From Bradyrhizobium sp. CIAT3101 (GTDB taxonomy: Bacteria > Pseudomonadota > Alphaproteobacteria > Rhizobiales > Xanthobacteraceae): a DNA stretch of 64,000 nt. Location of the stretch: contig NZ_CP121634.1 in the NCBI RefSeq assembly GCF_029714945.1, positions 4,857,001 through 4,921,000 of the forward strand, given 5' to 3'. Every line of letters starts with the position of its first letter. Positions within the stretch are counted from its first letter, which is position 1. This document shows, in pieces, positions 1-64,000 of this stretch. The notes beneath the pieces are model-generated. The model did not search any database. It saw only the letters and a program-made list of their open reading frames with translations, and was not told the origin of the DNA. The position numbers and the translations under genes are program-made.

Positions 1-72
1 GACGCCGAAAGCCTGTTCCTCCTGTTCCGGGAACCGGCTCACAGGCGCCACGTTTCCAGCTACAATGGCCGT

Positions 73-1299
73 ATGAAACATGCTGATTCCTCGGCCATCA
101 CCCGCCGCGCCGTGCTCCAATCCACGCTGAGCACAGCCGCTCTGCTTGCAGTCCCGACGAGCGTCTTCGCGTCGCCGCCGGGCTTCGATGATTGGCGCGA
201 GGGTTTTCGCGCTCGCGCGATGGCCAAAGGCATTTCAGCCGCGACCTGGCAGCGTGCGATGGCGCGGGTCGAGCCCGACATGAGCGTCTTCAAGCAGATG
301 CGCAACCAGCCCGAATTCCATGAGCAGGTCTGGCAATACATTAACCGCCGCGTCTCGGACTGGCGCATCATCAACGGCAAGATCGCACTCAAGAACAACG
401 AGGCATTGCTTGCGCGGATCGAACGCGATTTCGGCGTCGAGCGCGGCACGCTGCTGGCGCTGTGGGGCGTGGAGTCCGCCTACGGCGATCCGCTGGTGCA
501 GCAGAACCACATGACGCCGGTGTTTCCCTCGCTCGCCGCGCTCGCCTGGAACGAGCCGCGCCGCAAGGCCTATTGGGAGACCGAGCTGATCAATGCGCTG
601 CGCATCGTCGACAAGGGCTGGAGCACGCCCGAGGAGATGCAGGGATCCTGGGCCGGCGCGATGGGCCATTCGCAATGGATGCCGGAGGTCTGGCTCAATG
701 TCGGCATCGACTATGACGGCGACGGCAAGGTCTCCCCGTTCGGCAAGCCTGACGACGCGCTGGGGTCGACGGCAAAGTACCTCGTCAATCGCGGCAAATG
801 GCATCGCGGCGAGCATTGGGGCTACGAGGTGCGCACCTCCGGCGAGATGAGCGGCAGCCGTACCTATGCGGCGTGGCAGGCGGCGGGCGTCACCCGCGCC
901 GACGGCCAGCCATTCCCGCAGCCGAACGCATCAGCGCAGATGTGGACACCGGTCGCGGGCGGGCCGACGTTCCTGCTGGGGCCGAATTTCTATTCGGTGA
1001 AGAGCTACAATCCCTCGATGAACTATGCGCTCGCGATCTGCCATCTCGGCGACCGCTGCCTGGGTGCGCCGCCCTTCATTCAGCCCTTCCCCGGCTCCGA
1101 GCGCGTGCTCACGCTCGCCGAGGTGCAGGAGATGCAGACGCGGCTGACCAAGGCCGGCTTTGATACCGGCGGCACCGACGGCCGCGTCGGCAACGACACC
1201 ATGAAGGCGATCAAGGATTTCCAGCAGCGCGCCGGGATCGCGCCCGCCGATGGCTACGGCGGGCTGAAGGTGCTGGCGAAGCTGCGGCAGGGATCGTAG
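73..1299 (+). CDS. Lytic murein transglycosylase, MltB-like, with C-terminal peptidoglycan-binding domain
   Basis: A 408-residue exported enzyme expected to cleave peptidoglycan glycan strands non-hydrolytically in the periplasm. Residues 1-33 form a signal peptide with a twin-arginine-like start (TRRAVLQS) and an Ala-rich end. The SLT/MltB catalytic domain follows (about 40-320); the catalytic Glu is probably Glu134 in WGVESAYGDP. A repeat-type peptidoglycan-binding domain occupies about 340-405 (LAEVQEMQTRLTKAGFD, then NDTMKAIKDFQ). This matches the usual MltB-family architecture of alphaproteobacteria. No Shine-Dalgarno precedes the ATG, but TACAAT lies at 61-66, so a very short or absent leader is possible. 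Family assignment is secure; the exact subfamily is not. Confidence 0.93.
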   Translation: MKHADSSAITRRAVLQSTLSTAALLAVPTSVFASPPGFDDWREGFRARAMAKGISAATWQRAMARVEPDMSVFKQMRNQPEFHEQVWQYINRRVSDWRIINGKIALKNNEALLARIERDFGVERGTLLALWGVESAYGDPLVQQNHMTPVFPSLAALAWNEPRRKAYWETELINALRIVDKGWSTPEEMQGSWAGAMGHSQWMPEVWLNVGIDYDGDGKVSPFGKPDDALGSTAKYLVNRGKWHRGEHWGYEVRTSGEMSGSRTYAAWQAAGVTRADGQPFPQPNASAQMWTPVAGGPTFLLGPNFYSVKSYNPSMNYALAICHLGDRCLGAPPFIQPFPGSERVLTLAEVQEMQTRLTKAGFDTGGTDGRVGNDTMKAIKDFQQRAGIAPADGYGGLKVLAKLRQGS

Positions 1300-1305
1300 A
1301 CGGCC

Positions 1306-2097
1306 TCAGTGCCGGTACTGCGGCTCTTCCGCATCGAGCTGGCGCCGGATTGCAGCGAGGTGCAGCTGCGCGGATTCGGAATCGCCTTCGCGCATCTGGT
1401 TGTAGGTCGCGGCCGCAATCGCGGGATCGACCGGCAGAACTTTCCGTCCCGTCGACATCGCCAGCACCTGCACCTCGGCGGCACGCTCGAGGTAGTAGAG
1501 ATCGTCCCAGGCTTCTGCGATCGTCGGCGCCAGCACCATCACGCCGTGATGCTTCATGAAGACGATGTCGGCATCGCCGACGGCCGACGCAATGCGCGCG
1601 CCTTCGCGGTTGTCGAGCGCGAGGCCGTTGTAATCGCGGTCGACCGCCGTGCGGCCGTAGAACTTCAGCGCGGTTTGCCCCGCCCAGATCAAGGGATCGC
1701 CCTCGGTCATCGACAACGCTGTGGCGTAGGGCATGTGGGTGTGGAACGCGACCTTGGCGCGCGGCAAGCGCTTGTGCATCTCGGCGTGGATGTAGAACGC
1801 GGTCGCCTCGGGCTCGCCTTCGCCATCGAGCACGTGGCCGTGGAAATCGCAGATCAGAAGCTTCGACGCCGTCAGCTCGCGGAAGGCGTAACCGTACGGA
1901 TTGACCAGGAAGAGATCGTCATGGCCGGGCACCACGGCCGAGAAATGGTTGCAGATGCCCTCCTCGAAACCGTTGCGCGCGGCCATTCGGAAGCAGGCGG
2001 CGAGATCCTCGCGCGCTGTGCGGATCGCATCGGTCGCGAGGTCCGGCCGGTTCGAGCGAACGGCCGCGGGTGAGGAGGCATGAAGGCTATGCGCCAT
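1306..2097 (-). CDS. Class II aldolase/adducin family protein
   Basis: A 263-residue cytosolic protein of the class II aldolase/adducin fold. Zinc-ligand motifs typical of the family are visible: HTHMPYATALS near residue 118 and KHHGVMV near 181. The N-terminal part carries the usual NHFSAVVPG substrate loop. Relatives include fuculose-phosphate aldolases and several decarboxylating or aldol-cleaving enzymes, so the substrate cannot be named. It ends 6 bases from the stop of the convergent transglycosylase. No clear Shine-Dalgarno is seen before the ATG. Confidence 0.9.
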   Translation of the reverse strand: MAHSLHASSPAAVRSNRPDLATDAIRTAREDLAACFRMAARNGFEEGICNHFSAVVPGHDDLFLVNPYGYAFRELTASKLLICDFHGHVLDGEGEPEATAFYIHAEMHKRLPRAKVAFHTHMPYATALSMTEGDPLIWAGQTALKFYGRTAVDRDYNGLALDNREGARIASAVGDADIVFMKHHGVMVLAPTIAEAWDDLYYLERAAEVQVLAMSTGRKVLPVDPAIAAATYNQMREGDSESAQLHLAAIRRQLDAEEPQYRH

Positions 2098-2193
2098 GGC
2101 GAAGGAGACCTCTATCAGGCATGAGACGGCCGCGTTTTACAGGGCCTGCGCCTGCGCGTCAGCCCCTGCGGCCGCCACCCTGCCCTGCGCCTC

Positions 2194-3003
2194 TCACGCC
2201 CGCCGTGGCACGCCGCCGGCGTTCATGCCGCCGTCGATCACGAGCTCGCTGCCGGTGACGTAACGCGAGGCATCCGAGGCCAGATAGAGCACGCCGGAGG
2301 CGATCTCCGCGGCCTGGCCTGCACGGGCAAGCGGGGTTGCGACCTTGGCGCGCTCCTCCGGATCAATCGGTGCATTCTGGCCGGCGCCGGAGGCCCCGGT
2401 CGGAATCTTACCCCAGATCGGCGTGTCGATGATGCCGGGATGCACCGAGTTGACGCGGATGCCATCGCCGGCCGCCGCGCATTCCATCGCGATCGATTTG
2501 GCGAACAGCCGTACGCCGCCCTTGGTCAGTGAATAGGCCGAGAGGCCCGGCGCGCCGCGTAGGCCCGCCAGCGACGACATCATGACAATCGAGCCGCCGC
2601 CGGTCTTGCGCATCAAGGGCAGACAATGCTTCACCGAGAGAAACACGCCGTCGAGATTGATCGCATTCTGCTTGCGCCAGTCCGAGAGCGTCATGTCGGT
2701 GATCGAGGGCACGGCAATGCCGATACCGGCATTGGAGACCATGATGTCGAGCCGGCCATAGCGCTTCGCGACCTCGGCGACGATCTCGATCCAGCGCTCC
2801 TCGCTGGTGACATCCTGCTCCAGGAAGATCGCCTTGCCGCCGGCTTTTGTCACTCGCGTGGCGAACTCGGGCCCGCGGAGCTCATCGATGTCGGTGATGA
2901 CAACAGTCGCGCCTTCGCGCGCGAACAGCTCGACAATCGCCTCGCCAATGCCGGATGCACCGCCCGTGACCAGTGCGACCTTGCCCTCAACCTGTCCTGC
3001 CAT
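2194..3003 (-). CDS. SDR family NAD(P)-dependent oxidoreductase
   Basis: A classical short-chain dehydrogenase of 269 residues. The Rossmann dinucleotide motif VTGGASGIG is at about 12-20, the NAG motif (SNAGIGIA) near 94, the catalytic Ser in MMSSLAG and the YSLTK pair near 160-164. I chose the ATG at 3003 rather than one 48 bases upstream, because a GGGAG site lies 6 bases before it and the family alignment begins with EGKVALVTGG. The substrate is unknown. It sits 94 bases upstream of the aldolase on the same strand, so the two may be co-transcribed. Confidence 0.92.
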   Translation of the reverse strand: MAGQVEGKVALVTGGASGIGEAIVELFAREGATVVITDIDELRGPEFATRVTKAGGKAIFLEQDVTSEERWIEIVAEVAKRYGRLDIMVSNAGIGIAVPSITDMTLSDWRKQNAINLDGVFLSVKHCLPLMRKTGGGSIVMMSSLAGLRGAPGLSAYSLTKGGVRLFAKSIAMECAAAGDGIRVNSVHPGIIDTPIWGKIPTGASGAGQNAPIDPEERAKVATPLARAGQAAEIASGVLYLASDASRYVTGSELVIDGGMNAGGVPRRA

Positions 3004-3093
3004 GTTCACTCCCTTTCTTTTTGTTGTTTGAGGCCGTTTTGTCTTGCGCATGATCTTGTCGGAAAACCGCTTCGCACTTTTCCGGATCAGGCG

Positions 3094-4935
3094 CTACCTA
3101 ATCACGGATGGCCCCTGGTCCGGTAGTGCGACGTCGATGACGCGAAACTGCACGCGCTCGGCGCCCTGATAGCGATCGACCGACAAGGAGCCCGCGACAT
3201 GCAATTGCTGGCCGCGATTGGCGAGCAGTGCGTTGCCGAGCTTTTGCCCGACCGAGCGGAACGCGATGCCATTGACGATGGCGCCGTCGCCCGACTTGAA
3301 GCGTAAACGCAGATGCGCCTGCCCGACCTCGTCGGCAAAGACGAGCTGATGCGCCGGCAGCGCCAGCACGGCTTCCGGATTGCCGCTGCCGAACGGCCCT
3401 GCGCGATTGAGCGTGGTCGCAAGCTCCGTCGTCACTGCGCGCGCCGAGATCGCGCCGTCGATATAGAGCTCGTTGACATGGCGCGCCTCGGCGACGTCCT
3501 GCGCCAGCGCGTTTTCGAGATAGGCGCGGAATTCGGCGAGCTTCTCTTTCCGCAGCGTCACGCCCGCGGCCATCGCGTGACCGCCGCCCTTCAGCAGGAT
3601 GCCGTCAGTGACCGCTTGCCGCACCACCTTGCCGAGATCGACACCGGCGATCGAGCGGCCCGAGCCGGTGCCGATACCGCCGGGTTCGAGGGCAATCGCG
3701 AAGGCGGGCCGCGAAAACTTCTCTTTCAGGCGCGATGCGACAAGGCCGACCACGCCGGGATGCCAGCCTTCGGACGCGGTGACGATCACGCCGAGCTTGT
3801 CCTCGAGCCCGATCGATGCGAGCGCTTCGGCTTCGGCCTGCGCTTCGGCCGCCTGCTCGATGACGCGGCGCTCGCTGTTGAGACGGTCGAGTTCGGCCGC
3901 GATACGCGCGGCTTCGACGCTGTCGGCCTCGAGCAACAGCCGCACGCCGAGATCAGCGCGGCCGATGCGGCCGCCGGCATTGACGCGTGGGCCCAGCATG
4001 AAGCCGAGATGCCAGGCTTCCGGCGGGCCATTCAGCCGCGCCACGTCCATCAGCGCGGTATGGCCGACATGGTCGCGCCGCCGCATCGCGATCAGTCCCT
4101 TGGCGACGAAGGCGCGGTTCAGGCCGATCAGTGGCGCCACGTCAGCGACGGTGCCGAGCGCGACGTGGTGCAGCATGCCGAGCAGATCGGGCTCGGGCAT
4201 CTCCGCATTCCAGAAGCCGCGCTGGCGAAGCTCGCGATTGACGGCGACCAGCGTGACCAGCACGAGACCGACGGCGGCGAGATGGCCGAGGCCGGAGAGA
4301 TCGTCGAGACGGTTCGGATTGACCAGGGCGTCGACCTCCGGCAGCTCCGTCCCGGCCTGGTGGTGGTCGATCACGACGACGGACATGCCGAGGCGTTTGG
4401 CTTCGGCGAGCGGCTCGATGCTGGTGGTGCCGCAATCGACGGTGACCAGCAGGGTTGCGCCCTTGGCCGCAAGGCCGCGAACCGCGTCGACGTTTGGGCC
4501 GTAGCCCTCAAAGATGCGGTCGGGAATGTGGATCAGCGGATCGAGCCCGCAATGGCGCAGGTGCCAGGCCAGCAGCGCCGCCGAGGTCGCGCCGTCGACG
4601 TCGTAATCGCCGAAGATCGCGACCTTCTCGCCCTTCGCCACGGCATCAGCAATCCGCTTCGCGGCGGCTTCCATCTCCGTCACCGTGAACGGGTCCGGCA
4701 TGAGCTTTCGGATGGTCGGATCGAGGAAGTCGGCGACCGCGTCGATGTCGACACCGCGGCCGGCCAGCACCCGGGCCAGCAGTTCGGGCAGTTGGTGCTG
4801 CTGCACGATGGCAAGCGCCTTGGCCGCCCCGCGCGGATCGAGCCGGTCGCGCCAGAGCTTGTCGGTGAGCGAGCGCGCCACGCCCAGGAAGGCCTGGGGC
4901 ATTTCAACGGGCAAGGCGGTGGCGGGCGGCGTCAT
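3094..4935 (-). CDS. recJ: Single-stranded-DNA-specific exonuclease RecJ
   Basis: A 613-residue 5'-3' single-strand DNA exonuclease used in recombination and mismatch repair. Diagnostic motifs: motif I DYDVDG at residues 110-115, VTVDCGTTS near 165-172, the DHH metal site at 190-192 (VVVIDHH), and the DHHA1 motif GGGHAMAAG in the second half, followed by the OB-like C-terminal domain. The start at 4935 fits the usual length; an in-frame ATG 99 bases upstream would add a non-conserved tail. In related genomes I recall recJ directly after hom-glpX; here those genes lie at 42796-45194 on the same strand, about 38 kb away. Confidence 0.96.
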   Translation of the reverse strand: MTPPATALPVEMPQAFLGVARSLTDKLWRDRLDPRGAAKALAIVQQHQLPELLARVLAGRGVDIDAVADFLDPTIRKLMPDPFTVTEMEAAAKRIADAVAKGEKVAIFGDYDVDGATSAALLAWHLRHCGLDPLIHIPDRIFEGYGPNVDAVRGLAAKGATLLVTVDCGTTSIEPLAEAKRLGMSVVVIDHHQAGTELPEVDALVNPNRLDDLSGLGHLAAVGLVLVTLVAVNRELRQRGFWNAEMPEPDLLGMLHHVALGTVADVAPLIGLNRAFVAKGLIAMRRRDHVGHTALMDVARLNGPPEAWHLGFMLGPRVNAGGRIGRADLGVRLLLEADSVEAARIAAELDRLNSERRVIEQAAEAQAEAEALASIGLEDKLGVIVTASEGWHPGVVGLVASRLKEKFSRPAFAIALEPGGIGTGSGRSIAGVDLGKVVRQAVTDGILLKGGGHAMAAGVTLRKEKLAEFRAYLENALAQDVAEARHVNELYIDGAISARAVTTELATTLNRAGPFGSGNPEAVLALPAHQLVFADEVGQAHLRLRFKSGDGAIVNGIAFRSVGQKLGNALLANRGQQLHVAGSLSVDRYQGAERVQFRVIDVALPDQGPSVIR

Positions 4936-5047
4936 AAGGGGAAGTCGGCTGTTGGGAGCTCGGGACCCGGACAAGCGCGGATGTCCGGTCACTGGGCTGG
5001 AAAGGATTGGCCGGCAATCCCTCGGAATTTGCAACGGCCGGACCGCA

Positions 5048-5070
5048 CAAAGCGGTGGATTGCCGCTTTG
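5048..5070. other. Small hairpin upstream of recJ
   Basis: CAAAGCGG (5048-5055) and CCGCTTTG (5063-5070) form a perfect 8-bp stem with a 7-base loop, in the 285-base divergent space between recJ and the MCP-like gene. There is no T-run on either side, so it is not an obvious terminator. The function is unknown; the rest of this space shows no gene. Confidence 0.3.
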
Positions 5071-5220
5071 CTGCGCTGACTGACTACCATTTAGGCATTC
5101 CGCAAAACAGCAAATTAAGCGGGCGTTAGGCGGAATCTTCGAAAAGGAATCTTATTCGATCTGTAAGCGATTGTTCCGGGTTCATTGCAGATCAGGCCTC
5201 ATTGCCAAGGGAAGTGCCCG

Positions 5221-6297
5221 ATGTCTGCTGCGCTGGGTCTGAAAACCAAGCCGACCACCACCGAACCCGCCGACGACGATTCCGACATCTCCGCGCTGAT
5301 CAACCGCCTGACCGCGGAGGTCAACCAGATCGCGGTCGACAAGACCAAGTCGATCCAGCAGATCACCAACCAGATGAAGATGCTGGCGCTGAACGCGCTG
5401 ATCGAGAGCTCGCGGGCCGGCGCGCAGGGCGCGGGCTTCGCGGTGGTGGCGCAGGAGGTCCGCGGTGTCGGCCAGCAGGTCGAGACCATCGCGCGCGAGC
5501 TCGAGACGCAGCTGACCAAACGCACCGGCGATCTCGTCGCCTCGATCGACCGCATGAGCCAGCGGTCGCGCGGCGAGCGGATGATGGATCTCTCCCTCAA
5601 TGCGGTCGAGCTGATCGACCGCAACCTCTATGAGCGTACCTGCGACGTGCGCTGGTGGGCCACCGATTCCGCCGTGGTCGATTGCGCGGCCTCGCCTGCG
5701 CCGGCCGCAGTCAGCTACGCCTCGCAGCGCCTCGGCGTCATCCTCGGCGCCTACACCGTCTATCTCGACCTCTGGCTCTGCGACCTCGACGGCAACGTCA
5801 TCGCCAACGGCCGCGCGGATCGCTTTCGTGTGGTCGGCCAGAACGTCGCCCACACCAAATGGTTTCGCGAGGCAAAGACCTTGCGCTCCGGCGACGACTA
5901 TGTCGCCGGCGACATCGAGAACCAGCCGCTGCTCGGCAACGCGCAGGTCGCGACCTACTGCGCCAGCGTCCGCGCCGGCGGCCAGGCCAACGGCGCGCCG
6001 ATCGGCGTGCTCGCCATCCATTTCGACTGGGAGCCGCAGGCGCGCGCGATCGTGCAAGGCGTGCGCGTCGGCGATGCCGACAAGGCCCGCGTGCTGCTGG
6101 TCGACTCGCATTTCCGCGTCATCGCCGCCTCCGACGGCCAAGGCATCCTGAGCGAACGCATCTCGATCTCGCTCAACGGCCAGCGCTCCGGCTTCTACCA
6201 GGACCGCTCCGGCGCGATGATCGCCTTCCATGCGACGCCGGGTTACGAGACCTATCGCGGGCTTGGCTGGTACGGCGTGATCGTCTGCGCGACGTGA
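5221..6297 (+). CDS. Soluble methyl-accepting chemotaxis-like protein, signalling domain first, sensor domain last
   Basis: A 358-residue protein. The N-terminal part (about 15-110) holds a short MCP signalling hairpin: MKMLALNALIESSRAGAQG then GFAVVAQEVRGV, close to the receptor tip that contacts CheA/CheW. The rest (about 130-355) is a globular sensor-like domain resembling Cache/PAS-type ligand modules (WLCDLDGNVIANGRADRF, GAMIAFHATPGYETYRGLGW). No transmembrane segment is visible, so it should be cytosolic. The domain order is reversed relative to classical receptors. I chose the ATG at 5221, which has AGGGAAG 7 bases upstream. A hairpin terminator follows. The ligand and output are unknown. 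Confidence 0.8.
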   Translation: MSAALGLKTKPTTTEPADDDSDISALINRLTAEVNQIAVDKTKSIQQITNQMKMLALNALIESSRAGAQGAGFAVVAQEVRGVGQQVETIARELETQLTKRTGDLVASIDRMSQRSRGERMMDLSLNAVELIDRNLYERTCDVRWWATDSAVVDCAASPAPAAVSYASQRLGVILGAYTVYLDLWLCDLDGNVIANGRADRFRVVGQNVAHTKWFREAKTLRSGDDYVAGDIENQPLLGNAQVATYCASVRAGGQANGAPIGVLAIHFDWEPQARAIVQGVRVGDADKARVLLVDSHFRVIAASDGQGILSERISISLNGQRSGFYQDRSGAMIAFHATPGYETYRGLGWYGVIVCAT

Positions 6298-6304
6298 GGC
6301 CGAC

Positions 6305-6343
6305 GAAAACAACCCCATGCACAGTAGCGGGCGGGTTGTTTTC
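6305..6343 (+). terminator. Rho-independent terminator after the MCP-like gene
   Basis: GAAAACAACCC (6305-6315) pairs with GGGTTGTTTTC (6333-6343), giving an 11-bp stem with a 17-base loop and a T-rich 3' arm. It lies 8 bases after the stop codon at 6297. Confidence 0.7.
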
Positions 6344-6487
6344 TTAGCGGTTTCTGTTTTCGATCTGGCGTGACGAAAGCGGCCCGCGATTTTTCGCGTG
6401 ATGCCGTTTGACACGTCGGGCAAAACACCGGCATTCTGCGACGATGGCGTCGTTCGCGAGCGAGGCTGACGACTGGCGCGCCCCGCA

Positions 6488-6970
6488 ATGTCCAAACCTC
6501 CGCTTTCCGACCCCGTCGCCCGCGCCACCTCCGACAGCACGGGAAGCGCCCCGCGTGACGGCTTTGCCGATCTCGTGCCTGAGCTCAGCGTCTCGAACAT
6601 CCAAACCAGCCTGGCGTTCTGGCGAGACCTGCTCGGCTTCGACATCGCCTATGACCGCCCTGACGCCCGATTTGCCTATCTGGTCAGGGGCCGTTTGCAG
6701 GTGATGCTGTGCGAGCTGAACGGACGATGGGAGACGGCGGAGATGAAGCCGCCGTTCGGGCGCGGCATCAATTTTCAGATGGTCGTCGATCGCGTCGATC
6801 CGATCCTGCGCACGCTCGAAGGCGCGAAATGGCCGCTCTACGAGCGGCCGAACGAGGCCTGGTATCGGGTCGGCGATCGCGAAGTCGGGCAGCGTGAGTT
6901 TCTCGTGCAGGATCCCGATGGCTATTTGATCCGCCTGGTCGAACGCCTGGGGATACGCGCGCCGTCGTAG
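6488..6970 (+). CDS. VOC family (glyoxalase/bleomycin-resistance-like) protein
   Basis: A 160-residue cytosolic protein with one vicinal-oxygen-chelate repeat pair. Family signatures are LVPELSVSNIQTSLAFWRDL near residue 28 and REFLVQDPDGYLIRLVE near the C-terminus. The first ~25 residues (polar, Ser/Ala-rich) look like a non-conserved tail, so an internal start is possible. Small VOC proteins of this length often bind glycopeptide-type drugs or small toxic molecules, but nothing in the sequence fixes the substrate. It is convergent with the AraC-type regulator 11 bases away. Confidence 0.82.
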   Translation: MSKPPLSDPVARATSDSTGSAPRDGFADLVPELSVSNIQTSLAFWRDLLGFDIAYDRPDARFAYLVRGRLQVMLCELNGRWETAEMKPPFGRGINFQMVVDRVDPILRTLEGAKWPLYERPNEAWYRVGDREVGQREFLVQDPDGYLIRLVERLGIRAPS

Positions 6971-6981
6971 CCCCGACCGCG

Positions 6982-7968
6982 CTAGGCCCTGGCGACGCGC
7001 TCTCCGACCGTGTGCAATGCTGCACCTCCGAGCGTCTGCGACGGGCGCTCGCCGAACATCGCAAGGTAATATTGCGCGAACCGGCCGAGCTCGTAAAAGC
7101 CTTGCTCCATCGCGACGGCCGCTACGGTGGTCGAGCCGGGCGCGCTCTGGTGCAGGATCGAGTGAACGGCGCAGAGACGCTTGTGCCGAAGGAAGCTGAC
7201 CGGACCGAGACCGAACACCTCCTGGAAGGCGCGGTGCAAGGTGCGGCGCGACACGGTTAGCGCCGCACAGATCTCCGACACATGCACCGGGCGGGAGCCG
7301 GCCTCATCGAGGTAGTCCTCAACCCTGCGGATCAGCCGTCGCGCCGAAGGCAACCAGCCGCCGTCGTCGGGCGGCAGCGACGACATGACGTTGGCCGCCA
7401 TGCATTCGACGATCGATCGCTTCCAGAAATCCGCCGTCGACGGCGTCAGGCCAAGCTTGTTGGTGCCCAGATGCGACATGATCCGAACCAGGCGGCGCGA
7501 TGCGATCGCGCCAGTCTCGAGGTCCGCCCGGAAATGGCCACGGCTGCGCCAGGTGTCGGGATCGCTCAGCCTCGTCTCGCCGCCGAACAAGGATGCGACT
7601 TCGTTGAGGTCGAGGCGCATCGCGGCATAAGCGGACCCGCCGTGAAAGACCCCGTCATGCTCGAGCAACGGCGGGATCACAAGCACGTCATTGAGCTGCA
7701 TGTCGAACGACCAGTGCGCGACGCGGTCTTCGGCCGCCAGCAGCATTCCGATGATCAGCTTGTCGTCGCTGGAGACACGCTGTGTGCGCATACCTACATT
7801 GAACGTTCCGATGCTGAGCGAGAAATCGCCGATGCCGATATGGGACAACGTTCCGCGTAATCGCCCGCGGCCGAGTTGCATCACATCGACATGCGAACCG
7901 TGGACGGCCTGCTGAAGTCCTTCGAAACCGTCCAGCTTTTTCGAATCAACCAGAAGAAATTGCCCCAT
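6982..7968 (-). CDS. AraC family transcriptional regulator
   Basis: A 328-residue regulator. The C-terminal third (about 225-325) carries the double helix-turn-helix: VHVSEICAALTVSRRTLHRAFQEVFG then AAVAMEQGFYELGRFAQYYLAMFGERPSQTL. The N-terminal ~220 residues are a ligand or dimerisation domain with no motif I can name. I chose the ATG at 7968; an in-frame upstream ATG at 8049 would add an unlikely tail. A FixK/FNR-type box lies about 90 bases upstream. The gene faces away from the sulfatase run that begins at 8463 and is a plausible, unproven regulator of it. Confidence 0.9.
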   Translation of the reverse strand: MGQFLLVDSKKLDGFEGLQQAVHGSHVDVMQLGRGRLRGTLSHIGIGDFSLSIGTFNVGMRTQRVSSDDKLIIGMLLAAEDRVAHWSFDMQLNDVLVIPPLLEHDGVFHGGSAYAAMRLDLNEVASLFGGETRLSDPDTWRSRGHFRADLETGAIASRRLVRIMSHLGTNKLGLTPSTADFWKRSIVECMAANVMSSLPPDDGGWLPSARRLIRRVEDYLDEAGSRPVHVSEICAALTVSRRTLHRAFQEVFGLGPVSFLRHKRLCAVHSILHQSAPGSTTVAAVAMEQGFYELGRFAQYYLAMFGERPSQTLGGAALHTVGERVARA

Positions 7969-8462
7969 GGCTGAACCCTGTTGCTGAAGGGCGGCTATTC
8001 TGGGGCAGGCGAAAGTGAAGTACCACCCTAGCGCGAGTCCATGCGACAAAGTGATCTGGTGCTTTGATCTAAATCAATACTGTATTTGATGCGAGCTAAG
8101 TACCAGATCGCGCTGCGGATTGAGCGATTCGCGACATGGGTCATTAAGTCTCACCTGTCGCTCACACGTACTGGCACAAACTGCACATCACAGCTGCCAA
8201 ATCTTCGGATACCGTTTGCAACCTTAGCGATTTCGACAGAACGCGCTCCGCAGATGGCGGAGCGCACGTGGCCGGTATTTGCCGCGTGCTGGACTACGTG
8301 CGCGCAAGGAAAGAGATGTTGACGCAATGAGGCGTCTTCCTCTCCCCGAGCGCCAAAAAAGAGGGGACCAGATAATGCGTCCAATGAGCCGGGGAACGTG
8401 CCGTCGTCTGCCAATGTCTACGCCTTAGCGTCAGGTGGGATACGCGTATCGGAGTGTCCACC
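7969..8462. other. Divergent intergenic region (494 bp)
   Basis: This is the space between the AraC-type gene and the FGE gene. It holds the FixK/FNR-type box at 8064-8077 and its flanking repeat. Two short open frames exist (8086-8322 plus, 8151-8414 minus), but neither has a convincing ribosome site or a recognisable protein. A small hairpin, GACGC/GCGTC, lies near 8322-8337. I could not place the promoter of the sulfatase run with confidence. Confidence 0.5.
8064..8077. promoter_or_regulatory. FixK/FNR-type binding site
   Basis: TTGATCTAAATCAA fits the FixK/FNR-family consensus TTG(A/C)-N6-(T/G)CAA and is a symmetric TTGAT-N4-ATCAA palindrome. It is centred about 102 bases upstream of the AraC-type start at 7968 and about 390 upstream of the FGE gene, so control of the AraC gene is more likely. 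It is itself flanked by an 8-bp inverted repeat, GATCTGGT (8053-8060) and ACCAGATC (8102-8109). Confidence 0.6.
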
Positions 8463-9476
8463 ATGCTGCGGGCGGATCTGGATCACTGCGAGTGGTTGCC
8501 GGATGACGTGAAGACCGGCGAGATGGTCTTCATTCCCGGCGGGACGTTTCGCATGGGATCCGACCATCATTATCCCGAGGAGGCGCCGAGCCATCGCGTC
8601 TCCGTCGATGGGTTCTGGATCGATCGCACGCCGGTCACCAACCGGCAGTTCAAGCAGTTCGTCAATACCACCGGCCATGTCACTGAGGCGCAGATCGTTC
8701 CCGACCCGAAGGATTATCCCGGCGCGCTGAAGGAGATGCTCTACGCGGGCTCGCTGGTGTTCTCGCCCCTGCCCCGCATCACCGACCTCAAGGACTGGAG
8801 CCAGTGGTGGTCGTTCATGCGCGGCGCCAACTGGCGCCATCCCTACGGCCCCGGCAGCAACATCAAGGGTCTCGACGACCATCCGGTCGTGCACGTCTCC
8901 TACAGCGATGCGTCGGCCTATGCGCGCTGGGCCGGCAAGGAGCTGCCGACGGAGGCCGAGTGGGAATTCGCGGCGCGCGGCGGCCTCGAGGGCGAGGAGT
9001 TCGCCTGGGGCGATGCACTTATGCCCGGCGGCAAGCATATGGCCAACATCTGGCAGGGTAACTTCCCTGTCCAGAATCTCGGCGAGGATGGGTTCGAGCG
9101 TACCTCGCCGGTCATGGCCTTCCCGCCGAATGGCTACGGCCTTCACGACATGATCGGTAATGTCTGGGAGTGGACCTCCGACTGGTGGTCGGCCAAGCAC
9201 ACGGCCGACGCCGCAAAGCCCTGCTGCATCCCGAGCAATCCCCGCGGCGGCCGTGAGGAGGCGAGCTTTGATCCATGTCAACCAGACATCCGCATCCCGC
9301 GCAAAGTCTTGAAGGGCGGCTCGCATCTTTGCGCGCCGAATTATTGCCGCCGCTATCGCCCTGCCGCGCGGCACGCTGAGCCCATCGATACCTCGACCAG
9401 CCACGTCGGTTTCAGATGCGTGGTGCGAGCGCCGCTTGCCAATCAACGCGAACAAGAAGGACGTCCGGCAACATAG
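8463..9476 (+). CDS. Formylglycine-generating enzyme (sulfatase-modifying factor, SUMF1 family)
   Basis: A 337-residue FGE-sulfatase-fold protein. FGE oxidises the active-site Cys of sulfatases to Ca-formylglycine using O2 and copper. The fold begins with MVFIPGGTFRMGSD and IDRTPVTNRQFKQF, continues with ELPTEAEWEFAARGG and GNVWEWTSDWW, and ends with KGGSHLCAPNYCRRYRPAAR. The last motif carries the two catalytic cysteines at about 290 and 295. No signal peptide is present, so it acts in the cytosol, before export. ATG 8463 has GGAG 8 bases upstream; a GTG at 8454 is an alternative. Its stop touches the ribosome site of the sulfatase gene that follows, which is surely its substrate. Confidence 0.95.
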   Translation: MLRADLDHCEWLPDDVKTGEMVFIPGGTFRMGSDHHYPEEAPSHRVSVDGFWIDRTPVTNRQFKQFVNTTGHVTEAQIVPDPKDYPGALKEMLYAGSLVFSPLPRITDLKDWSQWWSFMRGANWRHPYGPGSNIKGLDDHPVVHVSYSDASAYARWAGKELPTEAEWEFAARGGLEGEEFAWGDALMPGGKHMANIWQGNFPVQNLGEDGFERTSPVMAFPPNGYGLHDMIGNVWEWTSDWWSAKHTADAAKPCCIPSNPRGGREEASFDPCQPDIRIPRKVLKGGSHLCAPNYCRRYRPAARHAEPIDTSTSHVGFRCVVRAPLANQREQEGRPAT

Positions 9477-9486
9477 GGAGCCAGGA

Positions 9487-11121
9487 ATGAGTGGCGAATT
9501 GGAGAACAACAAAAACCAGTCGCGGGCTGACAAGTCGATCGATCGCAGAAACCTTCTTTTGGGAACATCCTCGCTCGTCGCGGCCGCGGCGCTGACCTCC
9601 GATGCATTCGCGCAGGCGGCTCCCGCTGCGTCATCGTCCAATTCGGGCAGTAAGCCGAATATTCTCTTCATCATGGGTGACGACATCGGCTGGTTCAATG
9701 TCAGCGCCTACAATTTGGGAATCATGGGCTATCGCACGCCCAATATCGACCGCATCGGAAAAGAAGGCGCTATCTTCACCGACTGGTACGGCCAGCAAAG
9801 CTGCACGGCGGGCCGCGCGGCCTTCATCACCGGGCAATCACCGATACGCACCGGCCTGACCAAGGTCGGTCTGCCCGGCGCAGAACTCGGGCTCGGACCG
9901 CTGGATCCAAGCGTCGCCGACGTCCTCAAGACTTACGGTTATGCCACCGGTCAGTTCGGCAAGAACCATCTCGGCGACCGCGACGAGCATCTGCCGACCG
10001 CGCACGGCTTCGATGAATTCTTCGGCAACCTCTACCATCTCAACGCCGAGGAGGAGCCGGAGAACCCCGACTATCCGAAGGATCCCGAGTTCCGCAAGAA
10101 GTTCGGGCCGCGCGGCGTGCTCAAGGCCACCAGCGACGGCAAGATCGAGAACACCGGACCGCTCAATACCAAGCGCATGGAAACCGTGGACGAGGAATTT
10201 CTCGAAGCGGCGAAGGATTTCATCAACCGCCAGCACCGGGCCAACAAGCCGTGGTTCTGCTACTTCAACTCGACCCGGATGCACATCTTCACGCATCTGA
10301 AGAAGGAGTCGCAGGGCAAGACCGGCCTCGGCACCTATCCCGACGGCATGGTGGAGCACGACGGCATGGTCGGAGAGCTGTTGAAGCTCGTGGATGATCT
10401 CGGCGTCGCCAACAACACCATCGTCGTCTACACCACCGATAACGGCGCCGAAGCCTTCACCTGGCCTGACGGTGGTACGACGCCGTTCAAGGGCGAGAAG
10501 GCCACCAACTGGGAAGGCGGCTTCCGGGTGCCATGCCTGATCCGTTGGCCGGGTGTCATCCAGCCGGGCAAGGTCATCAACGACGTCTGCTCGCATGAGG
10601 ACTTCATCCCGACATTTGCTGCCGCCAACGGCGAGACCGACCTCGTTGAGAAGGTCAAGAAGGGGTACACGCTCAACGGCAAGACCTTCAAGGTCCAGCT
10701 CGATGGCATGAATCTGATGCCGTTCCTCAAAGGTGACGTCCCGAGGTCACCACGCGAAGAGTTCTTGTACTGGAGTGACGACGGCGACCTGATGGCCATT
10801 CGCGTGCGGGACTGGAAGATCACGTTCATGGAGCAGAACGTCGAGATCAATCCGAAGGAGCCGCTTGGTCCATGGATGGGGCAATTCAACAGGCTCCGCG
10901 CCCCCACCCTCTATAATTTGCGGACCGATCCGTTCGAGCGCGGTCCGACCAGCATCTACTACGCGGACTGGCATGCGCATCGGGCGTTCCTTCTCGTACC
11001 GGCCCAAGCCATCGTCGGGAAATACCTCGAGAGCTTCAAGGAATTTCCGCCACGCGCAAAGGCCGCGAGCTTCACGGTCAGCGACGCCATGGAGAAGATC
11101 TACGCGGCATCGAACAGGTGA
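9487..11121 (+). CDS. Tat-exported arylsulfatase, type I sulfatase family (copy 1)
   Basis: A 544-residue sulfatase-like hydrolase. The N-terminus carries a twin-arginine signal (DRRNLLLGTSS, then an Ala-rich stretch ending AFAQ near residue 43). Metal and active-site elements: D65-D66 (MGDDIG), Cys106 in CTAGR (the FGE target, with Ala where Pro is usual), GKNHLGDR, and TTDNGAE with the metal-binding Asp/Asn. Length fits periplasmic arylsulfatases. A GGGAG site lies 6 bases before the ATG at 9487 and overlaps the FGE stop, so translation is probably coupled. The substrate (aryl, choline or polysaccharide sulfate) cannot be read from sequence. Copy 2 lies at 17688. Confidence 0.95.
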   Translation: MSGELENNKNQSRADKSIDRRNLLLGTSSLVAAAALTSDAFAQAAPAASSSNSGSKPNILFIMGDDIGWFNVSAYNLGIMGYRTPNIDRIGKEGAIFTDWYGQQSCTAGRAAFITGQSPIRTGLTKVGLPGAELGLGPLDPSVADVLKTYGYATGQFGKNHLGDRDEHLPTAHGFDEFFGNLYHLNAEEEPENPDYPKDPEFRKKFGPRGVLKATSDGKIENTGPLNTKRMETVDEEFLEAAKDFINRQHRANKPWFCYFNSTRMHIFTHLKKESQGKTGLGTYPDGMVEHDGMVGELLKLVDDLGVANNTIVVYTTDNGAEAFTWPDGGTTPFKGEKATNWEGGFRVPCLIRWPGVIQPGKVINDVCSHEDFIPTFAAANGETDLVEKVKKGYTLNGKTFKVQLDGMNLMPFLKGDVPRSPREEFLYWSDDGDLMAIRVRDWKITFMEQNVEINPKEPLGPWMGQFNRLRAPTLYNLRTDPFERGPTSIYYADWHAHRAFLLVPAQAIVGKYLESFKEFPPRAKAASFTVSDAMEKIYAASNR

Positions 11122-11178
11122 TGGCGGCTTTGAATGGACCGGCCGCGGCTTGCTGCGGCCGAAGTCCAGCGAGGAAGC

Positions 11179-12204
11179 ATGGCAGATTTCAGCTCGGTTC
11201 AGCCCGTAGAAGCAAGGGTTAGCGCTCGTTCATCGGCGCGAGACGCGGTGCTCGATCTCAAGTCACGCATTGGCAAGTCCGTGCTTGGTCAGGATCGTCT
11301 CGTGGAGAGCATGCTGATTGGGCTGCTCGCCAACGGCAATATGCTGATCGAGAGCCTGCCAGGTCTCGCCAAGACCCGCGCAGTCAAGACGCTGGCAAAA
11401 CATCTGGCCGCGGACTTGTCACGCGTGCAGTTCACCCCCGATCTGCTGCCATCGGACGTGACCGGCGCGGAAATCTACGTTCAGACCGACAAGGGCGGCC
11501 AGTTCGAGTTTCAGAAGGGCCCGATCTTCGCCAATCTGGTGCTGGCCGACGAGATCAACCGTGCCCCGGCCAAAGTGCAATCCGCGCTGCTCGAAGCCAT
11601 GGAAGAGCGCCAGGTCACGGTCGCCGGCAAGACCTACAAGATGCCCGATCTGTTCATGGTGCTCGCGACCGAGAATCCGATCGAGCAGGAAGGCACCTAC
11701 CCCCTCCCCGAAGCCCAGCTCGACCGCTTCCTGATGCATGTCGTCATCACCTATCCCGACGAGGCGACGGAAGCCGAAATCATCCGCCTCAACCGCGCGG
11801 AGAACGCACAGGCACCGAAGGATCACGCCGCCGCGCCGCCACCGATCCCGCAGCAGGAAATTCTCAATGCGCGCGGCGAGATCGACGGCATCTTCGTCTC
11901 TGATCTCGCCGAGAAGTACATGGTCGACGTCATCTCCGCGACGCGCTTCCCCAACCGTTATGGCGAGCCCCTGAGCAAATGGATCCAGGTCGGCGCAAGC
12001 CCTCGCGGCAGCCTCGCGCTCGACCGTTGTGCCCGTACCCGCGCATGGCTCGACGAGTACGACTTCGTGACACCCGACCATGTTCGCGCCGTCGTCCACG
12101 ACTGCCTGAGGCACCGGATCATCCTCAGCTACGAGGCCGTGTCCCAGGGCGTCAGCCCCGACCAGGTGATCGACAAGATCACCGAGCTCGTCGCGGCAGC
12201 CTGA
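11179..12204 (+). CDS. MoxR family AAA+ ATPase
   Basis: A 341-residue cytosolic AAA+ chaperone. The P-loop is a MoxR-type variant, GLAKT at about 62-66 (ESLPGLAKTR); Walker B is LVLADE near 121-125, followed by INRAPAKVQSALLEAMEE and ATENPIEQEGTYPLPEAQLDRF. Only an AAA core plus lid is present. MoxR proteins work with VWA-domain partners to activate or metallate enzymes; MxaR does this for methanol dehydrogenase. The start at 11179 has GAGGA immediately upstream. It opens the chaperone module lying between the two sulfatase genes. Confidence 0.93.
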   Translation: MADFSSVQPVEARVSARSSARDAVLDLKSRIGKSVLGQDRLVESMLIGLLANGNMLIESLPGLAKTRAVKTLAKHLAADLSRVQFTPDLLPSDVTGAEIYVQTDKGGQFEFQKGPIFANLVLADEINRAPAKVQSALLEAMEERQVTVAGKTYKMPDLFMVLATENPIEQEGTYPLPEAQLDRFLMHVVITYPDEATEAEIIRLNRAENAQAPKDHAAAPPPIPQQEILNARGEIDGIFVSDLAEKYMVDVISATRFPNRYGEPLSKWIQVGASPRGSLALDRCARTRAWLDEYDFVTPDHVRAVVHDCLRHRIILSYEAVSQGVSPDQVIDKITELVAAA

Positions 12205-12211
12205 GGCCGAC

Positions 12212-13213
12212 ATGCCCGAGACATCAGCCAAACTGCCGGGAGCCAAACTGCCAGGTGTCTATGTCGATCTCGACGACCTGATCGCGCTCGAATATCGCGG
12301 ACGCAAGGTCTCGTTCCTGCCGCGTCAGCCGGTCCACAGCCTGCTTTCGGGACGCTTTGCCTCACGCATGCGCGGCCGTGGCCTGAACTTCGAGGAAATC
12401 AGGGACTATCGCGCCGGCGACGACGTCCGCTCGATCGACTGGAAAGTGACGGCGCGCCTGCGCAAGCCGCATATCCGTGTCTTCAACGAAGAGCGTGACC
12501 GGCAAACGATCCTCGTGGTCGACCAGCGCCTGTCGATGTTCTTCGGCAGCCGACGCGCGATGAAATCGGTGACGGCCGCGGAGGCAGCCGCGATCGGCGC
12601 CTGGCGGGTGCTTGGCGTCGGCGACCGCATCGGCGGCGTGGTGTTCGGCGACCAGGGCATCACGGAGGTGACGGCGCGTCGCAGCCGGGCGACCGTGCTC
12701 CAGATCCTCGCCGCCGTCGTCGCGCAGAACCAGGCGCTCGGTGTCGGGCGCGGTCTCGTCTCCGCGCCGGCGATGCTCAATGCCGCGCTTGATCGTGCGC
12801 GGCGTCGCGCGCCACATGATGCGGCCGTGATCATCATCAGCGATTTCGATGGCGCCGACGAGACGACGCGGGGCATGGTCGCCGACATGGCGCGGCACAA
12901 CGATGTGATCGCCGTGCTGGTCCATGATCCCCTGCAAAGCGATCTGCCGTCGTCGGCCACCATGACCGTGACCGACGGCGAATTGCAGATCAGGCTCGAC
13001 GTCGGCCGTGACAGCGTTCGCGAAAATCTATCGCGAGCCACTCAGGATCGCCTCAAGGGTATCTTCGACTGGTCGCATGAACTCGGAATCCCGGTGCTGC
13101 CGCTCAGCGCCGCGGAGGACACCGCCGCACAACTTCGCCGCCTGCTCGGCGGCCTCTCGGCGCGCCATGGTGGTGGTACCCGCCACAACCGGACGGAGGC
13201 GGCCCTTGGCTGA
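12212..13213 (+). CDS. DUF58 domain protein (MxaS-like)
   Basis: A 333-residue cytosolic protein with the DUF58 signature RGRGLNFEEIRDYRAGDDVRSIDWKVTAR near residues 53-80, then a VWA-like fold with ILVVDQRLSMFFGS and VIIISDFDG. DUF58 proteins are encoded directly after moxR in nearly all such modules and are thought to couple the ATPase to membrane VWA partners. It starts 7 bases after the moxR stop and overlaps the next gene. Confidence 0.9.
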   Translation: MPETSAKLPGAKLPGVYVDLDDLIALEYRGRKVSFLPRQPVHSLLSGRFASRMRGRGLNFEEIRDYRAGDDVRSIDWKVTARLRKPHIRVFNEERDRQTILVVDQRLSMFFGSRRAMKSVTAAEAAAIGAWRVLGVGDRIGGVVFGDQGITEVTARRSRATVLQILAAVVAQNQALGVGRGLVSAPAMLNAALDRARRRAPHDAAVIIISDFDGADETTRGMVADMARHNDVIAVLVHDPLQSDLPSSATMTVTDGELQIRLDVGRDSVRENLSRATQDRLKGIFDWSHELGIPVLPLSAAEDTAAQLRRLLGGLSARHGGGTRHNRTEAALG

Positions 13214-13697
13214 AGCTCCATCCGCAACGGCAGATCCTGTCGCCGGCCTGATCGACGTCCCGCTGCCGCGTGAGGTGAGCCTCTGGCCACAAACCTGGGA
13301 GGCGCGGCTCGCGATTGGCCTGCTGCTGCTGGCGATGGTTGCGGCGGTGTGGCGCTATGTGCATCGACGCCGCGTTGACCGCTATCGCCGCGAAGCGCTC
13401 GCGGAGCTTTCGCGGATCGAGCATGCCGGCAATTCGGGGCCTTCGGAACTGCTGTCGAGGCTCACCGTGCTGGTGCGGCGCACGTCGCTGGCCGCCTTCC
13501 CGCGCGCTCAGGTCGCGCCCCTGATCGGGCCGGCATGGCTCTCTTTCCTCGATCGCAGCTATGGCGGCGAGGAGTTCTCTCGTGGCGTGGGCCGCCTGCT
13601 CGTGAGCGGTCCGTACCAGCAGATGCCGCCCGAACCGGCCGAGCTGCAATCGCTGCTTCGGCTCGTCCGCCTCTGGATCAGGGGGCACCATGCTTGA
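13206..13697 (+). CDS. DUF4381 family membrane protein
   Basis: A 163-residue protein with one transmembrane segment (about 33-52, LAIGLLLLAMVAAVWRYVH) and a basic, helical C-terminal domain (RYRREALAELSRIE, LLSRLTVLVRRTSLAAFPR). I chose a TTG start at 13206: GGAGG lies 6 bases upstream and translation would be coupled to the preceding stop at 13213. Longer in-frame starts would run far into the DUF58 gene. DUF4381 proteins occur between DUF58 and VWA genes in MoxR modules. The molecular role is not known. Confidence 0.83.
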   Translation: MAEAPSATADPVAGLIDVPLPREVSLWPQTWEARLAIGLLLLAMVAAVWRYVHRRRVDRYRREALAELSRIEHAGNSGPSELLSRLTVLVRRTSLAAFPRAQVAPLIGPAWLSFLDRSYGGEEFSRGVGRLLVSGPYQQMPPEPAELQSLLRLVRLWIRGHHA

Positions 13698-14688
13698 ATT
13701 CGCCTGGCCATGGCTGCTTCTGTTGTTGCCGCTGCCAATCCTGGCGTGGTGGCTGTTGCCGCCCTACCGGGCGCGACAGGCCTCGATCCAGGTGCCGTTC
13801 TTCGACAGGCTGGCGGCCGCAACGGGACAGACGCCGCAGCAGGGCGCGGTCATCCTGGAACGCCGGGCCGTGCAGATGATCGCCGCCGTGGCGATCTGGA
13901 CATTGCTGGTGATTGCGCTCGCGCGCCCGCAATGGGTCGGCGATGCCGTGACGCGGGACGTGTCCGCGCGCGACCTGATCCTGGCGATCGATATCTCGGG
14001 CTCGATGGACCAGAACGATTTCAAGGCCTCCGACGGCAAGCTGCTGACCCGTCTCGACGGCGTGAAGCGCGTGGTCAGTGATTTCATTGCCCGCCGCAAG
14101 GGCGACCGGGTCGCCCTCCTCCTGTTCGGCACCAAGGCCTATGTGCAGGTGCCGTTCACCCAGGACCTGCAAACGGCGCAGCAATTGCTCGATCAGGCCG
14201 CAGTCGGCATGGCCGGCCAGCAGACCGCGATCGGTGACACGATCGGCCTTGCCATCAAGACATTCGCGGCCAGCACGGCAAAACAAAAGCTGCTGGTTCT
14301 CCTGACCGACGGCAACGACACCGCGAGCCGCGTGCCGCCCGAACACGCCGCCGACATCGCCCATCAGAACGACGTCGCCGTCTACACGATCGGTGTCGGC
14401 GACCCCGCCGCTTCCGGCGAAAACCGCGTCGATCTCGGGGTCCTTCAGCGCGTCGCGACCACCACGGGCGGGCACTTCTTCAGAGCCGAGGATGGCGCCG
14501 AGCTGCAGGCGATCTACGCCGACATCGACCGGCTGGCGCCGGCGAAACTTCAGACCCTGTCGTGGCGGCCGAAGCTACCGCTGTTCCAGTGGCCGCTCGG
14601 CGCGGCCGTCATGCTTGGCCTGCTGCTGTGGCTCGCACTCCTGCTCGGCAGCGAGTGGCGCCGGATGAGGAGCGTCAGCCATGCATGA
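13690..14688 (+). CDS. VWA domain membrane protein (BatA-like)
   Basis: A 332-residue inner-membrane protein. Two hydrophobic segments (about 5-25 and 62-80) precede a von Willebrand A domain, and a third (about 300-322) ends it. The metal-ion-dependent adhesion site is intact: DISGSM with Asp101, Ser103 and Ser105, followed by the conserved TDGNDTASRVPPE region. VWA partners of MoxR probably bind client enzymes or metal on the periplasmic face. It overlaps the preceding gene by 8 bases and the following one by 8. Confidence 0.92.
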   Translation: MLEFAWPWLLLLLPLPILAWWLLPPYRARQASIQVPFFDRLAAATGQTPQQGAVILERRAVQMIAAVAIWTLLVIALARPQWVGDAVTRDVSARDLILAIDISGSMDQNDFKASDGKLLTRLDGVKRVVSDFIARRKGDRVALLLFGTKAYVQVPFTQDLQTAQQLLDQAAVGMAGQQTAIGDTIGLAIKTFAASTAKQKLLVLLTDGNDTASRVPPEHAADIAHQNDVAVYTIGVGDPAASGENRVDLGVLQRVATTTGGHFFRAEDGAELQAIYADIDRLAPAKLQTLSWRPKLPLFQWPLGAAVMLGLLLWLALLLGSEWRRMRSVSHA

Positions 14689-16204
14689 CGCAACCATGAT
14701 GTCCTTCCATCTGTTGCGGCCGCTCTGGTTGCTCGCGCTGATCCCGCTCGCTGTGGTGTTGGTCGTCCTGCTGCGCCGTCAAAGCGCGAGCGCGCAATGG
14801 GGCGGCGTGATCGCCCCCCATCTCCTCACGCACCTGATCGTGCGGCCGCAGCAGGGACGCCACGTCAATCCGCTCTATCTGGTGGCCGCCGCCATGACGC
14901 TCGGGATCGTCGCGCTGTCCGGACCGACCTGGCGGCGGGAGCTGCCGCCCTTTGTCGAGGACAAGGCGCCTCTGATGGTCGCACTCGCCGTCGGCTCCTC
15001 GATGGGCGGGACCGATATCGCGCCGTCGCGCCTCGAACGCGCCAAGCAGAAAGTCAGCGATCTGCTGGCGGCCCGCGCCGGTGCCCGGACCGGCCTTGTC
15101 GCCTATGCCGGCACCGCGCATCTTGTGATGCCACCGACCGATGACCGCGCCGTGATCGCGCCATTCCTGGCCGCGCTGTCTCCGGGCCTGATGCCCACGG
15201 ACGGCAAGAACGTTGCTGCCGCAACCGCTCTTTCTGCCGAAGCGCTGGCGACCGAACCTGTCGCCGGAACCATCCTCCTTGTCGCCGACGATCTCGGCAC
15301 TGCCGATGCGGCCGCCATGCGGCAAGCCGCCGGGCGCAACAGCCTCGTCGTCCTTGCGGTCAGCGCTGACGATTCTGCGCTGCCGGCCGGCATCGATGCC
15401 GTCAAGGTCAGCATCGACGGCTCCGACATTGCGCGGCTGGAGCGACGGATCGAGACACGCTTTCAGGCCGCGCAGGGTGATGCGTTCGGTACCCAATGGC
15501 GCGACGAAGGCTATTGGCTGCTGCCGCTGCTGGCGCTGCTGAGCCTGCTCTGGTTCCGGCGCGGCACGACCGTGGCCTGGATTTTGGCTCTCTGCATCGT
15601 CTCGCACGCGGCGCCGTCGCGCGCCGGGGGATCCTCGGGGTTCACCGGCCTGTGGCTGACGCCCGACCAGCAGGGACGGCTGGCGTTCGACCGCAGCGAG
15701 TATCGGGCTGCGCAAAATCTGTTCGCCGATCCGATCTGGCGCGGCATCTCGGCCTACCGCAGCTATGACTTCATCGCAGCCGCCGAGGAATTCGCGCGCG
15801 TCGATACGCTCGAGGGCAAATTCGCGCTTGGCAATGCCCAGGCGCAAAACCACGCCTATGAGAAGGCCCTGAAGACCTACGACGAGGTGTTGAAGGCGCA
15901 GCCCGCCAACGCCGCAGCAAAGACCAACCGCGCCATCGTTCAGGCGGCGCTGGACGCGGCGGAGGCGAAGCGCCGAAAGCAGGAGCAGGACGATTCCGCG
16001 CCGCCGGACGAGAAGGCCGACGAGACGCGCATCGATCCCAACCAGAAAGGCGGCAAGAGGATCACCGTCACGCCGCAGGACGTCACCACCGCAGGCGCGG
16101 CCGAAGCCTGGATGCGTCAGGTCCAGACCTCGCCGGCCGATTTCCTCAAGCTGAAATTCGCGATCCAGGACGCAGCGCCTGCGCAGCGAAAGGCCGCGCC
16201 ATGA
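14681..16204 (+). CDS. VWA-TPR membrane protein (BatB/BatC-like fusion)
   Basis: A 507-residue protein joining what are two proteins in Bacteroides-type bat operons. Residues 10-32 and about 63-82 are transmembrane; a VWA domain follows, then a hydrophobic region near 285-305, then TPR-like repeats (about 380-430, AQNHAYEKALKTYDEVLKAQPANAAAKTNRAIVQ) and a charged tail. The MIDAS is degraded: the usual D-x-S-x-S reads A103-V-G105-S-S107, so classical metal binding is unlikely. It overlaps the BatD-like gene by 4 bases (ATGA). Confidence 0.88.
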   Translation: MHDATMMSFHLLRPLWLLALIPLAVVLVVLLRRQSASAQWGGVIAPHLLTHLIVRPQQGRHVNPLYLVAAAMTLGIVALSGPTWRRELPPFVEDKAPLMVALAVGSSMGGTDIAPSRLERAKQKVSDLLAARAGARTGLVAYAGTAHLVMPPTDDRAVIAPFLAALSPGLMPTDGKNVAAATALSAEALATEPVAGTILLVADDLGTADAAAMRQAAGRNSLVVLAVSADDSALPAGIDAVKVSIDGSDIARLERRIETRFQAAQGDAFGTQWRDEGYWLLPLLALLSLLWFRRGTTVAWILALCIVSHAAPSRAGGSSGFTGLWLTPDQQGRLAFDRSEYRAAQNLFADPIWRGISAYRSYDFIAAAEEFARVDTLEGKFALGNAQAQNHAYEKALKTYDEVLKAQPANAAAKTNRAIVQAALDAAEAKRRKQEQDDSAPPDEKADETRIDPNQKGGKRITVTPQDVTTAGAAEAWMRQVQTSPADFLKLKFAIQDAAPAQRKAAP

Positions 16205-17601
16205 AACGATGGATCGGATCAGCCATGGTCTGGACCACCGCCGTGCTGCTGCTGCAATCGCACGCCTTCGCGCAGGAGCCGGTCGCCGCGGAGCCGATCG
16301 TGCAGGTGACGGCCGATCCGCCGCGCGTCGTGGTAGGGCAGCCCGTGACGCTGCGGATCGTCGTGCTCGCGCCCAACTACATGACGTCGCCGCCCGAACT
16401 GCCCGACTTCCAGGTCCGCAATGCCGTGACCAGGCAACTGCAGAGCGTCAATACCACCGAGCAGCGCGACGGCGTGTCCTATGCCGGCGTGCAGTACGAA
16501 TATGCCATCTCGCCGCAAGAGCCCGGCACCTATGCGATTGCGGACCAGAGCGTCAGCATCAAATACGCCGCCGCCCCTCCCGCCACGCGTGAGCTGAGCG
16601 TCGCGCTGCCGCGTGTGTCGTTCGAGGCCTTCATTCCGGATGCGGCCGCCGCGCTTCGTCCGTTTGTGTCAGCCCAAAAGCTGGTTGCAGAACAGCAGAT
16701 CAAACGTTCGTCCGACCCGCTCAGGGCCGGCGACGCCATCACCCTGACGGTCACGATCACCGCCGAGGGGACACCGGCGATGCTGCTGCCCCCGCTGCAA
16801 TTTTCGGCGGTCGACGGCCTGCGGCTCTATCCGGCGCAGCCTCAGCTCGAGGACAAGACGCAGGCGCGTACCGACGTCATGACCGCGACCCGGATCGAGT
16901 CCGCGACCTATATGGTGGAACGACCCGGCACCTATGCGCTGCCCGCGATCGAGATCGGCTGGTGGAACGTCACCGGCGGCAAGGTCGAGCGGGTCCATCT
17001 CGACGGTGTGGCTTTCACCGTTGCCGCAACTCCCGGGATGACAGGCGAGCGGCCTGTCGGCCAATCGGGCGGCACTTGGAGCTGGGCCGGCATTCGCGAC
17101 GTCCTCGCAGACCATTGGTTGATCGTCCTGCTCGCAGCCATCATCGCTGTGGGCCTCGGCCTGATAGCGCCGCGCGCGATCCGGCGAGCGAGCGCCGATC
17201 ATCGACGACGCCGAGACGCCTATCGCCGGTCGGAGGCCTTTGCATTCCACCAGCTTCGCCGCGCGATCGGCCGCCGGGACGCAAGCCGGGCCTATTTCGC
17301 ATTGCTCGATTGGTTGCCGCACCTCAAGGCCGCCCCGGACAACACCGCCGCGGCCTTTCGCGCGGCTGCAGCCGATCCGGCGCTCGACGCGCAGATCGAG
17401 GCGCTCGAGCGCACACTCTTTTGCAAGGGACGCAACGCCGCTCCCTGGTCGCCCAACGAGATGATGCGCCATCTGACCACGGCGCGCCGCAATCTGCGAC
17501 CGCGCGAGAGGCACGGCCGCAGCAGAGGCCTCCCCTTATCCATCAATCCGGCCGGGCCTTCGTCCACGCCTGCGCATGACCGCAGGAGGCCCGCCAGATG
17601 A
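16201..17601 (+). CDS. BatD-like membrane protein
   Basis: A 466-residue protein with a cleavable signal peptide (about 1-25, ending in HAFAQ), an extracytoplasmic beta-rich region (about 30-285) of the BatD/Aer type (VTADPPRVVVGQPVTLRIVV), one transmembrane helix near 304-325 (WLIVLLAAIIAVGLGLIAP), and a basic cytosolic tail rich in Arg. It is the last member of the MoxR module and starts within the stop of the preceding gene, so the six genes from 11179 are one translational unit. Its last ~30 codons may be a loosely conserved tail. Confidence 0.85.
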   Translation: MKRWIGSAMVWTTAVLLLQSHAFAQEPVAAEPIVQVTADPPRVVVGQPVTLRIVVLAPNYMTSPPELPDFQVRNAVTRQLQSVNTTEQRDGVSYAGVQYEYAISPQEPGTYAIADQSVSIKYAAAPPATRELSVALPRVSFEAFIPDAAAALRPFVSAQKLVAEQQIKRSSDPLRAGDAITLTVTITAEGTPAMLLPPLQFSAVDGLRLYPAQPQLEDKTQARTDVMTATRIESATYMVERPGTYALPAIEIGWWNVTGGKVERVHLDGVAFTVAATPGMTGERPVGQSGGTWSWAGIRDVLADHWLIVLLAAIIAVGLGLIAPRAIRRASADHRRRRDAYRRSEAFAFHQLRRAIGRRDASRAYFALLDWLPHLKAAPDNTAAAFRAAAADPALDAQIEALERTLFCKGRNAAPWSPNEMMRHLTTARRNLRPRERHGRSRGLPLSINPAGPSSTPAHDRRRPAR

Positions 17602-17687
17602 GCGAAGCACGTTGAGACCAGACAAGCACCAGAACGGAACTCGTCGTCACCAGCACAAACAACCCTTGAGTAACCGAGGAGCGTCAA

Positions 17688-19373
17688 ATGAGCAGTAAAA
17701 CGACCAGGCACGACACCAGCACGGATTCCGCCTCCGATACCGCGCGAGCCATTCATCGCCGGGCGGTTCTGCTCGGCACATCGTCGATCGTCGCGACGGC
17801 CGCGCTGACCTCACAGGCCGTTGCCCAGGCGCAGAAGGCTGCGCCGTCGCCAACACCCGCCGCGGCGCCGCCGAGCGGACGCAAGCCCAATATCCTCGTC
17901 ATCTTCGGCGACGACATCGGCATTCCCCAGATCAGCGCCTACACCATGGGCATGATGGGCTACCGCACGCCCAACATCGACCGGATCGCGCGCGAAGGCG
18001 CGATCTTCACGGACTCCTACGGCCAGCAGAGCTGCACGGCCGGCCGCGCCTCCTTCATCCTCGGCCAGGAGCCGTTCCGGACCGGCCTGCTCACGATCGG
18101 CATGCCCGGCGATCCCCATGGCATCCAGGACTGGATGCCGACGATCGCGGACGTGCTGAAGACGCAAGGCTATGCCACCGGCCAGTTCGGCAAGAACCAT
18201 CTCGGCGATCGCGACGAGCATCTGCCGACCAAGCACGGCTTCGACGAATTCTTCGGCAATCTCTATCACCTCAATGCGGAGGAAGAGCCGGAGGGCTATT
18301 TCTACCCAAAGGATCCGAATTTCCGGAAACAGTACGGCCCGCGCGGCGTGCTCAAGACATCGGCCGACGGCAAGATCGAGGACACCGGCCCTCTGAATAC
18401 CGCGCGGATGCCGACGGTGGACGAGGAGTTTCTCGGCGGCGCCAAGGATTTCATCGGACGTCAGGCACGGGCCAACCGTCCGTTCTTCGTCTGGTTCAAT
18501 TCAACGCGGATGCATGTCTTCACGCATCTGAAGGCGTCGTCGCTCGGCAAGACCGGCAAGGGTATGCATGCCGACGGCATGGTCGAGCATGACGGCATGG
18601 TCGGCGAACTGCTGCAGCAACTCGACGATCTCGGCATCGCCGACAACACGATCGTCCTCTACACCACGGACAACGGCGCCGAGCTCGCGCTGTGGCCCGA
18701 CGGCGCGCAGACGCCGTTCCATGGCGAGAAAGGCACGACCTGGGAAGGCGGCATGCGCATTCCCATGATGGTCAGGTGGCCCGGCGTCGTGAAGCCCGGC
18801 ACGCAATACAACGAGATCATCTCGCTGATCGACTGGTTCCCGACCCTCTGCGCCGCTGCCGGGATCCCGGACATCAAGGAGAAGATGAAGACCGGCTTCG
18901 CCGGCGCCGGCGGCAAAAGCTTCCGGGTTCATCTCGACGGCTACAACTTCATGCCGTTCTTCAAGGGAGAGACCACCACGCCGCCGCGGGACGCACTCTA
19001 CTATTTCGACCAGGGCGGCAATCTCAACGCCATCAGGTGGAACGACTGGAAGCTGAGCTTCGCGACAGCCTCCAAGGGAAATATCGCGACCGCGACCCGC
19101 GAAATTCCCGCATGGTCGCTGATCGCGAACCTGCGCATGGACCCCTATGAGCGCGGCATGGAGGACGGCGGTGGAGCGATCGACTTTCTCGCCAGGAACA
19201 TGTGGCTGATCGTGCCGGTGCAGGGGAAGATCAAGGAGTTCTTCTCCGACTTCGACCAGTTCCCCTATCAGGAAGGCAGCTCGCTGAACGCGAGCGGCAT
19301 CAATTACGGCCTGCTTCGGCAGCAGGCGGCCTTGAAGCGGCTCAATGAGCTCGAACGCATGAAGCCGCAATAG
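17688..19373 (+). CDS. Tat-exported arylsulfatase, type I sulfatase family (copy 2)
   Basis: A 561-residue paralogue of the sulfatase at 9487, very similar through the catalytic core (GYRTPNIDRI, YGQQSCTAGR and GKNHLGDRDEHLPT are shared word for word). The twin-arginine signal is HRRAVLLGTSSIV, ending near residue 47 (QAVAQ). Asp75 and Asp76 bind the metal; Cys116 in CTAGR is the formylglycine site; TTDNGAE follows. A GAGGAG site precedes the ATG. The C-terminal ~120 residues differ most from copy 1, suggesting a different substrate pocket. It lies immediately downstream of the MoxR/Bat module. Confidence 0.95.
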   Translation: MSSKTTRHDTSTDSASDTARAIHRRAVLLGTSSIVATAALTSQAVAQAQKAAPSPTPAAAPPSGRKPNILVIFGDDIGIPQISAYTMGMMGYRTPNIDRIAREGAIFTDSYGQQSCTAGRASFILGQEPFRTGLLTIGMPGDPHGIQDWMPTIADVLKTQGYATGQFGKNHLGDRDEHLPTKHGFDEFFGNLYHLNAEEEPEGYFYPKDPNFRKQYGPRGVLKTSADGKIEDTGPLNTARMPTVDEEFLGGAKDFIGRQARANRPFFVWFNSTRMHVFTHLKASSLGKTGKGMHADGMVEHDGMVGELLQQLDDLGIADNTIVLYTTDNGAELALWPDGAQTPFHGEKGTTWEGGMRIPMMVRWPGVVKPGTQYNEIISLIDWFPTLCAAAGIPDIKEKMKTGFAGAGGKSFRVHLDGYNFMPFFKGETTTPPRDALYYFDQGGNLNAIRWNDWKLSFATASKGNIATATREIPAWSLIANLRMDPYERGMEDGGGAIDFLARNMWLIVPVQGKIKEFFSDFDQFPYQEGSSLNASGINYGLLRQQAALKRLNELERMKPQ

Positions 19374-19402
19374 CCGGAGCGAGGGATGGAAGGGGAGATG
19401 CA

Positions 19403-20416
19403 ATGATGGCACGGCTCGCTGCTTTGCTGCTTGCATGCTTGGCCGGCATCGCCGCTGCGATGGCGCAGCCGGCTGATTCCCTGCCCTCCTGGAACGACGG
19501 CGCGGCGAAATCGGCGATTGCCGATTTCGTCGCGCGCGTCACGCGCGACGGCGGCCCGGACTTCGTGCCGCCCGCCGAGCGCATCGCCGTATTCGACAAT
19601 GACGGCACGCTGTGGTGCGAGCAGCCGATCTATTTCCAGTTCGCGTTCGGGCTCGACCAAATCAAGGCGATGGCGCCGCAGCATCCGGAATGGAAGCAGC
19701 AGCAGCCGTTCAAGGCGTTCCTCACAGGCGACAAGGACGCCCTCGCCGCTCAGGGCCAAAAGGGAATGCTCACCCTGCTCGCGGTGGCGCACAGCGGCAT
19801 GACGACGGACGCTTACGCCCGATCGGTCGGCGACTGGCTGGCGCAGGCCCGGCATCCGCGGTTCAACCGGACCTACGATGAGCTGATCTACCAGCCGATG
19901 GTGGAGCTGCTCGCCTATCTGCGCGCGAACGGTTTCAAGACCTTCATCGTCTCCGGCGGCGGCGTCGAGTTCATGCGGGTGTGGGCCGAGAAGGCCTACG
20001 GCATTCCGCCGGAGCAGGTCGTGGGCTCGTCCGGCGTCACGCAGTTCAAGATCGGCGCCGACGGCCTGCCGGTCCTGATGAAGCTGCCGAAGGTCGAGTT
20101 CATCGACGACGGCCCCGGCAAGCCGTCGGGCATCAACCGCTTCATCGGCCGCCGCCCGATCCTTGCCTTCGGCAATTCGGACGGCGACCAGCAGATGCTG
20201 CAATGGACCGCGGCCGGCTCCGGTGCGCGCTTCCTCGGCATCGTCCACCACACCGACGCCGCACGCGAATACGCCTACGACCGCCAGTCGAAGGTCGGAA
20301 AGCTCGACAAGGCCTGGGACGAGGCAGTGCAGCGCGGCTGGACCGTCGTCGACATGGCCAAGGATTGGAAGACGGTGTTCGCGTTCGAGCGCGGCAGCAC
20401 GGGAGCGTCGCAATGA
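19403..20416 (+). CDS. Exported HAD-superfamily hydrolase
   Basis: A 337-residue phosphatase-like protein of the haloacid dehalogenase superfamily. A signal peptide ends near residue 22 (AAAMAQ). Motif I is FDNDGTL with nucleophile Asp65 and acid Asp67; motif II is FIVSGGG; the late acidic motif is FGNSDGDQQM. This SerB-like arrangement fits a phosphomonoesterase. Being exported, it probably acts on extracellular organophosphate, a companion to the organosulfate-cleaving sulfatases. It starts 29 bases after sulfatase 2. Confidence 0.88.
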   Translation: MMARLAALLLACLAGIAAAMAQPADSLPSWNDGAAKSAIADFVARVTRDGGPDFVPPAERIAVFDNDGTLWCEQPIYFQFAFGLDQIKAMAPQHPEWKQQQPFKAFLTGDKDALAAQGQKGMLTLLAVAHSGMTTDAYARSVGDWLAQARHPRFNRTYDELIYQPMVELLAYLRANGFKTFIVSGGGVEFMRVWAEKAYGIPPEQVVGSSGVTQFKIGADGLPVLMKLPKVEFIDDGPGKPSGINRFIGRRPILAFGNSDGDQQMLQWTAAGSGARFLGIVHHTDAAREYAYDRQSKVGKLDKAWDEAVQRGWTVVDMAKDWKTVFAFERGSTGASQ

Positions 20417-20474
20417 CGGGAAACTGGCGATGGATCTGACGGGCAATAGGCAGAAGAGCAAGAAGAGGTACAAA

Positions 20475-20984
20475 ATGTCTGAGCATACCGACGTGGCACG
20501 ACTGGCAGGCTGCATTCTGGTCCTCGCCGGCGGCATAACGATAGCGCCGGCGACGCTATCGGCCGCCCCGCTTCAACCGACCGCGATCCAGCACGACGCC
20601 ACGGCGTCGCCTGACCTCATCGAGGTCCGCGCGGCCGGTCGCCGCGGTGGTGCAGCGGTTGGCCCTCGTGGCGGTGCGGTCGTTCATCGCGGCGGGGCTG
20701 CCGTCGGTCCGCGTGGCGCGGCCTATCGCGGTACCACCGTCGTCAGAGGACCTCGGGGCAACGTCGCAGCTCGCAGCACGACGGCGGTCGCCGGACGTGG
20801 CGGCTGGGCACGGCCGGGCTGGTATGGCTGGCCGCGCGGCGGCGCAATTGCCGCGGGTGCGGCGATCGGCGTCGTGACAGCAGCAACGGCCGCCGCATGG
20901 GCCGGCGCAGCTCCCGCGCCCGGCATGTGCTGGTACTACACCGATCCGTCCCGCACCCAGGGCTTTTGGGACTATTGCCAGTGA
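20475..20984 (+). CDS. Small exported Gly/Arg/Ala-rich protein
   Basis: A 169-residue protein of unknown function. A signal peptide spans about 9-33 (LAGCILVLAGG ... ATLSAA). The middle is a low-complexity Gly-Arg-Gly-Ala repeat (RRGGAAVGPRGGAVVHRGG), then a short hydrophobic Ala/Gly segment (GAIAAGAAIGVVTAATAAAWAG), then a conserved-looking C-terminus with two cysteines (GMCWYYTDPSRTQGFWDYCQ). I chose ATG 20475, where AGAGG lies 6 bases upstream; an upstream ATG at 20430 is possible. A similar overall plan is seen in the protein at 32276. Confidence 0.72.
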   Translation: MSEHTDVARLAGCILVLAGGITIAPATLSAAPLQPTAIQHDATASPDLIEVRAAGRRGGAAVGPRGGAVVHRGGAAVGPRGAAYRGTTVVRGPRGNVAARSTTAVAGRGGWARPGWYGWPRGGAIAAGAAIGVVTAATAAAWAGAAPAPGMCWYYTDPSRTQGFWDYCQ

Positions 20985-21017
20985 CGGCGGCGCGCCAATG
21001 ACACCGGGGCGGCCATC

Positions 21018-21257
21018 ATGAGCGGCTACGACATCTTTGCCTGGATCGTGCTGGTGATCCTGCTCGCTAGCGGCGTCGCCGTGATCTGCATCGCCGGATG
21101 GCTGCCCGGTCATATCGCCAAATCGCGCAACCATCCCTACGCACAGGCAGTGGCGGTCGCGGGCTGGATCACGCTGTTCTTCGGCTTCGCGCTATGGCCC
21201 CTCGCCTTCATCTGGGCCTATGTCGACGTGCCATCGCGCAAGGCAGGAGATGCGTGA
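21018..21257 (+). CDS. DUF3302 inner-membrane protein (YiaW-like)
   Basis: A 79-residue protein with two transmembrane helices (about 7-29 and 45-68). DUF3302 proteins are encoded next to an HlyD-type membrane-fusion protein, as in the yiaV-yiaW pair of E. coli. That pairing is kept here: its stop overlaps the next ATG by one base (TGATG). Probably a small subunit of the export complex. Confidence 0.85.
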   Translation: MSGYDIFAWIVLVILLASGVAVICIAGWLPGHIAKSRNHPYAQAVAVAGWITLFFGFALWPLAFIWAYVDVPSRKAGDA

Positions 21258-22198
21258 TGGCCATCGCGATCCTCAACATCTACCTCGTGCTGCTGTTCCT
21301 GCTGGTGCATTTCGGAGTCGTGCGCTTCAACCTGTTCTGGAAAGTATCACCGGCGATCGTGATGGTGCTGGTGCTGCTGGGCTTGCTGATCCCGATGGGC
21401 TGGGGCGCGCCGCAAGGCGCAGCGCTGGTGGTGCGCAACGCGGTCTCGATCGTGCCTGACGTCGCGGGCGAAGTGACCGACGTCCCCGTCGTCGCCAACG
21501 TGCCGCTGCGGTCCGGCGACGTGCTGTTCAAGATCGACCCGACACCTTACGCGGCACAAGTGAAGGCGATCAACGCCCAGTTCAAGCTCGCGAAGACACG
21601 GCTCGGCCAGATGACCGAGCTCTACGAGAAGGATTCCGGCCGCGGCTTCGACGTGGAGCAGCGCCAGTCCGAGGCCGACCAGCTCTCCGGCCAACTCGAG
21701 GCGGCGCAGTGGAATCTCGACAAGACGGTCGTGCGCGCGCCAGCCGACGGCTACGTCACCAACCTCGCGCTGCGCAAGGGCGCGCGGGTGGCTAATTTGC
21801 CGCTGTCGCCGGTGATGGCGTTCATCGACACCTCCTCGACCATCATCGGCGTCGAGATCAACCAGATCGATGCGCGTTACGTCGCGCCCGGCCAGGAGGT
21901 CGAGGCCACGTTCAAATTCGCACCCGGGCAAATCTTTAGCGGCAAGGTCGAGAGCGTGCTCCAGGCGATTGCGACCGGCCAGGCGCAGACCTCTGGAACG
22001 GCCGTGCTGCCGCAGACGATCGAGGCGGCGCCGTTCGTCGTCCGCGTCAGGCTCGACGATGCCGAGTTTGCCAAGCGCCTGCCCGCCGGCAGCGCCGGCA
22101 CGGCCGCGATCTACACCGATCACGTCAAGCCGGCGCATATCGTTCGCCGCGTGGTGCTGCGCCAGCTTGCGATCCTGAATTACGTCAATCCGTTCTGA
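21257..22198 (+). CDS. HlyD family membrane-fusion/secretion protein (YiaV/YibH-like)
   Basis: A 313-residue periplasmic adaptor. Two hydrophobic segments lie at the N-terminus (about 3-22 and 28-48), followed by a lipoyl-like half-motif, a helical hairpin (about 95-145, VKAINAQFKLAKTRLGQMTELYEKD), the second lipoyl half (VRAPADGYVTNLALRKGARV) and a beta-barrel domain. I chose the ATG at 21257, coupled to the DUF3302 stop. No ABC or RND pump gene is adjacent, so the partner pump is unknown. Confidence 0.9.
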   Translation: MAIAILNIYLVLLFLLVHFGVVRFNLFWKVSPAIVMVLVLLGLLIPMGWGAPQGAALVVRNAVSIVPDVAGEVTDVPVVANVPLRSGDVLFKIDPTPYAAQVKAINAQFKLAKTRLGQMTELYEKDSGRGFDVEQRQSEADQLSGQLEAAQWNLDKTVVRAPADGYVTNLALRKGARVANLPLSPVMAFIDTSSTIIGVEINQIDARYVAPGQEVEATFKFAPGQIFSGKVESVLQAIATGQAQTSGTAVLPQTIEAAPFVVRVRLDDAEFAKRLPAGSAGTAAIYTDHVKPAHIVRRVVLRQLAILNYVNPF

Positions 22199-22211
22199 AC
22201 GAGAGGACTCC

Positions 22212-23234
22212 ATGAGAAGAGCCACGTTAATCGCATCGATCCTGCTCCTGACCGCCCCCCTCGCCTCCGCGCAATCGCCGGTACCGGTGACACCGCATAA
22301 TTTTGCTCGCGCCGAAAGCGACATGTACTTCAGCAGGTTCGTCAAGGACGGCTCGTTTGGGAAGTTTGTCCATACGCGCGAGCCGGCGCCGATCGACAAG
22401 CAAGCCGTGATCCGGATCAACCGCGACACCGTCTACTCTCAAGGCGTGTTCGATCTCGATGCAGCTCCCGTCACCGTGACGATGCCGGATTCCGGGAAGC
22501 GCTTCATGTCGCTCCAGGTCATCGACGAGGATCATTATACGCATGACGTCTTCTACAAGCCGGGCAGTCACACGTTCACCCGAAAGGGCATCGGCACCCG
22601 CTATGTACTGTTGCTGGTCCGCACGCTGATCGATCCCAACGACGCCAACGACATCAATCAGGTCCATGCGCTTCAGGACCAGATCCGCGTCAAGCAGGAC
22701 AGTCCCGGCAAGTTCGAGGTCCCGAGCTGGGATGAGGCCAGCCAAAAGAAGGTTCACGACGGCCTGGCACTGATGGGCTCGACCATGAAGGATTTCAAGG
22801 GCGCCTTCGGAGCGAAAGGACAGCTCGACCCCGTCAACCGCCTGATCGGCACGGCGACCGGCTGGGGCGGCAATCCCGACAAGGATGCGACCTATCTCGG
22901 CAATACGCCGGCCAAGAACGACGGCACTACGATCTACAAGCTCGATGTGAAGAACAACGTGCCCGTCGACGGCTTCTGGTCGGTCAGCGTCTACAACGCC
23001 GAAGGCTTCTTCGAGAAGAACGCACAGAACGCCTACACACTGAACAACATCACCGCGAAGAAGGAGTCCGACGGCTCGGTCGCGATCCAGTTCGGCGGCT
23101 GTGACGGCAAGATCCCGAACTGCCTGCCGATCACCAAGGGCTGGAATTACACCGTCCGACTCTATCGGCCGCGCGAGGAGATTCTGAACGGAAAGTGGAA
23201 GTTTCCGGAGCCACAGCCGGTGAGCGGGACATGA
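22212..23234 (+). CDS. DUF1254/DUF1214 family exported protein (short form)
   Basis: A 340-residue exported protein with a signal peptide ending near residue 20 (PLASAQ). The N-terminal part has the DUF1254-like IRINRDTVYSQGVFDLDAAPVTVTMPD and the C-terminal part the DUF1214 block (VDGFWSVSVYNAEGFFEKN, SDGSVAIQFGG). No enzymatic activity is established for the family. It forms a pair with the longer homologue that starts 16 bases downstream. Confidence 0.85.
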   Translation: MRRATLIASILLLTAPLASAQSPVPVTPHNFARAESDMYFSRFVKDGSFGKFVHTREPAPIDKQAVIRINRDTVYSQGVFDLDAAPVTVTMPDSGKRFMSLQVIDEDHYTHDVFYKPGSHTFTRKGIGTRYVLLLVRTLIDPNDANDINQVHALQDQIRVKQDSPGKFEVPSWDEASQKKVHDGLALMGSTMKDFKGAFGAKGQLDPVNRLIGTATGWGGNPDKDATYLGNTPAKNDGTTIYKLDVKNNVPVDGFWSVSVYNAEGFFEKNAQNAYTLNNITAKKESDGSVAIQFGGCDGKIPNCLPITKGWNYTVRLYRPREEILNGKWKFPEPQPVSGT

Positions 23235-23250
23235 CGCAATGGAGGTTGTG

Positions 23251-24678
23251 ATGGGACGAGCGATCCTTGGCGCGGTCGCCATCATGCTGTCTGCATTGAA
23301 TGCGCACGCGCAGAGCATCTCGCCTGACGACCTCACCGCGCGGAATATCCAGCGCCGCGCGGTCGAGGCGATGATCTGGAGCATGCCGGCGGTAAATACC
23401 GACCTCATGCTCCAGGCCATGCTCAAATCGACCAAGGCGAAGTCGAACGAAATCGTCTATTGGTCGAAGCCCGTGAACTGGAAGAACCAGACGCTGACGC
23501 CCAATCCGGATTCGATCTATTTCATGTCGTTCTGGAACGTGAAGGACGGACCCATCGTCGTCGAAATCCCGCCGGCGGACGGCGGCTCGATCGCCGGCAA
23601 TATCGTGACACTCTGGCAGATGCCGCTGGAAGACACCGGCCCCGAAGGCGCCGACAAGGGTCAAGGCGGCAAATACCTGATCCTGCCACCCGGCTACAAG
23701 GGCGAGGTGCCCCAGGGGTTCATCGCGCTGCAGTCCGATGTCTACAGCGGGTTTGCACTGCTGCGCTCCAATCTCGCCGGCCATGGCGATGCCGATATCG
23801 CCAAGTCGGTTGCCTATGGCAAGCGCATCAAGGTGTATCCGCTCACGAACGCGCAGGAGCCACCGCCCACCAATTCCACCGATGCCTACGACGTCATGTA
23901 CGACTCGACGATCGCCTACGATGCGAGCTTCTATCGCAGCCTCGACCACGTGGTGCAGAACGAGCCATGGCTGGATCGCGACCGCGCCATGATCGACCAG
24001 CTCGCGACCATCGGCATCGTCAAGGGCAAGCCGTTCAATCCGGACCAGAAGACCGTCGCGCTGCTCGATCAGGCGGCGCGCGAAGCGCACGCATTTCTGG
24101 CTCAGATCTACGACGCAGGCTTTCCTGTCCTTAACCCCGGCATTCGCTGGTTTCCGGCGGCCGTGCCGGAGATGGTGAAGGCGGCCAGTGGTGGCTACGG
24201 CGATCCGAATGCCTATCCGATCGACATGCGCGGCGTGACCTACACGCTCGGCTACACGGGTATCAAGCGGCTCGGGACGGCGCAATTCTATTTGATGGCG
24301 AACAAGGACAGGGACGGTCAGCCGTTCGAAGGCAGTGCCATCTATCGTTTGACCGTCCCGGCGAATGCGCCGGTCCGGAATTACTGGTCCGCCACCGTCT
24401 ACGACCGTGAAACCCACGCCCTGGTGCGCAACATGCCGAGCGCCAGCCGCGCCTCGATCAGCCCCGGCCTCCCGAAAAACGCCGACGGCTCGGTCGATGT
24501 CTATTTCGGCCCGAAGGCGCCCGACGGCAAGGAAGCCAATTGGGTGCCGACCGACCCTGCCCGCAAGTTTGAGCTGCTGTTCCGGCTCTACGGGCCGGAA
24601 AAGCCGCTGTTCGATCACAGCTGGAAGCTGCCCGATGTCGAGCGGGTCGCGACCACGATCGGAGGCGCCACGAAATAG
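23251..24678 (+). CDS. DUF1254 and DUF1214 domain exported protein (long form)
   Basis: A 475-residue exported protein with a signal peptide ending near residue 20 (NAHAQ). DUF1254 occupies about 45-180 (TLTPNPDSIYFMSFWNVKDGPIVVEIPPADGG) and DUF1214 about 340-460 (RNYWSATVYDRETHALVRN, SVDVYFGPKAPDGKEANW). I chose ATG 23251 because GGAGG lies 5 bases upstream; an ATG at 23239 overlaps that site. The molecular function of the family is unknown. Its place in a sulfatase/outer-membrane run points to an envelope role. Confidence 0.88.
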   Translation: MGRAILGAVAIMLSALNAHAQSISPDDLTARNIQRRAVEAMIWSMPAVNTDLMLQAMLKSTKAKSNEIVYWSKPVNWKNQTLTPNPDSIYFMSFWNVKDGPIVVEIPPADGGSIAGNIVTLWQMPLEDTGPEGADKGQGGKYLILPPGYKGEVPQGFIALQSDVYSGFALLRSNLAGHGDADIAKSVAYGKRIKVYPLTNAQEPPPTNSTDAYDVMYDSTIAYDASFYRSLDHVVQNEPWLDRDRAMIDQLATIGIVKGKPFNPDQKTVALLDQAAREAHAFLAQIYDAGFPVLNPGIRWFPAAVPEMVKAASGGYGDPNAYPIDMRGVTYTLGYTGIKRLGTAQFYLMANKDRDGQPFEGSAIYRLTVPANAPVRNYWSATVYDRETHALVRNMPSASRASISPGLPKNADGSVDVYFGPKAPDGKEANWVPTDPARKFELLFRLYGPEKPLFDHSWKLPDVERVATTIGGATK

Positions 24679-24755
24679 ATGAGCCATGACGACGGCTTTG
24701 AGGGACGATCGGACTTGTTCGGGTGGATGACTTGATGGGACCAAGGAGACGCAAC

Positions 24756-25772
24756 ATGACGGGACATTTTCGGAAGACCACGCTTGCGGCGACGTTGGCG
24801 ATGACGAGCTTAGCTGCCCAACCTGCCCTCGCCGATTCCGGCGGCGTCAGCTTCTGGCTGCCGGGCATCTTCGGCAGCCTCGCCGCCGTGCCGGCGTCGC
24901 CGGGGTGGGCCTATTCGACCATCTACATCCATCTCAACGAAAAAGCCGGCGGCGGGCAGAATTTTGTCACCAGCGGCGGCATTCCCGGCTCCGTCACCGC
25001 CGGCCTGAACGCGCATGCCGATGTGCTGGTCCAGGGCATCACCTACACCTCGGCGATGCCAGTGCTCGGCGGCCAGGCCGCCTTCACGCTGCTCACCGCC
25101 CCCGGCAACATCGGTGTCGGCATCGATGCGACGCTGACCGGCCCGCGTGGCAACGCCATTTCGGGCGGCGTCTCGGACAACCGCACCACGCTGACCGACG
25201 TGTTCTACCAGGGCACGCTGAAATGGAACCAGGGCGTCCACAATGAGATGGTCTACATCACCGGCAACATCCCGAGTGGGACTTACGACTCCACGCGGCT
25301 CGCCAATTTGAGCTTCGGCTTCCCCGCGGTCGACGCCGGCGCCGGCTACACCTATCTCGACCCCAAAAGCGGCCATGAGTTTTCGGTCGTCGGCGGGCTC
25401 ACCTATAATTTCATGAACGGCGCGCTGCAGTACCAGAACGGCATCGATTTCCATGTCGACTGGGCCGCCTCGCAGTTCGTCAGCAAGACCGTCCATGTCG
25501 GCATCGCCGGCTATTTCTTCCAGCAGCTCACCGACGACAGCGGCCCCGGCGCCAAGCTCGGCGGCTTCCGCGGACAGGCGGTCGGCATCGGACCACAAAT
25601 CGGCTTCATGATCCCGATGTCCGATGGCTATCAGGGCTATCTCAACGTCCGCGGCTACAAGGATCTCGAGGTCCAGAACCGGCCGAGCAGCTGGTCGACC
25701 TGGGTGACCTTCTCGCTCTCCCAGGCCGCTTCGCCGCCAGCCGCGACCAAGCCCATTGTTCGAAAGTATTGA
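24756..25772 (+). CDS. Outer-membrane transporter-like protein, MetA-pathway/phenol-degradation family
   Basis: A 338-residue exported protein predicted to be a beta-barrel of the Phenol_MetA_deg/SphA-like family, often annotated only as transporter. The signal peptide ends at about 27 (QPALA). Alternating-residue strands with Gly/Tyr/Phe follow (GHEFSVVGGLTYNFMNG, HVGIAGYFFQQL), and the chain ends on an aromatic residue (RKY), as outer-membrane barrels do. ATG 24756 has AAGGAG 7 bases upstream. It could admit the sulfated substrate or release products; that is inferred only from its neighbours. Confidence 0.82.
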   Translation: MTGHFRKTTLAATLAMTSLAAQPALADSGGVSFWLPGIFGSLAAVPASPGWAYSTIYIHLNEKAGGGQNFVTSGGIPGSVTAGLNAHADVLVQGITYTSAMPVLGGQAAFTLLTAPGNIGVGIDATLTGPRGNAISGGVSDNRTTLTDVFYQGTLKWNQGVHNEMVYITGNIPSGTYDSTRLANLSFGFPAVDAGAGYTYLDPKSGHEFSVVGGLTYNFMNGALQYQNGIDFHVDWAASQFVSKTVHVGIAGYFFQQLTDDSGPGAKLGGFRGQAVGIGPQIGFMIPMSDGYQGYLNVRGYKDLEVQNRPSSWSTWVTFSLSQAASPPAATKPIVRKY

Positions 25773-25793
25773 CGGAGGCGTCACGCAGCCGCA

Positions 25794-27899
25794 ATGCCCG
25801 GAGATCAGACCAGAAAGCGCCCATTCAGCATCGGCTTTCAAACATCGATCATCACGGTGTTCGTGGCCGTCGTGCTGCTTGTCGGCCTGACCCTGGTCTA
25901 TCTCAGCTTCGAGCGCGTGACCTCGATCACGCGCACGGCGGCGAGCGGCTTCATCGAGAAGGTCGCGCAACTCGGGTCCGACCATGTCGACGAACAGTTC
26001 AAAAATGTTCGCGACAATCTCGACATCCTGTCCGGCCTGACGCCGATCCAGGAAGCCGACATCGCGGACAATACGCGGCTCTATAGCTTGATGGCGGCGA
26101 TGCTGCGCAACAACCCGCAGCTGTTCAACCTCTATGTCGGCTATGAGGACGGCTCGTTCATCGAGATGGATGTGATCGACCGCGCCAAGCCGGCGTTCCG
26201 CGCCAGCCTGAGGGTCGATCAGGACGCGGCGTTCCGGCTGGTCGTGATCTCGCGCACGGCCGGCGCCGCGCCGGTCACGCAATATCTGTCGGAGAACCTG
26301 ATCCAGGTCGCCGAGGTCCCCGGCCCCACCGGCTACGATCCCCGGCAGCGGCCCTGGTATGTCGAGGCGTTCAAGAACGACAAGACGCTGCTGACCGGGC
26401 CCTACGTGTTCTATGCCACGGGCGAGCCCGGCTACACACTGCGAACGCCCCTGAAGGAAGGACGCCGCGGCGTCGTCGCCGGCGACGTGCTGCTGAACCG
26501 GTTCGAGGCTATGCTGGGGGAACAGAAGCTCGGCCAATCCGGGCTCGCGTTCCTGTTCAACGATGCCGAGCGCATCGTCGGCCATCCCGAGATGAGCCGG
26601 CTGATGGCGGAGATCCCGGAGCGGCAGGACGATCTGCCGCAAATTGGCGCGCTCAAGCTGCCCGCATTGGTCCCGATCATCCGGTCCTGGCGCAACGGCG
26701 GGCCAGCGCAGCAATTCTTCGCCGATGCGTCGGGCCGGACCTATGTCGCGGCGGTGCACCGGCTGGAGACGGCCGGCTCGGCCAATGTCCGACTCGCGAT
26801 GATCGCGCCGCTCGACGAATTCTACGCCCAGATCATCGGCGAGCGCCGCGCGCTGTTCGCGCTGGCGCTGGCCTTCGTCGGCGCCACGCTGCCGTTCGCG
26901 TTCTGGCTGGGATCGCGGATGGCGCAGCCGCTGCGCAAGCTGGTCGAGGAAACCGACGCCATCCAGCGCTTCGACATCGCGGAGCGGCCGCGCATCCATT
27001 CCGCGATTGCCGAGATCGAGGAGCTCGGGCGCTCGGTCTTCACCATGCGCAGCGTGGTCAGTAGCTTTGCTAGCTTCATCCCGCGCCCGATCGTGCGGCA
27101 GCTCATCGAGACCGGCTCGTCGCTCCGCCTCGGCGGCAGCAGGCGCGAGGTCACGGTGCTGTTCACGGATGTCGCCGACTTCACCGCCAAGACCGAGCGG
27201 GCCGACCCGTCGCAGGTGATGATCTTCACCTCGCGCTATTTCGCAGCACTCTCGGACGAGATCATGCGGCACCGGGGTACGATCGACAAATACATTGGCG
27301 ACGCCGTGATGGCGTTCTGGAACGCGCCCGCGGATGACCCTGATCACACCGCCAACGCCTGCCGCGCCGTGCTGGCATGCCTTACGGCAAACGAGGCCCT
27401 CAACAAGGAGTTCAGGCGCGAGGGCTGGCCGCCCTACGACACGCGTTACGGCCTGCATGTCGGAGATGCCGTGATCGGCAATGTCGGCTCCAGCGACCGG
27501 ATGAACTACACCGCGCTCGGCGCCACCGTGAACCTGGCCTCGCGGCTGGAAGGCCTCAACAAGAACTACGGCACGCGCGTGCTGGTCAGCGCAGCGGTCC
27601 GTGCGCGCGTCGGCCATGCGTTCCTGTTGCGCAGCGTCGACAGCATCACGCCGAAGGGATTTGCCGAGCCGATCGAGGTCAGCGAGCTGCGCGGCGAGCT
27701 GGCGCAGGCGAGCGAAGCCGAGATCATCATGTGCCAGCGCTGGGACGAGGTGTTTGCCGCGATTGCGCAGGACGGCGCGGCCGACACCACCCTGGTCCGG
27801 CTCTCCGGCTTCCTGCACGACTACCCCAAGGACGGCATCGCGCAGTTTCACGCCCAGCGTTTTCGCGGCACCGCCCGCAATTCGGGAGCAGCGGCATGA
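25794..27899 (+). CDS. Membrane adenylate/guanylate cyclase with extracytoplasmic Cache-type sensor
   Basis: A 701-residue receptor cyclase. TM1 is about 14-37, an extracytoplasmic Cache-like sensor about 45-335 (LFNLYVGYEDGSFIEMD, GYDPRQRPWYVEA), TM2 about 350-370, a HAMP-like linker about 372-425, and a class III cyclase catalytic domain about 445-640. Catalytic elements present: metal Asp in LFTDVADFT, DKYIGDAVMAFWNAP with the second metal Asp and base-selecting Lys, and ALGATVNLASRLEG with the transition-state Asn and Arg. The product is probably cAMP. The stop overlaps the next start by 4 bases. Confidence 0.92.
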   Translation: MPGDQTRKRPFSIGFQTSIITVFVAVVLLVGLTLVYLSFERVTSITRTAASGFIEKVAQLGSDHVDEQFKNVRDNLDILSGLTPIQEADIADNTRLYSLMAAMLRNNPQLFNLYVGYEDGSFIEMDVIDRAKPAFRASLRVDQDAAFRLVVISRTAGAAPVTQYLSENLIQVAEVPGPTGYDPRQRPWYVEAFKNDKTLLTGPYVFYATGEPGYTLRTPLKEGRRGVVAGDVLLNRFEAMLGEQKLGQSGLAFLFNDAERIVGHPEMSRLMAEIPERQDDLPQIGALKLPALVPIIRSWRNGGPAQQFFADASGRTYVAAVHRLETAGSANVRLAMIAPLDEFYAQIIGERRALFALALAFVGATLPFAFWLGSRMAQPLRKLVEETDAIQRFDIAERPRIHSAIAEIEELGRSVFTMRSVVSSFASFIPRPIVRQLIETGSSLRLGGSRREVTVLFTDVADFTAKTERADPSQVMIFTSRYFAALSDEIMRHRGTIDKYIGDAVMAFWNAPADDPDHTANACRAVLACLTANEALNKEFRREGWPPYDTRYGLHVGDAVIGNVGSSDRMNYTALGATVNLASRLEGLNKNYGTRVLVSAAVRARVGHAFLLRSVDSITPKGFAEPIEVSELRGELAQASEAEIIMCQRWDEVFAAIAQDGAADTTLVRLSGFLHDYPKDGIAQFHAQRFRGTARNSGAAA

Positions 27900-28900
27900 G
27901 CGCCCGCCCCATCAACCGCCGGCGATTGCTGCTGAGCGGCGCGGCTGCAGCCGGCGCCTCGGCACTTGGGGTGCCCGCCATCGCACAGGCGCGCAGAAAA
28001 GTCCGGCTCGGCTATCTCCATGTGGTCGCCGTGGACGGGCATATCTGGACTGGCCTGGATCGCGGCTCGTTCGATCGGGAGGGCATCGATTTCGAGCTGC
28101 ACGAGTTCAACACCGGGCCTGAAGTGTTCGAAGCGATGATGCGCGGAAAGACCGATGTCGCTTCGGCGGGCGGTGTCATCTCCAATTATCTCGCGCTCGG
28201 CCGCGGCCGGGGCTTTCTCATCAACGACATCGAGGTTGCGACCGCGCAGCTCTGGGTCCGGCCGTCGCTCGGGATCAACAAGTTCGCCGATCTCAGGGGC
28301 AAGCGGATCGCGACGACCATGAAGACCACGGCGCACATCTTTCTCGACCGCGCGCTGAAGGCCAACAACATCGCCCCATCCGAGGTGGAGATCGTCAACG
28401 CCAGCATGCCCGATGCCGTCAAGGCGTTCATCGCCGGCCAGGTACCGGCCGTGGCGCTGTGGGTGCCGTTCAATGTCGCCGTGCGTGAGGCGCTGCCTGA
28501 CGCCGTGAAACTGGTGGACGCCTCCGCCTTCTATCCGCAATCCGCCGTGCTCGGCGGCTGGGCGGCGCGGCTGGATTATTATGCCGACAACAAAGAGGTC
28601 CTGAGCAGGATCATCCGCGCCTGGATCGACGCGAACGACCACATGGTGCGCAATCCGGCCGCTGCCACGGAGGCGCTCCAGGTCCACTACAAGTCATCAC
28701 GCCCCCAGGACATCGCTGAAGCCTTCAAGGCGCAAAAGCTCTATTCCGCGCGCGAATGGCGGCGGCTCTATGCCGATGGCACCGTGCTGAAATGGTTGCA
28801 GCAGGCCAGCGACTTCTTCATGGCGGACGCCGGTGTCACCGGCGCACAGCGCGCGTCGGATTATTTTGATACGCAGCTCTATCTGGCGGCAACTGGATAG
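27896..28900 (+). CDS. ABC-type substrate-binding protein, NitT/TauT/SsuA-like
   Basis: A 334-residue periplasmic binding protein with a Tat-like signal (NRRRLLLSGAAAAG, cleaved near PAIAQA). The body is of the aliphatic sulfonate/nitrate class (KVRLGYLHVVAVDGHIWTGLDRG, LRGKRIATTMKTTAHIFLDRAL, MPDAVKAFIAGQVPAVALW). Its ATG overlaps the cyclase stop. No ABC permease or ATPase gene is next to it, so it may present a ligand to the cyclase sensor rather than feed a transporter. The relationship to sulfonate binders suits the sulfatase context, but the ligand is unproven. Confidence 0.88.
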   Translation: MSARPINRRRLLLSGAAAAGASALGVPAIAQARRKVRLGYLHVVAVDGHIWTGLDRGSFDREGIDFELHEFNTGPEVFEAMMRGKTDVASAGGVISNYLALGRGRGFLINDIEVATAQLWVRPSLGINKFADLRGKRIATTMKTTAHIFLDRALKANNIAPSEVEIVNASMPDAVKAFIAGQVPAVALWVPFNVAVREALPDAVKLVDASAFYPQSAVLGGWAARLDYYADNKEVLSRIIRAWIDANDHMVRNPAAATEALQVHYKSSRPQDIAEAFKAQKLYSAREWRRLYADGTVLKWLQQASDFFMADAGVTGAQRASDYFDTQLYLAATG

Positions 28901-29095
28901 AGACCAGCAGCCGCAAAAGATCCCTCACCGCATTTTTCCTGGAACGCACGTCTCTCGCGCATATCCGGTAAGTTTTGTCCGTGACGGGCGAGAGCGTGCC
29001 CAGCAACTCTGTTAAGATGGATCTCGCCAACGCGAGAGCGTGAGCATCCGCTGGATTTGGTCAACTCACGTTCCCCAATGTCGAGGAGGCACGCC

Positions 29096-29839
29096 ATGAA
29101 GTTCGTCGTGATCGGCGGAACCGGGCTGATCGGATCCCAGCTCGTTGCGAAGCTCAAGCAGCAAGGCCACGAGGTCATCGCGGCCTCACCGAAATCCGGC
29201 GTGAATGCCGTTACAGGGGAAGGTCTCAGCACAGTGCTGGCCGGCGCAGATGTCGTCGTCGACGTCGCCAATTCACCATCCTGGGAGCCTGCCGCCGTGC
29301 TCGAATTCTTCCAACGTTCGAGCCAGAACCTGGTCGCTGCCGAAGCCAAAGCTGGCGTCAAGCATCATGTCGCGCTGTCGATCGTGGGGACCGACCGTTC
29401 GCCCGACATCGCCTATTTCCGTGCCAAGCTCGCGCAGGAGACCGTCATCAAGGCCTCGCCGATCCCCTACTCGATCGTCCGCGCCACCCAGTTCTTCGAA
29501 TTCCTCGGCGCCATCGGCGAAGCAGGTGTGATCGACGGCAAGATCGTCGTTCCCTCGGCGCTGTTCCAGCCGATCGCATCGGTCGACGTCGCAGATAGCC
29601 TTGCCGAGGTCGCAACGGGACGGCCCTTGAACGGCACGATCGACATCGCAGGTCCCGAGAAGGCGCCCTTCAATGAATTCGTCGCGCGGCGCCTGAAGGC
29701 AGCCGGTGACGGCCGCCAAGTGGTGGGGGACCGAAAGGCGCAGTATTATGGCGTCGCCATCGACGACACGACGCTCGTCCCGCTCGGCGAGGCGCGGCTC
29801 GGAAAGACGCCGCTCGCAACCTGGTTGACGGGCATCTAG
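29096..29839 (+). CDS. NmrA-like NAD(P)-binding SDR protein
   Basis: A 247-residue atypical short-chain dehydrogenase. The nucleotide motif VVIGGTGLIGSQLVAKL is at residues 4-20. The SDR Tyr-Lys pair is not evident; AYFRAKLAQE and the YSIVRATQFFEF region resemble NmrA/TMR-type proteins. These act as redox sensors or reductases. The start at 29096 has a GAGGAGG ribosome site. A stem-loop (TCTCGC/GCGAGA, near 29022-29037) lies in the 195-base gap before it; I see nothing else there. Confidence 0.87.
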   Translation: MKFVVIGGTGLIGSQLVAKLKQQGHEVIAASPKSGVNAVTGEGLSTVLAGADVVVDVANSPSWEPAAVLEFFQRSSQNLVAAEAKAGVKHHVALSIVGTDRSPDIAYFRAKLAQETVIKASPIPYSIVRATQFFEFLGAIGEAGVIDGKIVVPSALFQPIASVDVADSLAEVATGRPLNGTIDIAGPEKAPFNEFVARRLKAAGDGRQVVGDRKAQYYGVAIDDTTLVPLGEARLGKTPLATWLTGI

Positions 29840-29855
29840 AGATCTGGCGCCGGCA

Positions 29856-30863
29856 TCATCCGCCCTCCACGAACGCCACCGGCGTCCCTTTCGCGACGCC
29901 GGCCGCGACGCGTTCGGCGTCCCAATTGGTGAGACGAACGCAGCCGTGCGATTGCCCCTTCGAGATATTTTGCGGCGACGGCGTGCCGTGGATGCCGTAG
30001 CCGTCGGCGGACAGGTTGATCCACATCGTGCCGACCGGATTGTTCGGGCCGGGCCTGATCTTGAAGGGTCTTCGCGCATGAACGCCCTTGAAATGATAGG
30101 CGGGATTGTAGCGGTAGGTCGGATTTGGATCGATCTCGGTGACCTTCAGCGTACCTGATGGCGACGGCTTCTCCTCGCTTCCGACGCTGGCGGGATAAAA
30201 ACCGATCAGCGCGTTCGACTTGTCGAGCAGTTTGACGGTCTGCCGCTTCTTGTCGATCTCGACCCTGTCGGCCTTGGCAGGTGCAGCGCTCCCACCGTCG
30301 CTGGTGTCGACGACGGCGATGGTCTCGCCGGCACGGTCGAAGTGCCGCCCGGGGTTGAGCGCGGCGAGCAACTGTTCGCTCATGTGAAATTTCTCGGCCA
30401 ATCCTTCGCGCGGACTGGTGTAGCCGAGCGTCGGAATGTCCTTCATCGCCTCCATCTTTGCTGGAAGCTTGCGTAGGAACGGGCCTGCGATGTCCTTGTC
30501 GGTGATGGTGTAGGTCGCCATAGGTGGCCGCGTGTCCGCCTGCAGCGCCTTCCAGACGTCATCCGTCAATTCATCCGAGTTCGGCAATTGCCGTGCTTCT
30601 GCATAGGCGCGCAGCGCCTTCCTGGCATTCTCGCCGAACCTGCCATCGATCTCGCCGGGCGAGAAATGGGCCCTGTCCAGCAGCACCTGCAGACGCACGC
30701 CCGCCGGGGTCGGCTTATCGTTCGACAGGGTCTTCTTCGATGGTTCAGCCGAACCGATCGCGGCCGCGTCCATCCCGGCGGCGAGCGCTGGCGCGGCCGC
30801 TAGGACAAGGAGTGCGACGGCGAAGGCAATTCTCACTGCCGCGTGCGGTACCTGCTCGGCCAT
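29856..30863 (-). CDS. L,D-transpeptidase (YkuD domain) with N-terminal peptidoglycan-binding region
   Basis: A 335-residue exported enzyme making 3-3 cross-links or attaching proteins to peptidoglycan. The signal peptide ends near residue 28 (APALAAG). A PG-binding-like module ([30 protein letters not shown]) and a LysM-like stretch ([23 protein letters not shown]) precede the YkuD domain, whose active site is GIHGTP ... [11 protein letters not shown] with the catalytic Cys. The start at 30863 has GGAG upstream; an ATG 39 bases further upstream is less likely. A FixK/FNR-type box lies about 90 bases upstream, shared with the divergent antiporter gene. Confidence 0.93.
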
Positions 30864-30951
30864 GGTCCAACTCCGACGTGGCGAGGTTTGTCGGATCGGC
30901 AACTCGGCTCGACGGCAGAAGTTTCCAGTTATTCCCGGCCGAACGCGACCG

Positions 30952-30965
30952 TTGAGCTAGATCAA
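30952..30965. promoter_or_regulatory. FixK/FNR-type binding site between L,D-transpeptidase and antiporter genes
   Basis: TTGAGCTAGATCAA fits TTG(A/C)-N6-(T/G)CAA. It is centred about 60 bases upstream of the antiporter ATG (31019) and 96 upstream of the transpeptidase ATG (30863). Either or both could be activated under low oxygen. Confidence 0.55.
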
Positions 30966-31018
30966 GTCTCACGTCCGACCTGACGGCAGGCTCGATGCAT
31001 TCCCGTTGAGGACGGCGC

Positions 31019-32122
31019 ATGAACCTGCTGCTCAAGGAAATCCGGCACAACCCACTGCTCTGGCTTCTGGTCTTCGTGCCCGTGGTGACCGTCCTCGCGC
31101 AGGTCAGGCCGGATGCTCATACCCTGCTGTTCGTGCTGGCCGTCATTGCCATCATCCCGCTCGCGAGCCTGCTCAGCCATGCCACTGAAGCGGTTGCCGA
31201 GAAGACCGGCGACGCGATCGGCGGGCTGTTGAATGCCACGCTTGGCAATCTGACCGAACTCATCATCGCGATCGCTGCGTTGCAGGCCGGTGAATACATG
31301 CTGGTGAAAGCCTCCATCGCGGGCGCGATTGTCACCAACTCGCTGTTCATGCTCGGCGCCTCCCTGCTGCTGGGAGGACTAAAATATCCGACGCAGGAGT
31401 ACAACCGCGCCGGCGGCAGGCTCTATTCCGCATTGCTGCTGATGGCGACCATCGCCCTGCTCTCGCCCTCGGCCATCGCCGATCTCGACTTCGCCGGAGA
31501 GGAAAGCGCGGTGCAGCGGTTGAGCACCGCCTTGGCAATCCTGCTGATTGCGGCCTATGGCCTCAGCCTGGTGTTCTCGATGAAAACGCACAAGGAGCTG
31601 TTTGCCAGCGAGGATCACGGCGAAGCGGCCGGACCCGCGCTGCCGATCGGAATTGCCGTCCCGACCCTGCTGGTCGTAACCGTGCTCGTCGCGATCGTCA
31701 GCGAGATCTTCGTGGAATCCGTGCAGAAGGCGGCCGAAACGCTCGGCATGAGCCCGGCCTTCGTCGGCTTTGTTGTCGTCGCTCTAGTGGGAGCAGCGGC
31801 CGAGATGGCGGTGGCGTTCTCGGCGGCCCGTCACAACCGGCTCGACCTCAGCGTCAGCATCGCGCTTGGAAGCGCGTCCCAGATCGCCCTGTTCGTTGCT
31901 CCGGTCCTCGTGTTGTTGAGCTATATCGTCGGACCGCACCCGATGGATCTCCAATTCTGGCGCGGCGCGGTGACCATGGTGATGATTGCGACCGTGGTGA
32001 CATGCTTCGTCACCAACAGCGGACGATCGGCATGGTTCATCGGCGCGCTCCTGCTGTTCATCTATGCCATCTTCGCCATGACGCTCTACATGATACCGCC
32101 CGGCTCGCACGGCCCGGTCTAG
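31019..32122 (+). CDS. Ca2+/H+ antiporter (CaCA superfamily, ChaA/CAX-like)
   Basis: A 367-residue inner-membrane antiporter with about eleven hydrophobic segments. The two signature alpha-repeats are present: GGLLNATLGNLTELIIAIAAL near residue 67 and VGAAAEMAVAFSAARHNRLDLSVSIALGSASQIALF near 258, each with the transport Glu. A central acidic linker is not prominent. GAGGA lies just upstream of the ATG. Its role is calcium (or Na+/K+) extrusion driven by protons. Confidence 0.93.
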   Translation: MNLLLKEIRHNPLLWLLVFVPVVTVLAQVRPDAHTLLFVLAVIAIIPLASLLSHATEAVAEKTGDAIGGLLNATLGNLTELIIAIAALQAGEYMLVKASIAGAIVTNSLFMLGASLLLGGLKYPTQEYNRAGGRLYSALLLMATIALLSPSAIADLDFAGEESAVQRLSTALAILLIAAYGLSLVFSMKTHKELFASEDHGEAAGPALPIGIAVPTLLVVTVLVAIVSEIFVESVQKAAETLGMSPAFVGFVVVALVGAAAEMAVAFSAARHNRLDLSVSIALGSASQIALFVAPVLVLLSYIVGPHPMDLQFWRGAVTMVMIATVVTCFVTNSGRSAWFIGALLLFIYAIFAMTLYMIPPGSHGPV

Positions 32123-32202
32123 ATCGTGGCCGGCTTAACGGCGCGATCCGGGACGCGGCACGTCAGCATGGCTGGCGTTGTTCGGAAATCCTCCCGGCGA
32201 CC

Positions 32203-32216
32203 TTGATCTAGCGCAA
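32203..32216. promoter_or_regulatory. FixK/FNR-type binding site before the small exported protein
   Basis: TTGATCTAGCGCAA fits TTG(A/C)-N6-(T/G)CAA exactly and has the asymmetric TTGAT...CGCAA form associated with FixK2 targets. Its centre is 66 bases before the ATG at 32276, leaving room for a class II activated promoter. Confidence 0.65.
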
Positions 32217-32275
32217 TGCGCGAGCCGCAGGCAGGCGCAACGCCATCCGCGGGCAGGAAACCGTGGAGCCAATCC

Positions 32276-32806
32276 ATGACTTGTTTGCGTCCAAGAAATA
32301 TTGCGATCGGGGCCTCAACCTTTGTGTGTGCCGCACTGCTGTCCTTTAGCTGGTCCGGACAAGGCGGCCCCGTATTGTCGATCGACAGCGCTCAGGCGCG
32401 TGTCGGCCGTCCGCTGACACCCGTCAGCGTCGCCGGCGTGGCACGGCGTCAGTATCGGCGGGGCAACTATGGCTACGGCGCCGCTGCCGTTGGAGCCGGC
32501 CTCGCCGGCGCAGCGGTCGTGGGCACGACGGCCGCCGTCGCCGCGGCCACCTCACCCTTCGGCGATCCCTACAACAACGGCTATTACGGCAACGGGCCGT
32601 ATGTCGGCAATAATGCCCTTGCCGCCAATGCCTATTATGCCGGGCCGGCTGAGACCAGCCCGTTCTACCTGCAGCGCGCCTACTCCGGAAGCGCTCCGTG
32701 GTATGGCCACAACGGGTGGACTGACTACAAGGCGCGCAATGGCATCGTCTGCGATCCCGGCACCACGTTCAAAGGTGGTGACGGCCTGATGCACGTCTGT
32801 CAGTAG
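32276..32806 (+). CDS. Small exported protein, Gly/Ala/Tyr-rich, unknown function
   Basis: A 176-residue protein with an N-terminal hydrophobic segment (about 12-32) acting as a signal or anchor. After a short basic region come a Gly-Tyr stretch, a hydrophobic Ala/Gly helix (AAAVGAGLAGAAVVGTTAAVAAA), an Asn/Tyr-rich stretch (NNGYYGNGPYVGNN) and a C-terminus with two cysteines (NGIVCDPGTTFKGGDGLMHVCQ). I chose ATG 32276 (GGAG upstream). The preceding FixK/FNR-type box suggests low-oxygen induction. Confidence 0.72.
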   Translation: MTCLRPRNIAIGASTFVCAALLSFSWSGQGGPVLSIDSAQARVGRPLTPVSVAGVARRQYRRGNYGYGAAAVGAGLAGAAVVGTTAAVAAATSPFGDPYNNGYYGNGPYVGNNALAANAYYAGPAETSPFYLQRAYSGSAPWYGHNGWTDYKARNGIVCDPGTTFKGGDGLMHVCQ

Positions 32807-32833
32807 CGTCTCAGCGCTGCGGCAAGGGGCGGC

Positions 32834-33844
32834 TCAAGCGTCGCCCCTACGCCGCGCCGCCATCTCGGCCGCAAGCAGCACCGCCGCACGGCTGGCGCCG
32901 GTCGATGCGACGCCTTGGCCAGCGATGTCGTAAGCGGTGCCGTGCGCGGGCGTGCAGATCGGAAACGGAAAGCCGCCGAGCAAGGTGACGCCGCGATCGA
33001 ACCCCATCAGCTTCATCGCGATCTGGCCCTGGTCGTGATACATCGTCAGCACCGCATCGAAGGCGCCGGCCTTGGCGCGCAGGAACACGGTGTCGGCCGG
33101 AAACGGTCCCTCCACGGCAATGCCGTCGCGCTGGCCCGCTTCCACCACCGGCGCGATGACATCGATCTCCTCACGGCCGAAATTGCCGCCGTCGCCGGCG
33201 TGCGGGTTGAGGCCTGCCACGGCAATCCGCGGCCGCGCAAAGCCGGCATTGCGCATGCAGGCATCAGTGAGTTTCAACGCGCGCTGGATGCGATCGCCGG
33301 AGAGCTTTGCAGCCACATCCTTGAGCGGAATGTGCGAGGTGACCCGCGCATTCCAGAGTTCGCCCAGCACGTTGAATTCGCTGGCCGGCGTCTTGAGCCC
33401 GGCGACCTCCGCGGAAAATGCAATCTCGTCGTCGTAGTCGGCGCGGGCATACCGCATCGCCTGCTTGTTGAAGGGCGTGAAGCAGACGGCGTCGACGCGG
33501 CCATCCCGGGCAAGCTCGAGCGCGTGGCGGTAGTTGGCAAGCGCGAACCTGCCGCCGGCAAGGGTCGCGGTTTTCGGTTCAACCTCCTTGGGGTCGAGAT
33601 GGCCGAGATCGACGAACAGCGCCTCGCCTTTCGCCGCGCGAAAGTCGGCCCCCTGCTCCACCTTCGTCAGCTCCGGCGTGGCGCCGGCGACGCGTGCGCC
33701 CGCGTCGAAGATGCGACGATCGCCGATCACGACCAGGCGGCAGCGGCTGCGGATCTCGTCCAGCGCCACGAGCTTTGCCGTCAGCTCCGGGCTGATGCCG
33801 GCGGGATCTCCCATTGCCAGCGCAATGAGCGGCTTTGCGGTCAT
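32834..33844 (-). CDS. PdxA-like 4-phospho-hydroxyacid dehydrogenase, divergent
   Basis: A 336-residue homologue of PdxA (4-hydroxythreonine-4-phosphate dehydrogenase). Family blocks present: MGDPAGISPELTAKL, VTSHIPLKDVAAKL, GLNPHAGDGGNFG, TMYHDQGQIAMKLMGFDRGV, TPAHGTAYDIAGQG. The usual GHTE motif carrying the first metal-binding His is replaced by YDDEIAF, so that ligand is missing. The ATG overlaps the tctA stop by 4 bases. PdxA paralogues in transporter operons commonly serve acid-sugar or aromatic catabolism, so vitamin B6 synthesis is unlikely here. Confidence 0.86.
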   Translation of the reverse strand: MTAKPLIALAMGDPAGISPELTAKLVALDEIRSRCRLVVIGDRRIFDAGARVAGATPELTKVEQGADFRAAKGEALFVDLGHLDPKEVEPKTATLAGGRFALANYRHALELARDGRVDAVCFTPFNKQAMRYARADYDDEIAFSAEVAGLKTPASEFNVLGELWNARVTSHIPLKDVAAKLSGDRIQRALKLTDACMRNAGFARPRIAVAGLNPHAGDGGNFGREEIDVIAPVVEAGQRDGIAVEGPFPADTVFLRAKAGAFDAVLTMYHDQGQIAMKLMGFDRGVTLLGGFPFPICTPAHGTAYDIAGQGVASTGASRAAVLLAAEMAARRRGDA

Positions 33845-35379
33845 ATGATCACCTTTTCTTGGGCGGGCGTCTCGGCAGTGGGCGAATTGGGTTTGCGGAA
33901 GGGCCGCGCCAGCTGCAGCACGAGCGGAAGCAGCAGCAGCGCGATGCCGCCCATGACCAGGCAGGTCACCAGCTTGTTGGCAAAGAAGATGCCGAGGGAT
34001 CCCTTGGACATCAGCATCGACTGCCGGAACGCATCCTCCGCCTTGTCGCCGATGACGATGGCGAGCACCAGCGGTGCCAGTGGATAGAACAGTTTCTTGA
34101 AGAGATAGCCGACCACGCCGAAGCCGAGCATCATGACGACGTCGAGATAGGAGTTCGACACCGAATAGGCGCCGACGACGCAGATGATCACGATCAGCGG
34201 CGCGATGATCACGAAGGGAATTCGCATCAACGCGGCAAACACCGGCACGGTCAGCAGCACCAGCGCGACCGCGACGATGTTGCCGACATACATCGAGGCG
34301 ATCAGGCCCCAGACGAAGTCCTTCTGGTCGACAAACAGCATAGGCCCGGGATTGAGGCCCCAGATCATCAGCCCGCCCATCATCACGGCCGCGGTGGCCG
34401 AGCCGGGAATGCCGAGCGATAGCATCGGCAGCAGTGCGCTGGTGCCGGCGGCGTGGTCGGCGGTCTCCGGCGAGATGATGCCTTCGACCTCGCCCGTGCC
34501 GAAATAGCGGCCGCGACGCGAGAAGCGGCGGGCGATGCCGTAACTCATGAAGGATGCCGCGGTCGGGCCACCCGGCGTGATCCCCATCCAGCAGCCGATC
34601 GCGGCGCTCCGCAGCAGCGCAACGCCGTGCCGCGGCAGGCGGCTGACGGCGCGAAACACCTCGCGCCAGTCGATCCTGGAGGAGACCGCGCGCGCATGAA
34701 ATTCCTCCTCGACCGCGACCAGCAGCTCGCCGATGCCGAACAGGCCCATCACCGCGACGACGAAGTTCACGCCCTTGACCAGCTCGTCCACGCCCATGGT
34801 GAGGCGGACGCTTCCGGACACGGTGTCGATGCCGATGGCGGCGATGGCAAAGCCGATGGCGAGCGCCACCACGGTCTTGATCGGCGCCGCGCCGCCCATG
34901 CCGACGAAGCTCGCGAAAGCCAGGAAATAGACCGCAAAATATTCCGGCGGTCCGAAGGCAAGCGCGACCTGCGCCACCCATGACGCCAGGAAGGTGATCA
35001 GGATGACGCCAACGAGCGCGCCAAACGCCGCCGAGCCGAAGGCGGTGGCGAGCGCGGTGGTCGGCCGGCCATCCCGCGCCATCGGATAGCCGTCGAAAGT
35101 GGTCGCGACCGAGGACGGCTCGCCCGGGATGTTGAAGAGGATCGAGGTCACGGATCCCCCGAACAGCGCGCCCCAATACATGCTGGAGAGCAGGATGATC
35201 GCCGACACCGGCTGCATGCCGAAGGTCAGCGGCAGCAGCAGCGACACCCCGTTCGGCGCACCCAGCCCCGGCAGCACGCCGACGAGAATGCCGAGCAGAA
35301 CGCCGACCACCATCAGCGCCAGATGCGGCACGGTGACCGCGATGGTGAAGCCGTGGAAGAGCTCTGAGAGATTGTCCAT
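33841..35379 (-). CDS. tctA: Tripartite tricarboxylate transporter permease TctA family
   Basis: A 512-residue inner-membrane permease with about eleven hydrophobic segments. The family motif is in GVLLGILVGVLPGLGAPNGVSLLLP near residue 23, repeated later as GCWMGITPGGPTAASFM. It is the large subunit of a Na+- or H+-driven carboxylate importer working with TctB and TctC, both encoded just upstream on this strand. The ATG at 35379 has GGGGAGGG upstream. Confidence 0.95.
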   Translation of the reverse strand: MDNLSELFHGFTIAVTVPHLALMVVGVLLGILVGVLPGLGAPNGVSLLLPLTFGMQPVSAIILLSSMYWGALFGGSVTSILFNIPGEPSSVATTFDGYPMARDGRPTTALATAFGSAAFGALVGVILITFLASWVAQVALAFGPPEYFAVYFLAFASFVGMGGAAPIKTVVALAIGFAIAAIGIDTVSGSVRLTMGVDELVKGVNFVVAVMGLFGIGELLVAVEEEFHARAVSSRIDWREVFRAVSRLPRHGVALLRSAAIGCWMGITPGGPTAASFMSYGIARRFSRRGRYFGTGEVEGIISPETADHAAGTSALLPMLSLGIPGSATAAVMMGGLMIWGLNPGPMLFVDQKDFVWGLIASMYVGNIVAVALVLLTVPVFAALMRIPFVIIAPLIVIICVVGAYSVSNSYLDVVMMLGFGVVGYLFKKLFYPLAPLVLAIVIGDKAEDAFRQSMLMSKGSLGIFFANKLVTCLVMGGIALLLLPLVLQLARPFRKPNSPTAETPAQEKVII

Positions 35380-35389
35380 CGCCCTCCCC

Positions 35390-35872
35390 TTAGAAACCGA
35401 GGGCCGCAGCGAGCGCACCGTGCGGCAGGCTCACCTGGAACATGCGCTCGAACACGACGTAGAGCGCGAGCGCCGTTGCCGCCGCCGTCACCGCCGAACG
35501 CACCACGGATTGGTGCCGAGGGATCGCGAGCACCGCGAACACGTAAGCCGCCGACGCCAGATACATCCCGAGCAGCGGGATGGCGGCAACGAAGATCGCG
35601 GCCGGCACGAACAGTCCCGCCAGCCGCCGCAGCTCAACGGACGTGATCGCGATGGGAACGCTGGCAAGCGTCGCGGCCGGCACGACGCCGCGCGCCAGAT
35701 TGTAGAGGCTGCCGGCGACGATGATGATGCCGGTCAGAAACGGGAACGTGCCGGAATCCACGCCCGCGCTCGACCAGCCGATACCGTTGTCCAGACTCTG
35801 GACCACCACCGCAACGCCAAAACTGCCGGTGAGGATCGCGGTCGCGAGTTCGAGGGCGCGGCGCGAGATCAT
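35390..35872 (-). CDS. tctB: Tripartite tricarboxylate transporter small subunit TctB family
   Basis: A 160-residue membrane protein with four hydrophobic helices (about 9-27, 43-63, 83-112, 118-147), the standard TctB plan. It begins MISRRALELATAIL and carries the early DSGTFPFLTGIIIVAGSLY motif. It is 10 bases upstream of tctA. A 145-base repeat element separates it from tctC. Confidence 0.9.
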   Translation of the reverse strand: MISRRALELATAILTGSFGVAVVVQSLDNGIGWSSAGVDSGTFPFLTGIIIVAGSLYNLARGVVPAATLASVPIAITSVELRRLAGLFVPAAIFVAAIPLLGMYLASAAYVFAVLAIPRHQSVVRSAVTAAATALALYVVFERMFQVSLPHGALAAALGF

Positions 35873-35935
35873 CGAAGGCTCCCTTGTGGCATCGGACAGC
35901 GGCCGGCTAAGACGCCCACGTCTTTGCCCAGCATT

Positions 35936-36080
35936 CGCTGTCGTCCCTGCGAACGCAGGGACCCATAACCCCAGGGAGTAGTTTGACGCGGACTTGACGT
36001 CACATCCACCCGGGTACGACGACCAACACTCCTCGACGGATCACGCGGTATGGGTCCCTGCGTTCGCAGGGACGACAGCG
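35936..36080. repeat. 145-bp MITE-like element with perfect 32-bp terminal inverted repeats
   Basis: Positions 35936-35967 and 36049-36080 are exact reverse complements (32 of 32). Each arm itself contains the near-palindrome GTCCCTGCGAACGCAGGGAC, able to form a 9-bp hairpin. The 81-base interior encodes nothing. No target-site duplication is obvious. It lies in the 259-base gap between tctB and tctC and could act as a transcription barrier or mRNA-processing site in the operon. Confidence 0.85.
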
Positions 36081-36131
36081 GAGCTGGTGGGTAAGCCCTG
36101 CTTCCATCAAAGCTGATGCAACAGCCCCGCC

Positions 36132-37124
36132 TCACTTGACCAGCCAGCCCTGCTCGCTTGCAACCTGCCTGAGGTGCTCGAGATCCTCCTTGATGAATTT
36201 GTCGAAGTCCGCCCCGGTGAGGAACGTGTCGATCTGCGAGCTCTTGTCGATGTAGTCCTTCCACTCCGGCGTCGCCTGCACCTTTTTCATGAGATCGACA
36301 TAATAGGCGGCCTGCTCCGGCGTGACCTTGCCGGGCAACCAGACCGTCCGCGGCTGCTCATATTGCTTGATGTCGAGACCCTGTTCGGCACAGGTCGGCA
36401 CGTCGCCCCAGCCTTCGGTGGCCGTGACCTTGGCGCCTTGCGGCAGCCGCTTCGGACTGAAGACACACAGCGGGCGCTGCGTGCCACCGCGCCACTGCCC
36501 AATGCTTTCGCTGGGATTGTTGACGTGGGAATCCAGATGTCCGCCGGCAAGCTGCACGGCGGTTTCGGCACCGCTCTTGAAGGGGATGTAGGTCAGCTTC
36601 ACATGGCCGGCCTTCTCGATCATGCGGGTCAGGACCTCGTCGGTGTCCTTGGACTGCGCACCGCCCATCTTGAAGTCGCCGGTTGCCGCAGCCTTCAGGT
36701 AATCGCCCGCCGTCTTGTAGGGCGCGTCCTGCTTGACCCAGAGCAGGAATTCGTCCTGCGCCATCGCCGCGATCGGGGTGAGGTCGGTGTAGTTGAAGGC
36801 GACCTTGGAGACGAGCGGCTGCTGCCAGGCGTTCGAGGTCCCGAAGATCACCTTGTAGGGATCGCCGGCAGAAGCCTTGCCGTAGACATAGCCTTCGGCG
36901 CCGCTGCCGCCGGCCTTGTTGACGACGACGATCGGCTGGTCCGTCAGCTTGTACTTGGTGATGATGTTCTGCACCGCACGGGCGATGTTGTCGGTGCCGC
37001 CGCCAGGACCTGCGGTCGCCACGAACTCGATCGGCTTCTGCGGCTGCCAGGCAGCAAACGCCGGCGCAATGCCTGCGAACACGGCTGCACTGACGGACAA
37101 CATGAAGAGAGACGTCCCACGCAT
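36132..37124 (-). CDS. tctC: Tripartite tricarboxylate transporter substrate-binding protein TctC family
   Basis: A 330-residue periplasmic binding protein. The signal peptide ends near residue 24 (APAFAAW). The Bug/TctC fold begins QKPIEFVATAGPGGGTDNIARAVQ, the carboxylate-contacting loop typical of the family, and continues with VVNKAGGSGAEGYVYG and QDEFLLWVK. The start at 37124 has GGAGG 6 bases upstream. The ligand is probably a small carboxylate linked to the CoA-transferase and crotonase genes upstream. Confidence 0.94.
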   Translation of the reverse strand: MRGTSLFMLSVSAAVFAGIAPAFAAWQPQKPIEFVATAGPGGGTDNIARAVQNIITKYKLTDQPIVVVNKAGGSGAEGYVYGKASAGDPYKVIFGTSNAWQQPLVSKVAFNYTDLTPIAAMAQDEFLLWVKQDAPYKTAGDYLKAAATGDFKMGGAQSKDTDEVLTRMIEKAGHVKLTYIPFKSGAETAVQLAGGHLDSHVNNPSESIGQWRGGTQRPLCVFSPKRLPQGAKVTATEGWGDVPTCAEQGLDIKQYEQPRTVWLPGKVTPEQAAYYVDLMKKVQATPEWKDYIDKSSQIDTFLTGADFDKFIKEDLEHLRQVASEQGWLVK

Positions 37125-37179
37125 GATTTCCTCCAACTGATTTTTTCTGTTTTGTTTGATCAGCCGTCTCGACGTCCGC

Positions 37180-38439
37180 TCAGGCGACGCGCTCCCTGCG
37201 GTCCCCTGAAGCCGAAACGATTGCGCCTTCTTGTTCGAGCGCTTCGATTTGCTTTTGATCGAACCCGTGCTCGGCGAGCACCTCGCGCGTATGTTCGCCA
37301 TAGATGGGCGCGCCGGACACAACCTTGCCCGGCGTTTCCGAGAACTTGACCGGCAACCCGATCGTCTTGACCGGGCCGAGCGTGGAATGCTCGACCTCGA
37401 CAACCATCTCGCGCGCCAGCGTCTGCGGATCGCCGAGCGCCTCCAGCATGTCGTGCACGGGGCCGCAGGGCACGCCCTTCTCGTCCAGCGCCGCGAGCCA
37501 GTGCGCCCGCGTTTGCGTGCGGAAGCGCTCGCTCAGGACGGCTTCGAGCTCCTTCAAATTCGCCATACGGTCGGCGCCGTTGACGAAGCGCGGATCGGAG
37601 GCCAGCTCGCTCGCGCCGAGCGCCTCCAGCATCAACAGCCAGTGCTTCTTGTTGGCCCCGCCGACCACCAGCCAGCCGTCGGCGGCTTCGAACGCCTGGT
37701 AAGGCGCGTTCAGCGGATGGGCCGAACCCATCGCGCGCGGCGCGGTGCCGGCGGCGAGCGCGATGGTCGATTGCCAATAGGTCTGCACCAGCGCCGCCTC
37801 GTAGAGCGAGGTCTCGACCCACTGCCCCTCGCCGGTCTTGAGACGGTGGGTGTAGGCGGCAAGGATCCCCATGCTCGCGAGCAGGCCGGCGGTGATGTCC
37901 GAGAGCGGCGGGCCGCATTTCACCGGCGGGCCATCGGGGCGTTCGCCAGTAAAGCTCATGATGCCGCTCATTGCTTGTGCGACCAGGTCAAACCCACGAC
38001 GGTGTTTGTAGGGACCGGTGCGACCGAAGCCTGACAGCGAGCAATAGATCAGCGCCGGAAATTTTTCGTGCAGCTCTTCATAGCCGAACCCAAGACGCTC
38101 CATCGCGCCCGGCGCAAAATTCTCGACCAGCACATCGGCGTCCGCGATCAGGCGACGCAGCACCTCCTTGCCGCCGTCGGTTTTCAGATCCAGCACGATG
38201 CCGCGCTTGTTGCGGTTCATCATCAGGAACGAGGCCGCCTCGTCGCCGATCCTGGGCGGCACCGAATGGCGGGTGTCGTCGCCGTTCGGCCATTTCTCGA
38301 TCTTGATGACGTCGGCGCCCATGTCGGCGAGCATCAGGGTGCAGGTCGGCCCCGCCATGACGTGGGTGAGATCGATGACCTTGAGGCCGGCGAGCGGGCC
38401 GGAACGACGTGAGGCGGATTGCGATCGATCGCTTGGCAT
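37180..38439 (-). CDS. CaiB/BaiF (family III) CoA-transferase
   Basis: A 419-residue enzyme transferring CoA between carboxylic acids. Family motifs: LAGLKVIDLTHVMAGPTCTLMLADMGADVIKIE at the N-terminus, GRTGPYKHRRGFDLVAQAMSGIMSFTG, and GPPLSDITAGLLASMGILAAY with the presumed catalytic Asp near residue 180. It probably activates the carboxylate brought in by TctABC. It ends 55 bases before tctC on the same strand and starts 9 bases after the crotonase stop. Confidence 0.93.
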   Translation of the reverse strand: MPSDRSQSASRRSGPLAGLKVIDLTHVMAGPTCTLMLADMGADVIKIEKWPNGDDTRHSVPPRIGDEAASFLMMNRNKRGIVLDLKTDGGKEVLRRLIADADVLVENFAPGAMERLGFGYEELHEKFPALIYCSLSGFGRTGPYKHRRGFDLVAQAMSGIMSFTGERPDGPPVKCGPPLSDITAGLLASMGILAAYTHRLKTGEGQWVETSLYEAALVQTYWQSTIALAAGTAPRAMGSAHPLNAPYQAFEAADGWLVVGGANKKHWLLMLEALGASELASDPRFVNGADRMANLKELEAVLSERFRTQTRAHWLAALDEKGVPCGPVHDMLEALGDPQTLAREMVVEVEHSTLGPVKTIGLPVKFSETPGKVVSGAPIYGEHTREVLAEHGFDQKQIEALEQEGAIVSASGDRRERVA

Positions 38440-38448
38440 CGGGGCGTC

Positions 38449-39243
38449 CTATTGACCGCGCCACTGCGGGGAGCGCTTGTTGAGGAAAGCATCGAGCCCT
38501 TCGCGAAAATCCTGGCTCGTGTAGCACATCAGGATGAGGTCTTCGCCCTCGTCCCGCGTCAGGCGCTTTTGCAGGCGGGCCACCGCCTGCTTGGTCGCAT
38601 TCAGCGTCAGCGGTGCATGGCTGGCGACGAGGCGCGCGAGCTCGTCGGCACGCCTGTCGAGCGCCGGAAGATCCTCGACGACCTCGCCGAGCAGCCCGAC
38701 CTGGGCTGCCTCCGCCGCATCGACAAGGCGCGCGGTGAAGATCAAATCCTTGACCCGCGCAGCCCCGATCAGGGCCGTGAGACGGCTGACATTGGACATC
38801 GACAGGCAATTGCCGAGCGTGCGGGCGATCGGAAAGCCGATTTTCGTGCTGCGTGTGCCGATGCGCAGATCGCACGCCGCGGCGATGCCCGCCCCGCCGC
38901 CGGTGCAGAAACCGTTGATCGCCGCGATCGTCGGCACCCGGCATTGCTCGAGCGTGGTCAGCACCCGGTCGATCCGGTTCTCGTAGTCGATGGAGTCCTG
39001 TGGCGTCTTGAATTCGCGGAACTGGTTGATGTCGGTGCCCGAGGCGAAGGCCTTGTCGCCGGCCCCGCGCAGCACCAGCACCTTGATGGAGCGATCGTCG
39101 TTGGCCTGCTCGCAAATGGCGGCGAGCCGCTCGTACATGGCGAAGGTGAAGGCGTTGCGCGCCTGCGGGCGGTTGAAGGTGATCCGCCCGATGCCGTCGT
39201 TGCATTCAAAAACGAGGTCGTCCGCCGCTACGGCCTGGTCCAT
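38449..39243 (-). CDS. Enoyl-CoA hydratase/isomerase (crotonase) family protein
   Basis: A 264-residue crotonase-fold protein. Oxyanion-hole segments are present: AFASGTDINQF and FCTGGGAGIAAACDLRIG. The region that normally carries the catalytic Glu reads GFPIARTLGNCLSMSNVSRL, without the usual PE, so it may be an isomerase, lyase or hydrolase variant rather than a hydratase. The start at 39243 has GAGGAA upstream. It is first in the operon and divergent from the GntR regulator. Confidence 0.88.
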   Translation of the reverse strand: MDQAVAADDLVFECNDGIGRITFNRPQARNAFTFAMYERLAAICEQANDDRSIKVLVLRGAGDKAFASGTDINQFREFKTPQDSIDYENRIDRVLTTLEQCRVPTIAAINGFCTGGGAGIAAACDLRIGTRSTKIGFPIARTLGNCLSMSNVSRLTALIGAARVKDLIFTARLVDAAEAAQVGLLGEVVEDLPALDRRADELARLVASHAPLTLNATKQAVARLQKRLTRDEGEDLILMCYTSQDFREGLDAFLNKRSPQWRGQ

Positions 39244-39271
39244 TTCCTCGATCCCTGCTGTTTTTTGTATT

Positions 39272-39345
39272 TTTGAATGCAAAAATTGAGAATTTCAAGA
39301 TATAATTGCCAGACTTTGGTCTACTGGCTCATTTTTGCATTCAAA
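39272..39345. promoter_or_regulatory. Probable GntR operator pair and promoter between crotonase operon and gntR
   Basis: TTTGAATGCAAAAAT (39272-39286) and ATTTTTGCATTCAAA (39331-39345) are exact reverse complements 44 bases apart. A TATAAT at 39301-39306 lies between them, oriented toward the GntR gene. The placement suits autorepression plus control of the divergent operon. A third copy of the core, TTGCATTCAAAAA, lies at 39200-39212, inside the first codons of the crotonase gene. Confidence 0.65.
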
Positions 39346-39359
39346 TTGGGGATTATTCC

Positions 39360-40025
39360 ATGCTGCATGAGGAGGTCGTCGGCCGTATCCGCGACATTCT
39401 GCTCGACGGCGAGATCCCGCCGGGCGCGCGAATTCCCGAGCGCGAACTGTGCGAGCGGCTCGACATCTCGCGCACGCCGTTGCGCGAGGCGCTCAAGGTG
39501 CTCGCTGCCGAGGGCCTCGTGCAGCTCCTGCCCCATCGCGGCTCGCGCGCGGCAAAACTGACCGACAAGGACATGCGCGACCTCTTCGAGGTCTGCCAGG
39601 GCCTCGAAGCATTGGCCGGCGAGCTTGCCTGCGAACGCATCAGCGATCGCGAGATCGCGGAGATCGCGGCTGCGCACGCAGCGATGGTGCAGCATTATCG
39701 CGAAGGCGATCTGATCCAGTATTACCGCGGTAACCGCGCCATCCACGAGGGGATCGTCAATGCGGCCGGCAATCCCGTGCTGACCGGGCTCTACGCATCC
39801 GTCACCGCACGCATCCGCCGCGCACGCTATGTGACGCCGATGACGCCGCAACGCTGGGCGTTCGCCGTCAGCGAGCACGAAGCCATCCTGAACGCGCTCC
39901 AGCGCCGCGACGGCGCCGGGCTCTCCCATATCTTGCGCGCGCATCTGCGGCACAAGCGGGAAGAAGTGTTGCAGGCGGGCTATGCGGAGACGGAGGTGAG
40001 CGAGCCCACGCTGAAGATCGCGTAA
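39360..40025 (+). CDS. GntR family transcriptional regulator (FadR/FCD subfamily)
   Basis: A 221-residue regulator. The N-terminal winged helix-turn-helix (about 5-70) has IPERELCERLDISRTPLREALKVLAAEGLVQLLPHRG. The C-terminal all-helical FCD ligand domain has a metal-site pattern (FEVCQGLEALAGELA, NRAIHEGIV, SEHEAILNAL). I chose ATG 39360; an upstream ATG at 39306 falls in the operator region. It is divergent from, and presumably controls, the crotonase-CoA-transferase-Tct operon, with a pathway intermediate as inducer. Confidence 0.93.
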   Translation: MLHEEVVGRIRDILLDGEIPPGARIPERELCERLDISRTPLREALKVLAAEGLVQLLPHRGSRAAKLTDKDMRDLFEVCQGLEALAGELACERISDREIAEIAAAHAAMVQHYREGDLIQYYRGNRAIHEGIVNAAGNPVLTGLYASVTARIRRARYVTPMTPQRWAFAVSEHEAILNALQRRDGAGLSHILRAHLRHKREEVLQAGYAETEVSEPTLKIA

Positions 40026-40053
40026 GGCGGCGCCGCCTTCCGGCTCATTCCGA

Positions 40054-41790
40054 TCAGCGGCAATCGTCGTCGTCGCGGTCGCAGGCACCGTCACGGTCGT
40101 CCGCATCACGGCCCAGGCCAGTCTCCGGTGTAAACGACACGCCGCGGAGCGCTTCGGCGAAGCGCGCGGTGCGCACCGTGCTGAACGTTTCGTTTGCCGG
40201 CAGCGCGGTCGCGGCGAGCTTGTCCTTGATCATGACAAGCTTGTTCGGATCGGCGCCCTGATCGCCGCCACCACTCACAGTGGAGGTGATCGCCCAGATC
40301 GATGCCGTGCCGTCGGTATTGACGCGTCCGGTGATGTTGCGCAGCCCGTCAGTCGCCGGCGACCACGGCAGCCCGGTCGCAGCGTTGTTGCCGGTCGGAT
40401 AGTCGCGAACGGTATAGGGAACGCCGAGGCCAAGACCCGCCTGCAGCGTGTAGCTCAGCTTCCAGGTCTTGGCCGCGTCGTCGAACACCCATTTCTGCAA
40501 GCCCGCTCCGGTCTGGGCCGCAGCGACGGTGTAGGTGTTGGTCACGGCGCTGTACGTATTGGTGCCGTCGCCTTCGTCGGCGACATAGAGAGTCTTGGCA
40601 TCCGCGAACCAGATCCCGAACGGGAACGAGGTCGCGGTCTTCGCGAGATTGGTCGGGAAACCCTTGAGCACGCACATATTGTAAGGCGTGACGCCAAGCG
40701 TCTGGAGCTTCGTTGCATCGTAGTAGATCGGAGTCGTCGGCAGCTTCGCCGATGGGCTCGGCAGACCGACGCCATTGGGGCACGCCAGCGGCTTGCCATT
40801 GGCGTCGAAGCCCGATGTGTCGATGAAGTACACCGTGTTGATGCCGTTGCCGCCGCTCCCCTTGGTCACGTAGATCACGTCGTTGAACACGGTCAGGCCG
40901 CGGAAGTTGGTGTCCTTGCCAACCTTGTCAGCCTTCAGGCTCAACTGTGTGACATTGAAGCTCCCGACCGGCGTCGGCAGGCCCGGATCGGGTTGATCGA
41001 CGAGCGGGGTCTTCGCAGATGTCATGATCTGCGCGCCCGCACCGATGATCACGCCGTTCGGCTGAGGATTGCCGCCGTTGCCGGCATTGCCGGTGGTGTA
41101 GAACACATTGGCACCGGCCCGGTCGTTCAGGATCGCAGCGCGGCCGTTGTTGCCGCTATAGGCGTTGGTCTTGGTGAAACGGAAGCGGCCATGCTCGTCG
41201 ACCGTCGCGATCACGCGTGAATACGCTGATGTCACCGGATTGGTCGAATCGACGACATCGGGCGTGTTGGAGTTCGACACGTCGATCGCGTCGACTGGTG
41301 CGAGGTAACCCATAAACGATACGCTGTGGCGATCGATCGAGAGGTTCAGCCCGATCTCGGACTTCGACGAGAAGCTCGTCACCATCTGGTCCCTGTTCGC
41401 GGTGACGCCGTGCTGGCCGCTGTTCGGCACTTCGAGCGAATGGATGCGATGGCCGTTCAGGCGCAGCTCGTCGAGCACGATCTTGGCCGTGATACCGAAG
41501 GAGGCATCGACGAGATCGTTGCTGAACACCATCGGATAAATGCCGTCCGCGGTCGCCGTGGCGCAATTCGGCGCCACGCAGTTCGGCGGCAATTGGGTGA
41601 CGCCGGCCGTGATGTTCGAAGCCTTGTTGTCATAGACCGCTCGGCTGAGGAGCAGATGGCCCGGCCGGAAATGGAAATCGTCCTGGTCGGCGCGCGCCGG
41701 CACACTGGCGAGCGCAGTCGACGCGAGCAAGCCAGCCACAAACACAGTCCGCGGAATCACCGCGAACACGCGCAATCCTTTGACAGCCAT
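40054..41790 (-). CDS. Secreted protein, possible beta-propeller, unknown function
   Basis: A 578-residue exported protein with a signal peptide ending near residue 35 (SVPARADQ). The body has repeating beta segments with Gly/Asn turns (TNFRGLTVFNDVIYVTKGSGGNG, VYFIDTSGFDANGKPL, FGIWFADAKTLYVADEGDG), suggestive of a beta-propeller. An early block (DGIYPMVFSNDLVDASFGITAKI) is distinct. The chain ends in an acidic Asp-rich tail with two cysteines. I do not recognise the family. No neighbour suggests a role; it is flanked by gntR and a dehalogenase gene. Confidence 0.75.
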   Translation of the reverse strand: MAVKGLRVFAVIPRTVFVAGLLASTALASVPARADQDDFHFRPGHLLLSRAVYDNKASNITAGVTQLPPNCVAPNCATATADGIYPMVFSNDLVDASFGITAKIVLDELRLNGHRIHSLEVPNSGQHGVTANRDQMVTSFSSKSEIGLNLSIDRHSVSFMGYLAPVDAIDVSNSNTPDVVDSTNPVTSAYSRVIATVDEHGRFRFTKTNAYSGNNGRAAILNDRAGANVFYTTGNAGNGGNPQPNGVIIGAGAQIMTSAKTPLVDQPDPGLPTPVGSFNVTQLSLKADKVGKDTNFRGLTVFNDVIYVTKGSGGNGINTVYFIDTSGFDANGKPLACPNGVGLPSPSAKLPTTPIYYDATKLQTLGVTPYNMCVLKGFPTNLAKTATSFPFGIWFADAKTLYVADEGDGTNTYSAVTNTYTVAAAQTGAGLQKWVFDDAAKTWKLSYTLQAGLGLGVPYTVRDYPTGNNAATGLPWSPATDGLRNITGRVNTDGTASIWAITSTVSGGGDQGADPNKLVMIKDKLAATALPANETFSTVRTARFAEALRGVSFTPETGLGRDADDRDGACDRDDDDCR

Positions 41791-41987
41791 CGGCGTTTTC
41801 CCAAATTTGTGATTTTTGCAAGACGGGCAGCACGCCCACGTCGCGCTTCATTCCGCGCGCAGTCTGCGAGCGGACTGTTACAGGAATGCGAATGAGATGC
41901 GACGCTCCTCGGCTTCCGCTCGCGGCGCGCGAACGGTAAGAGGCTGAGCGTGAAGAAGGGGCTTGTGGATTATGCGGGGCGCCCGGC

Positions 41988-42707
41988 CTAGCAGCCGAGC
42001 TGGTCGGCGACGCCGCCGAAATCCCTGGCCACGATGTCCCATTGGCCGGTGGCTTCAAAATCGATCTTCTGCAACGGGCCGTACTCGGTCGGACGCGCCA
42101 CGAAGGCGGTCTTCAAGCCGTAGCTCTGGGCCGCCTTGAGATCGTAATTGTGGGCAGCGACCATCATGACCTCTTCCGGCTTGAGGCAGAGCAGCTTGGC
42201 CGCGCCGAGATAGGTCTCGGGATCGGGCTTGTAGTGCTCGAACAGCTCGGCCGACATCACGAGGTCCCACGGCAGCTTCGCAAACTTCGCCATGTTGGTG
42301 AGCAGCGCGACATTGCCGTTGGACAGCGGCGAGATCACGAACCTGGTCTTGAGCCGCGTCAGGCCGGCGACGCTGTCCGGCCAGGGGTGCAGGCGATGCC
42401 AGCCCTTGGTGAGATAATCCAGATCGGCCTCGGTGAGGCCCTTGATCGCGAACTGCTCGACCAGCTTCTCCAGCGAGCGGCGGTGCAGATCGTCGAGCAT
42501 GACATAGCCGCGCTCGGGATGCTTGCGCACGTCGTCCATCGAGGCCGAGTACACGGCGCGCCAGCCGTCGACCAGAGCGGTCCAGTCGGTGCTGATGCCG
42601 CGGCCCTTCCCCCACCACATGAAGTCCGTGATCAGGCTGGTGCGCCAGTCGACGACGGTGCCGAACACGTCGAAGACGAGAGCTTTGACGGCGGAGAGAT
42701 CGGACAT
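41988..42707 (-). CDS. Haloacid dehalogenase type II (HAD superfamily)
   Basis: A 239-residue cytosolic enzyme. HAD motif I is VFDVFGTVVDW with nucleophile Asp14, the hallmark of L-2-haloacid dehalogenases. Motif II is SPLSNGNVALLTNMAK, followed by the Lys of EHYKPDPETYL and the late motif MMVAAHNYDLKAAQSYGLKTAFV. Such enzymes hydrolyse (S)-2-haloacids, although many in this group have other substrates. It lies 88 bases downstream of glpX with a palindromic repeat between them. Confidence 0.9.
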   Translation of the reverse strand: MSDLSAVKALVFDVFGTVVDWRTSLITDFMWWGKGRGISTDWTALVDGWRAVYSASMDDVRKHPERGYVMLDDLHRRSLEKLVEQFAIKGLTEADLDYLTKGWHRLHPWPDSVAGLTRLKTRFVISPLSNGNVALLTNMAKFAKLPWDLVMSAELFEHYKPDPETYLGAAKLLCLKPEEVMMVAAHNYDLKAAQSYGLKTAFVARPTEYGPLQKIDFEATGQWDIVARDFGGVADQLGC

Positions 42708-42738
42708 GGGCGCTTCCCTGTATGTTGCTTGTTCTTGG

Positions 42739-42777
42739 TCATTCCGGGATGCGCCGCGCGGCGCAGGCCCGGAATGA
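42739..42777. repeat. Palindromic intergenic repeat between glpX and the dehalogenase gene
   Basis: TCATTCCGGG (42739-42748) pairs with CCCGGAATGA (42768-42777), and inside it GCGCCGC/GCGGCGC (42751-42764) forms a second stem. The whole is a 39-base imperfect palindrome of the kind dispersed in Bradyrhizobium-type genomes. It may act as a terminator or mRNA 3' stabiliser after glpX; there is no T-run. Confidence 0.7.
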
Positions 42778-42795
42778 GGGTCGCGTGTCGTCAGC

Positions 42796-43797
42796 CTAGT
42801 CGAGGTGGAACTTGGCGAGCTCGCGGTGCTCGGCCTTGATGTAGCGCACGGTGCCGGTGACGGAGCGCATCACCACCGTCTCGGTCTCGATCACGCCGTC
42901 CTTGCGGAATTTCACGCCCGACAGCAGAGAACCGGTCGTGACGCCGGTCGCGGCGAACAGGCAGTCGCCGCGCGCCATGTCCTCGATGCCGTAGATCATC
43001 TTGGGATCGTTGACGCCCATCTTGGCGGCGCGCTCGATCTTCTCGCCGGAATCGAGGATCAGGCGGCACTGCATCTGGCCGCCGATGCAACGCAGCGCCA
43101 CCGCCGCGAGCACGCCTTCCGGCGCGCCGCCGGTGCCGAGATACATGTCGACGCCGGTGTTGTCGGGATCGGCGCAGTGGATCACGCCGGCGACGTCGCC
43201 GTCGGTGATGAGGCGCACGGCAGCACCAGTCGAGCGCACGCTCTCGATGATGCTGGCATGACGCGGACGATCGAGCACGAGGACGGTGATGCCGTCAGGC
43301 TGGACGCCCTTGGCCTTGGCGAGACGGCGGACGTTCTCGGCCGGCGTCGCATCGAGTTCGACGACGCCCTTGGCGTAGCCGGGGCCGACCGCGAGCTTCT
43401 GCATGTAGACGTCGGGGGCGTGCAGCAGCGTGCCGCCGTCGGCCATCGCCATGGTGGCGATCGAGCCCGGCATGTTCTTGGCGCACAGCGTGGTGCCTTC
43501 GAGCGGGTCGACCGCGATATCGACTTCCGGACCAGCGTTCACGCCAACCTTCTCGCCGATGAAGAGCATCGGCGCCTCGTCGCGCTCGCCCTCGCCGATC
43601 ACGATGGTGCCCTGGATCGGCAGCTTGTTGAGCTCGCGGCGCATCGCATCGACGGCGGCCTGGTCGGCGGCCTTCTCCTGCCCGTGCCCGCGCAGCCGCG
43701 CCGACGACACCGCGGCCCGCTCCGTGACGCGCACGATCTCCAGCGTGAGAATGCGCTCGAGCAATGCTTGCGGCGGCACTGAAATATGGGTCGACAT
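42796..43797 (-). CDS. glpX: Class II fructose-1,6-bisphosphatase
   Basis: A 333-residue GlpX-type phosphatase of gluconeogenesis and the Calvin cycle. Motifs: IGEGERDEAPMLFIGEKVG, the metal motif DIAVDPLEGTTLCA and TGGAPEGVLAAVALRCIGGQMQ. AAGGAG precedes the ATG. It lies 80 bases after hom on the same strand. The hom-glpX pair is a frequent alphaproteobacterial arrangement, usually continued by recJ; here recJ is at 3094-4935. Confidence 0.96.
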   Translation of the reverse strand: MSTHISVPPQALLERILTLEIVRVTERAAVSSARLRGHGQEKAADQAAVDAMRRELNKLPIQGTIVIGEGERDEAPMLFIGEKVGVNAGPEVDIAVDPLEGTTLCAKNMPGSIATMAMADGGTLLHAPDVYMQKLAVGPGYAKGVVELDATPAENVRRLAKAKGVQPDGITVLVLDRPRHASIIESVRSTGAAVRLITDGDVAGVIHCADPDNTGVDMYLGTGGAPEGVLAAVALRCIGGQMQCRLILDSGEKIERAAKMGVNDPKMIYGIEDMARGDCLFAATGVTTGSLLSGVKFRKDGVIETETVVMRSVTGTVRYIKAEHRELAKFHLD

Positions 43798-43877
43798 CGG
43801 CTAACTCCTTCGAAACGTTTGGGACGGAAATCTCCGTCCGCATCAACTCGTAACACCCACAGTTCGTTCGAACCGTG

Positions 43878-45194
43878 TCAGTTCTTCTCGATTCTAATGA
43901 CCTGCGGCCGTCCGCTGATCACCTTGTCCTTCTGCACGGCCGCGAGCGCGCGGCGCACCGCGTCCTCGTGCGTGGCATAGGTGATCAGGATGACGGGCAC
44001 GGGGACCGCCTTGCCGTCGGCCGGAGCAGCGCCGCCATTGGGATGACGCTGCACGATCGACTCGATCGATATCTTCTGCTCCGCGAGCCGGGTCGCAATC
44101 GCAGCCGCGGTGCCCGGGAAATCGCGCGCCAGGAGGCGGATGTAATAGCCGCCCTCGTGCCGCTCCATCGGCGCCTTCTTGGTGTCGCGCAGCTGCGCGA
44201 TCGGCCGGCCGAACGGATTGGCGCGGATGCCGCGTGCGACGTCGGCGATATCCGCGACCACGGCGGACGCGGTCGCAGCACCGCCCGCACCGGGGCCAAC
44301 CAGCGTAATCGGCGGAATGCCCTCGCCATCGACGGTGACCGCATTGGTGACACCCATCACCTGCGCGATCGAAGAGGTTTTTGGAACCATGGTCGGATGC
44401 ACGCGCTGCTCGATGCCCTTGGCGGTGCGAACGGCAACACCGAGCAGCTTGAGCCGGTAACCGAGATCGTCAGCGGCGCGCAGATCTTCCGGCGCGATGG
44501 AGGAGATACCTTCGACATACACCGCGCTTTGAGCAACTTTCGTGCCGAAAGCGAGGCTGGCGAGAATGGCAAGCTTTTGCGCGGTATCGTGGCCGTCGAC
44601 GTCGAAGGACGGGTTCGCCTCGGCATAGCCGAGCCGCTGCGCATCCTTGAGGCACTCGGCAAACGACAGGCCCTCCTGCTCCATCCGGGTCAGGATGTAA
44701 TTGCAGGTGCCGTTGAGGATGCCATAGACGCGGTTGATGCCGGTTCCCGCAAGACCTTCACGTAACGTCTTGATGACAGGAATCGCGGCGCCGACCGCTG
44801 CCTCGAAATTCAGCGCACCGCCATGCTTTTCGGCGGCTTTTGCCAGTTTGATCCCGTGCTTGGCCAGGAGTGCCTTGTTCGCGGTGACGACGGATTTGCC
44901 GGCCGTCAGCGCGGCTTCGACCGCGGACAGCGCGGGATCGCCGGCGCCGCCCATCAGCTCGACGAAACAGTCGATGCCGGGATGCGTGGCGAGCGCCAAC
45001 GGATCCTTGGCCCATTCGACGCCGCGCAGATCGATGCTGCGCTTCTTGGCCTTCGAGCGCGCGGTGACGGCGACGACGCGGATGCCGCGACCGCTGCGGC
45101 CCGCGAGCACGCGCGCCTGCGTTTCAATCAAACGGACAACTTCGGCGCCCACGGTGCCGAGCCCCGCTATGCCCACTTTCAGGGGTGCAACCAT
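43878..45194 (-). CDS. hom: Homoserine dehydrogenase
   Basis: A 438-residue enzyme reducing aspartate semialdehyde to homoserine for Thr/Met synthesis. The NAD(P) motif GIAGLGTVGAEVVRLI is at residues 8-23, the catalytic core contains GILNGTCNYILTRME and GYAEANPSFDVDGHDTAQKLAIL, and the C-terminal ACT domain (YYIRLLARDFPGTAAAIATRL) is the expected threonine-feedback site. It follows the aminotransferase gene by 39 bases, probably co-transcribed. Confidence 0.97.
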   Translation of the reverse strand: MVAPLKVGIAGLGTVGAEVVRLIETQARVLAGRSGRGIRVVAVTARSKAKKRSIDLRGVEWAKDPLALATHPGIDCFVELMGGAGDPALSAVEAALTAGKSVVTANKALLAKHGIKLAKAAEKHGGALNFEAAVGAAIPVIKTLREGLAGTGINRVYGILNGTCNYILTRMEQEGLSFAECLKDAQRLGYAEANPSFDVDGHDTAQKLAILASLAFGTKVAQSAVYVEGISSIAPEDLRAADDLGYRLKLLGVAVRTAKGIEQRVHPTMVPKTSSIAQVMGVTNAVTVDGEGIPPITLVGPGAGGAATASAVVADIADVARGIRANPFGRPIAQLRDTKKAPMERHEGGYYIRLLARDFPGTAAAIATRLAEQKISIESIVQRHPNGGAAPADGKAVPVPVILITYATHEDAVRRALAAVQKDKVISGRPQVIRIEKN

Positions 45195-45233
45195 GATGCC
45201 TAGGAAAACCTGTCGAAGAGAACTTGAAGAGAA

Positions 45234-46454
45234 TTAGCGCCGATTGGCGAGCGGAACGACGTTGTGCAACGTTTCGATGCCGCTTTCAAGGAAGCGGCGC
45301 ACGCCGCGCGCCGCCTGCCTGATCCGTTGCTCGTTTTCCACCATGGCGATGCGGACATATCCTTCGCCATGCTCGCCGAAGCCGACGCCGGGCGAGACCG
45401 CGACGCCGGATTTCTCCACCATCAGGGTCGCGAACTGCATGCTGCCGACGCTGCGGAAGGCTTCGGGCAGCGGCACCCAGGCGAACATCGAGGCCTCCGG
45501 CGGCGGAATCTCCCAGCCGGCGCGGCCGAACGATTCCACCAGCGCATCGCGGCGCTTGCGATAGGTGTCGCGCATCTCCTTGATGCAGTCGTCAGGGCCG
45601 TTCAGCGCCGCGGTCGCAGCGACCTGCACCGGCGTGAATGCGCCATAGTCGAGGTAGGATTTGACGCGGGCGAGTGCCGCGATCACGCGGTCATTGCCGA
45701 CCGCAAAGCCCATGCGCCAGCCGGCCATCGAATAGGTCTTCGACATCGAGGTGAACTCGACGGTGACGTCGATCGCGCCGGGCACCTGGAGCACCGAGGG
45801 CGGCGGGTTGCTCTCGTCGAAATAGACCTCGGCATAAGCGAGGTCGGACAGGATCAGGATCTCATGCTTCTTCGCGAAGGCGACGAGGTCCTTGTAGAAA
45901 TCGAGGCTCGCGACATAGGCGGTCGGGTTCGAGGGATAGCAGACCACGAGCGCGAGCGGCTTCGGGATCGAATGCACGATCGCCCGCTCCACCGCCTCGA
46001 AGAATTGCGGCGTCGGCTCCGACGGCACCGAGCGGATCACGCCGCCCGCCATCAAAAAGCCGAAGGCGTGAATCGGGTAGCTCGGGTTCGGGCAGAGGAT
46101 GACGTCGCCCGGCGCGGTGATCGCCTGGGCCACATTGGCAAACCCCTCCTTCGATCCCAGCGTCGCCACGACCTGGGTGTCGGGGTTGAGCTTCACGCCG
46201 AAGCGGCGCTCGTAATAAGCGGCCTGGGCCCGGCGCAGGCCGGGGATGCCGCGGGAGGCCGAGTAGCGGTCGGTGCGCGGCTTGCCGAGCGTCTCCTTGA
46301 GCTTCTCCAGCACATGCGGCGGCGCCGGCAGATCCGGGTTGCCCATGCCGAGATCGATGATATCGGCACCGGCATTCCGCGCGGCCGCCTTGGCCCGATT
46401 GACCTGCTCGAACACGTAAGGCGGAAGGCGGCGGATGCGGTAAAAATCGTCCAT
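45234..46454 (-). CDS. Class I/II pyridoxal-phosphate aminotransferase (AlaC / LL-DAP aminotransferase-like)
   Basis: A 406-residue PLP enzyme. It begins FYRIRRLPPYVFEQVNRAKAAARNAG; the PLP-binding Lys is in SMSKTYSMAGWRMGFAVGN and the substrate Arg near the end (GEGYVRIAMVENEQRIRQA). Close relatives are annotated as alanine aminotransferase AlaC or LL-diaminopimelate aminotransferase; the sequence alone does not decide. The start at 46454 begins the conserved MDDFYRI block; upstream in-frame ATGs (46529, 46535) add an unconserved tail. It heads the hom-glpX gene group. Confidence 0.93.
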   Translation of the reverse strand: MDDFYRIRRLPPYVFEQVNRAKAAARNAGADIIDLGMGNPDLPAPPHVLEKLKETLGKPRTDRYSASRGIPGLRRAQAAYYERRFGVKLNPDTQVVATLGSKEGFANVAQAITAPGDVILCPNPSYPIHAFGFLMAGGVIRSVPSEPTPQFFEAVERAIVHSIPKPLALVVCYPSNPTAYVASLDFYKDLVAFAKKHEILILSDLAYAEVYFDESNPPPSVLQVPGAIDVTVEFTSMSKTYSMAGWRMGFAVGNDRVIAALARVKSYLDYGAFTPVQVAATAALNGPDDCIKEMRDTYRKRRDALVESFGRAGWEIPPPEASMFAWVPLPEAFRSVGSMQFATLMVEKSGVAVSPGVGFGEHGEGYVRIAMVENEQRIRQAARGVRRFLESGIETLHNVVPLANRR

Positions 46455-46536
46455 GGCTCTCTGGGCTCCGGGCAACCGGTCAGGATAGAATCGATGGGCG
46501 ATGACCACCCTTCGAGGAGATCTCGCCATGCACACA

Positions 46537-46571
46537 AAAATTGCTCAAAATCAAATACTTGGAGCAATTTT
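46537..46571. promoter_or_regulatory. AT-rich inverted repeat upstream of the aminotransferase gene
   Basis: AAAATTGCTC (46537-46546) and GAGCAATTTT (46562-46571) are exact reverse complements with a 15-base AT-rich centre, in a locally AT-rich patch about 85-115 bases upstream of the aminotransferase start. Size and symmetry suit an operator, possibly of the Lrp/AsnC type. The rest of the gap to 46702 shows no gene. Confidence 0.45.
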
Positions 46572-46702
46572 CGGCGACAAGGACTGAACTCCTTCGCCCT
46601 GACTCTCGGCTGAATTGAAGTCTTTTTAGCACGGAGTGGCGGGGGCGCCAGCGATTACCTTGCGCGCCCTGCGATGGCCGTCCCGCGCCGAATCGGCGGA
46701 GC

Positions 46703-46978
46703 TTACTTGGCGTCCTTGGCGGCGACGGCCTGGCGGTCGCGGGCGGCCGCAAGCTCGGCCTCGATCTTGGCGCGCTGCTCTGGCGGGATGATCGCCTGAT
46801 CACGATCCGGCGGCAGATCGTGCACCGGCAGATAGGCCCCGGGCTCCTTGGGATGAGCCGGCGTGTCGGCGGCCGACATGTCCGCGAGCTGACTCGAACA
46901 GCCGCCCAGCGCGAGCGCCGCCATCAGCAGCACGCAGCCGGCAAGCCGCGACTTTTGCAGGTCCCACAACGCAAACAC
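46703..46978 (-). CDS. Small lipoprotein
   Basis: A 91-residue lipoprotein. A hydrophobic signal with lipobox LALGGC places the lipidated Cys at residue 27. The mature part is short and polar, with a Pro-rich stretch (HDLPPDRDQAIIPPEQRAKIE) and an Ala-rich helical end (ELAAARDRQAVAAKDAK). The function is unknown. It faces away from phaC, 253 bases apart. Confidence 0.8.
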   Translation of the reverse strand: MFALWDLQKSRLAGCVLLMAALALGGCSSQLADMSAADTPAHPKEPGAYLPVHDLPPDRDQAIIPPEQRAKIEAELAAARDRQAVAAKDAK

Positions 46979-47106
46979 CTGGGAATTCCCCTACTCGTCC
47001 CATGCGAGGCTGTGGGAGCTTATCCCAACAACCTGCCCAAGCTCAAACCATTGCTGCCCACAAATGGTACGAGCGAGAAATCATCCAAGGCCCACACCAG
47101 GAGAGG

Positions 47107-47150
47107 TGCACTGCGATTGTGACAAAAGCAAGAAGCCTTGTCGCAGTGCA
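47107..47150. promoter_or_regulatory. Inverted repeat upstream of phaC, candidate PhaR-type operator
   Basis: TGCACTGCGA (47107-47116) and TCGCAGTGCA (47141-47150) are exact reverse complements with a 24-base spacer, centred about 104 bases before the phaC ATG. TGC/GCA-rich symmetric sites are the known targets of the PHA regulator PhaR in Paracoccus and Rhodobacter. Assignment to PhaR is inference. Confidence 0.5.
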
Positions 47151-47231
47151 GCACATCTTCCGCGCGTGTTTAACGCAAAACCAGCGAGCTTCGCGGTGAC
47201 GAATAGGGAATGAATCGTTACTGTCGCCTTC

Positions 47232-49052
47232 ATGAGTAGCGCCACGACCGACACGCCCAAATCCGGGACCAACTCCGAAACGAAGTTCGATGCGGAAGCC
47301 TTCGCGATGAATGTCGCGCGGGCCATGGAGAGCGGCGGCAAGGCGCTCGCCGCGTATCTGAAGCCGCGCGAAACCGGCGAGGTGCAGGACCGTCCGCCGG
47401 CCGAGCTCACCGAGGTCGTGAAGACCTTCACGTCGGTCGCCGAATACTGGCTGTCGGACCAGTCGCGGTCGTCCGACCTCCAGACCAAGCTCGCCAAGGA
47501 CTATCTCGATCTCTGGGGCTCGGCCGCACGGCGGATGGCCGGCCAGGAGGCCGAGCCCGCGATCGCGCCCTCGCCGCGCGACAAGCGCTTTGCCGATCCG
47601 GAATGGAAGTCGAACCAGTTCTTCGATTTCATGATGCAGCTCTATCTGCTCACGACCAAATGGGCACAAGAGCTGGTGCACGATGCCGAGGGGCTCGATC
47701 CGCAGACGCGGCGCAAGGCCGAGTTCTACATGCAGCAGGTCACCAACGCGATCTCGCCGTCGAACTTCGTGCTGACCAATCCGGAAGTGCTGCGCGAGAC
47801 GGTCGCCAGCAGCGGCGAGAACCTCGCGCGCGGCCTGACGATGCTGGCGGAGGACATCGCCGCCGGCAAGGGCATGCTGAAGATCCGCCAGTCCAATCCG
47901 GACAACCTCGTCGTCGGCGTCAACATGGCGACGACGCCGGGCAAGGTGATCTACCAGAACGAGATGATGCAGCTGATCCAGTATTCTCCGACCACGGAGA
48001 AAGTGCTGCGCACGCCGCTGCTGATCGTGCCGCCCTGGATCAACAAGTTCTACATCCTCGATCTCAAGCCGGAGAAATCCTACATCAAGTGGTGCGTCGA
48101 CCAGGGCATCACCGTGTTCGTGATCTCGTGGGTCAATCCCGACAAGAAGCTCGGCGCCAAGAGCTGGGAAGACTACATGAAGGAAGGCCCGCTCACGGCG
48201 ATGGACGTGATCGAGCGCATCACCGGCGAGATGAAGGTGCACACCGCCGGCTATTGCGTCGGCGGCACCATGCTCGCGACCACGCTGGCATGGCTCGCCG
48301 AGAAGCGGCGCCAGCGCGTGACCTCGGCGACGTTCTTTGCCGCCCAGGTCGACTTCACCCATGCCGGCGATCTCCTGGTGTTCGTCGACGAGGGCCAGAT
48401 CACGGCGCTCGAGCAGGACATGAAGGCGTCCGGCGTGCTCGAAGGCTCCAAGATGGCGATGGCCTTCAACATGCTGCGCTCCAACGACCTGATCTGGTCC
48501 TACGTGGTCAGCAACTATCTCAAGGGCCAGCAGCCGAGCGCGTTCGACCTGCTGCACTGGAATTCCGACGCCACGCGGATGACCCAGGCGAACCATTCCT
48601 ATTACTTGCGCAACTGCTATCTGGAGAACCGGCTGTCGACCGGCACGATGGTGCTCGACAACACCCTGCTCGATCTCTCCAAGGTCATGGTGCCCGTCTA
48701 CAACCTCGCCACGCGCGAGGATCACATCGCGCCGGCGGAATCGGTGCTGTACGGCTCGCAATTCTTCGGCGGTCCCGTGAAATACGTGCTGTCCGGCTCC
48801 GGCCATATCGCCGGCGTCGTCAATCCGCCGGTCTCGAACAAGTATCAGTACTGGACCAACGACAACATCAAGGACGTCAACGTCGCCCAGTGGATGAAGG
48901 GCGCGGTGGAGCACAAGGGCTCCTGGTGGCCGGATTGGCGCGAATGGCTCGGCGGGCTCGATCCGGAGGAAGTGCCAGCGCGCAGCGTCGGTACCGAGGC
49001 GCAGCCGCCGATCGAGGACGCTCCGGGCAGCTATGTCAGGGTTCGCGCATAG
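47232..49052 (+). CDS. phaC: Class I poly(3-hydroxyalkanoate) synthase PhaC
   Basis: A 606-residue polymerase that builds polyhydroxybutyrate from (R)-3-hydroxyacyl-CoA on granules. The lipase-like box HTAGYCVGGTMLA contains the nucleophile Cys342; the catalytic Asp is in ATREDHIAP and the His in SGSGHIAGV. The N-terminal ~100 residues are the class I helical domain (YLDLWGSAARRM). Length and motifs match single-subunit class I enzymes. An inverted-repeat operator candidate lies upstream. Confidence 0.97.
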   Translation: MSSATTDTPKSGTNSETKFDAEAFAMNVARAMESGGKALAAYLKPRETGEVQDRPPAELTEVVKTFTSVAEYWLSDQSRSSDLQTKLAKDYLDLWGSAARRMAGQEAEPAIAPSPRDKRFADPEWKSNQFFDFMMQLYLLTTKWAQELVHDAEGLDPQTRRKAEFYMQQVTNAISPSNFVLTNPEVLRETVASSGENLARGLTMLAEDIAAGKGMLKIRQSNPDNLVVGVNMATTPGKVIYQNEMMQLIQYSPTTEKVLRTPLLIVPPWINKFYILDLKPEKSYIKWCVDQGITVFVISWVNPDKKLGAKSWEDYMKEGPLTAMDVIERITGEMKVHTAGYCVGGTMLATTLAWLAEKRRQRVTSATFFAAQVDFTHAGDLLVFVDEGQITALEQDMKASGVLEGSKMAMAFNMLRSNDLIWSYVVSNYLKGQQPSAFDLLHWNSDATRMTQANHSYYLRNCYLENRLSTGTMVLDNTLLDLSKVMVPVYNLATREDHIAPAESVLYGSQFFGGPVKYVLSGSGHIAGVVNPPVSNKYQYWTNDNIKDVNVAQWMKGAVEHKGSWWPDWREWLGGLDPEEVPARSVGTEAQPPIEDAPGSYVRVRA

Positions 49053-49109
49053 CGCAATGCCGCGCGCTTTCGTATAAGCTCACGACATCGATTTGGAGGG
49101 GACCGGGTT

Positions 49110-49508
49110 ATGACGCGCGAATTGTTCTGGCTGACGTGCACGGTGATCCTGACCGGGATCCTCTGGATTCCCTACACCATCAACCGCTGCCAGATTCGGG
49201 GCCTCGGCGGCGCGATGGCCAATCCCTCGCGCGGCGACAAGCCGCAGTCGGAGTGGGCGAACCGCCTGATGTTCGCGCATGACAATGCAGTCGAGAACCT
49301 CGTGCTGTTCGCCCCGCTGGTGCTGATCCTGAACGCGATCGACTATTCCTCGAAATGGACGGTGCTCGCCTGCGTGGTCTATTTCTGGTCGCGCGTCGCG
49401 CATCTGATCGTCTATGCCCTCGGCGTCCCCGTGTTCCGCACGCTGGCCTTCACCGTCGGCTTCCTCGCGCAGGCCGTGCTGGCGCTGGCGATCTTCAAGA
49501 TCTTCTGA
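49110..49508 (+). CDS. MAPEG family membrane protein
   Basis: A 132-residue inner-membrane protein with four hydrophobic helices (about 5-22, 58-78, 82-102, 108-130). It contains the MAPEG-like loop NPSRGDKPQSEWANRLMFAHDNAVENLVLFAPLVL. Relatives include eukaryotic eicosanoid/glutathione enzymes; the role of the bacterial short forms is unclear. TGGAGGGG precedes the ATG. It follows phaC on the same strand by 57 bases. Confidence 0.86.
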   Translation: MTRELFWLTCTVILTGILWIPYTINRCQIRGLGGAMANPSRGDKPQSEWANRLMFAHDNAVENLVLFAPLVLILNAIDYSSKWTVLACVVYFWSRVAHLIVYALGVPVFRTLAFTVGFLAQAVLALAIFKIF

Positions 49509-49707
49509 CTGCGCACCCCGCATGCGGGGCGATGCCTGGCGAAGGCTTCAGGCCTGCCGCACCCTGACGGCTGTCCGCCATCAACCGCAGCTGTTGCCGA
49601 AAGATGACAGTGCGGCAAAAACCGACTGGCGCGACAGATTGCCCGTACAGGTTGTCACCCATCCACAGCAAAATTCACGCATCGCAATTGATTGATTCGG
49701 AACAGAC

Positions 49708-50475
49708 ATGAACCGGAAAATGATTTTCGCACTCGGCGCGGTTTCGCTCGCCGCCATCGCGACGCAAGCCAACGCTGCCGACCTCGCTGCCCGCCCCTAC
49801 ACCAAGGCGCCGCCGATGATCGCCACCGTCTATGACTGGAGCGGCTTCTACATCGGCGCCAACGGCGGCTATGGCTCCTCGCACAATTGCTGGAACGGAA
49901 CCGCCGGCTTCCCGGTCGGCATCGCCGAAGGCTGTCATGATGCGACGGGCGCCGTCGCCGGCGGCCAGATCGGCTATCGCTGGCAGAGCAGTGCCTTCGT
50001 GTTTGGCCTCGAAGCGCAGGGTGACTGGGCCGATCTCTCGGGCCGGAATACCAGCGCCGTGCTCGGCGTCGCGAACCGCACCCATATCGACGCCTTCGGG
50101 CTGTTCACCGGCCAGGTCGGCTACGCCTGGAACAATGCGCTGCTCTATGTAAAGGGCGGCGCCGCGGTCACCAGCAATCAGTACCGCGGCATCGGCACAG
50201 GCGGTCTTGCCGGGGCCGAGTTCGATGGTGCCAACGAGACCCGCTGGGGCGGCACGGTCGGCGTCGGCTTCGAGTACGGTTTTGCCCCGAACTGGTCGGT
50301 CGGCCTCGAATACGATCACCTGTTCATGGGCCGCCACGACGTCACGCTCACGGCCAACGGCGCGCTCGCGCCGGTCGGCTCGTTCTCGCGCACCGATAGC
50401 ATTCGTCAGGATGTCGACCTGATCACGGCCCGCATCAACTACAAGTTCGGCGGCCCGGTCATCGCCAAGTACTGA
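49708..50475 (+). CDS. Outer-membrane beta-barrel protein, Omp25/Omp31 type
   Basis: A 255-residue porin-like protein. The signal peptide ends near residue 22 (TQANAADL). The mature N-terminus ADLAARPYTKAPP is shared with the barrels at 56817 and 60666. Eight amphipathic strands are expected, beginning YDWSGFYIGANGGYG; the C-terminus INYKFGGPVIAKY ends on Tyr, a BAM recognition signal. It has two Cys in the first loop (HNCWNG, EGCHDAT), possibly a disulfide. Likely a structural or immunogenic outer-membrane protein. Confidence 0.92.
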   Translation: MNRKMIFALGAVSLAAIATQANAADLAARPYTKAPPMIATVYDWSGFYIGANGGYGSSHNCWNGTAGFPVGIAEGCHDATGAVAGGQIGYRWQSSAFVFGLEAQGDWADLSGRNTSAVLGVANRTHIDAFGLFTGQVGYAWNNALLYVKGGAAVTSNQYRGIGTGGLAGAEFDGANETRWGGTVGVGFEYGFAPNWSVGLEYDHLFMGRHDVTLTANGALAPVGSFSRTDSIRQDVDLITARINYKFGGPVIAKY

Positions 50476-50540
50476 GGTCTGGAGTCCCGCACGCAGCGCA
50501 TCACTCAAGAAGTCCTGCTCTGCGTGCGGCGAACAACGCC

Positions 50541-51530
50541 CTACTCCTCCGGCAGCCCCAGCATCAGCCGCATGTTCTGCACGGCTGCGCCCGAGGCGCC
50601 CTTGCCGAGATTGTCCAGCCGCGCGACCAGCACCGCCTGGTGATACTTGTCGCTGGCGAAGACGTAGAGCTCGAGCATGTTGGTCTCGTTGAGCGCTTCC
50701 GGTTCGAGCCGGCCGCCCTTGCTCGCTTCATTCTGGAGCGGCATCGCCGAGACGTATTTCGAACCCGCGTAGCGCTTGGCGAGCGCGGCCTGCAGGTCGG
50801 CGCCGCTGGGCTTGCCCGGCAGCGTGTCGAGCTGGAGCGGGACCGAGACCAGCATGCCCTGCCGATAATTGCCGACCGAGGGAATGAAGATCGGCCGCCG
50901 CGTCAGGTTCGAATAGAGCTGCAGCTCCGGCAGATGCTTGTGCTCGAAGCCAAGGCCATAGAGCTCGAAGGACGGTGCGCTGCCGTCTTCAAAGCTCGCG
51001 ATCATCGACTTGCCGCCGCCGGAATAGCCGCTCACCGCGTTGACGCTGATGGGATAGTCAGGTGGCAACAGGCCGGCATCGACGATCGGCCGCAGCAGCG
51101 CGATGCCGCCGGTCGGATAGCAGCCGGGATTGGAAACTTTCTTCGCGGCCTTGATCCTGCTGGCCTGGTCCGGGGCGAGCTCCGGAAAGCCGTAGGCCCA
51201 GTCCGGCGCAACCCGGTAGGCGGTCGAGGCGTCGAGCACCTTCGGGCCCGAGGCGCCCATGCTGTCGATCAGCGCGACCGTTTCCCTGGCGGCATCATCG
51301 GGCAGGCAGAGGATGACGAGATCCACCTCCTCCATCAGCGCCTTCTTGGCCGCGGGATCCTTGCGCTTGTCGTCGGCGATGGTCTTCACCACGACGTCGT
51401 TCTGCAGCTTGAGCCGCTCATTGATGCCGAGCCCGGTCGTGCCGGAGCCGCCGTCGACGAAGACGGTGGCAGGCTTTGTCGTTGCAGCGCTGCTCGAGGC
51501 CTGTTTGGCGTCGACTTCAGAAAGACTCAT
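50541..51530 (-). CDS. argC: N-acetyl-gamma-glutamyl-phosphate reductase, type 2 (AGPR)
   Basis: A 329-residue enzyme of arginine synthesis, reducing N-acetylglutamyl phosphate to the semialdehyde. This is the short, type 2 class: [18 protein letters not shown] at about 23-40 and the catalytic Cys137 in [16 protein letters not shown] precedes the ATG. It lies 46 bases downstream of the type 1 enzyme gene on the same strand; the two are only distantly related. Having both in tandem is unusual. Either one could be specialised for another N-acyl or acyl-phosphate substrate. Confidence 0.93.
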
Positions 51531-51576
51531 GGCACGCTCCTTTCGAGCTTGTTCGTATCACCGTCGGCGCCTCGCC

Positions 51577-52626
51577 TTATGGAAACAGCGCGATCTGCTC
51601 CAGCCCCGCGGTCTCAGGAAATCCGAACATCAGGTTCATGTTCTGGATCGCCTGACCGGCCGAACCCTTCACCAGATTGTCGAGCGTCGAAAGCACGATC
51701 GCCCGATCCTTGATGCGGTCGGCAACGACGCCGATCTGGACATAGTTGGAGCCGCGCACGTTCTGCGTCTGTGGCAGCACGCCCTTTGGGGCGACATGCA
51801 CGAACGGCTCGTTCGCGTACGCATTCTGCAGTGCCGCCCGCAAATCGTCGGGCGTTGCACCGTTGAGCTTGACGTAGGAGGTACAGAATTCGCCCCGCGC
51901 CATCGGAATCAGATGCGGCGTGAAATTCACCGTCACCGCAGAGCCCGCAGCGAGGCTGATCTCCTGCTCGATTTCAGGCGCATGCCGGTGAGTGCCGACC
52001 GAATAGGGCGACAGCCCCTCGCCCGCTTCGCTGAACAGCGTGTTCTGCTTCAGCCCGCGACCGGCTCCGGTGAGGCCCGATTTCGCGTCAATGATGATGT
52101 CATCAACGTCGATCAGCCTGGCCTTCGCCAGCGGAACCAACGCCAGCAACGCCGCGGTCGGATAACAGCCGGGACAGGCGACCAGCCGCGCCGAAGCGAT
52201 CTTCTCCCGGTAGAATTCGGTCAACCCATAGACCGCTTCACCTTGCAGTTCGAGCGCGCGGTGCTCATGGCCGTACCACTGCGCGTAGGTGTCCTTGTTG
52301 CGCAGGCGAAAATCCGCGGACATATCGAGGATCTTGATCTTCGGATTGGCCTTGAGCACGGCCGCGATGATCTCTTGCGTGGTGCCGTGCGGCAGCCCGC
52401 AGAGCACTGCGTCGAGCTTGGTCCAGTCGACCTTCTCCCACTCCACGAGCCTTGGCAGGTCGAGCATGAAGAAGTGCGGAAACACTTCACTCATGGCCTT
52501 GCCGGCATGGGTGTTGGCGGTGAGCGCGGTGATCTCGGCATTCGGGTGCCGCGCCAGCAGGCGCACCGCGTCGGCTCCGGTGTAGCCGGACGCGCCGAGA
52601 ATGCCGATCTTCTTCTTCGTGCTCAT
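51577..52626 (-). CDS. argC: N-acetyl-gamma-glutamyl-phosphate reductase, type 1 (AGPR)
   Basis: A 349-residue type 1 enzyme. The NADP motif is KIGILGASGYTGADAVRLL; the catalytic Cys is about residue 154 in VACPGCYPTAALLAL; TPHLIPMARG is the substrate-binding block. The ATG at 52626 overlaps the paiB stop by one base (TGATG), so translation is coupled. A GTG at 52629 is an alternative start. It lies in a transcript that begins with the Arg-rich leader peptide at 53486, which suits control by arginine supply. Confidence 0.95.
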   Translation of the reverse strand: MSTKKKIGILGASGYTGADAVRLLARHPNAEITALTANTHAGKAMSEVFPHFFMLDLPRLVEWEKVDWTKLDAVLCGLPHGTTQEIIAAVLKANPKIKILDMSADFRLRNKDTYAQWYGHEHRALELQGEAVYGLTEFYREKIASARLVACPGCYPTAALLALVPLAKARLIDVDDIIIDAKSGLTGAGRGLKQNTLFSEAGEGLSPYSVGTHRHAPEIEQEISLAAGSAVTVNFTPHLIPMARGEFCTSYVKLNGATPDDLRAALQNAYANEPFVHVAPKGVLPQTQNVRGSNYVQIGVVADRIKDRAIVLSTLDNLVKGSAGQAIQNMNLMFGFPETAGLEQIALFP

Positions 52627-53309
52627 CACACGCCCCCTTCAGGCGCAAGCGCTTGTTGTGCTTGTATCGCATCTGTTGCGAAGGCCAACGGTCTCGCTTC
52701 GCGCATCAGGCTTGCGATCGCGCGCGAGTCCGCATCCGCCTGCGAGCCCAGCGCATCGGCGATCGCCATATAGTCGGCATCGGACTTGTGCTGGTTGAGC
52801 TTGAAGCTGCCTTCGACCTCTTCGACCGTCATCACCAGACCCACGATCCCCTTCTTCATCGTCTCGAGCCGGCCCGCCGTCATCTTGGCCGACGTCCACG
52901 GCTTCTTTGGCAGCAGCCAGTTCTCGAAGATGTCGCTGAGCGTGTCGATCTGCAGCGCCAACTCATCGTCCGACAACAGCCTGACAGCTCCGCTCAAATG
53001 CACCGACTGGTAGAGCCAGGTCGGCACCTGATCCGGCGAGACGTACCAGTCGGGCGATACGTAGGCATCGGGGCCGTTGACCGCGAGCAGCCAGGACGTC
53101 GCCCCATCCGCAAGCTTTACCAGCGGATTGTGACGGGCGACATGAAAGGCGGCCTGCGGCGTGCCGTCGGCGGAATAGGTCAGATAGAACGGCAGCGGCG
53201 ACGCGATCGGCTTATGGCCATCGAAGGCGCAGATGGTGCCGAAACCGCGCTCGCCTGCGAATTTCAGGCTCGCGGCGCGGTCCGGCTTGAAAAAGGGTGG
53301 CGTGTACAT
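52626..53309 (-). CDS. PaiB-like FMN-binding protein / negative regulator
   Basis: A 227-residue protein of the PaiB/FMN-binding split-barrel family: MYTPPFFKPDRAASLKFAGERGFGTICAFDG at the N-terminus, ASPLPFYLTY, FHVARHNPLVKLADG, and KGIVGLVMTVEEVEGSFKLNQHKSDAD near the C-terminus. Relatives bind flavin; B. subtilis PaiB was described as a regulator acting with the acetyltransferase PaiA. It is first in the operon with the two argC genes; AGGAG lies before the ATG. Its role next to arginine genes is not established. Confidence 0.9.
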   Translation of the reverse strand: MYTPPFFKPDRAASLKFAGERGFGTICAFDGHKPIASPLPFYLTYSADGTPQAAFHVARHNPLVKLADGATSWLLAVNGPDAYVSPDWYVSPDQVPTWLYQSVHLSGAVRLLSDDELALQIDTLSDIFENWLLPKKPWTSAKMTAGRLETMKKGIVGLVMTVEEVEGSFKLNQHKSDADYMAIADALGSQADADSRAIASLMREARPLAFATDAIQAQQALAPEGGV

Positions 53310-53374
53310 CGTGGTCTCCTGCTGGGCCTCCTTGCGGGCCGCCGGATCAGATCGCGCTGACAGGAGAGAGAATG

Positions 53375-53394
53375 CCGCGGATCGGATCCAGCGG
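53375..53394 (-). other. Hairpin between the Arg leader and paiB
   Basis: CCGC, a bulged T, GGAT, a CCG loop, then ATCC and GCGG form a stem of about 8 bp on the minus-strand transcript, just after the leader stop. There is no T-run, so a simple terminator is unlikely. It could be an alternative fold of an attenuator or mask paiB translation. Confidence 0.35.
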
Positions 53395-53408
53395 CAAAGA
53401 CGATGATC

Positions 53409-53486
53409 TCAAACGCGATCGACCGCCCAAACCGCTAAAGAGCGGCGGCGGCGACGGGCGAACAGGATGGTCGCGGCGTTGATCAT
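53409..53486 (-). CDS. Candidate arginine-rich leader peptide of the paiB-argC-argC operon
   Basis: A 25-residue frame beginning MINAATILFA, with five consecutive arginines at residues 11-15 (CGT then four CGC) and ending in a TGA at 53411-53409. It lies 99 bases upstream of paiB. A promoter (TTGACG, 17 bases, TATAGC) is positioned so that transcription should begin at or just before the ATG, giving a leaderless mRNA; no Shine-Dalgarno is present. A CCGCT-CTTT-AGCGG hairpin (53432-53445) overlaps the last Arg codons. This is the layout of an amino-acid attenuator; function is inferred. Confidence 0.6.
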   Translation of the reverse strand: MINAATILFARRRRRSLAVWAVDRV

Positions 53487-53494
53487 GGCGCGCG

Positions 53495-53523
53495 GCTATA
53501 GGGCGAGATGCGGTTTCCGTCAA
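53495..53523 (-). promoter_or_regulatory. Housekeeping-type promoter of the leader peptide/paiB-argC operon
   Basis: On the minus strand, -35 TTGACG (53523-53518) and -10 TATAGC (53500-53495) are separated by exactly 17 bases. The leader ATG (53486) begins 8 bases after the -10, the usual place of the transcription start. It lies directly after the dedA stop at 53535. Confidence 0.65.
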
Positions 53524-53534
53524 GGTTCGCGGCG

Positions 53535-54065
53535 TCAGATCACCCGCCAGAGCCATTCCATGATCTTCGCGATCACGTCGCCGAACAGCAGGAGTGCCGC
53601 CGACCAGACCAGCGCCGAGACGAAATTGGCGGCCTGGAAGCTCCAGTACGGCATTTCGAAAATGCCGGCGGCAAGCGGCACGGAGGCGCGCAAGGGGCCG
53701 AAGAAGCGGCCGATGAAGATGCTGGGCACGCCCCAGGTGCGTACGAAGGCCTCGCCCTTGGGCAGAAGTTCCGGATAGCGCGAGAGCGGCCACATCTGTG
53801 CGACCCGCTCCTTGTAACGAAAACCGAACCAGTAGGAGACCCAGTCGCCCAGCGCGGCACCAATGCCTCCGGCGATCCAGACCGGATAAAAGCTGATGCC
53901 GCTCACCCCGATCAGGGCGCCGATGGCGACCAGCGCGCCCCAGGCCGGGATCAGCAGCGAGATGAAGGCCAGCGATTCCCCGAACGCCAGCAGGAACACG
54001 ATCGGAGCAGCCCAAGCCTGGTGATGGCGCACGAAATCGGCCAGTGCGTGCGCGTACTGCTCCAT
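53535..54065 (-). CDS. DedA family membrane protein
   Basis: A 176-residue inner-membrane protein with about five hydrophobic segments. The DedA/VTT signature FIGRFFGPLRASVPLAAG is at about 117-134, preceded by GAALGDWVSYWFGFRY. DedA proteins are lipid scramblases or flippases needed for envelope integrity. It is divergent from parE. Confidence 0.92.
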   Translation of the reverse strand: MEQYAHALADFVRHHQAWAAPIVFLLAFGESLAFISLLIPAWGALVAIGALIGVSGISFYPVWIAGGIGAALGDWVSYWFGFRYKERVAQMWPLSRYPELLPKGEAFVRTWGVPSIFIGRFFGPLRASVPLAAGIFEMPYWSFQAANFVSALVWSAALLLFGDVIAKIMEWLWRVI

Positions 54066-54134
54066 TCCAGAATAGCCTTCCCGCCCCGCCTCGAGGTCCT
54101 GTCAGATGGAAAAGACTGGTAAGCCAAGGGGTTG

Positions 54135-54151
54135 TGTGACATCAAGTCACA
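54135..54151. promoter_or_regulatory. Palindrome upstream of dedA/parE
   Basis: TGTGAC (54135-54140) and GTCACA (54146-54151) are perfect inverted repeats around a 5-base centre. It resembles a CRP/FNR-family half-site pair (TGTGA ... TCACA), but with 7 rather than 6 bases between the half-sites. The 274-base divergent space shows no gene. Confidence 0.35.
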
Positions 54152-54339
54152 AAAACCGGCTATGGCCGGACAGCAGCGTCAAATTGCCGGGACTTGGTTG
54201 GCTTGCGGCGTAAAATCGCCGGCATTAGCTCCCACCCACAGCGTCCGGCCGGCGCTGCGGTAACCTTTCGGGGCCAGAAGTGGCATAGTCGGCCTAATCG
54301 ATTCGCCGCTTGCGCGGCCCTCAAAACGCATCAAGATAT

Positions 54340-56388
54340 ATGTCCAAGCAGTTGAAAACAAAAAGCAAAGACGATTTGTTCGACGGCAATGAGCCGAAGG
54401 GGCGCGCGACCGCCGCGAAGGCAGCGCCACGCGCGAGCGGTGGCGAGGCCGATTACACGGCCGCCGACATCGAGGTGCTCGAGGGCCTGGAACCGGTCCG
54501 GCGCCGGCCCGGCATGTATATCGGCGGCACCGATGAGAAGGCGCTGCATCACCTGTTCGCCGAAGTCATCGACAACTCGATGGACGAAGCACTGGCCGGG
54601 CACGCGACCTTCATCGGCGTCGAGCTTTCGGCAGACGGCTTCCTCACCGTCACCGACAATGGTCGCGGCATCCCGATCGATCCGCATCCGAAGTTCCCGA
54701 AGAAGTCGGCGCTTGAAGTCATCATGTGCACGCTGCATTCGGGCGGCAAGTTCGACAGCAAGGTCTACGAGACCTCGGGCGGTCTGCACGGCGTCGGCAT
54801 CTCCGTCGTGAACGCCCTCTCCTCGCGGCTCGAGGTCGAGGTCGCGCGCAGCCAGAAGCTCTACCGCATGAATTTCGAGCGCGGCCACCCCAAGGGCAAG
54901 CTCGAGGATCTCGGCAAGGTCAACAACCGCCGCGGCACGCGCGTGCGGTTCAAGCCCGACACCGACATCTTCGGCGCCAAGGCCGCGTTCAAGCCGCAGC
55001 GCCTGTTCAAGATGACGCGCTCGAAGGCGTATCTGTTCGGCGGCGTCGAAATCCGCTGGAATTGCGCGCCCGAGCTGCTCAAGGGCGTCGAGGACGTGCC
55101 GGCGGAAGCGACCTTCCACTTCCCCGGCGGCCTCAAGGATTATCTGGCCGCGGCGATCCACGCCGACACGCTGGTGCATCCCGACATCTTCTCCGGCAAG
55201 TCGGGCCGCAACGGCGCACATGGCGCCTGCGAATGGGCCGTGGCCTGGACTGCGGATGCGGACGGCTTCCTGTCCTCCTACACCAACACCGTGCCGACGC
55301 CCGATGGCGGCACGCACGAATCCGGCCTGCGCAGCGCGCTGTTGCGCGGCCTGAAGGATCACGCCGAGCGCGTCGGCCAGGGCAAGCGTGCCTCGTCCAT
55401 CACCTCGGAAGACGTGATGGTGGGCGCCGCCGTGATGCTGTCGGTGTTCGTGCGCGAGCCTGAATTCCAGGGCCAGACCAAGGATCGTCTCGCCACTGCC
55501 GAGGCGCAGCGGATCGTCGAACAGGCGATGAAGGATCCGTTCGACCATTGGCTGTCGGGCAATCCGAACATGGCCAACCGGCTGCTCGACTTCGTGATCG
55601 ACCGCGCTGAAGAGCGGCTGCGCCGTCGTCAGGAAAAGGAGACGGCGCGCAAGACGGCCGGCAAGAAGCTGCGCCTGCCCGGCAAGCTCGCCGACTGCAC
55701 GGACGCCGGCACCGAAGGCTCAGAGCTTTTCATCGTCGAGGGTGACTCGGCAGGCGGCAGCGCCAAGCAGGCGCGCGATCGCAAGACGCAAGCCGTGCTG
55801 CCGTTGCGCGGAAAAATCCTCAACGTCGCCTCCGCAGGCAAGGACAAGCTGACGGCGAACGCCCAGCTCTCCGACCTCGTGCAGGCGATCGGCTGCGGCC
55901 AGCTCCTGCAGTATCGCGAAGAGGATCTGCGCTATCAGCGCATCATCATCATGACCGACGCCGACGTCGACGGCGCGCACATCGCTTCGCTGCTGATCAC
56001 CTTCTTCTACCGGCAGATGCCGAAACTGATCGACGAAGGACATCTCTTCCTCGCCGTGCCACCGCTCTACAAGCTGACCCACGGCCAGAAGTCGGTCTAC
56101 GCGCGCGACGACAAGCACAAGGAAGAGCTGATCAAGAGCGCGTTCAACGCCAACGCCAAGGTCGAGGTGAATCGCTTCAAAGGCCTCGGCGAGATGATGC
56201 CGGCGCAGCTCAAGGAAACCACCATGGATCCGGTCAAGCGGACGCTGCTCAAGGTGGTCCTGCTGCCCGACGACCGCGACACCACGGCCGACTCGGTCGA
56301 GCGCCTGATGGGCACCAAGGCCGAGGCACGTTTCGCCTTCATCTCCGACAAGGCCGAGTTCGCCAGCGACGAGCTGCTCGACGTCTGA
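54340..56388 (+). CDS. parE: DNA topoisomerase IV subunit B
   Basis: A 682-residue ATPase subunit of topoisomerase IV, which decatenates chromosomes. The GHKL ATP site is RRRPGMYIGGTDEKALHHLFAEVIDNSMDEA, with DNGRGIPIDPHP. The TOPRIM domain has EGDSAGGSAKQARDRKTQAVLPLRGKILN and DADVDGAHI. The C-terminal RFKGLGEMMP is typical. Motif spacing supports ParE rather than GyrB (no long insert). I chose ATG 54340; an upstream ATG adds ten residues. A strong terminator follows. Confidence 0.96.
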   Translation: MSKQLKTKSKDDLFDGNEPKGRATAAKAAPRASGGEADYTAADIEVLEGLEPVRRRPGMYIGGTDEKALHHLFAEVIDNSMDEALAGHATFIGVELSADGFLTVTDNGRGIPIDPHPKFPKKSALEVIMCTLHSGGKFDSKVYETSGGLHGVGISVVNALSSRLEVEVARSQKLYRMNFERGHPKGKLEDLGKVNNRRGTRVRFKPDTDIFGAKAAFKPQRLFKMTRSKAYLFGGVEIRWNCAPELLKGVEDVPAEATFHFPGGLKDYLAAAIHADTLVHPDIFSGKSGRNGAHGACEWAVAWTADADGFLSSYTNTVPTPDGGTHESGLRSALLRGLKDHAERVGQGKRASSITSEDVMVGAAVMLSVFVREPEFQGQTKDRLATAEAQRIVEQAMKDPFDHWLSGNPNMANRLLDFVIDRAEERLRRRQEKETARKTAGKKLRLPGKLADCTDAGTEGSELFIVEGDSAGGSAKQARDRKTQAVLPLRGKILNVASAGKDKLTANAQLSDLVQAIGCGQLLQYREEDLRYQRIIIMTDADVDGAHIASLLITFFYRQMPKLIDEGHLFLAVPPLYKLTHGQKSVYARDDKHKEELIKSAFNANAKVEVNRFKGLGEMMPAQLKETTMDPVKRTLLKVVLLPDDRDTTADSVERLMGTKAEARFAFISDKAEFASDELLDV

Positions 56389-56405
56389 GACGGCGGTTCC
56401 CGCTG

Positions 56406-56434
56406 AAAAGCCCCGGCCGACGCCGGGGCTTTTT
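56406..56434 (+). terminator. Rho-independent terminator after parE
   Basis: AAAAGCCCCGGC (56406-56417) and GCCGGGGCTTTT (56422-56433) form a 12-bp stem with loop CGAC and a run of five T. It is 17 bases after the stop. The same hairpin sequence recurs at 57640, 59456 and 60579. Confidence 0.92.
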
Positions 56435-56816
56435 CATTTGCGGAGACGGTGCAGCCCCTTGCCGACGATCGATCCGCGAGATTCGCATCCCCGAATGCGC
56501 GACTCGGCCAGCGACTCACGGTGGCCAGACGGCAAGCCAAGGGCTGAGGCAGGATTGCCTCCGTTTCGGACAAAGGCGAATTCCTAACGAAAACCTACCG
56601 AAACGGGAGGCGCCGGAATTCGCGTAATGAATTGAAATTACATGGTTTTTCTGAAACCGAGCAAGACCGCCCTTAAACCCGGCTGGCGGGCGTTTTCCGG
56701 CAACTGTGCCTGCCCTGCAACAGCATTTCGGAGAGAACCGTCTATAGTCCGGGCATCAGATCACACGGACTTCAGAGCGCTCGCGCCTGCTACGGACCAA
56801 GGTTGGGGATTTTATC
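56435..56816. other. Intergenic region between parE terminator and the porin gene
   Basis: About 380 bases without a supported gene. It contains an inverted repeat, GCGAATTCC (56576-56584) and GGAATTCGC (56615-56623), with a 30-base loop, and is locally AT-richer around 56625-56650. TATAGT near 56743 could be a -10 of the porin promoter, giving a 5' leader of about 65 bases. No open frame here looks real. Confidence 0.4.
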
Positions 56817-57602
56817 ATGAAGAAGATTGCACTCGCACTGACCGCGGTCGCGGCGATGACCGGTTCGGCCTCGGCGGCCGACCTTGCTGCCCGTCCCTAC
56901 GTCAAGGCTCCGGTGGTTGCCCCGGTTGCCAGCTGGACCGGCTTCTACGTGTTCGGCGGTGGCGGCGGCGGTCTCTCGAACTCCGACCAGTCCGTCCAGT
57001 CGACCGTCGGCGCTGTTCCGCTGACCATCACCCAGCGTCAGGGTGGTTCGGGTTGGTTCGGCACCGTCGGCGCCGGCTACGACTGGCAGTTCAGCGGCAC
57101 CTGGGTCGCCGGCGTGTTCGCTGACGGTCAGTTCGGCAGCATCCGCTCCACCGTGCAGGATCCGCTCCTCGGCCTCACTGGCAGCCAGAAGCTGGAAGAC
57201 TCCTGGGCCGCTGGTGTGCGCCTCGGCTGGCTGGTCGCTCCGAACGTTCTCTCCTACGTCAACGGCGGTTACTCCGGCGCTCACTTCGGCAGCACCAACT
57301 TCACGACCCTGGCTGGCGGCCCGACCGCTGTCCACCTGAACGGCTACAACCGCAACGGCTTCTTCGTCGGCGGCGGCGTCGAGAACAGCCTGAACATCTT
57401 CGGCATCTCCTCCCCCGGTTGGTTCATGAAGACCGAGTACCGTTCGGCCTTCTACAACGCCAAGACCCAGGACGAGATCTCGAACGTCACCAACCTGCCG
57501 ACCGGCGTCAACAGCATCCGCGCCAACAGCTGGAACCAGACGATCTCGACCTCGCTGGTCTACCGCTTCAATTGGACCGGCCCGGTCGTCGCCAAGTACT
57601 GA
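56817..57602 (+). CDS. Outer-membrane beta-barrel protein, Omp25/Omp31 type
   Basis: A 261-residue porin-like protein with signal peptide 1-21 (GSASAADL) and mature start ADLAARPYVKAP. Strands start at ASWTGFYVFGGGGGG; the C-terminus RFNWTGPVVAKY ends on Tyr. Codon use is strongly biased to the preferred codons seen in highly expressed genes (GGC, ACC, AAC, CTG). The end is odd: AAGTACTGAGC occurs twice (57595-57605 and 57609-57619), so the stop region is duplicated. A terminator follows. Confidence 0.92.
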   Translation: MKKIALALTAVAAMTGSASAADLAARPYVKAPVVAPVASWTGFYVFGGGGGGLSNSDQSVQSTVGAVPLTITQRQGGSGWFGTVGAGYDWQFSGTWVAGVFADGQFGSIRSTVQDPLLGLTGSQKLEDSWAAGVRLGWLVAPNVLSYVNGGYSGAHFGSTNFTTLAGGPTAVHLNGYNRNGFFVGGGVENSLNIFGISSPGWFMKTEYRSAFYNAKTQDEISNVTNLPTGVNSIRANSWNQTISTSLVYRFNWTGPVVAKY

Positions 57603-57639
57603 GCCGAAAAGTACTGAGCTGAACTTCACTTCAGACGTC

Positions 57640-57664
57640 AAAGCCCCGGCATCGCCGGGGCTTT
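57640..57664 (+). terminator. Rho-independent terminator after the porin gene
   Basis: AAAGCCCCGGC (57640-57650) and GCCGGGGCTTT (57654-57664) form an 11-bp stem with loop ATC and five T. It can also serve the convergent gene ending at 57679, although the minus-strand T-run is short. Confidence 0.9.
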
Positions 57665-57678
57665 TTCGTTTTGAGGCC

Positions 57679-58317
57679 CTAGCGCGCGACGCTCGCCTTC
57701 AGCGACCGGTAAGCGTCGACCAGCCGGGCTTCGATGGCGGCCCAGTCGGACTCCGTGATCCCCTCACCGCGCGCATCGCGGTATGCCATCGCTTCGGCCC
57801 GCGCGACGCCGAACCGCCTGATCCCGGCATCCTCTGCGCTGCCGCCGTATGTCAGCGCCGTCACGCGCGCAATGGTCAGGCCATAGTCCTGCGGACCAAC
57901 CGCCTCGCGGCGCGCCTGCCACCAGTCGAGCTCCAGGCGCGCGGCCGCCTCCACCTCGAACGTCACGGGCGCGGCCGTTGCGACATCGCGGTAGTACGCC
58001 ACGAGCGCCGGCAGGGCCGCATCGGCTTCCCGGCGTGACCGGGTCGGCTGGAACGCCCGGGCCGCCTCGGCAGCGCTCAGCGCGACATGCAGGCTCTTGA
58101 ACGGCGAGAAGCCGAACTGCGTCCGCGTGGACTCATAGAGATGGTAGGACAGCGCGACATAGCGCTTGTCGTAATAGTCGCGCCACATCGCCGTCTCGAG
58201 ACGCGCCATTTCGGCTGGATCGAACGCCCGCAGATCCGCGTCCCGCGGAATGGCGGCATAGGCCGCGACAAGGACGGCTGCAGCAGCGACGCCCAGAATG
58301 GTCTTGCGCACGGACAT
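57679..58317 (-). CDS. Hypothetical protein with N-terminal membrane anchor
   Basis: A 212-residue protein. Residues 5-22 (KTILGVAAAAVLVAAYAAI) form a signal anchor; the rest is helical and charged (FDPAEMARLETAMWRDYYDKRYVALSYHLYESTRTQFGFSPF, ADAALPALVAYYRDVATAAPVTFEVEAAARLELDWWQARRE). I chose ATG 58317 (AAGGA upstream). I do not recognise the family, though the pattern recurs in rhizobial hypothetical proteins. It is convergent with the porin gene. Confidence 0.75.
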   Translation of the reverse strand: MSVRKTILGVAAAAVLVAAYAAIPRDADLRAFDPAEMARLETAMWRDYYDKRYVALSYHLYESTRTQFGFSPFKSLHVALSAAEAARAFQPTRSRREADAALPALVAYYRDVATAAPVTFEVEAAARLELDWWQARREAVGPQDYGLTIARVTALTYGGSAEDAGIRRFGVARAEAMAYRDARGEGITESDWAAIEARLVDAYRSLKASVAR

Positions 58318-58456
58318 GCATCCTTCCCGCGGCCCTGCGTCCGCGGCCATTGTATCCCAACCGAAGCTACGGCTAGTCTCGCGGGAAGTTTTCGCGACCT
58401 CCGGCGATCGTTTTTGCCGGGGGTTGCGACAGAAGCAGTCGAATGGGGAGGAATGC

Positions 58457-58642
58457 ATGCGCAGATTTCTGCTGATCGCAGGCCTGTTTGCCCTCGCCGT
58501 CGGGCTGCTCTGGATCGGACAAGGCACCGGCACGGTCGCCTGGCCCCGATCGAGCTTCATGGTCAACCAGCTGCAATGGGCCGGCTATGGCGCCGCCATG
58601 GCGGGCTTCGGGCTGGTGCTGATCTGGCAAAGCAACCAATAG
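58457..58642 (+). CDS. Small two-helix membrane protein
   Basis: A 61-residue protein with two hydrophobic helices (about 3-20 and 40-57) joined by a short polar loop (GQGTGTVAWPRSSFMVNQLQ). GGAGG lies 5 bases before the ATG, which supports translation. It lies 21 bases before the SDR gene, so they are probably co-transcribed. The function is unknown. Confidence 0.78.
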   Translation: MRRFLLIAGLFALAVGLLWIGQGTGTVAWPRSSFMVNQLQWAGYGAAMAGFGLVLIWQSNQ

Positions 58643-58663
58643 AAGAAACCAGGAAGTGAAATC

Positions 58664-59434
58664 ATGACATCCAACCGGTTCGATCTCCGCGGCAAGGTCG
58701 CGATCGTCACAGGGGGCAATGGCGGCATCGGGCTCGGCCTCGCGCACGGGCTTGCGGACGCCGGCGCCGATATTGCCGTGGTCGGACGCAATGAGACCAA
58801 GTCGGCTGCGGCCGTTGCCGATCTCAAGGCGCGCGGCGTCAAGGCGATTTCCGTTACCACCGACGTGACCGACAAAGCCGCGGTCGCCGCGATGATCGAC
58901 CGCGTCGTCAAGGATCTCGGCCGCATCGACATCCTGATCAACAACGCCGGCATGAGCATCCGCAAGCCGCCGCATGAGCTCGAGCTCGACGAGTGGAACA
59001 AGGTGATCGACACCAACCTCACCAGCGCCTTCGTTTGCTCGAAGCTGGCCTATCCGGCGCTGAAGGCGTCAGGCAACGGCAAGGTGATCAACATCGGCTC
59101 GATGATGTCGATCTTCGGTGCGAGCTTCGCGACCGCCTATGCGGCGAGCAAGGGCGGCATCGTGCAATACACGCGCGCCTGCGCCAATGCCTGGGCGCCG
59201 GACAACATTCAGGTCAATGCCATCCTGCCGGGCTGGATCGACACCGATCTCACCCGCGGCGCGCGGAAGCAGGTGTCGGGCCTGCACGAGCGCGTGCTGG
59301 CGCGTACGCCTGCGGGGCGCTGGGGCGATATCGACGACTTCGCCGGCATCGCGGTGTTCCTCGCCTCATCAGCCTCGAACTTCGTCACGGGCACCGCGAT
59401 TCCCGTCGATGGCGGCTTCTCCGTGATGGCGTAA
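58664..59434 (+). CDS. SDR family oxidoreductase
   Basis: A 256-residue classical short-chain dehydrogenase, similar to gluconate 5-dehydrogenase/3-ketoacyl reductase types. Motifs: VTGGNGGIGLGLAHGLA near residue 15, NNAGMS near 92, catalytic Ser in NIGSMMSIFG, YAASKGGI near 161-168, and the C-terminal FVTGTAIPVDGGFSVMA. The ribosome site is GGAAG. The substrate is unknown. Confidence 0.93.
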   Translation: MTSNRFDLRGKVAIVTGGNGGIGLGLAHGLADAGADIAVVGRNETKSAAAVADLKARGVKAISVTTDVTDKAAVAAMIDRVVKDLGRIDILINNAGMSIRKPPHELELDEWNKVIDTNLTSAFVCSKLAYPALKASGNGKVINIGSMMSIFGASFATAYAASKGGIVQYTRACANAWAPDNIQVNAILPGWIDTDLTRGARKQVSGLHERVLARTPAGRWGDIDDFAGIAVFLASSASNFVTGTAIPVDGGFSVMA

Positions 59435-59452
59435 GCCAACTCTCCGATCATG

Positions 59453-59481
59453 AAAAAAGCCCCGGCTCGCGCCGGGGCTTT
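59453..59481. terminator. Bidirectional terminator between SDR and porin genes
   Basis: AAAGCCCCGGC (59456-59466) and GCCGGGGCTTT (59471-59481) with loop TCGC. Six A precede the left arm, giving a T-run on the minus strand, so it best terminates the porin gene ending at 59507 and also fits the end of the SDR gene. Confidence 0.9.
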
Positions 59482-59506
59482 GCATCAAGTCATACGCGGG
59501 AGAAAC

Positions 59507-60322
59507 TCAGTATTTCGCGACGACAGCCGTGGAACCGAAGCGGTAGTTCACGCCGACGCGCACCGCATCAACCACATGATTGAAACGATAGGTCGCCGAG
59601 TCGGTGGGGAAGTTGACCGGATCGAACATCGTCACGTTCGATCGACCGAGATCCACGTGCAGATATTCTCCCCTAACCGTCCAATTGGGCGCGAAGCCCC
59701 ACTCCACACCGGCGCCAGCAGCCCACCCGACCCGGGTGCTGCTGTCGCTGCCTGCGAAATTGCCGGAAGTCGCAGGCGTGAAGAGATTGGTGACACTGGT
59801 CCTGACGCCACCGTAGGCAAGACCACCCGTTGCGTAGAAGAGAACCGGACCAGTCGTGACACCAACGCGACCACGCAGAGTTCCGAACCAATCGATATGG
59901 TCGCGGCCGGTTGAAACGCTCGGAACGATGCCTCCGCCCCCCGGGAAAATCACCGTCGAGGTGCGACCGATATCCGCGCCTTGGATGTCGGTTTCCACGC
60001 CAACCAGCCAGTTGGCCATCTGCCAGTTGTAGCCGACCTGCCCGCCACCAAAACCACCTTCGTGCTTGGCACCGAGGAAGCTCGGGGTGCCCCCCGCAGT
60101 CACCGCTCCCGTAAAGGGCGGCGTGAACGCGACCAAGCTTCCTGTGGACGTGGTGTCAAATGCCCAGCCACCGTTTACGCCGGCATACCAGCCGGTCCAG
60201 CTGTAGATCGGTGCAGGCGGTGGCAGAGCCTTCACGGCCATATCGGCTGCGGAAGCAGCGCCCATGGTGGCAATTGAGAGCAGCGAAGCAGTGGCGAACG
60301 CCCATCCGAAATATCTCTTCAT
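59507..60322 (-). CDS. Outer-membrane beta-barrel protein, Omp25/Omp31 type
   Basis: A 271-residue porin-like protein. The signal peptide ends near residue 27 (GAASAADM); the mature N-terminus (ADMAVKALPPPAPIYSWTGWYAGVNGG) diverges from the ADLAARPY form of the other three copies. The C-terminus NYRFGSTAVVAKY ends on Tyr. I chose ATG 60322; an ATG 21 bases upstream is less likely. Its codon use is less biased than that of the copy at 56817, suggesting lower expression. Confidence 0.9.
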   Translation of the reverse strand: MKRYFGWAFATASLLSIATMGAASAADMAVKALPPPAPIYSWTGWYAGVNGGWAFDTTSTGSLVAFTPPFTGAVTAGGTPSFLGAKHEGGFGGGQVGYNWQMANWLVGVETDIQGADIGRTSTVIFPGGGGIVPSVSTGRDHIDWFGTLRGRVGVTTGPVLFYATGGLAYGGVRTSVTNLFTPATSGNFAGSDSSTRVGWAAGAGVEWGFAPNWTVRGEYLHVDLGRSNVTMFDPVNFPTDSATYRFNHVVDAVRVGVNYRFGSTAVVAKY

Positions 60323-60665
60323 AACCAAATCCCCAATGCGCAAAAATAATCAGATCAACATTTATGGACAGCTGTTCACTCAAACCCAGCCCAAATGTCG
60401 TACCCGCCTGGTTTCTCGGCCATTTCGCTTCGGGGCGTTGCCCTCCTGCTACATAAATATGGAAGCGATCCTTCCCTACTGCGGGTTTGTGCACAGCCAA
60501 ACGGCCATATTCCGCAGGCAGCGCCGCCCCATGCCCGCACTCCCGTTGGGTGCGACTCGCATTCAAGTCGACACAAAAAAAGCCCCGGCCGAAGCCGGGG
60601 CTTTGAATTTTTGGCAGTGATCGTTTCTTGTCTTCCTAATCGTTCGTTGCGTCGAACTTCGTTGC
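60323..60665. other. Intergenic region between two porin genes
   Basis: 343 bases without a supported gene. It holds the promoter region of the porin gene at 60322, AT-rich near 60340-60365, and the terminator at 60579-60604. An open frame crossing it on the plus strand (60264-60620) starts inside the porin gene and runs through the terminator, so I discount it. Confidence 0.5.
60574..60604 (-). terminator. Rho-independent terminator after the porin gene at 60666
   Basis: AAAGCCCCGGC (60579-60589) and GCCGGGGCTTT (60594-60604) with loop CGAA; seven A before the left arm give a seven-T run on the minus strand. It lies about 60 bases after the stop of the minus-strand porin. Confidence 0.9.
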
Positions 60666-61436
60666 TCAGTAGCGGGCGATGACGGGGGCGTCGAACTTGT
60701 AGCTGGCGCGGACGACGGCCCACTGAATGTCACGCGGCTTGGCATCGAAGGTGTAGTTCCCCGAGGTGCCGCCGAGCTGATAGGTCTGGCTGCCGAAGGC
60801 CGCGTAGTTGTACTCGAGGCCGACGATCCAGTTGCGGGTGATGCCGTATTCCCAGCCGGCGCCCACGGTCCAGCCGTTGGCCCAGTGGGTCTGACCGCCC
60901 GAACCCGTCGCCGGGCCGACCGTGTCGCTCACCGACAGGCGGTTGTTGACGCCGGCATAGCCGCCCTTGATGTAGAACAGGTTGTTCTGAACCGCGAAGC
61001 CGGCGCGACCGACGACGGTCGCAAGCACGTTCGCACGCCAGGTGAAGACGTCGTCGCCCGCGCCGAACGCGGTGTTCACGACGGTGCCCTTGTTGTCGAG
61101 CCCGGAGATCGTGCCTTCCATGCCGAACACGTAGTTGTTGGCCTGCCAGTTGTAGCCGATCTGGGCGCCGCCCATGATGCCGGTACCGCGCTGACGATAG
61201 CCCTGGCCCGGCGTCAGATCGCCGAACGGCGCGCCGACGCCATTGTTGATGAACTGCTCATTGGTCCAGGCGCCACCGATGTGGCCGCCGACATAGAAGC
61301 CGGTCCAGTTGAACAGAGGTTCGATATAGGCGGGCGCCTTGGTGTAAGGACGCGCGGCGAGATCGGCGGCGGAAGCGGCGCCGGTCGAAACCAGAGCGGT
61401 CGTGCAGGCGAAGGCGGCAATCAATTTGTTACGCAT
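60666..61436 (-). CDS. Outer-membrane beta-barrel protein, Omp25/Omp31 type
   Basis: A 256-residue porin-like protein. The signal peptide ends near residue 22 (GAASAADL), with mature start ADLAARPYTKAPAYIEP. Strands begin FNWTGFYVGGHIGGAWTNEQF; the C-terminus SYKFDAPVIARY ends on Tyr. I chose ATG 61436 (MRNKLIAAF); an ATG 36 bases upstream would precede the signal peptide. The 179-base gap upstream, AT-rich near 61485-61510, should hold its promoter. Confidence 0.92.
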   Translation of the reverse strand: MRNKLIAAFACTTALVSTGAASAADLAARPYTKAPAYIEPLFNWTGFYVGGHIGGAWTNEQFINNGVGAPFGDLTPGQGYRQRGTGIMGGAQIGYNWQANNYVFGMEGTISGLDNKGTVVNTAFGAGDDVFTWRANVLATVVGRAGFAVQNNLFYIKGGYAGVNNRLSVSDTVGPATGSGGQTHWANGWTVGAGWEYGITRNWIVGLEYNYAAFGSQTYQLGGTSGNYTFDAKPRDIQWAVVRASYKFDAPVIARY

Positions 61437-61615
61437 GGTACATCCCGTGTCCTTTGACGGATGCACGCTCACACGCAGTTCTTACTCAAATTTGAATCAA
61501 GAAAGTTAAGACGCCGGATTGGCACTCCGCCCTCTTTGAATCCGGATGCGCTGTTGCAGGCACGCAACGCAAAGTGCGCGATTTAACGCGGCATTATCCC
61601 TACCAAATTCCTGCG

Positions 61616-62869
61616 TTACGACGCTGGCGCGGCCTTCGATCGCACATGCTCGGGCCGCACGCCGATCGCAAGGAAGCGCGCCGGAATCCCCTGAAGCCAT
61701 GGCCAAGCGGAGATCAGGCGCAGCGGCAACGGCACCGTCAGCGGACGATCGCCGCCCTGAAGCGCGCCGCTGATGATGTGGTTCTGCACGATCACCTGCA
61801 TCGCCTGCGTCATCTTCACGGGGAACGCGCGGCGACGCCGCACAGCATCGAGCGCATCTTCCGATGGGCAGCCGCGCGTCAGGTCGTCGGCGAGCAAATT
61901 GGCGGTCGCGACCGCATCCTGCACGGCAAGATTGACGCCGACGCCGCCCACCGGCGACATCGCATGCGCGGCGTCGCCGATGCAGAGCAGGCCAGGCCGC
62001 GTCCAGCGGCTCAAGCGATTGATCGCGACGGTGAGAAGCTTGACGTCGTCAAAACTCTTCACGTCGGCGACGCCCTGTCTGAGGACCGGTGCCATGCGAA
62101 CGACGTCGTCGAGCAGCGCCTGCAATCCCCTCGCCTTCACCGCATCGTATTGCCCCTTGGCGATGACATAGGCGCATTGCCAGTAATCGCCGCGATCGAA
62201 CGTGACCATCATCTTGCCGGGCTCGATCCGCGCAAAGAGGTTCTCGGTCTCGTCCGGCTTGCGGCCGGCGCGGAACCAGAGCACGTCCATCGGCGCGCCG
62301 ATCTCCGCGACGCTGAGGCCCGCGCGCTCGCGCACCGTCGAATGCCGGCCGTCGCAGGCGATGGTGAGATCGGCCTCGATGTCGACGATGCCGTCGGGCG
62401 TCCTGGCGCGCACGCCGGCGATGGCATCGCCGTGGCGGATCAAGTCAACCGCCTCGGTGTTCATCAGCACCTCGAGCGAGGTGAAGCGCTTGCCCGCCTC
62501 GCGCAGGAAATTGAGAAAATCCCACTGCGGCATGAAGGCGATGAACGGGTACTTCGTGTTCAGCCGGCGGAGATCGGCGATCCGCACCTTGGTGCCGCCG
62601 AACAGGCCGTCCATGGTCTGCAAGCGTTGATGCGGCAGCTTGAGGAAACCGTCAATCAGGCCGAGCTCGTCCATCACCTGAAGCGTCGAGGGATGCACAG
62701 TGTCGCCGCGAAAGTCGCGGAAGAAATCGGCGTGCTTCTCCAGCACGACGACATCGACGCCGGCACGACCGAGGAGATAGCCGAGCATCATGCCGGCCGG
62801 TCCGCCGCCGACGATGCAGCAGCGGACTTTTCGGACACGCGCAGGTTGATCCTGTGTGACTGCTTCCAT
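61616..62869 (-). CDS. FAD-dependent monooxygenase (PHBH-like hydroxylase family)
   Basis: A 417-residue flavoprotein of the aromatic hydroxylase class. FAD motifs: CCIVGGGPAGMMLGYLLGRAGVDVVVLEKH at about 17-46, the mid-chain ACDGRHSTVRERAGL (DG motif), and the GD motif CIGDAAHAMSPVGGVGVNLAVQDAV. The N-terminal loop FRGDTVHPSTLQVMDELGL is typical. I chose ATG 62869. Substrate unknown: an aromatic acid, quinone precursor or antibiotic are all possible. Confidence 0.92.
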   Translation of the reverse strand: MEAVTQDQPARVRKVRCCIVGGGPAGMMLGYLLGRAGVDVVVLEKHADFFRDFRGDTVHPSTLQVMDELGLIDGFLKLPHQRLQTMDGLFGGTKVRIADLRRLNTKYPFIAFMPQWDFLNFLREAGKRFTSLEVLMNTEAVDLIRHGDAIAGVRARTPDGIVDIEADLTIACDGRHSTVRERAGLSVAEIGAPMDVLWFRAGRKPDETENLFARIEPGKMMVTFDRGDYWQCAYVIAKGQYDAVKARGLQALLDDVVRMAPVLRQGVADVKSFDDVKLLTVAINRLSRWTRPGLLCIGDAAHAMSPVGGVGVNLAVQDAVATANLLADDLTRGCPSEDALDAVRRRRAFPVKMTQAMQVIVQNHIISGALQGGDRPLTVPLPLRLISAWPWLQGIPARFLAIGVRPEHVRSKAAPAS

Positions 62870-62948
62870 GACCCGACTCTCGCTGCTGCAATCGCTCAAT
62901 CGATTGTAGCGCCAGCGGGCGTCGGGAGCATGTTCAATCTGCAACCGC

Positions 62949-64000
62949 TCAATTGTTGCTGCGGTTGGCCGTGCGGAAGCTTTTGACCTCGGACACGCTG
63001 CCGTCGCGGTAGGTCAATTCGACGGACATGAACTGCGTCGCGGGTGGCAGCTTTTCATAGAGCAGCATGCCGGCGGTGATTGCGGAGGGGTCTCTGAGAT
63101 CGCAAGGCGGCATCTTCAGCACCTTGTCCGGCACCGCCGTGTCGATGCCGATCCGCACTTCGCGGATCGCACAACGGTATGAGACGAGATGCGTGTAATA
63201 GACCAGCAGCCCGTTGAACTGGCGGAACGACAGCCAGCTCGTCGCGGTCATGTCGAGGATCTTGCGTTGATCGCGGACCAGCGCCGCTTCGGGATCGAAC
63301 TTGATCGGGAACGGGCCCTGCATGTCGCCGGAAGCATCGACATAACGGACCTCGATGGTGCCGGCCTGCGCGTCCGGGGGCAGCTCGATCGACGGGTTGG
63401 GCATCCGCTTGCGCGTGCGCGGATCGAGCGTATCCATGAAGCCGGTCTCGCGGAAATCACCGTTGCCGGCCATGCGCCAGGACACACCGAGGGTGGGATC
63501 GGCGAAGGAGAACGTCACGCTCCAGCCGCCATTGTGCCGGGAGAAGCTTGCGATCGGCGCGTTGGTGGTCTCCTCCTTCGGCACGCGCGGCACCGAGACC
63601 GGCGGCAGCGCCGCGACTTTCTGCGGCGGTGGATCGGCCGGCCGGGCGGCAGCATCCTTCGCGGTGCCGCTGAGGAAGACGTCATCGACCATCTGATCGA
63701 AATAGACCGGCACCTGCCTGTGCTTCACGGTATCGGCCATCTCGCTGACGAGACGGCGGGTGCGCTGCGCCACCTGCACCAGGTTCTCGCCGGGCTGCAG
63801 CAACTCCTTGGCGAAGGTGCGCGTGAACACCGAATTGGGATTGGCGTCGTCATTGGACAGACGATCGAGCGCGGTCTGGCGGGGACCGGCCGAGAACACC
63901 GAGAATACGCCTTCGGGCAGTTGCACCATCGGCGCCAACCCGCCACCGCCGGCGACTGCGCGCGTGCCTGAACGCTCGAACGGATTGTTGCGGCAGGCGT
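62949..64000 (-). CDS. Caspase family (metacaspase-like, C14) protein, 3' part only
   Basis: The reading frame is open to the window edge, so the 5' end is missing; about 350 residues remain. The first visible residues read ACRNNPFERSG, which matches the catalytic-Cys segment (DACRNNPF) of bacterial caspase-like proteins. The p20/p10-type stretch continues with GVFSVFSAGPRQTALD and SVFTRTFAKELLQPGENL. After about residue 130 a Pro-rich linker leads to a beta-rich C-terminal domain (GWSVTFSFADPTLGVSWRMAG) of unknown role. The catalytic His lies outside the window. Confidence 0.85.
   Translation of the reverse strand, partial: ACRNNPFERSGTRAVAGGGGLAPMVQLPEGVFSVFSAGPRQTALDRLSNDDANPNSVFTRTFAKELLQPGENLVQVAQRTRRLVSEMADTVKHRQVPVYFDQMVDDVFLSGTAKDAAARPADPPPQKVAALPPVSVPRVPKEETTNAPIASFSRHNGGWSVTFSFADPTLGVSWRMAGNGDFRETGFMDTLDPRTRKRMPNPSIELPPDAQAGTIEVRYVDASGDMQGPFPIKFDPEAALVRDQRKILDMTATSWLSFRQFNGLLVYYTHLVSYRCAIREVRIGIDTAVPDKVLKMPPCDLRDPSAITAGMLLYEKLPPATQFMSVELTYRDGSVSEVKSFRTANRSNN

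Follow-up and report, generated by a model that had tools for sequence, protein, structure and literature searches.

The classical trp, his, phe and thr attenuators of proteobacteria combine three mutually exclusive RNA pairings with a stalled ribosome. For arginine genes, the textbook mode of control is repression by ArgR. Arginine-linked control of arginine genes is also found in the arginine T-box of Firmicutes, which binds tRNA directly, and in the fungal arginine attenuator peptide, which stalls the eukaryotic ribosome by its own sequence. In rhizobia, the trpL RNA (rnTrpL) starts at the AUG of a short open reading frame (ORF) with consecutive codons for the sensed amino acid, and its attenuator, which chooses between an antiterminator and a terminator, occurs in Bradyrhizobium too, where the peptide peTrpL is MSTAVAPARLWWRTS (PMC7298713).

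In the Salmonella speF leader, consecutive Arg codons of orf34 sense arginine, and the leader controls ornithine decarboxylase via Rho, an RNase G-sensitive structure and masking of the ribosome-binding site (PMC6386406). The Arg codons of the S. aureus rbfL leader peptide, the rare AGA and AGG, also sense arginine, with translational occlusion of the ribosome-binding site of a biofilm regulator as the outcome (PMC13009471). A passage of PMC1262725 assigns His, Thr and Phe to attenuators and Tyr and Arg to T-boxes, and so leaves arginine outside the pathways it gives as attenuator-controlled. The matches listed on arginine attenuation in rhizobia, alphaproteobacteria or argC (titles, starts of abstracts and passages, with most subscription journals, preprints and supplements outside the scope) describe no attenuator of arginine synthesis, and the main text of the start-site map PMC4842269 has no occurrence of argC, arginine, attenuat- or leader peptide.

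The locus described here lies on the minus strand of the window (the whole 64,000-nt stretch of Bradyrhizobium DNA that was analysed, from a 9.37-Mb genome in a single contig). Very probably it is a leaderless attenuator of transcription, ribosome-mediated and responsive to arginine, with argC as its target (in this genome paiB-argC-argC). Its closest relative in form is the leaderless trpL, as the relevant passages of PMC7298713 and PMC10117765 describe it; the argC leader likewise has consecutive codons for the sensed amino acid, a predicted choice between antiterminator and terminator, and a predicted start at the AUG. Unlike trpL, it is proposed to sense arginine, it targets argC, its peptide is longer, and it carries an extra segment, E, past the terminator. 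With the classical attenuators it shares three mutually exclusive pairings, as computed, but its ORF lacks a Shine-Dalgarno site. The speF and rbfL leaders use Arg codons to sense arginine, as is proposed here; unlike speF, the argC leader would act on arginine synthesis, and through an intrinsic-type terminator. The T-box and the fungal peptide would have arginine-linked control in common with it, and their modes of sensing differ.

Layout of the leader

Read on the minus strand, positions 53523-53495 give TTGACG, a 17-nt spacer and TATAGC, and an ATG follows at 53486, 8 bases past the -10 box. The first-pass annotation had claimed this promoter, a 25-codon frame with Arg at residues 11-15, a CCGCT/AGCGG hairpin over the last Arg codons, a second hairpin before paiB, and paiB followed by two arginine-synthesis reductase genes. 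All of these are present: the Arg codons are 53456-53442, the first hairpin spans about 53445-53432, the second is 53395-53374 with a pyrimidine tract after it, and the genes are identified by matches to PF04299, TIGR01850 and TIGR01851. The parts are as follows.

53518..53523, minus strand: -35 box TTGACG (sequence reading; 17-nt spacer in 70 of 74 parsed family leaders)
53495..53500, minus strand: -10 box TATAGC, its end 8 nt before the ATG (sequence reading; 6-8 nt in 71 of 74 parsed leaders)
53409..53486, minus strand: leader ORF, 25 codons plus stop, MINAATILFARRRRRSLAVWAVDRV (sequence reading and family comparison)
53442..53456, minus strand: segment A, five Arg codons CGT CGC CGC CGC CGC, residues 11-15, proposed stall site (Arg cluster in all family leaders)
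53423..53439, minus strand: segment B, TTTAGCGGTTTGGGCGG, which may pair with the Arg codons or with C (predicted from comparison and folding)
53385..53395, minus strand: segment C, GCCGCTGGATC, common to the antiterminator B:C and the terminator C:D (predicted from comparison and folding)
53374..53383, minus strand: segment D, GATCCGCGGC, 3' arm of the terminator hairpin (predicted from comparison and folding)
53363..53373, minus strand: pyrimidine tract ATTCTCTCTCC, 3' of the second hairpin (sequence reading)
53338..53348, minus strand: segment E, GATCCGGCGGC, complementary to C, past the terminator (predicted pairing)
53315..53321, minus strand: probable Shine-Dalgarno site CAGGAGA of paiB (sequence reading)
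52626..53309, minus strand: paiB-like gene, PF04299 FMN_bind_2, 136.5 bits, an optional passenger between leader and argC (profile match)
51577..52629, minus strand: argC, N-acetyl-gamma-glutamyl-phosphate reductase, TIGR01850, 417.7 bits (profile match over cut-off)
50541..51530, minus strand: second argC type, TIGR01851 argC_other, 410.8 bits (profile match over cut-off)

If the promoter is right, the 6-8 nt between the end of the -10 box and the AUG are too few to hold a Shine-Dalgarno site in front of the leader ORF. A strict sigma-70 consensus scan of the window returned 0 promoters; the scan requires a T in the last position, where TATAGC has a C. A terminator scan of the window likewise returned 0 terminators, and the tail of the second hairpin, which is pyrimidine-rich and partly U-rich, is too weak for that scan. 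The hairpin itself is kept among relatives, with a U-richer tail in the relative L025 (TTTTTTCTTTTT) and better tails in other genera (CTTGTTTC or CTTTTTCC); clear U runs occur in L025 and in the family f20. As a single sequence, the window leader folds moderately better than its shuffles (z -2.17, with 6 of 200 shuffles equally good). No Rfam model matched the window at gathering scores, so that no T-box or riboswitch model fits, and a search of 53200-53700 at E<=5 gave only an unrelated snoRNA match far below the gathering score. The case for a leader is built on comparing genomes.

Conservation of the leader and its link to argC

The leader DNA was matched in 36 of 36 same-genus genomes searched, its own included (E 2.3e-11 or better); across 24 genomes of other families, any matches in the same search were short ones (E 0.001-0.01). 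Each of the 30 same-genus leaders that were read preserves the promoter, the frame, the Arg run and the hairpins, while the promoter spacer and the sequence 5' of the -35 box are far more variable. The first-pass annotation had staked its proposal on close relatives keeping the frame and the Arg run, and both persist throughout these 30. The run is RRRRR in 18 and RRRR in 11 of 29 aligned leaders; L014, left out of that alignment and read separately, has RRRRR.

A covariance model, R1, was built from the 30 leaders and used with a threshold of E<=0.01 for matches in the family. It found one match each in 76 of 198 family genomes, representing 20 of 47 genera, and none in the other 122. In one of the latter, G081, a scan showed no leader before argC, but the same scan missed a real leader elsewhere (L183). 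All 76 family leaders have a short ATG-started ORF with an Arg cluster, and at least three Arg are consecutive in 72. The longest run among 75 parsed leaders is two in 4, three in 21, four in 41 and five in 9; the remaining leader, L097, has RRRR. Clusters are interrupted in L073, L076, L103 and L106. The remainder of the peptide varies among the 76 leaders while the Arg cluster stays, and ORF length is 21-25 amino acids in all 75 parsed leaders. The codons of the run are CGC (244) and CGT (36) only, which means that its letters could also be held by pairing with B.

Behind the leader, tblastn with the proteins of the window located argC in 75 of the 76 cases, the exception (L058) having paiB alone within the DNA fetched. 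The next gene is paiB in 53 leaders and argC directly, at +174 to +256, in 21; L061 and L063 have argC at +636 and no match to paiB. Because 21 leaders directly precede argC without paiB, the leader belongs to argC, and because argC lies downstream almost everywhere and paiB is next in only 53, argC is the constant partner and paiB optional. This refines the earlier description of a leader of paiB-argC-argC. By the better tblastn match (a typing made by tblastn, not with HMMs), the downstream argC is of the first type of the window in some leaders and of the second type in others; identity to the first type is 57-92% outside its own genome. The downstream gene thus makes the amino acid that the leader is proposed to sense, and in the window both argC profiles score over their cut-offs. 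Promoter spacing, ORF, conserved Arg run and downstream argC are in this sense shown, at the level of sequence and comparison.

Competing hairpins and the proposed mechanism

Pairing statistics were taken from a MAFFT alignment of 44 diverse leaders, drawn from 49 that could be anchored among the 76; L041, L062, L067, L070 and L076 were left out for wrong anchors. An R1-fitted alignment of divergent leaders (A2) was poor and was set aside. In the 44 leaders, the helices A:B plus C:D are paired in 90.6% of cells, vs 35-54% when slid, and B:C is paired in 86.7%, vs 32-59% when slid. One B:C pair occurs as CG, GC, UA and UG, and B:C has 15 double-change cells, vs 6.8 +/- 2.4 in shuffles, a number that 2 of 500 shuffles reach. 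Counts of pairs in which both partners change were equalled by 60 of 500 shuffles for A:B plus C:D and by 131 of 500 for B:C. In a shuffle test on 53 leader rows (4 unanchorable leaders left out, duplicates collapsed), run length was equalled by 446 and total pairs by 13 of 5000 shuffles. Covariation beyond relatedness is therefore modest, and because related sequences inflate covariation tests, more weight is placed on the folding test.

In the folding test, all RNA up to the leading edge of the ribosome was masked and the pairing of C was scored in 74 of the 76 leaders (the start of L097 lay outside the scanned range, and L101 has no C anchor). When the ribosome was placed on the first Arg of the run, 51 of 74 leaders had C paired upstream and 12 had it paired with D; the counts were 40 and 19 of 74 for the second Arg, and 12 and 37 of 70 for the third. 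A ribosome at the stop codon gives C:D in 72 of 74 and upstream pairing in none; without a ribosome, C pairs upstream in 20 of 74 and with D in 51. When the linker was shuffled (20 rounds) with the ribosome on the first Arg, 9-21 leaders of 74 paired C upstream and 41-57 formed C:D. The window leader forms a 7-9-bp B:C helix when masked at R11, R12 or R13, and C:D when masked at R14, R15 or the stop codon, or when unmasked. Antiterminator and terminator are thus mutually exclusive in the computed folds and are switched by the position of the ribosome. Upstream pairing of C has dropped to 12 of 70 leaders by the third Arg, and the model therefore requires the ribosome to stall on the earliest codons of the run; on that condition, the predicted folding follows the logic of a trp attenuator. 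By the same folds, the second hairpin of the first-pass annotation is the putative terminator, and the piece missing from that description is the predicted B:C antiterminator.

From these features we infer the exact start of transcription, the stalling, the termination and the response to arginine. RNA polymerase would start at the AUG or within about two bases of it, and a ribosome would load directly on the leader AUG. When Arg-tRNA is scarce, the ribosome would stall on the first Arg codons of the run, leaving B free to pair with C, so that the C:D terminator could not form and the operon would be transcribed. When arginine is plentiful, the ribosome would reach the stop codon and cover B, C:D would form, and transcription would end after about 115-125 nt. 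The idea of a leaderless, attenuating arginine leader peptide, as put forward in the first reading of this DNA, gains support from the comparison (an Arg cluster in 76 of 76 family leaders, a spacing of 6-8 nt in 71 of 74) and from the predicted folds.

Several other readings have to be weighed against an arginine attenuator. The leader ORF might sense general translation or the supply of ribosomes, perhaps through Rho, rather than arginine specifically; the Sinorhizobium DUF1127 attenuation, which depends on an upstream ORF and responds to inhibition of translation, is a precedent in the part of PMC12218461 that bears on it, and the U tract of the window is weak. Such a general sensor is nonetheless improbable, given an Arg cluster that persists while the rest of the peptide varies, the near-constant argC downstream, and the U-rich terminators of some relatives. 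One could also take the locus for a structured RNA that binds a protein or ligand, with the Arg run a by-product of CGC repeats that pair with B. The exclusive use of CGC and CGT in 75 family leaders is what such repeats would give, but the frame, with its narrow range of lengths, survives sequence turnover, f20 leaders keep TRRRR as CGA CGC CGC CGT with a different downstream hairpin, and there is no relevant Rfam match, all of which make this reading highly improbable.

Segment E raises a further alternative, namely that the main role of the leader is to control translation of the first gene, or to act in trans as an sRNA through E, with termination secondary. E lies 20-39 nt after D and can pair with C by at least 7 bases in 49 of 75 leaders, vs 117 of 1500 shuffles, and S. 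meliloti rnTrpL acts in trans according to the passages of PMC7298713. On the other side, 26 of the 75 leaders have no such helix, E in the window lies upstream of the Shine-Dalgarno site and not in it, and C:D with the pyrimidine or U tract behind it looks like a terminator; we regard this alternative as very improbable. A released short RNA would itself encode the Arg-rich peptide, as predicted. Within the attenuator model, a secondary role for E is conceivable, if rather doubtful: E might refold the read-through mRNA, or make it a target of the released short RNA, in which case the product of the attenuator would exert feedback in trans on the operon or other arginine genes.

Leaders in other families and arginine control

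An order-wide search gave a match in 70 of 397 genomes, and 28 loci were read. Outside the family, six of these are Arg leaders before argC: L124-L127 and L129 in f20, and L128 in f2. In f20, argC has in front of it the leaders MNMIATSTRRRRLILR, MNTISTSTRRRSLILR and MITAATSTRRRILIQR, which finish with a hairpin and at least six T; one such end, GCCGCGCTCCACAGCGCGGCTTTTTTG, has the form of an intrinsic terminator. The f2 leader MSLAPHTIVRRRCRLPARMR has the same hairpin-plus-T form, and the argC there is closer to the second type of the window. Several of the other loci read are aromatic-rich leaders or chance-like. A class-wide search with a model R2 returned the own genome and one further match, L368, which forms the beginning of a longer reading frame, looks like chance and was rejected.

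Upstream regions of argC were also inspected directly, 100 of them, drawn from 131 genomes of the order with an argC match, with a scan in two forms. A leader is present in three (L183, L190 and L236). The first form of the scan found L236 and a hit at -833 in L183, which is not counted; the second found L190, L236 and a hit at -583 in L178, which is taken as chance. The leader of L183 was seen by eye and missed by both forms, so that absence of a leader from the remaining argC regions is not firm. The leader is thus common in its own family; it also occurs in f20 and, scattered, in some genomes elsewhere.

Some observations were made alongside these searches. L236 (f52) has an Arg-rich interrupted leader, MTTSCSIRRDTCRRPRGAR, with a TTGACA promoter and a terminator, before an argC-like gene. 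In 10 of 14 printed regions, argC follows an apparent rpsI, recognised by eye from its C-terminal end, and the Arg leaders seen among the order-wide argC loci sit where argC is elsewhere than after rpsI; the leader may have arisen as argC moved out of the ribosomal operon. L131 (f2), an R2 match, has an Arg-rich short frame, MMRRFRDREYAPRRGRRLVRAVCV, with no match to argC or paiB in the locus, and may be chance. In the same genome as the window, about 9.6 kb to its left (L137, 4847245-4847415, plus strand), a leaderless-type leader, MITVATSFYWYFSYDSSLAAGGSRSI, is followed by GCCGCCAGACCTGGCGGCTTTTTT and by a gene recognised by eye as DAHP synthase; this leader, noted also at L138 and L140, is probably an aromatic amino-acid attenuator. 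L130, L133 (f6) and L134 (f44) have leaders rich in aromatic residues, MINTATFFWYFSYPLPAEAIARV and MMTKPTIAVVSYWYPSS, with terminators. The record JAUEPE010000003.1 (L261), labelled Frankia sp. RB7, carries the leader pattern, which makes the label or the assembly doubtful.

None of 41 genomes, 25 from the own genus (own genome included) and 16 from other families of the order, has an ArgR match (PF01316) over the cut-off in a profile search, vs 8 of 14 control genomes; the genome G010 has one match, below the cut-off. In the part of PMC5343134 that treats the distribution of ArgR, regulons are listed for six taxa, and the repressor is described as highly conserved in many gammaproteobacterial groups and absent in other classes.

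A genus in which 0 of 25 genomes reach the ArgR cut-off, and 20 of 47 genera of its family, thus appear to use a trp-type attenuator for arginine whose translation begins with no ribosome-binding site. The leader persists across changes in the genes that follow it, with paiB in or out and argC of either type. Arginine regulation in Bradyrhizobium and its relatives thereby becomes directly testable. If the model is true, classical attenuation extends to a pathway to which the passage of PMC1262725 gives only T-boxes.
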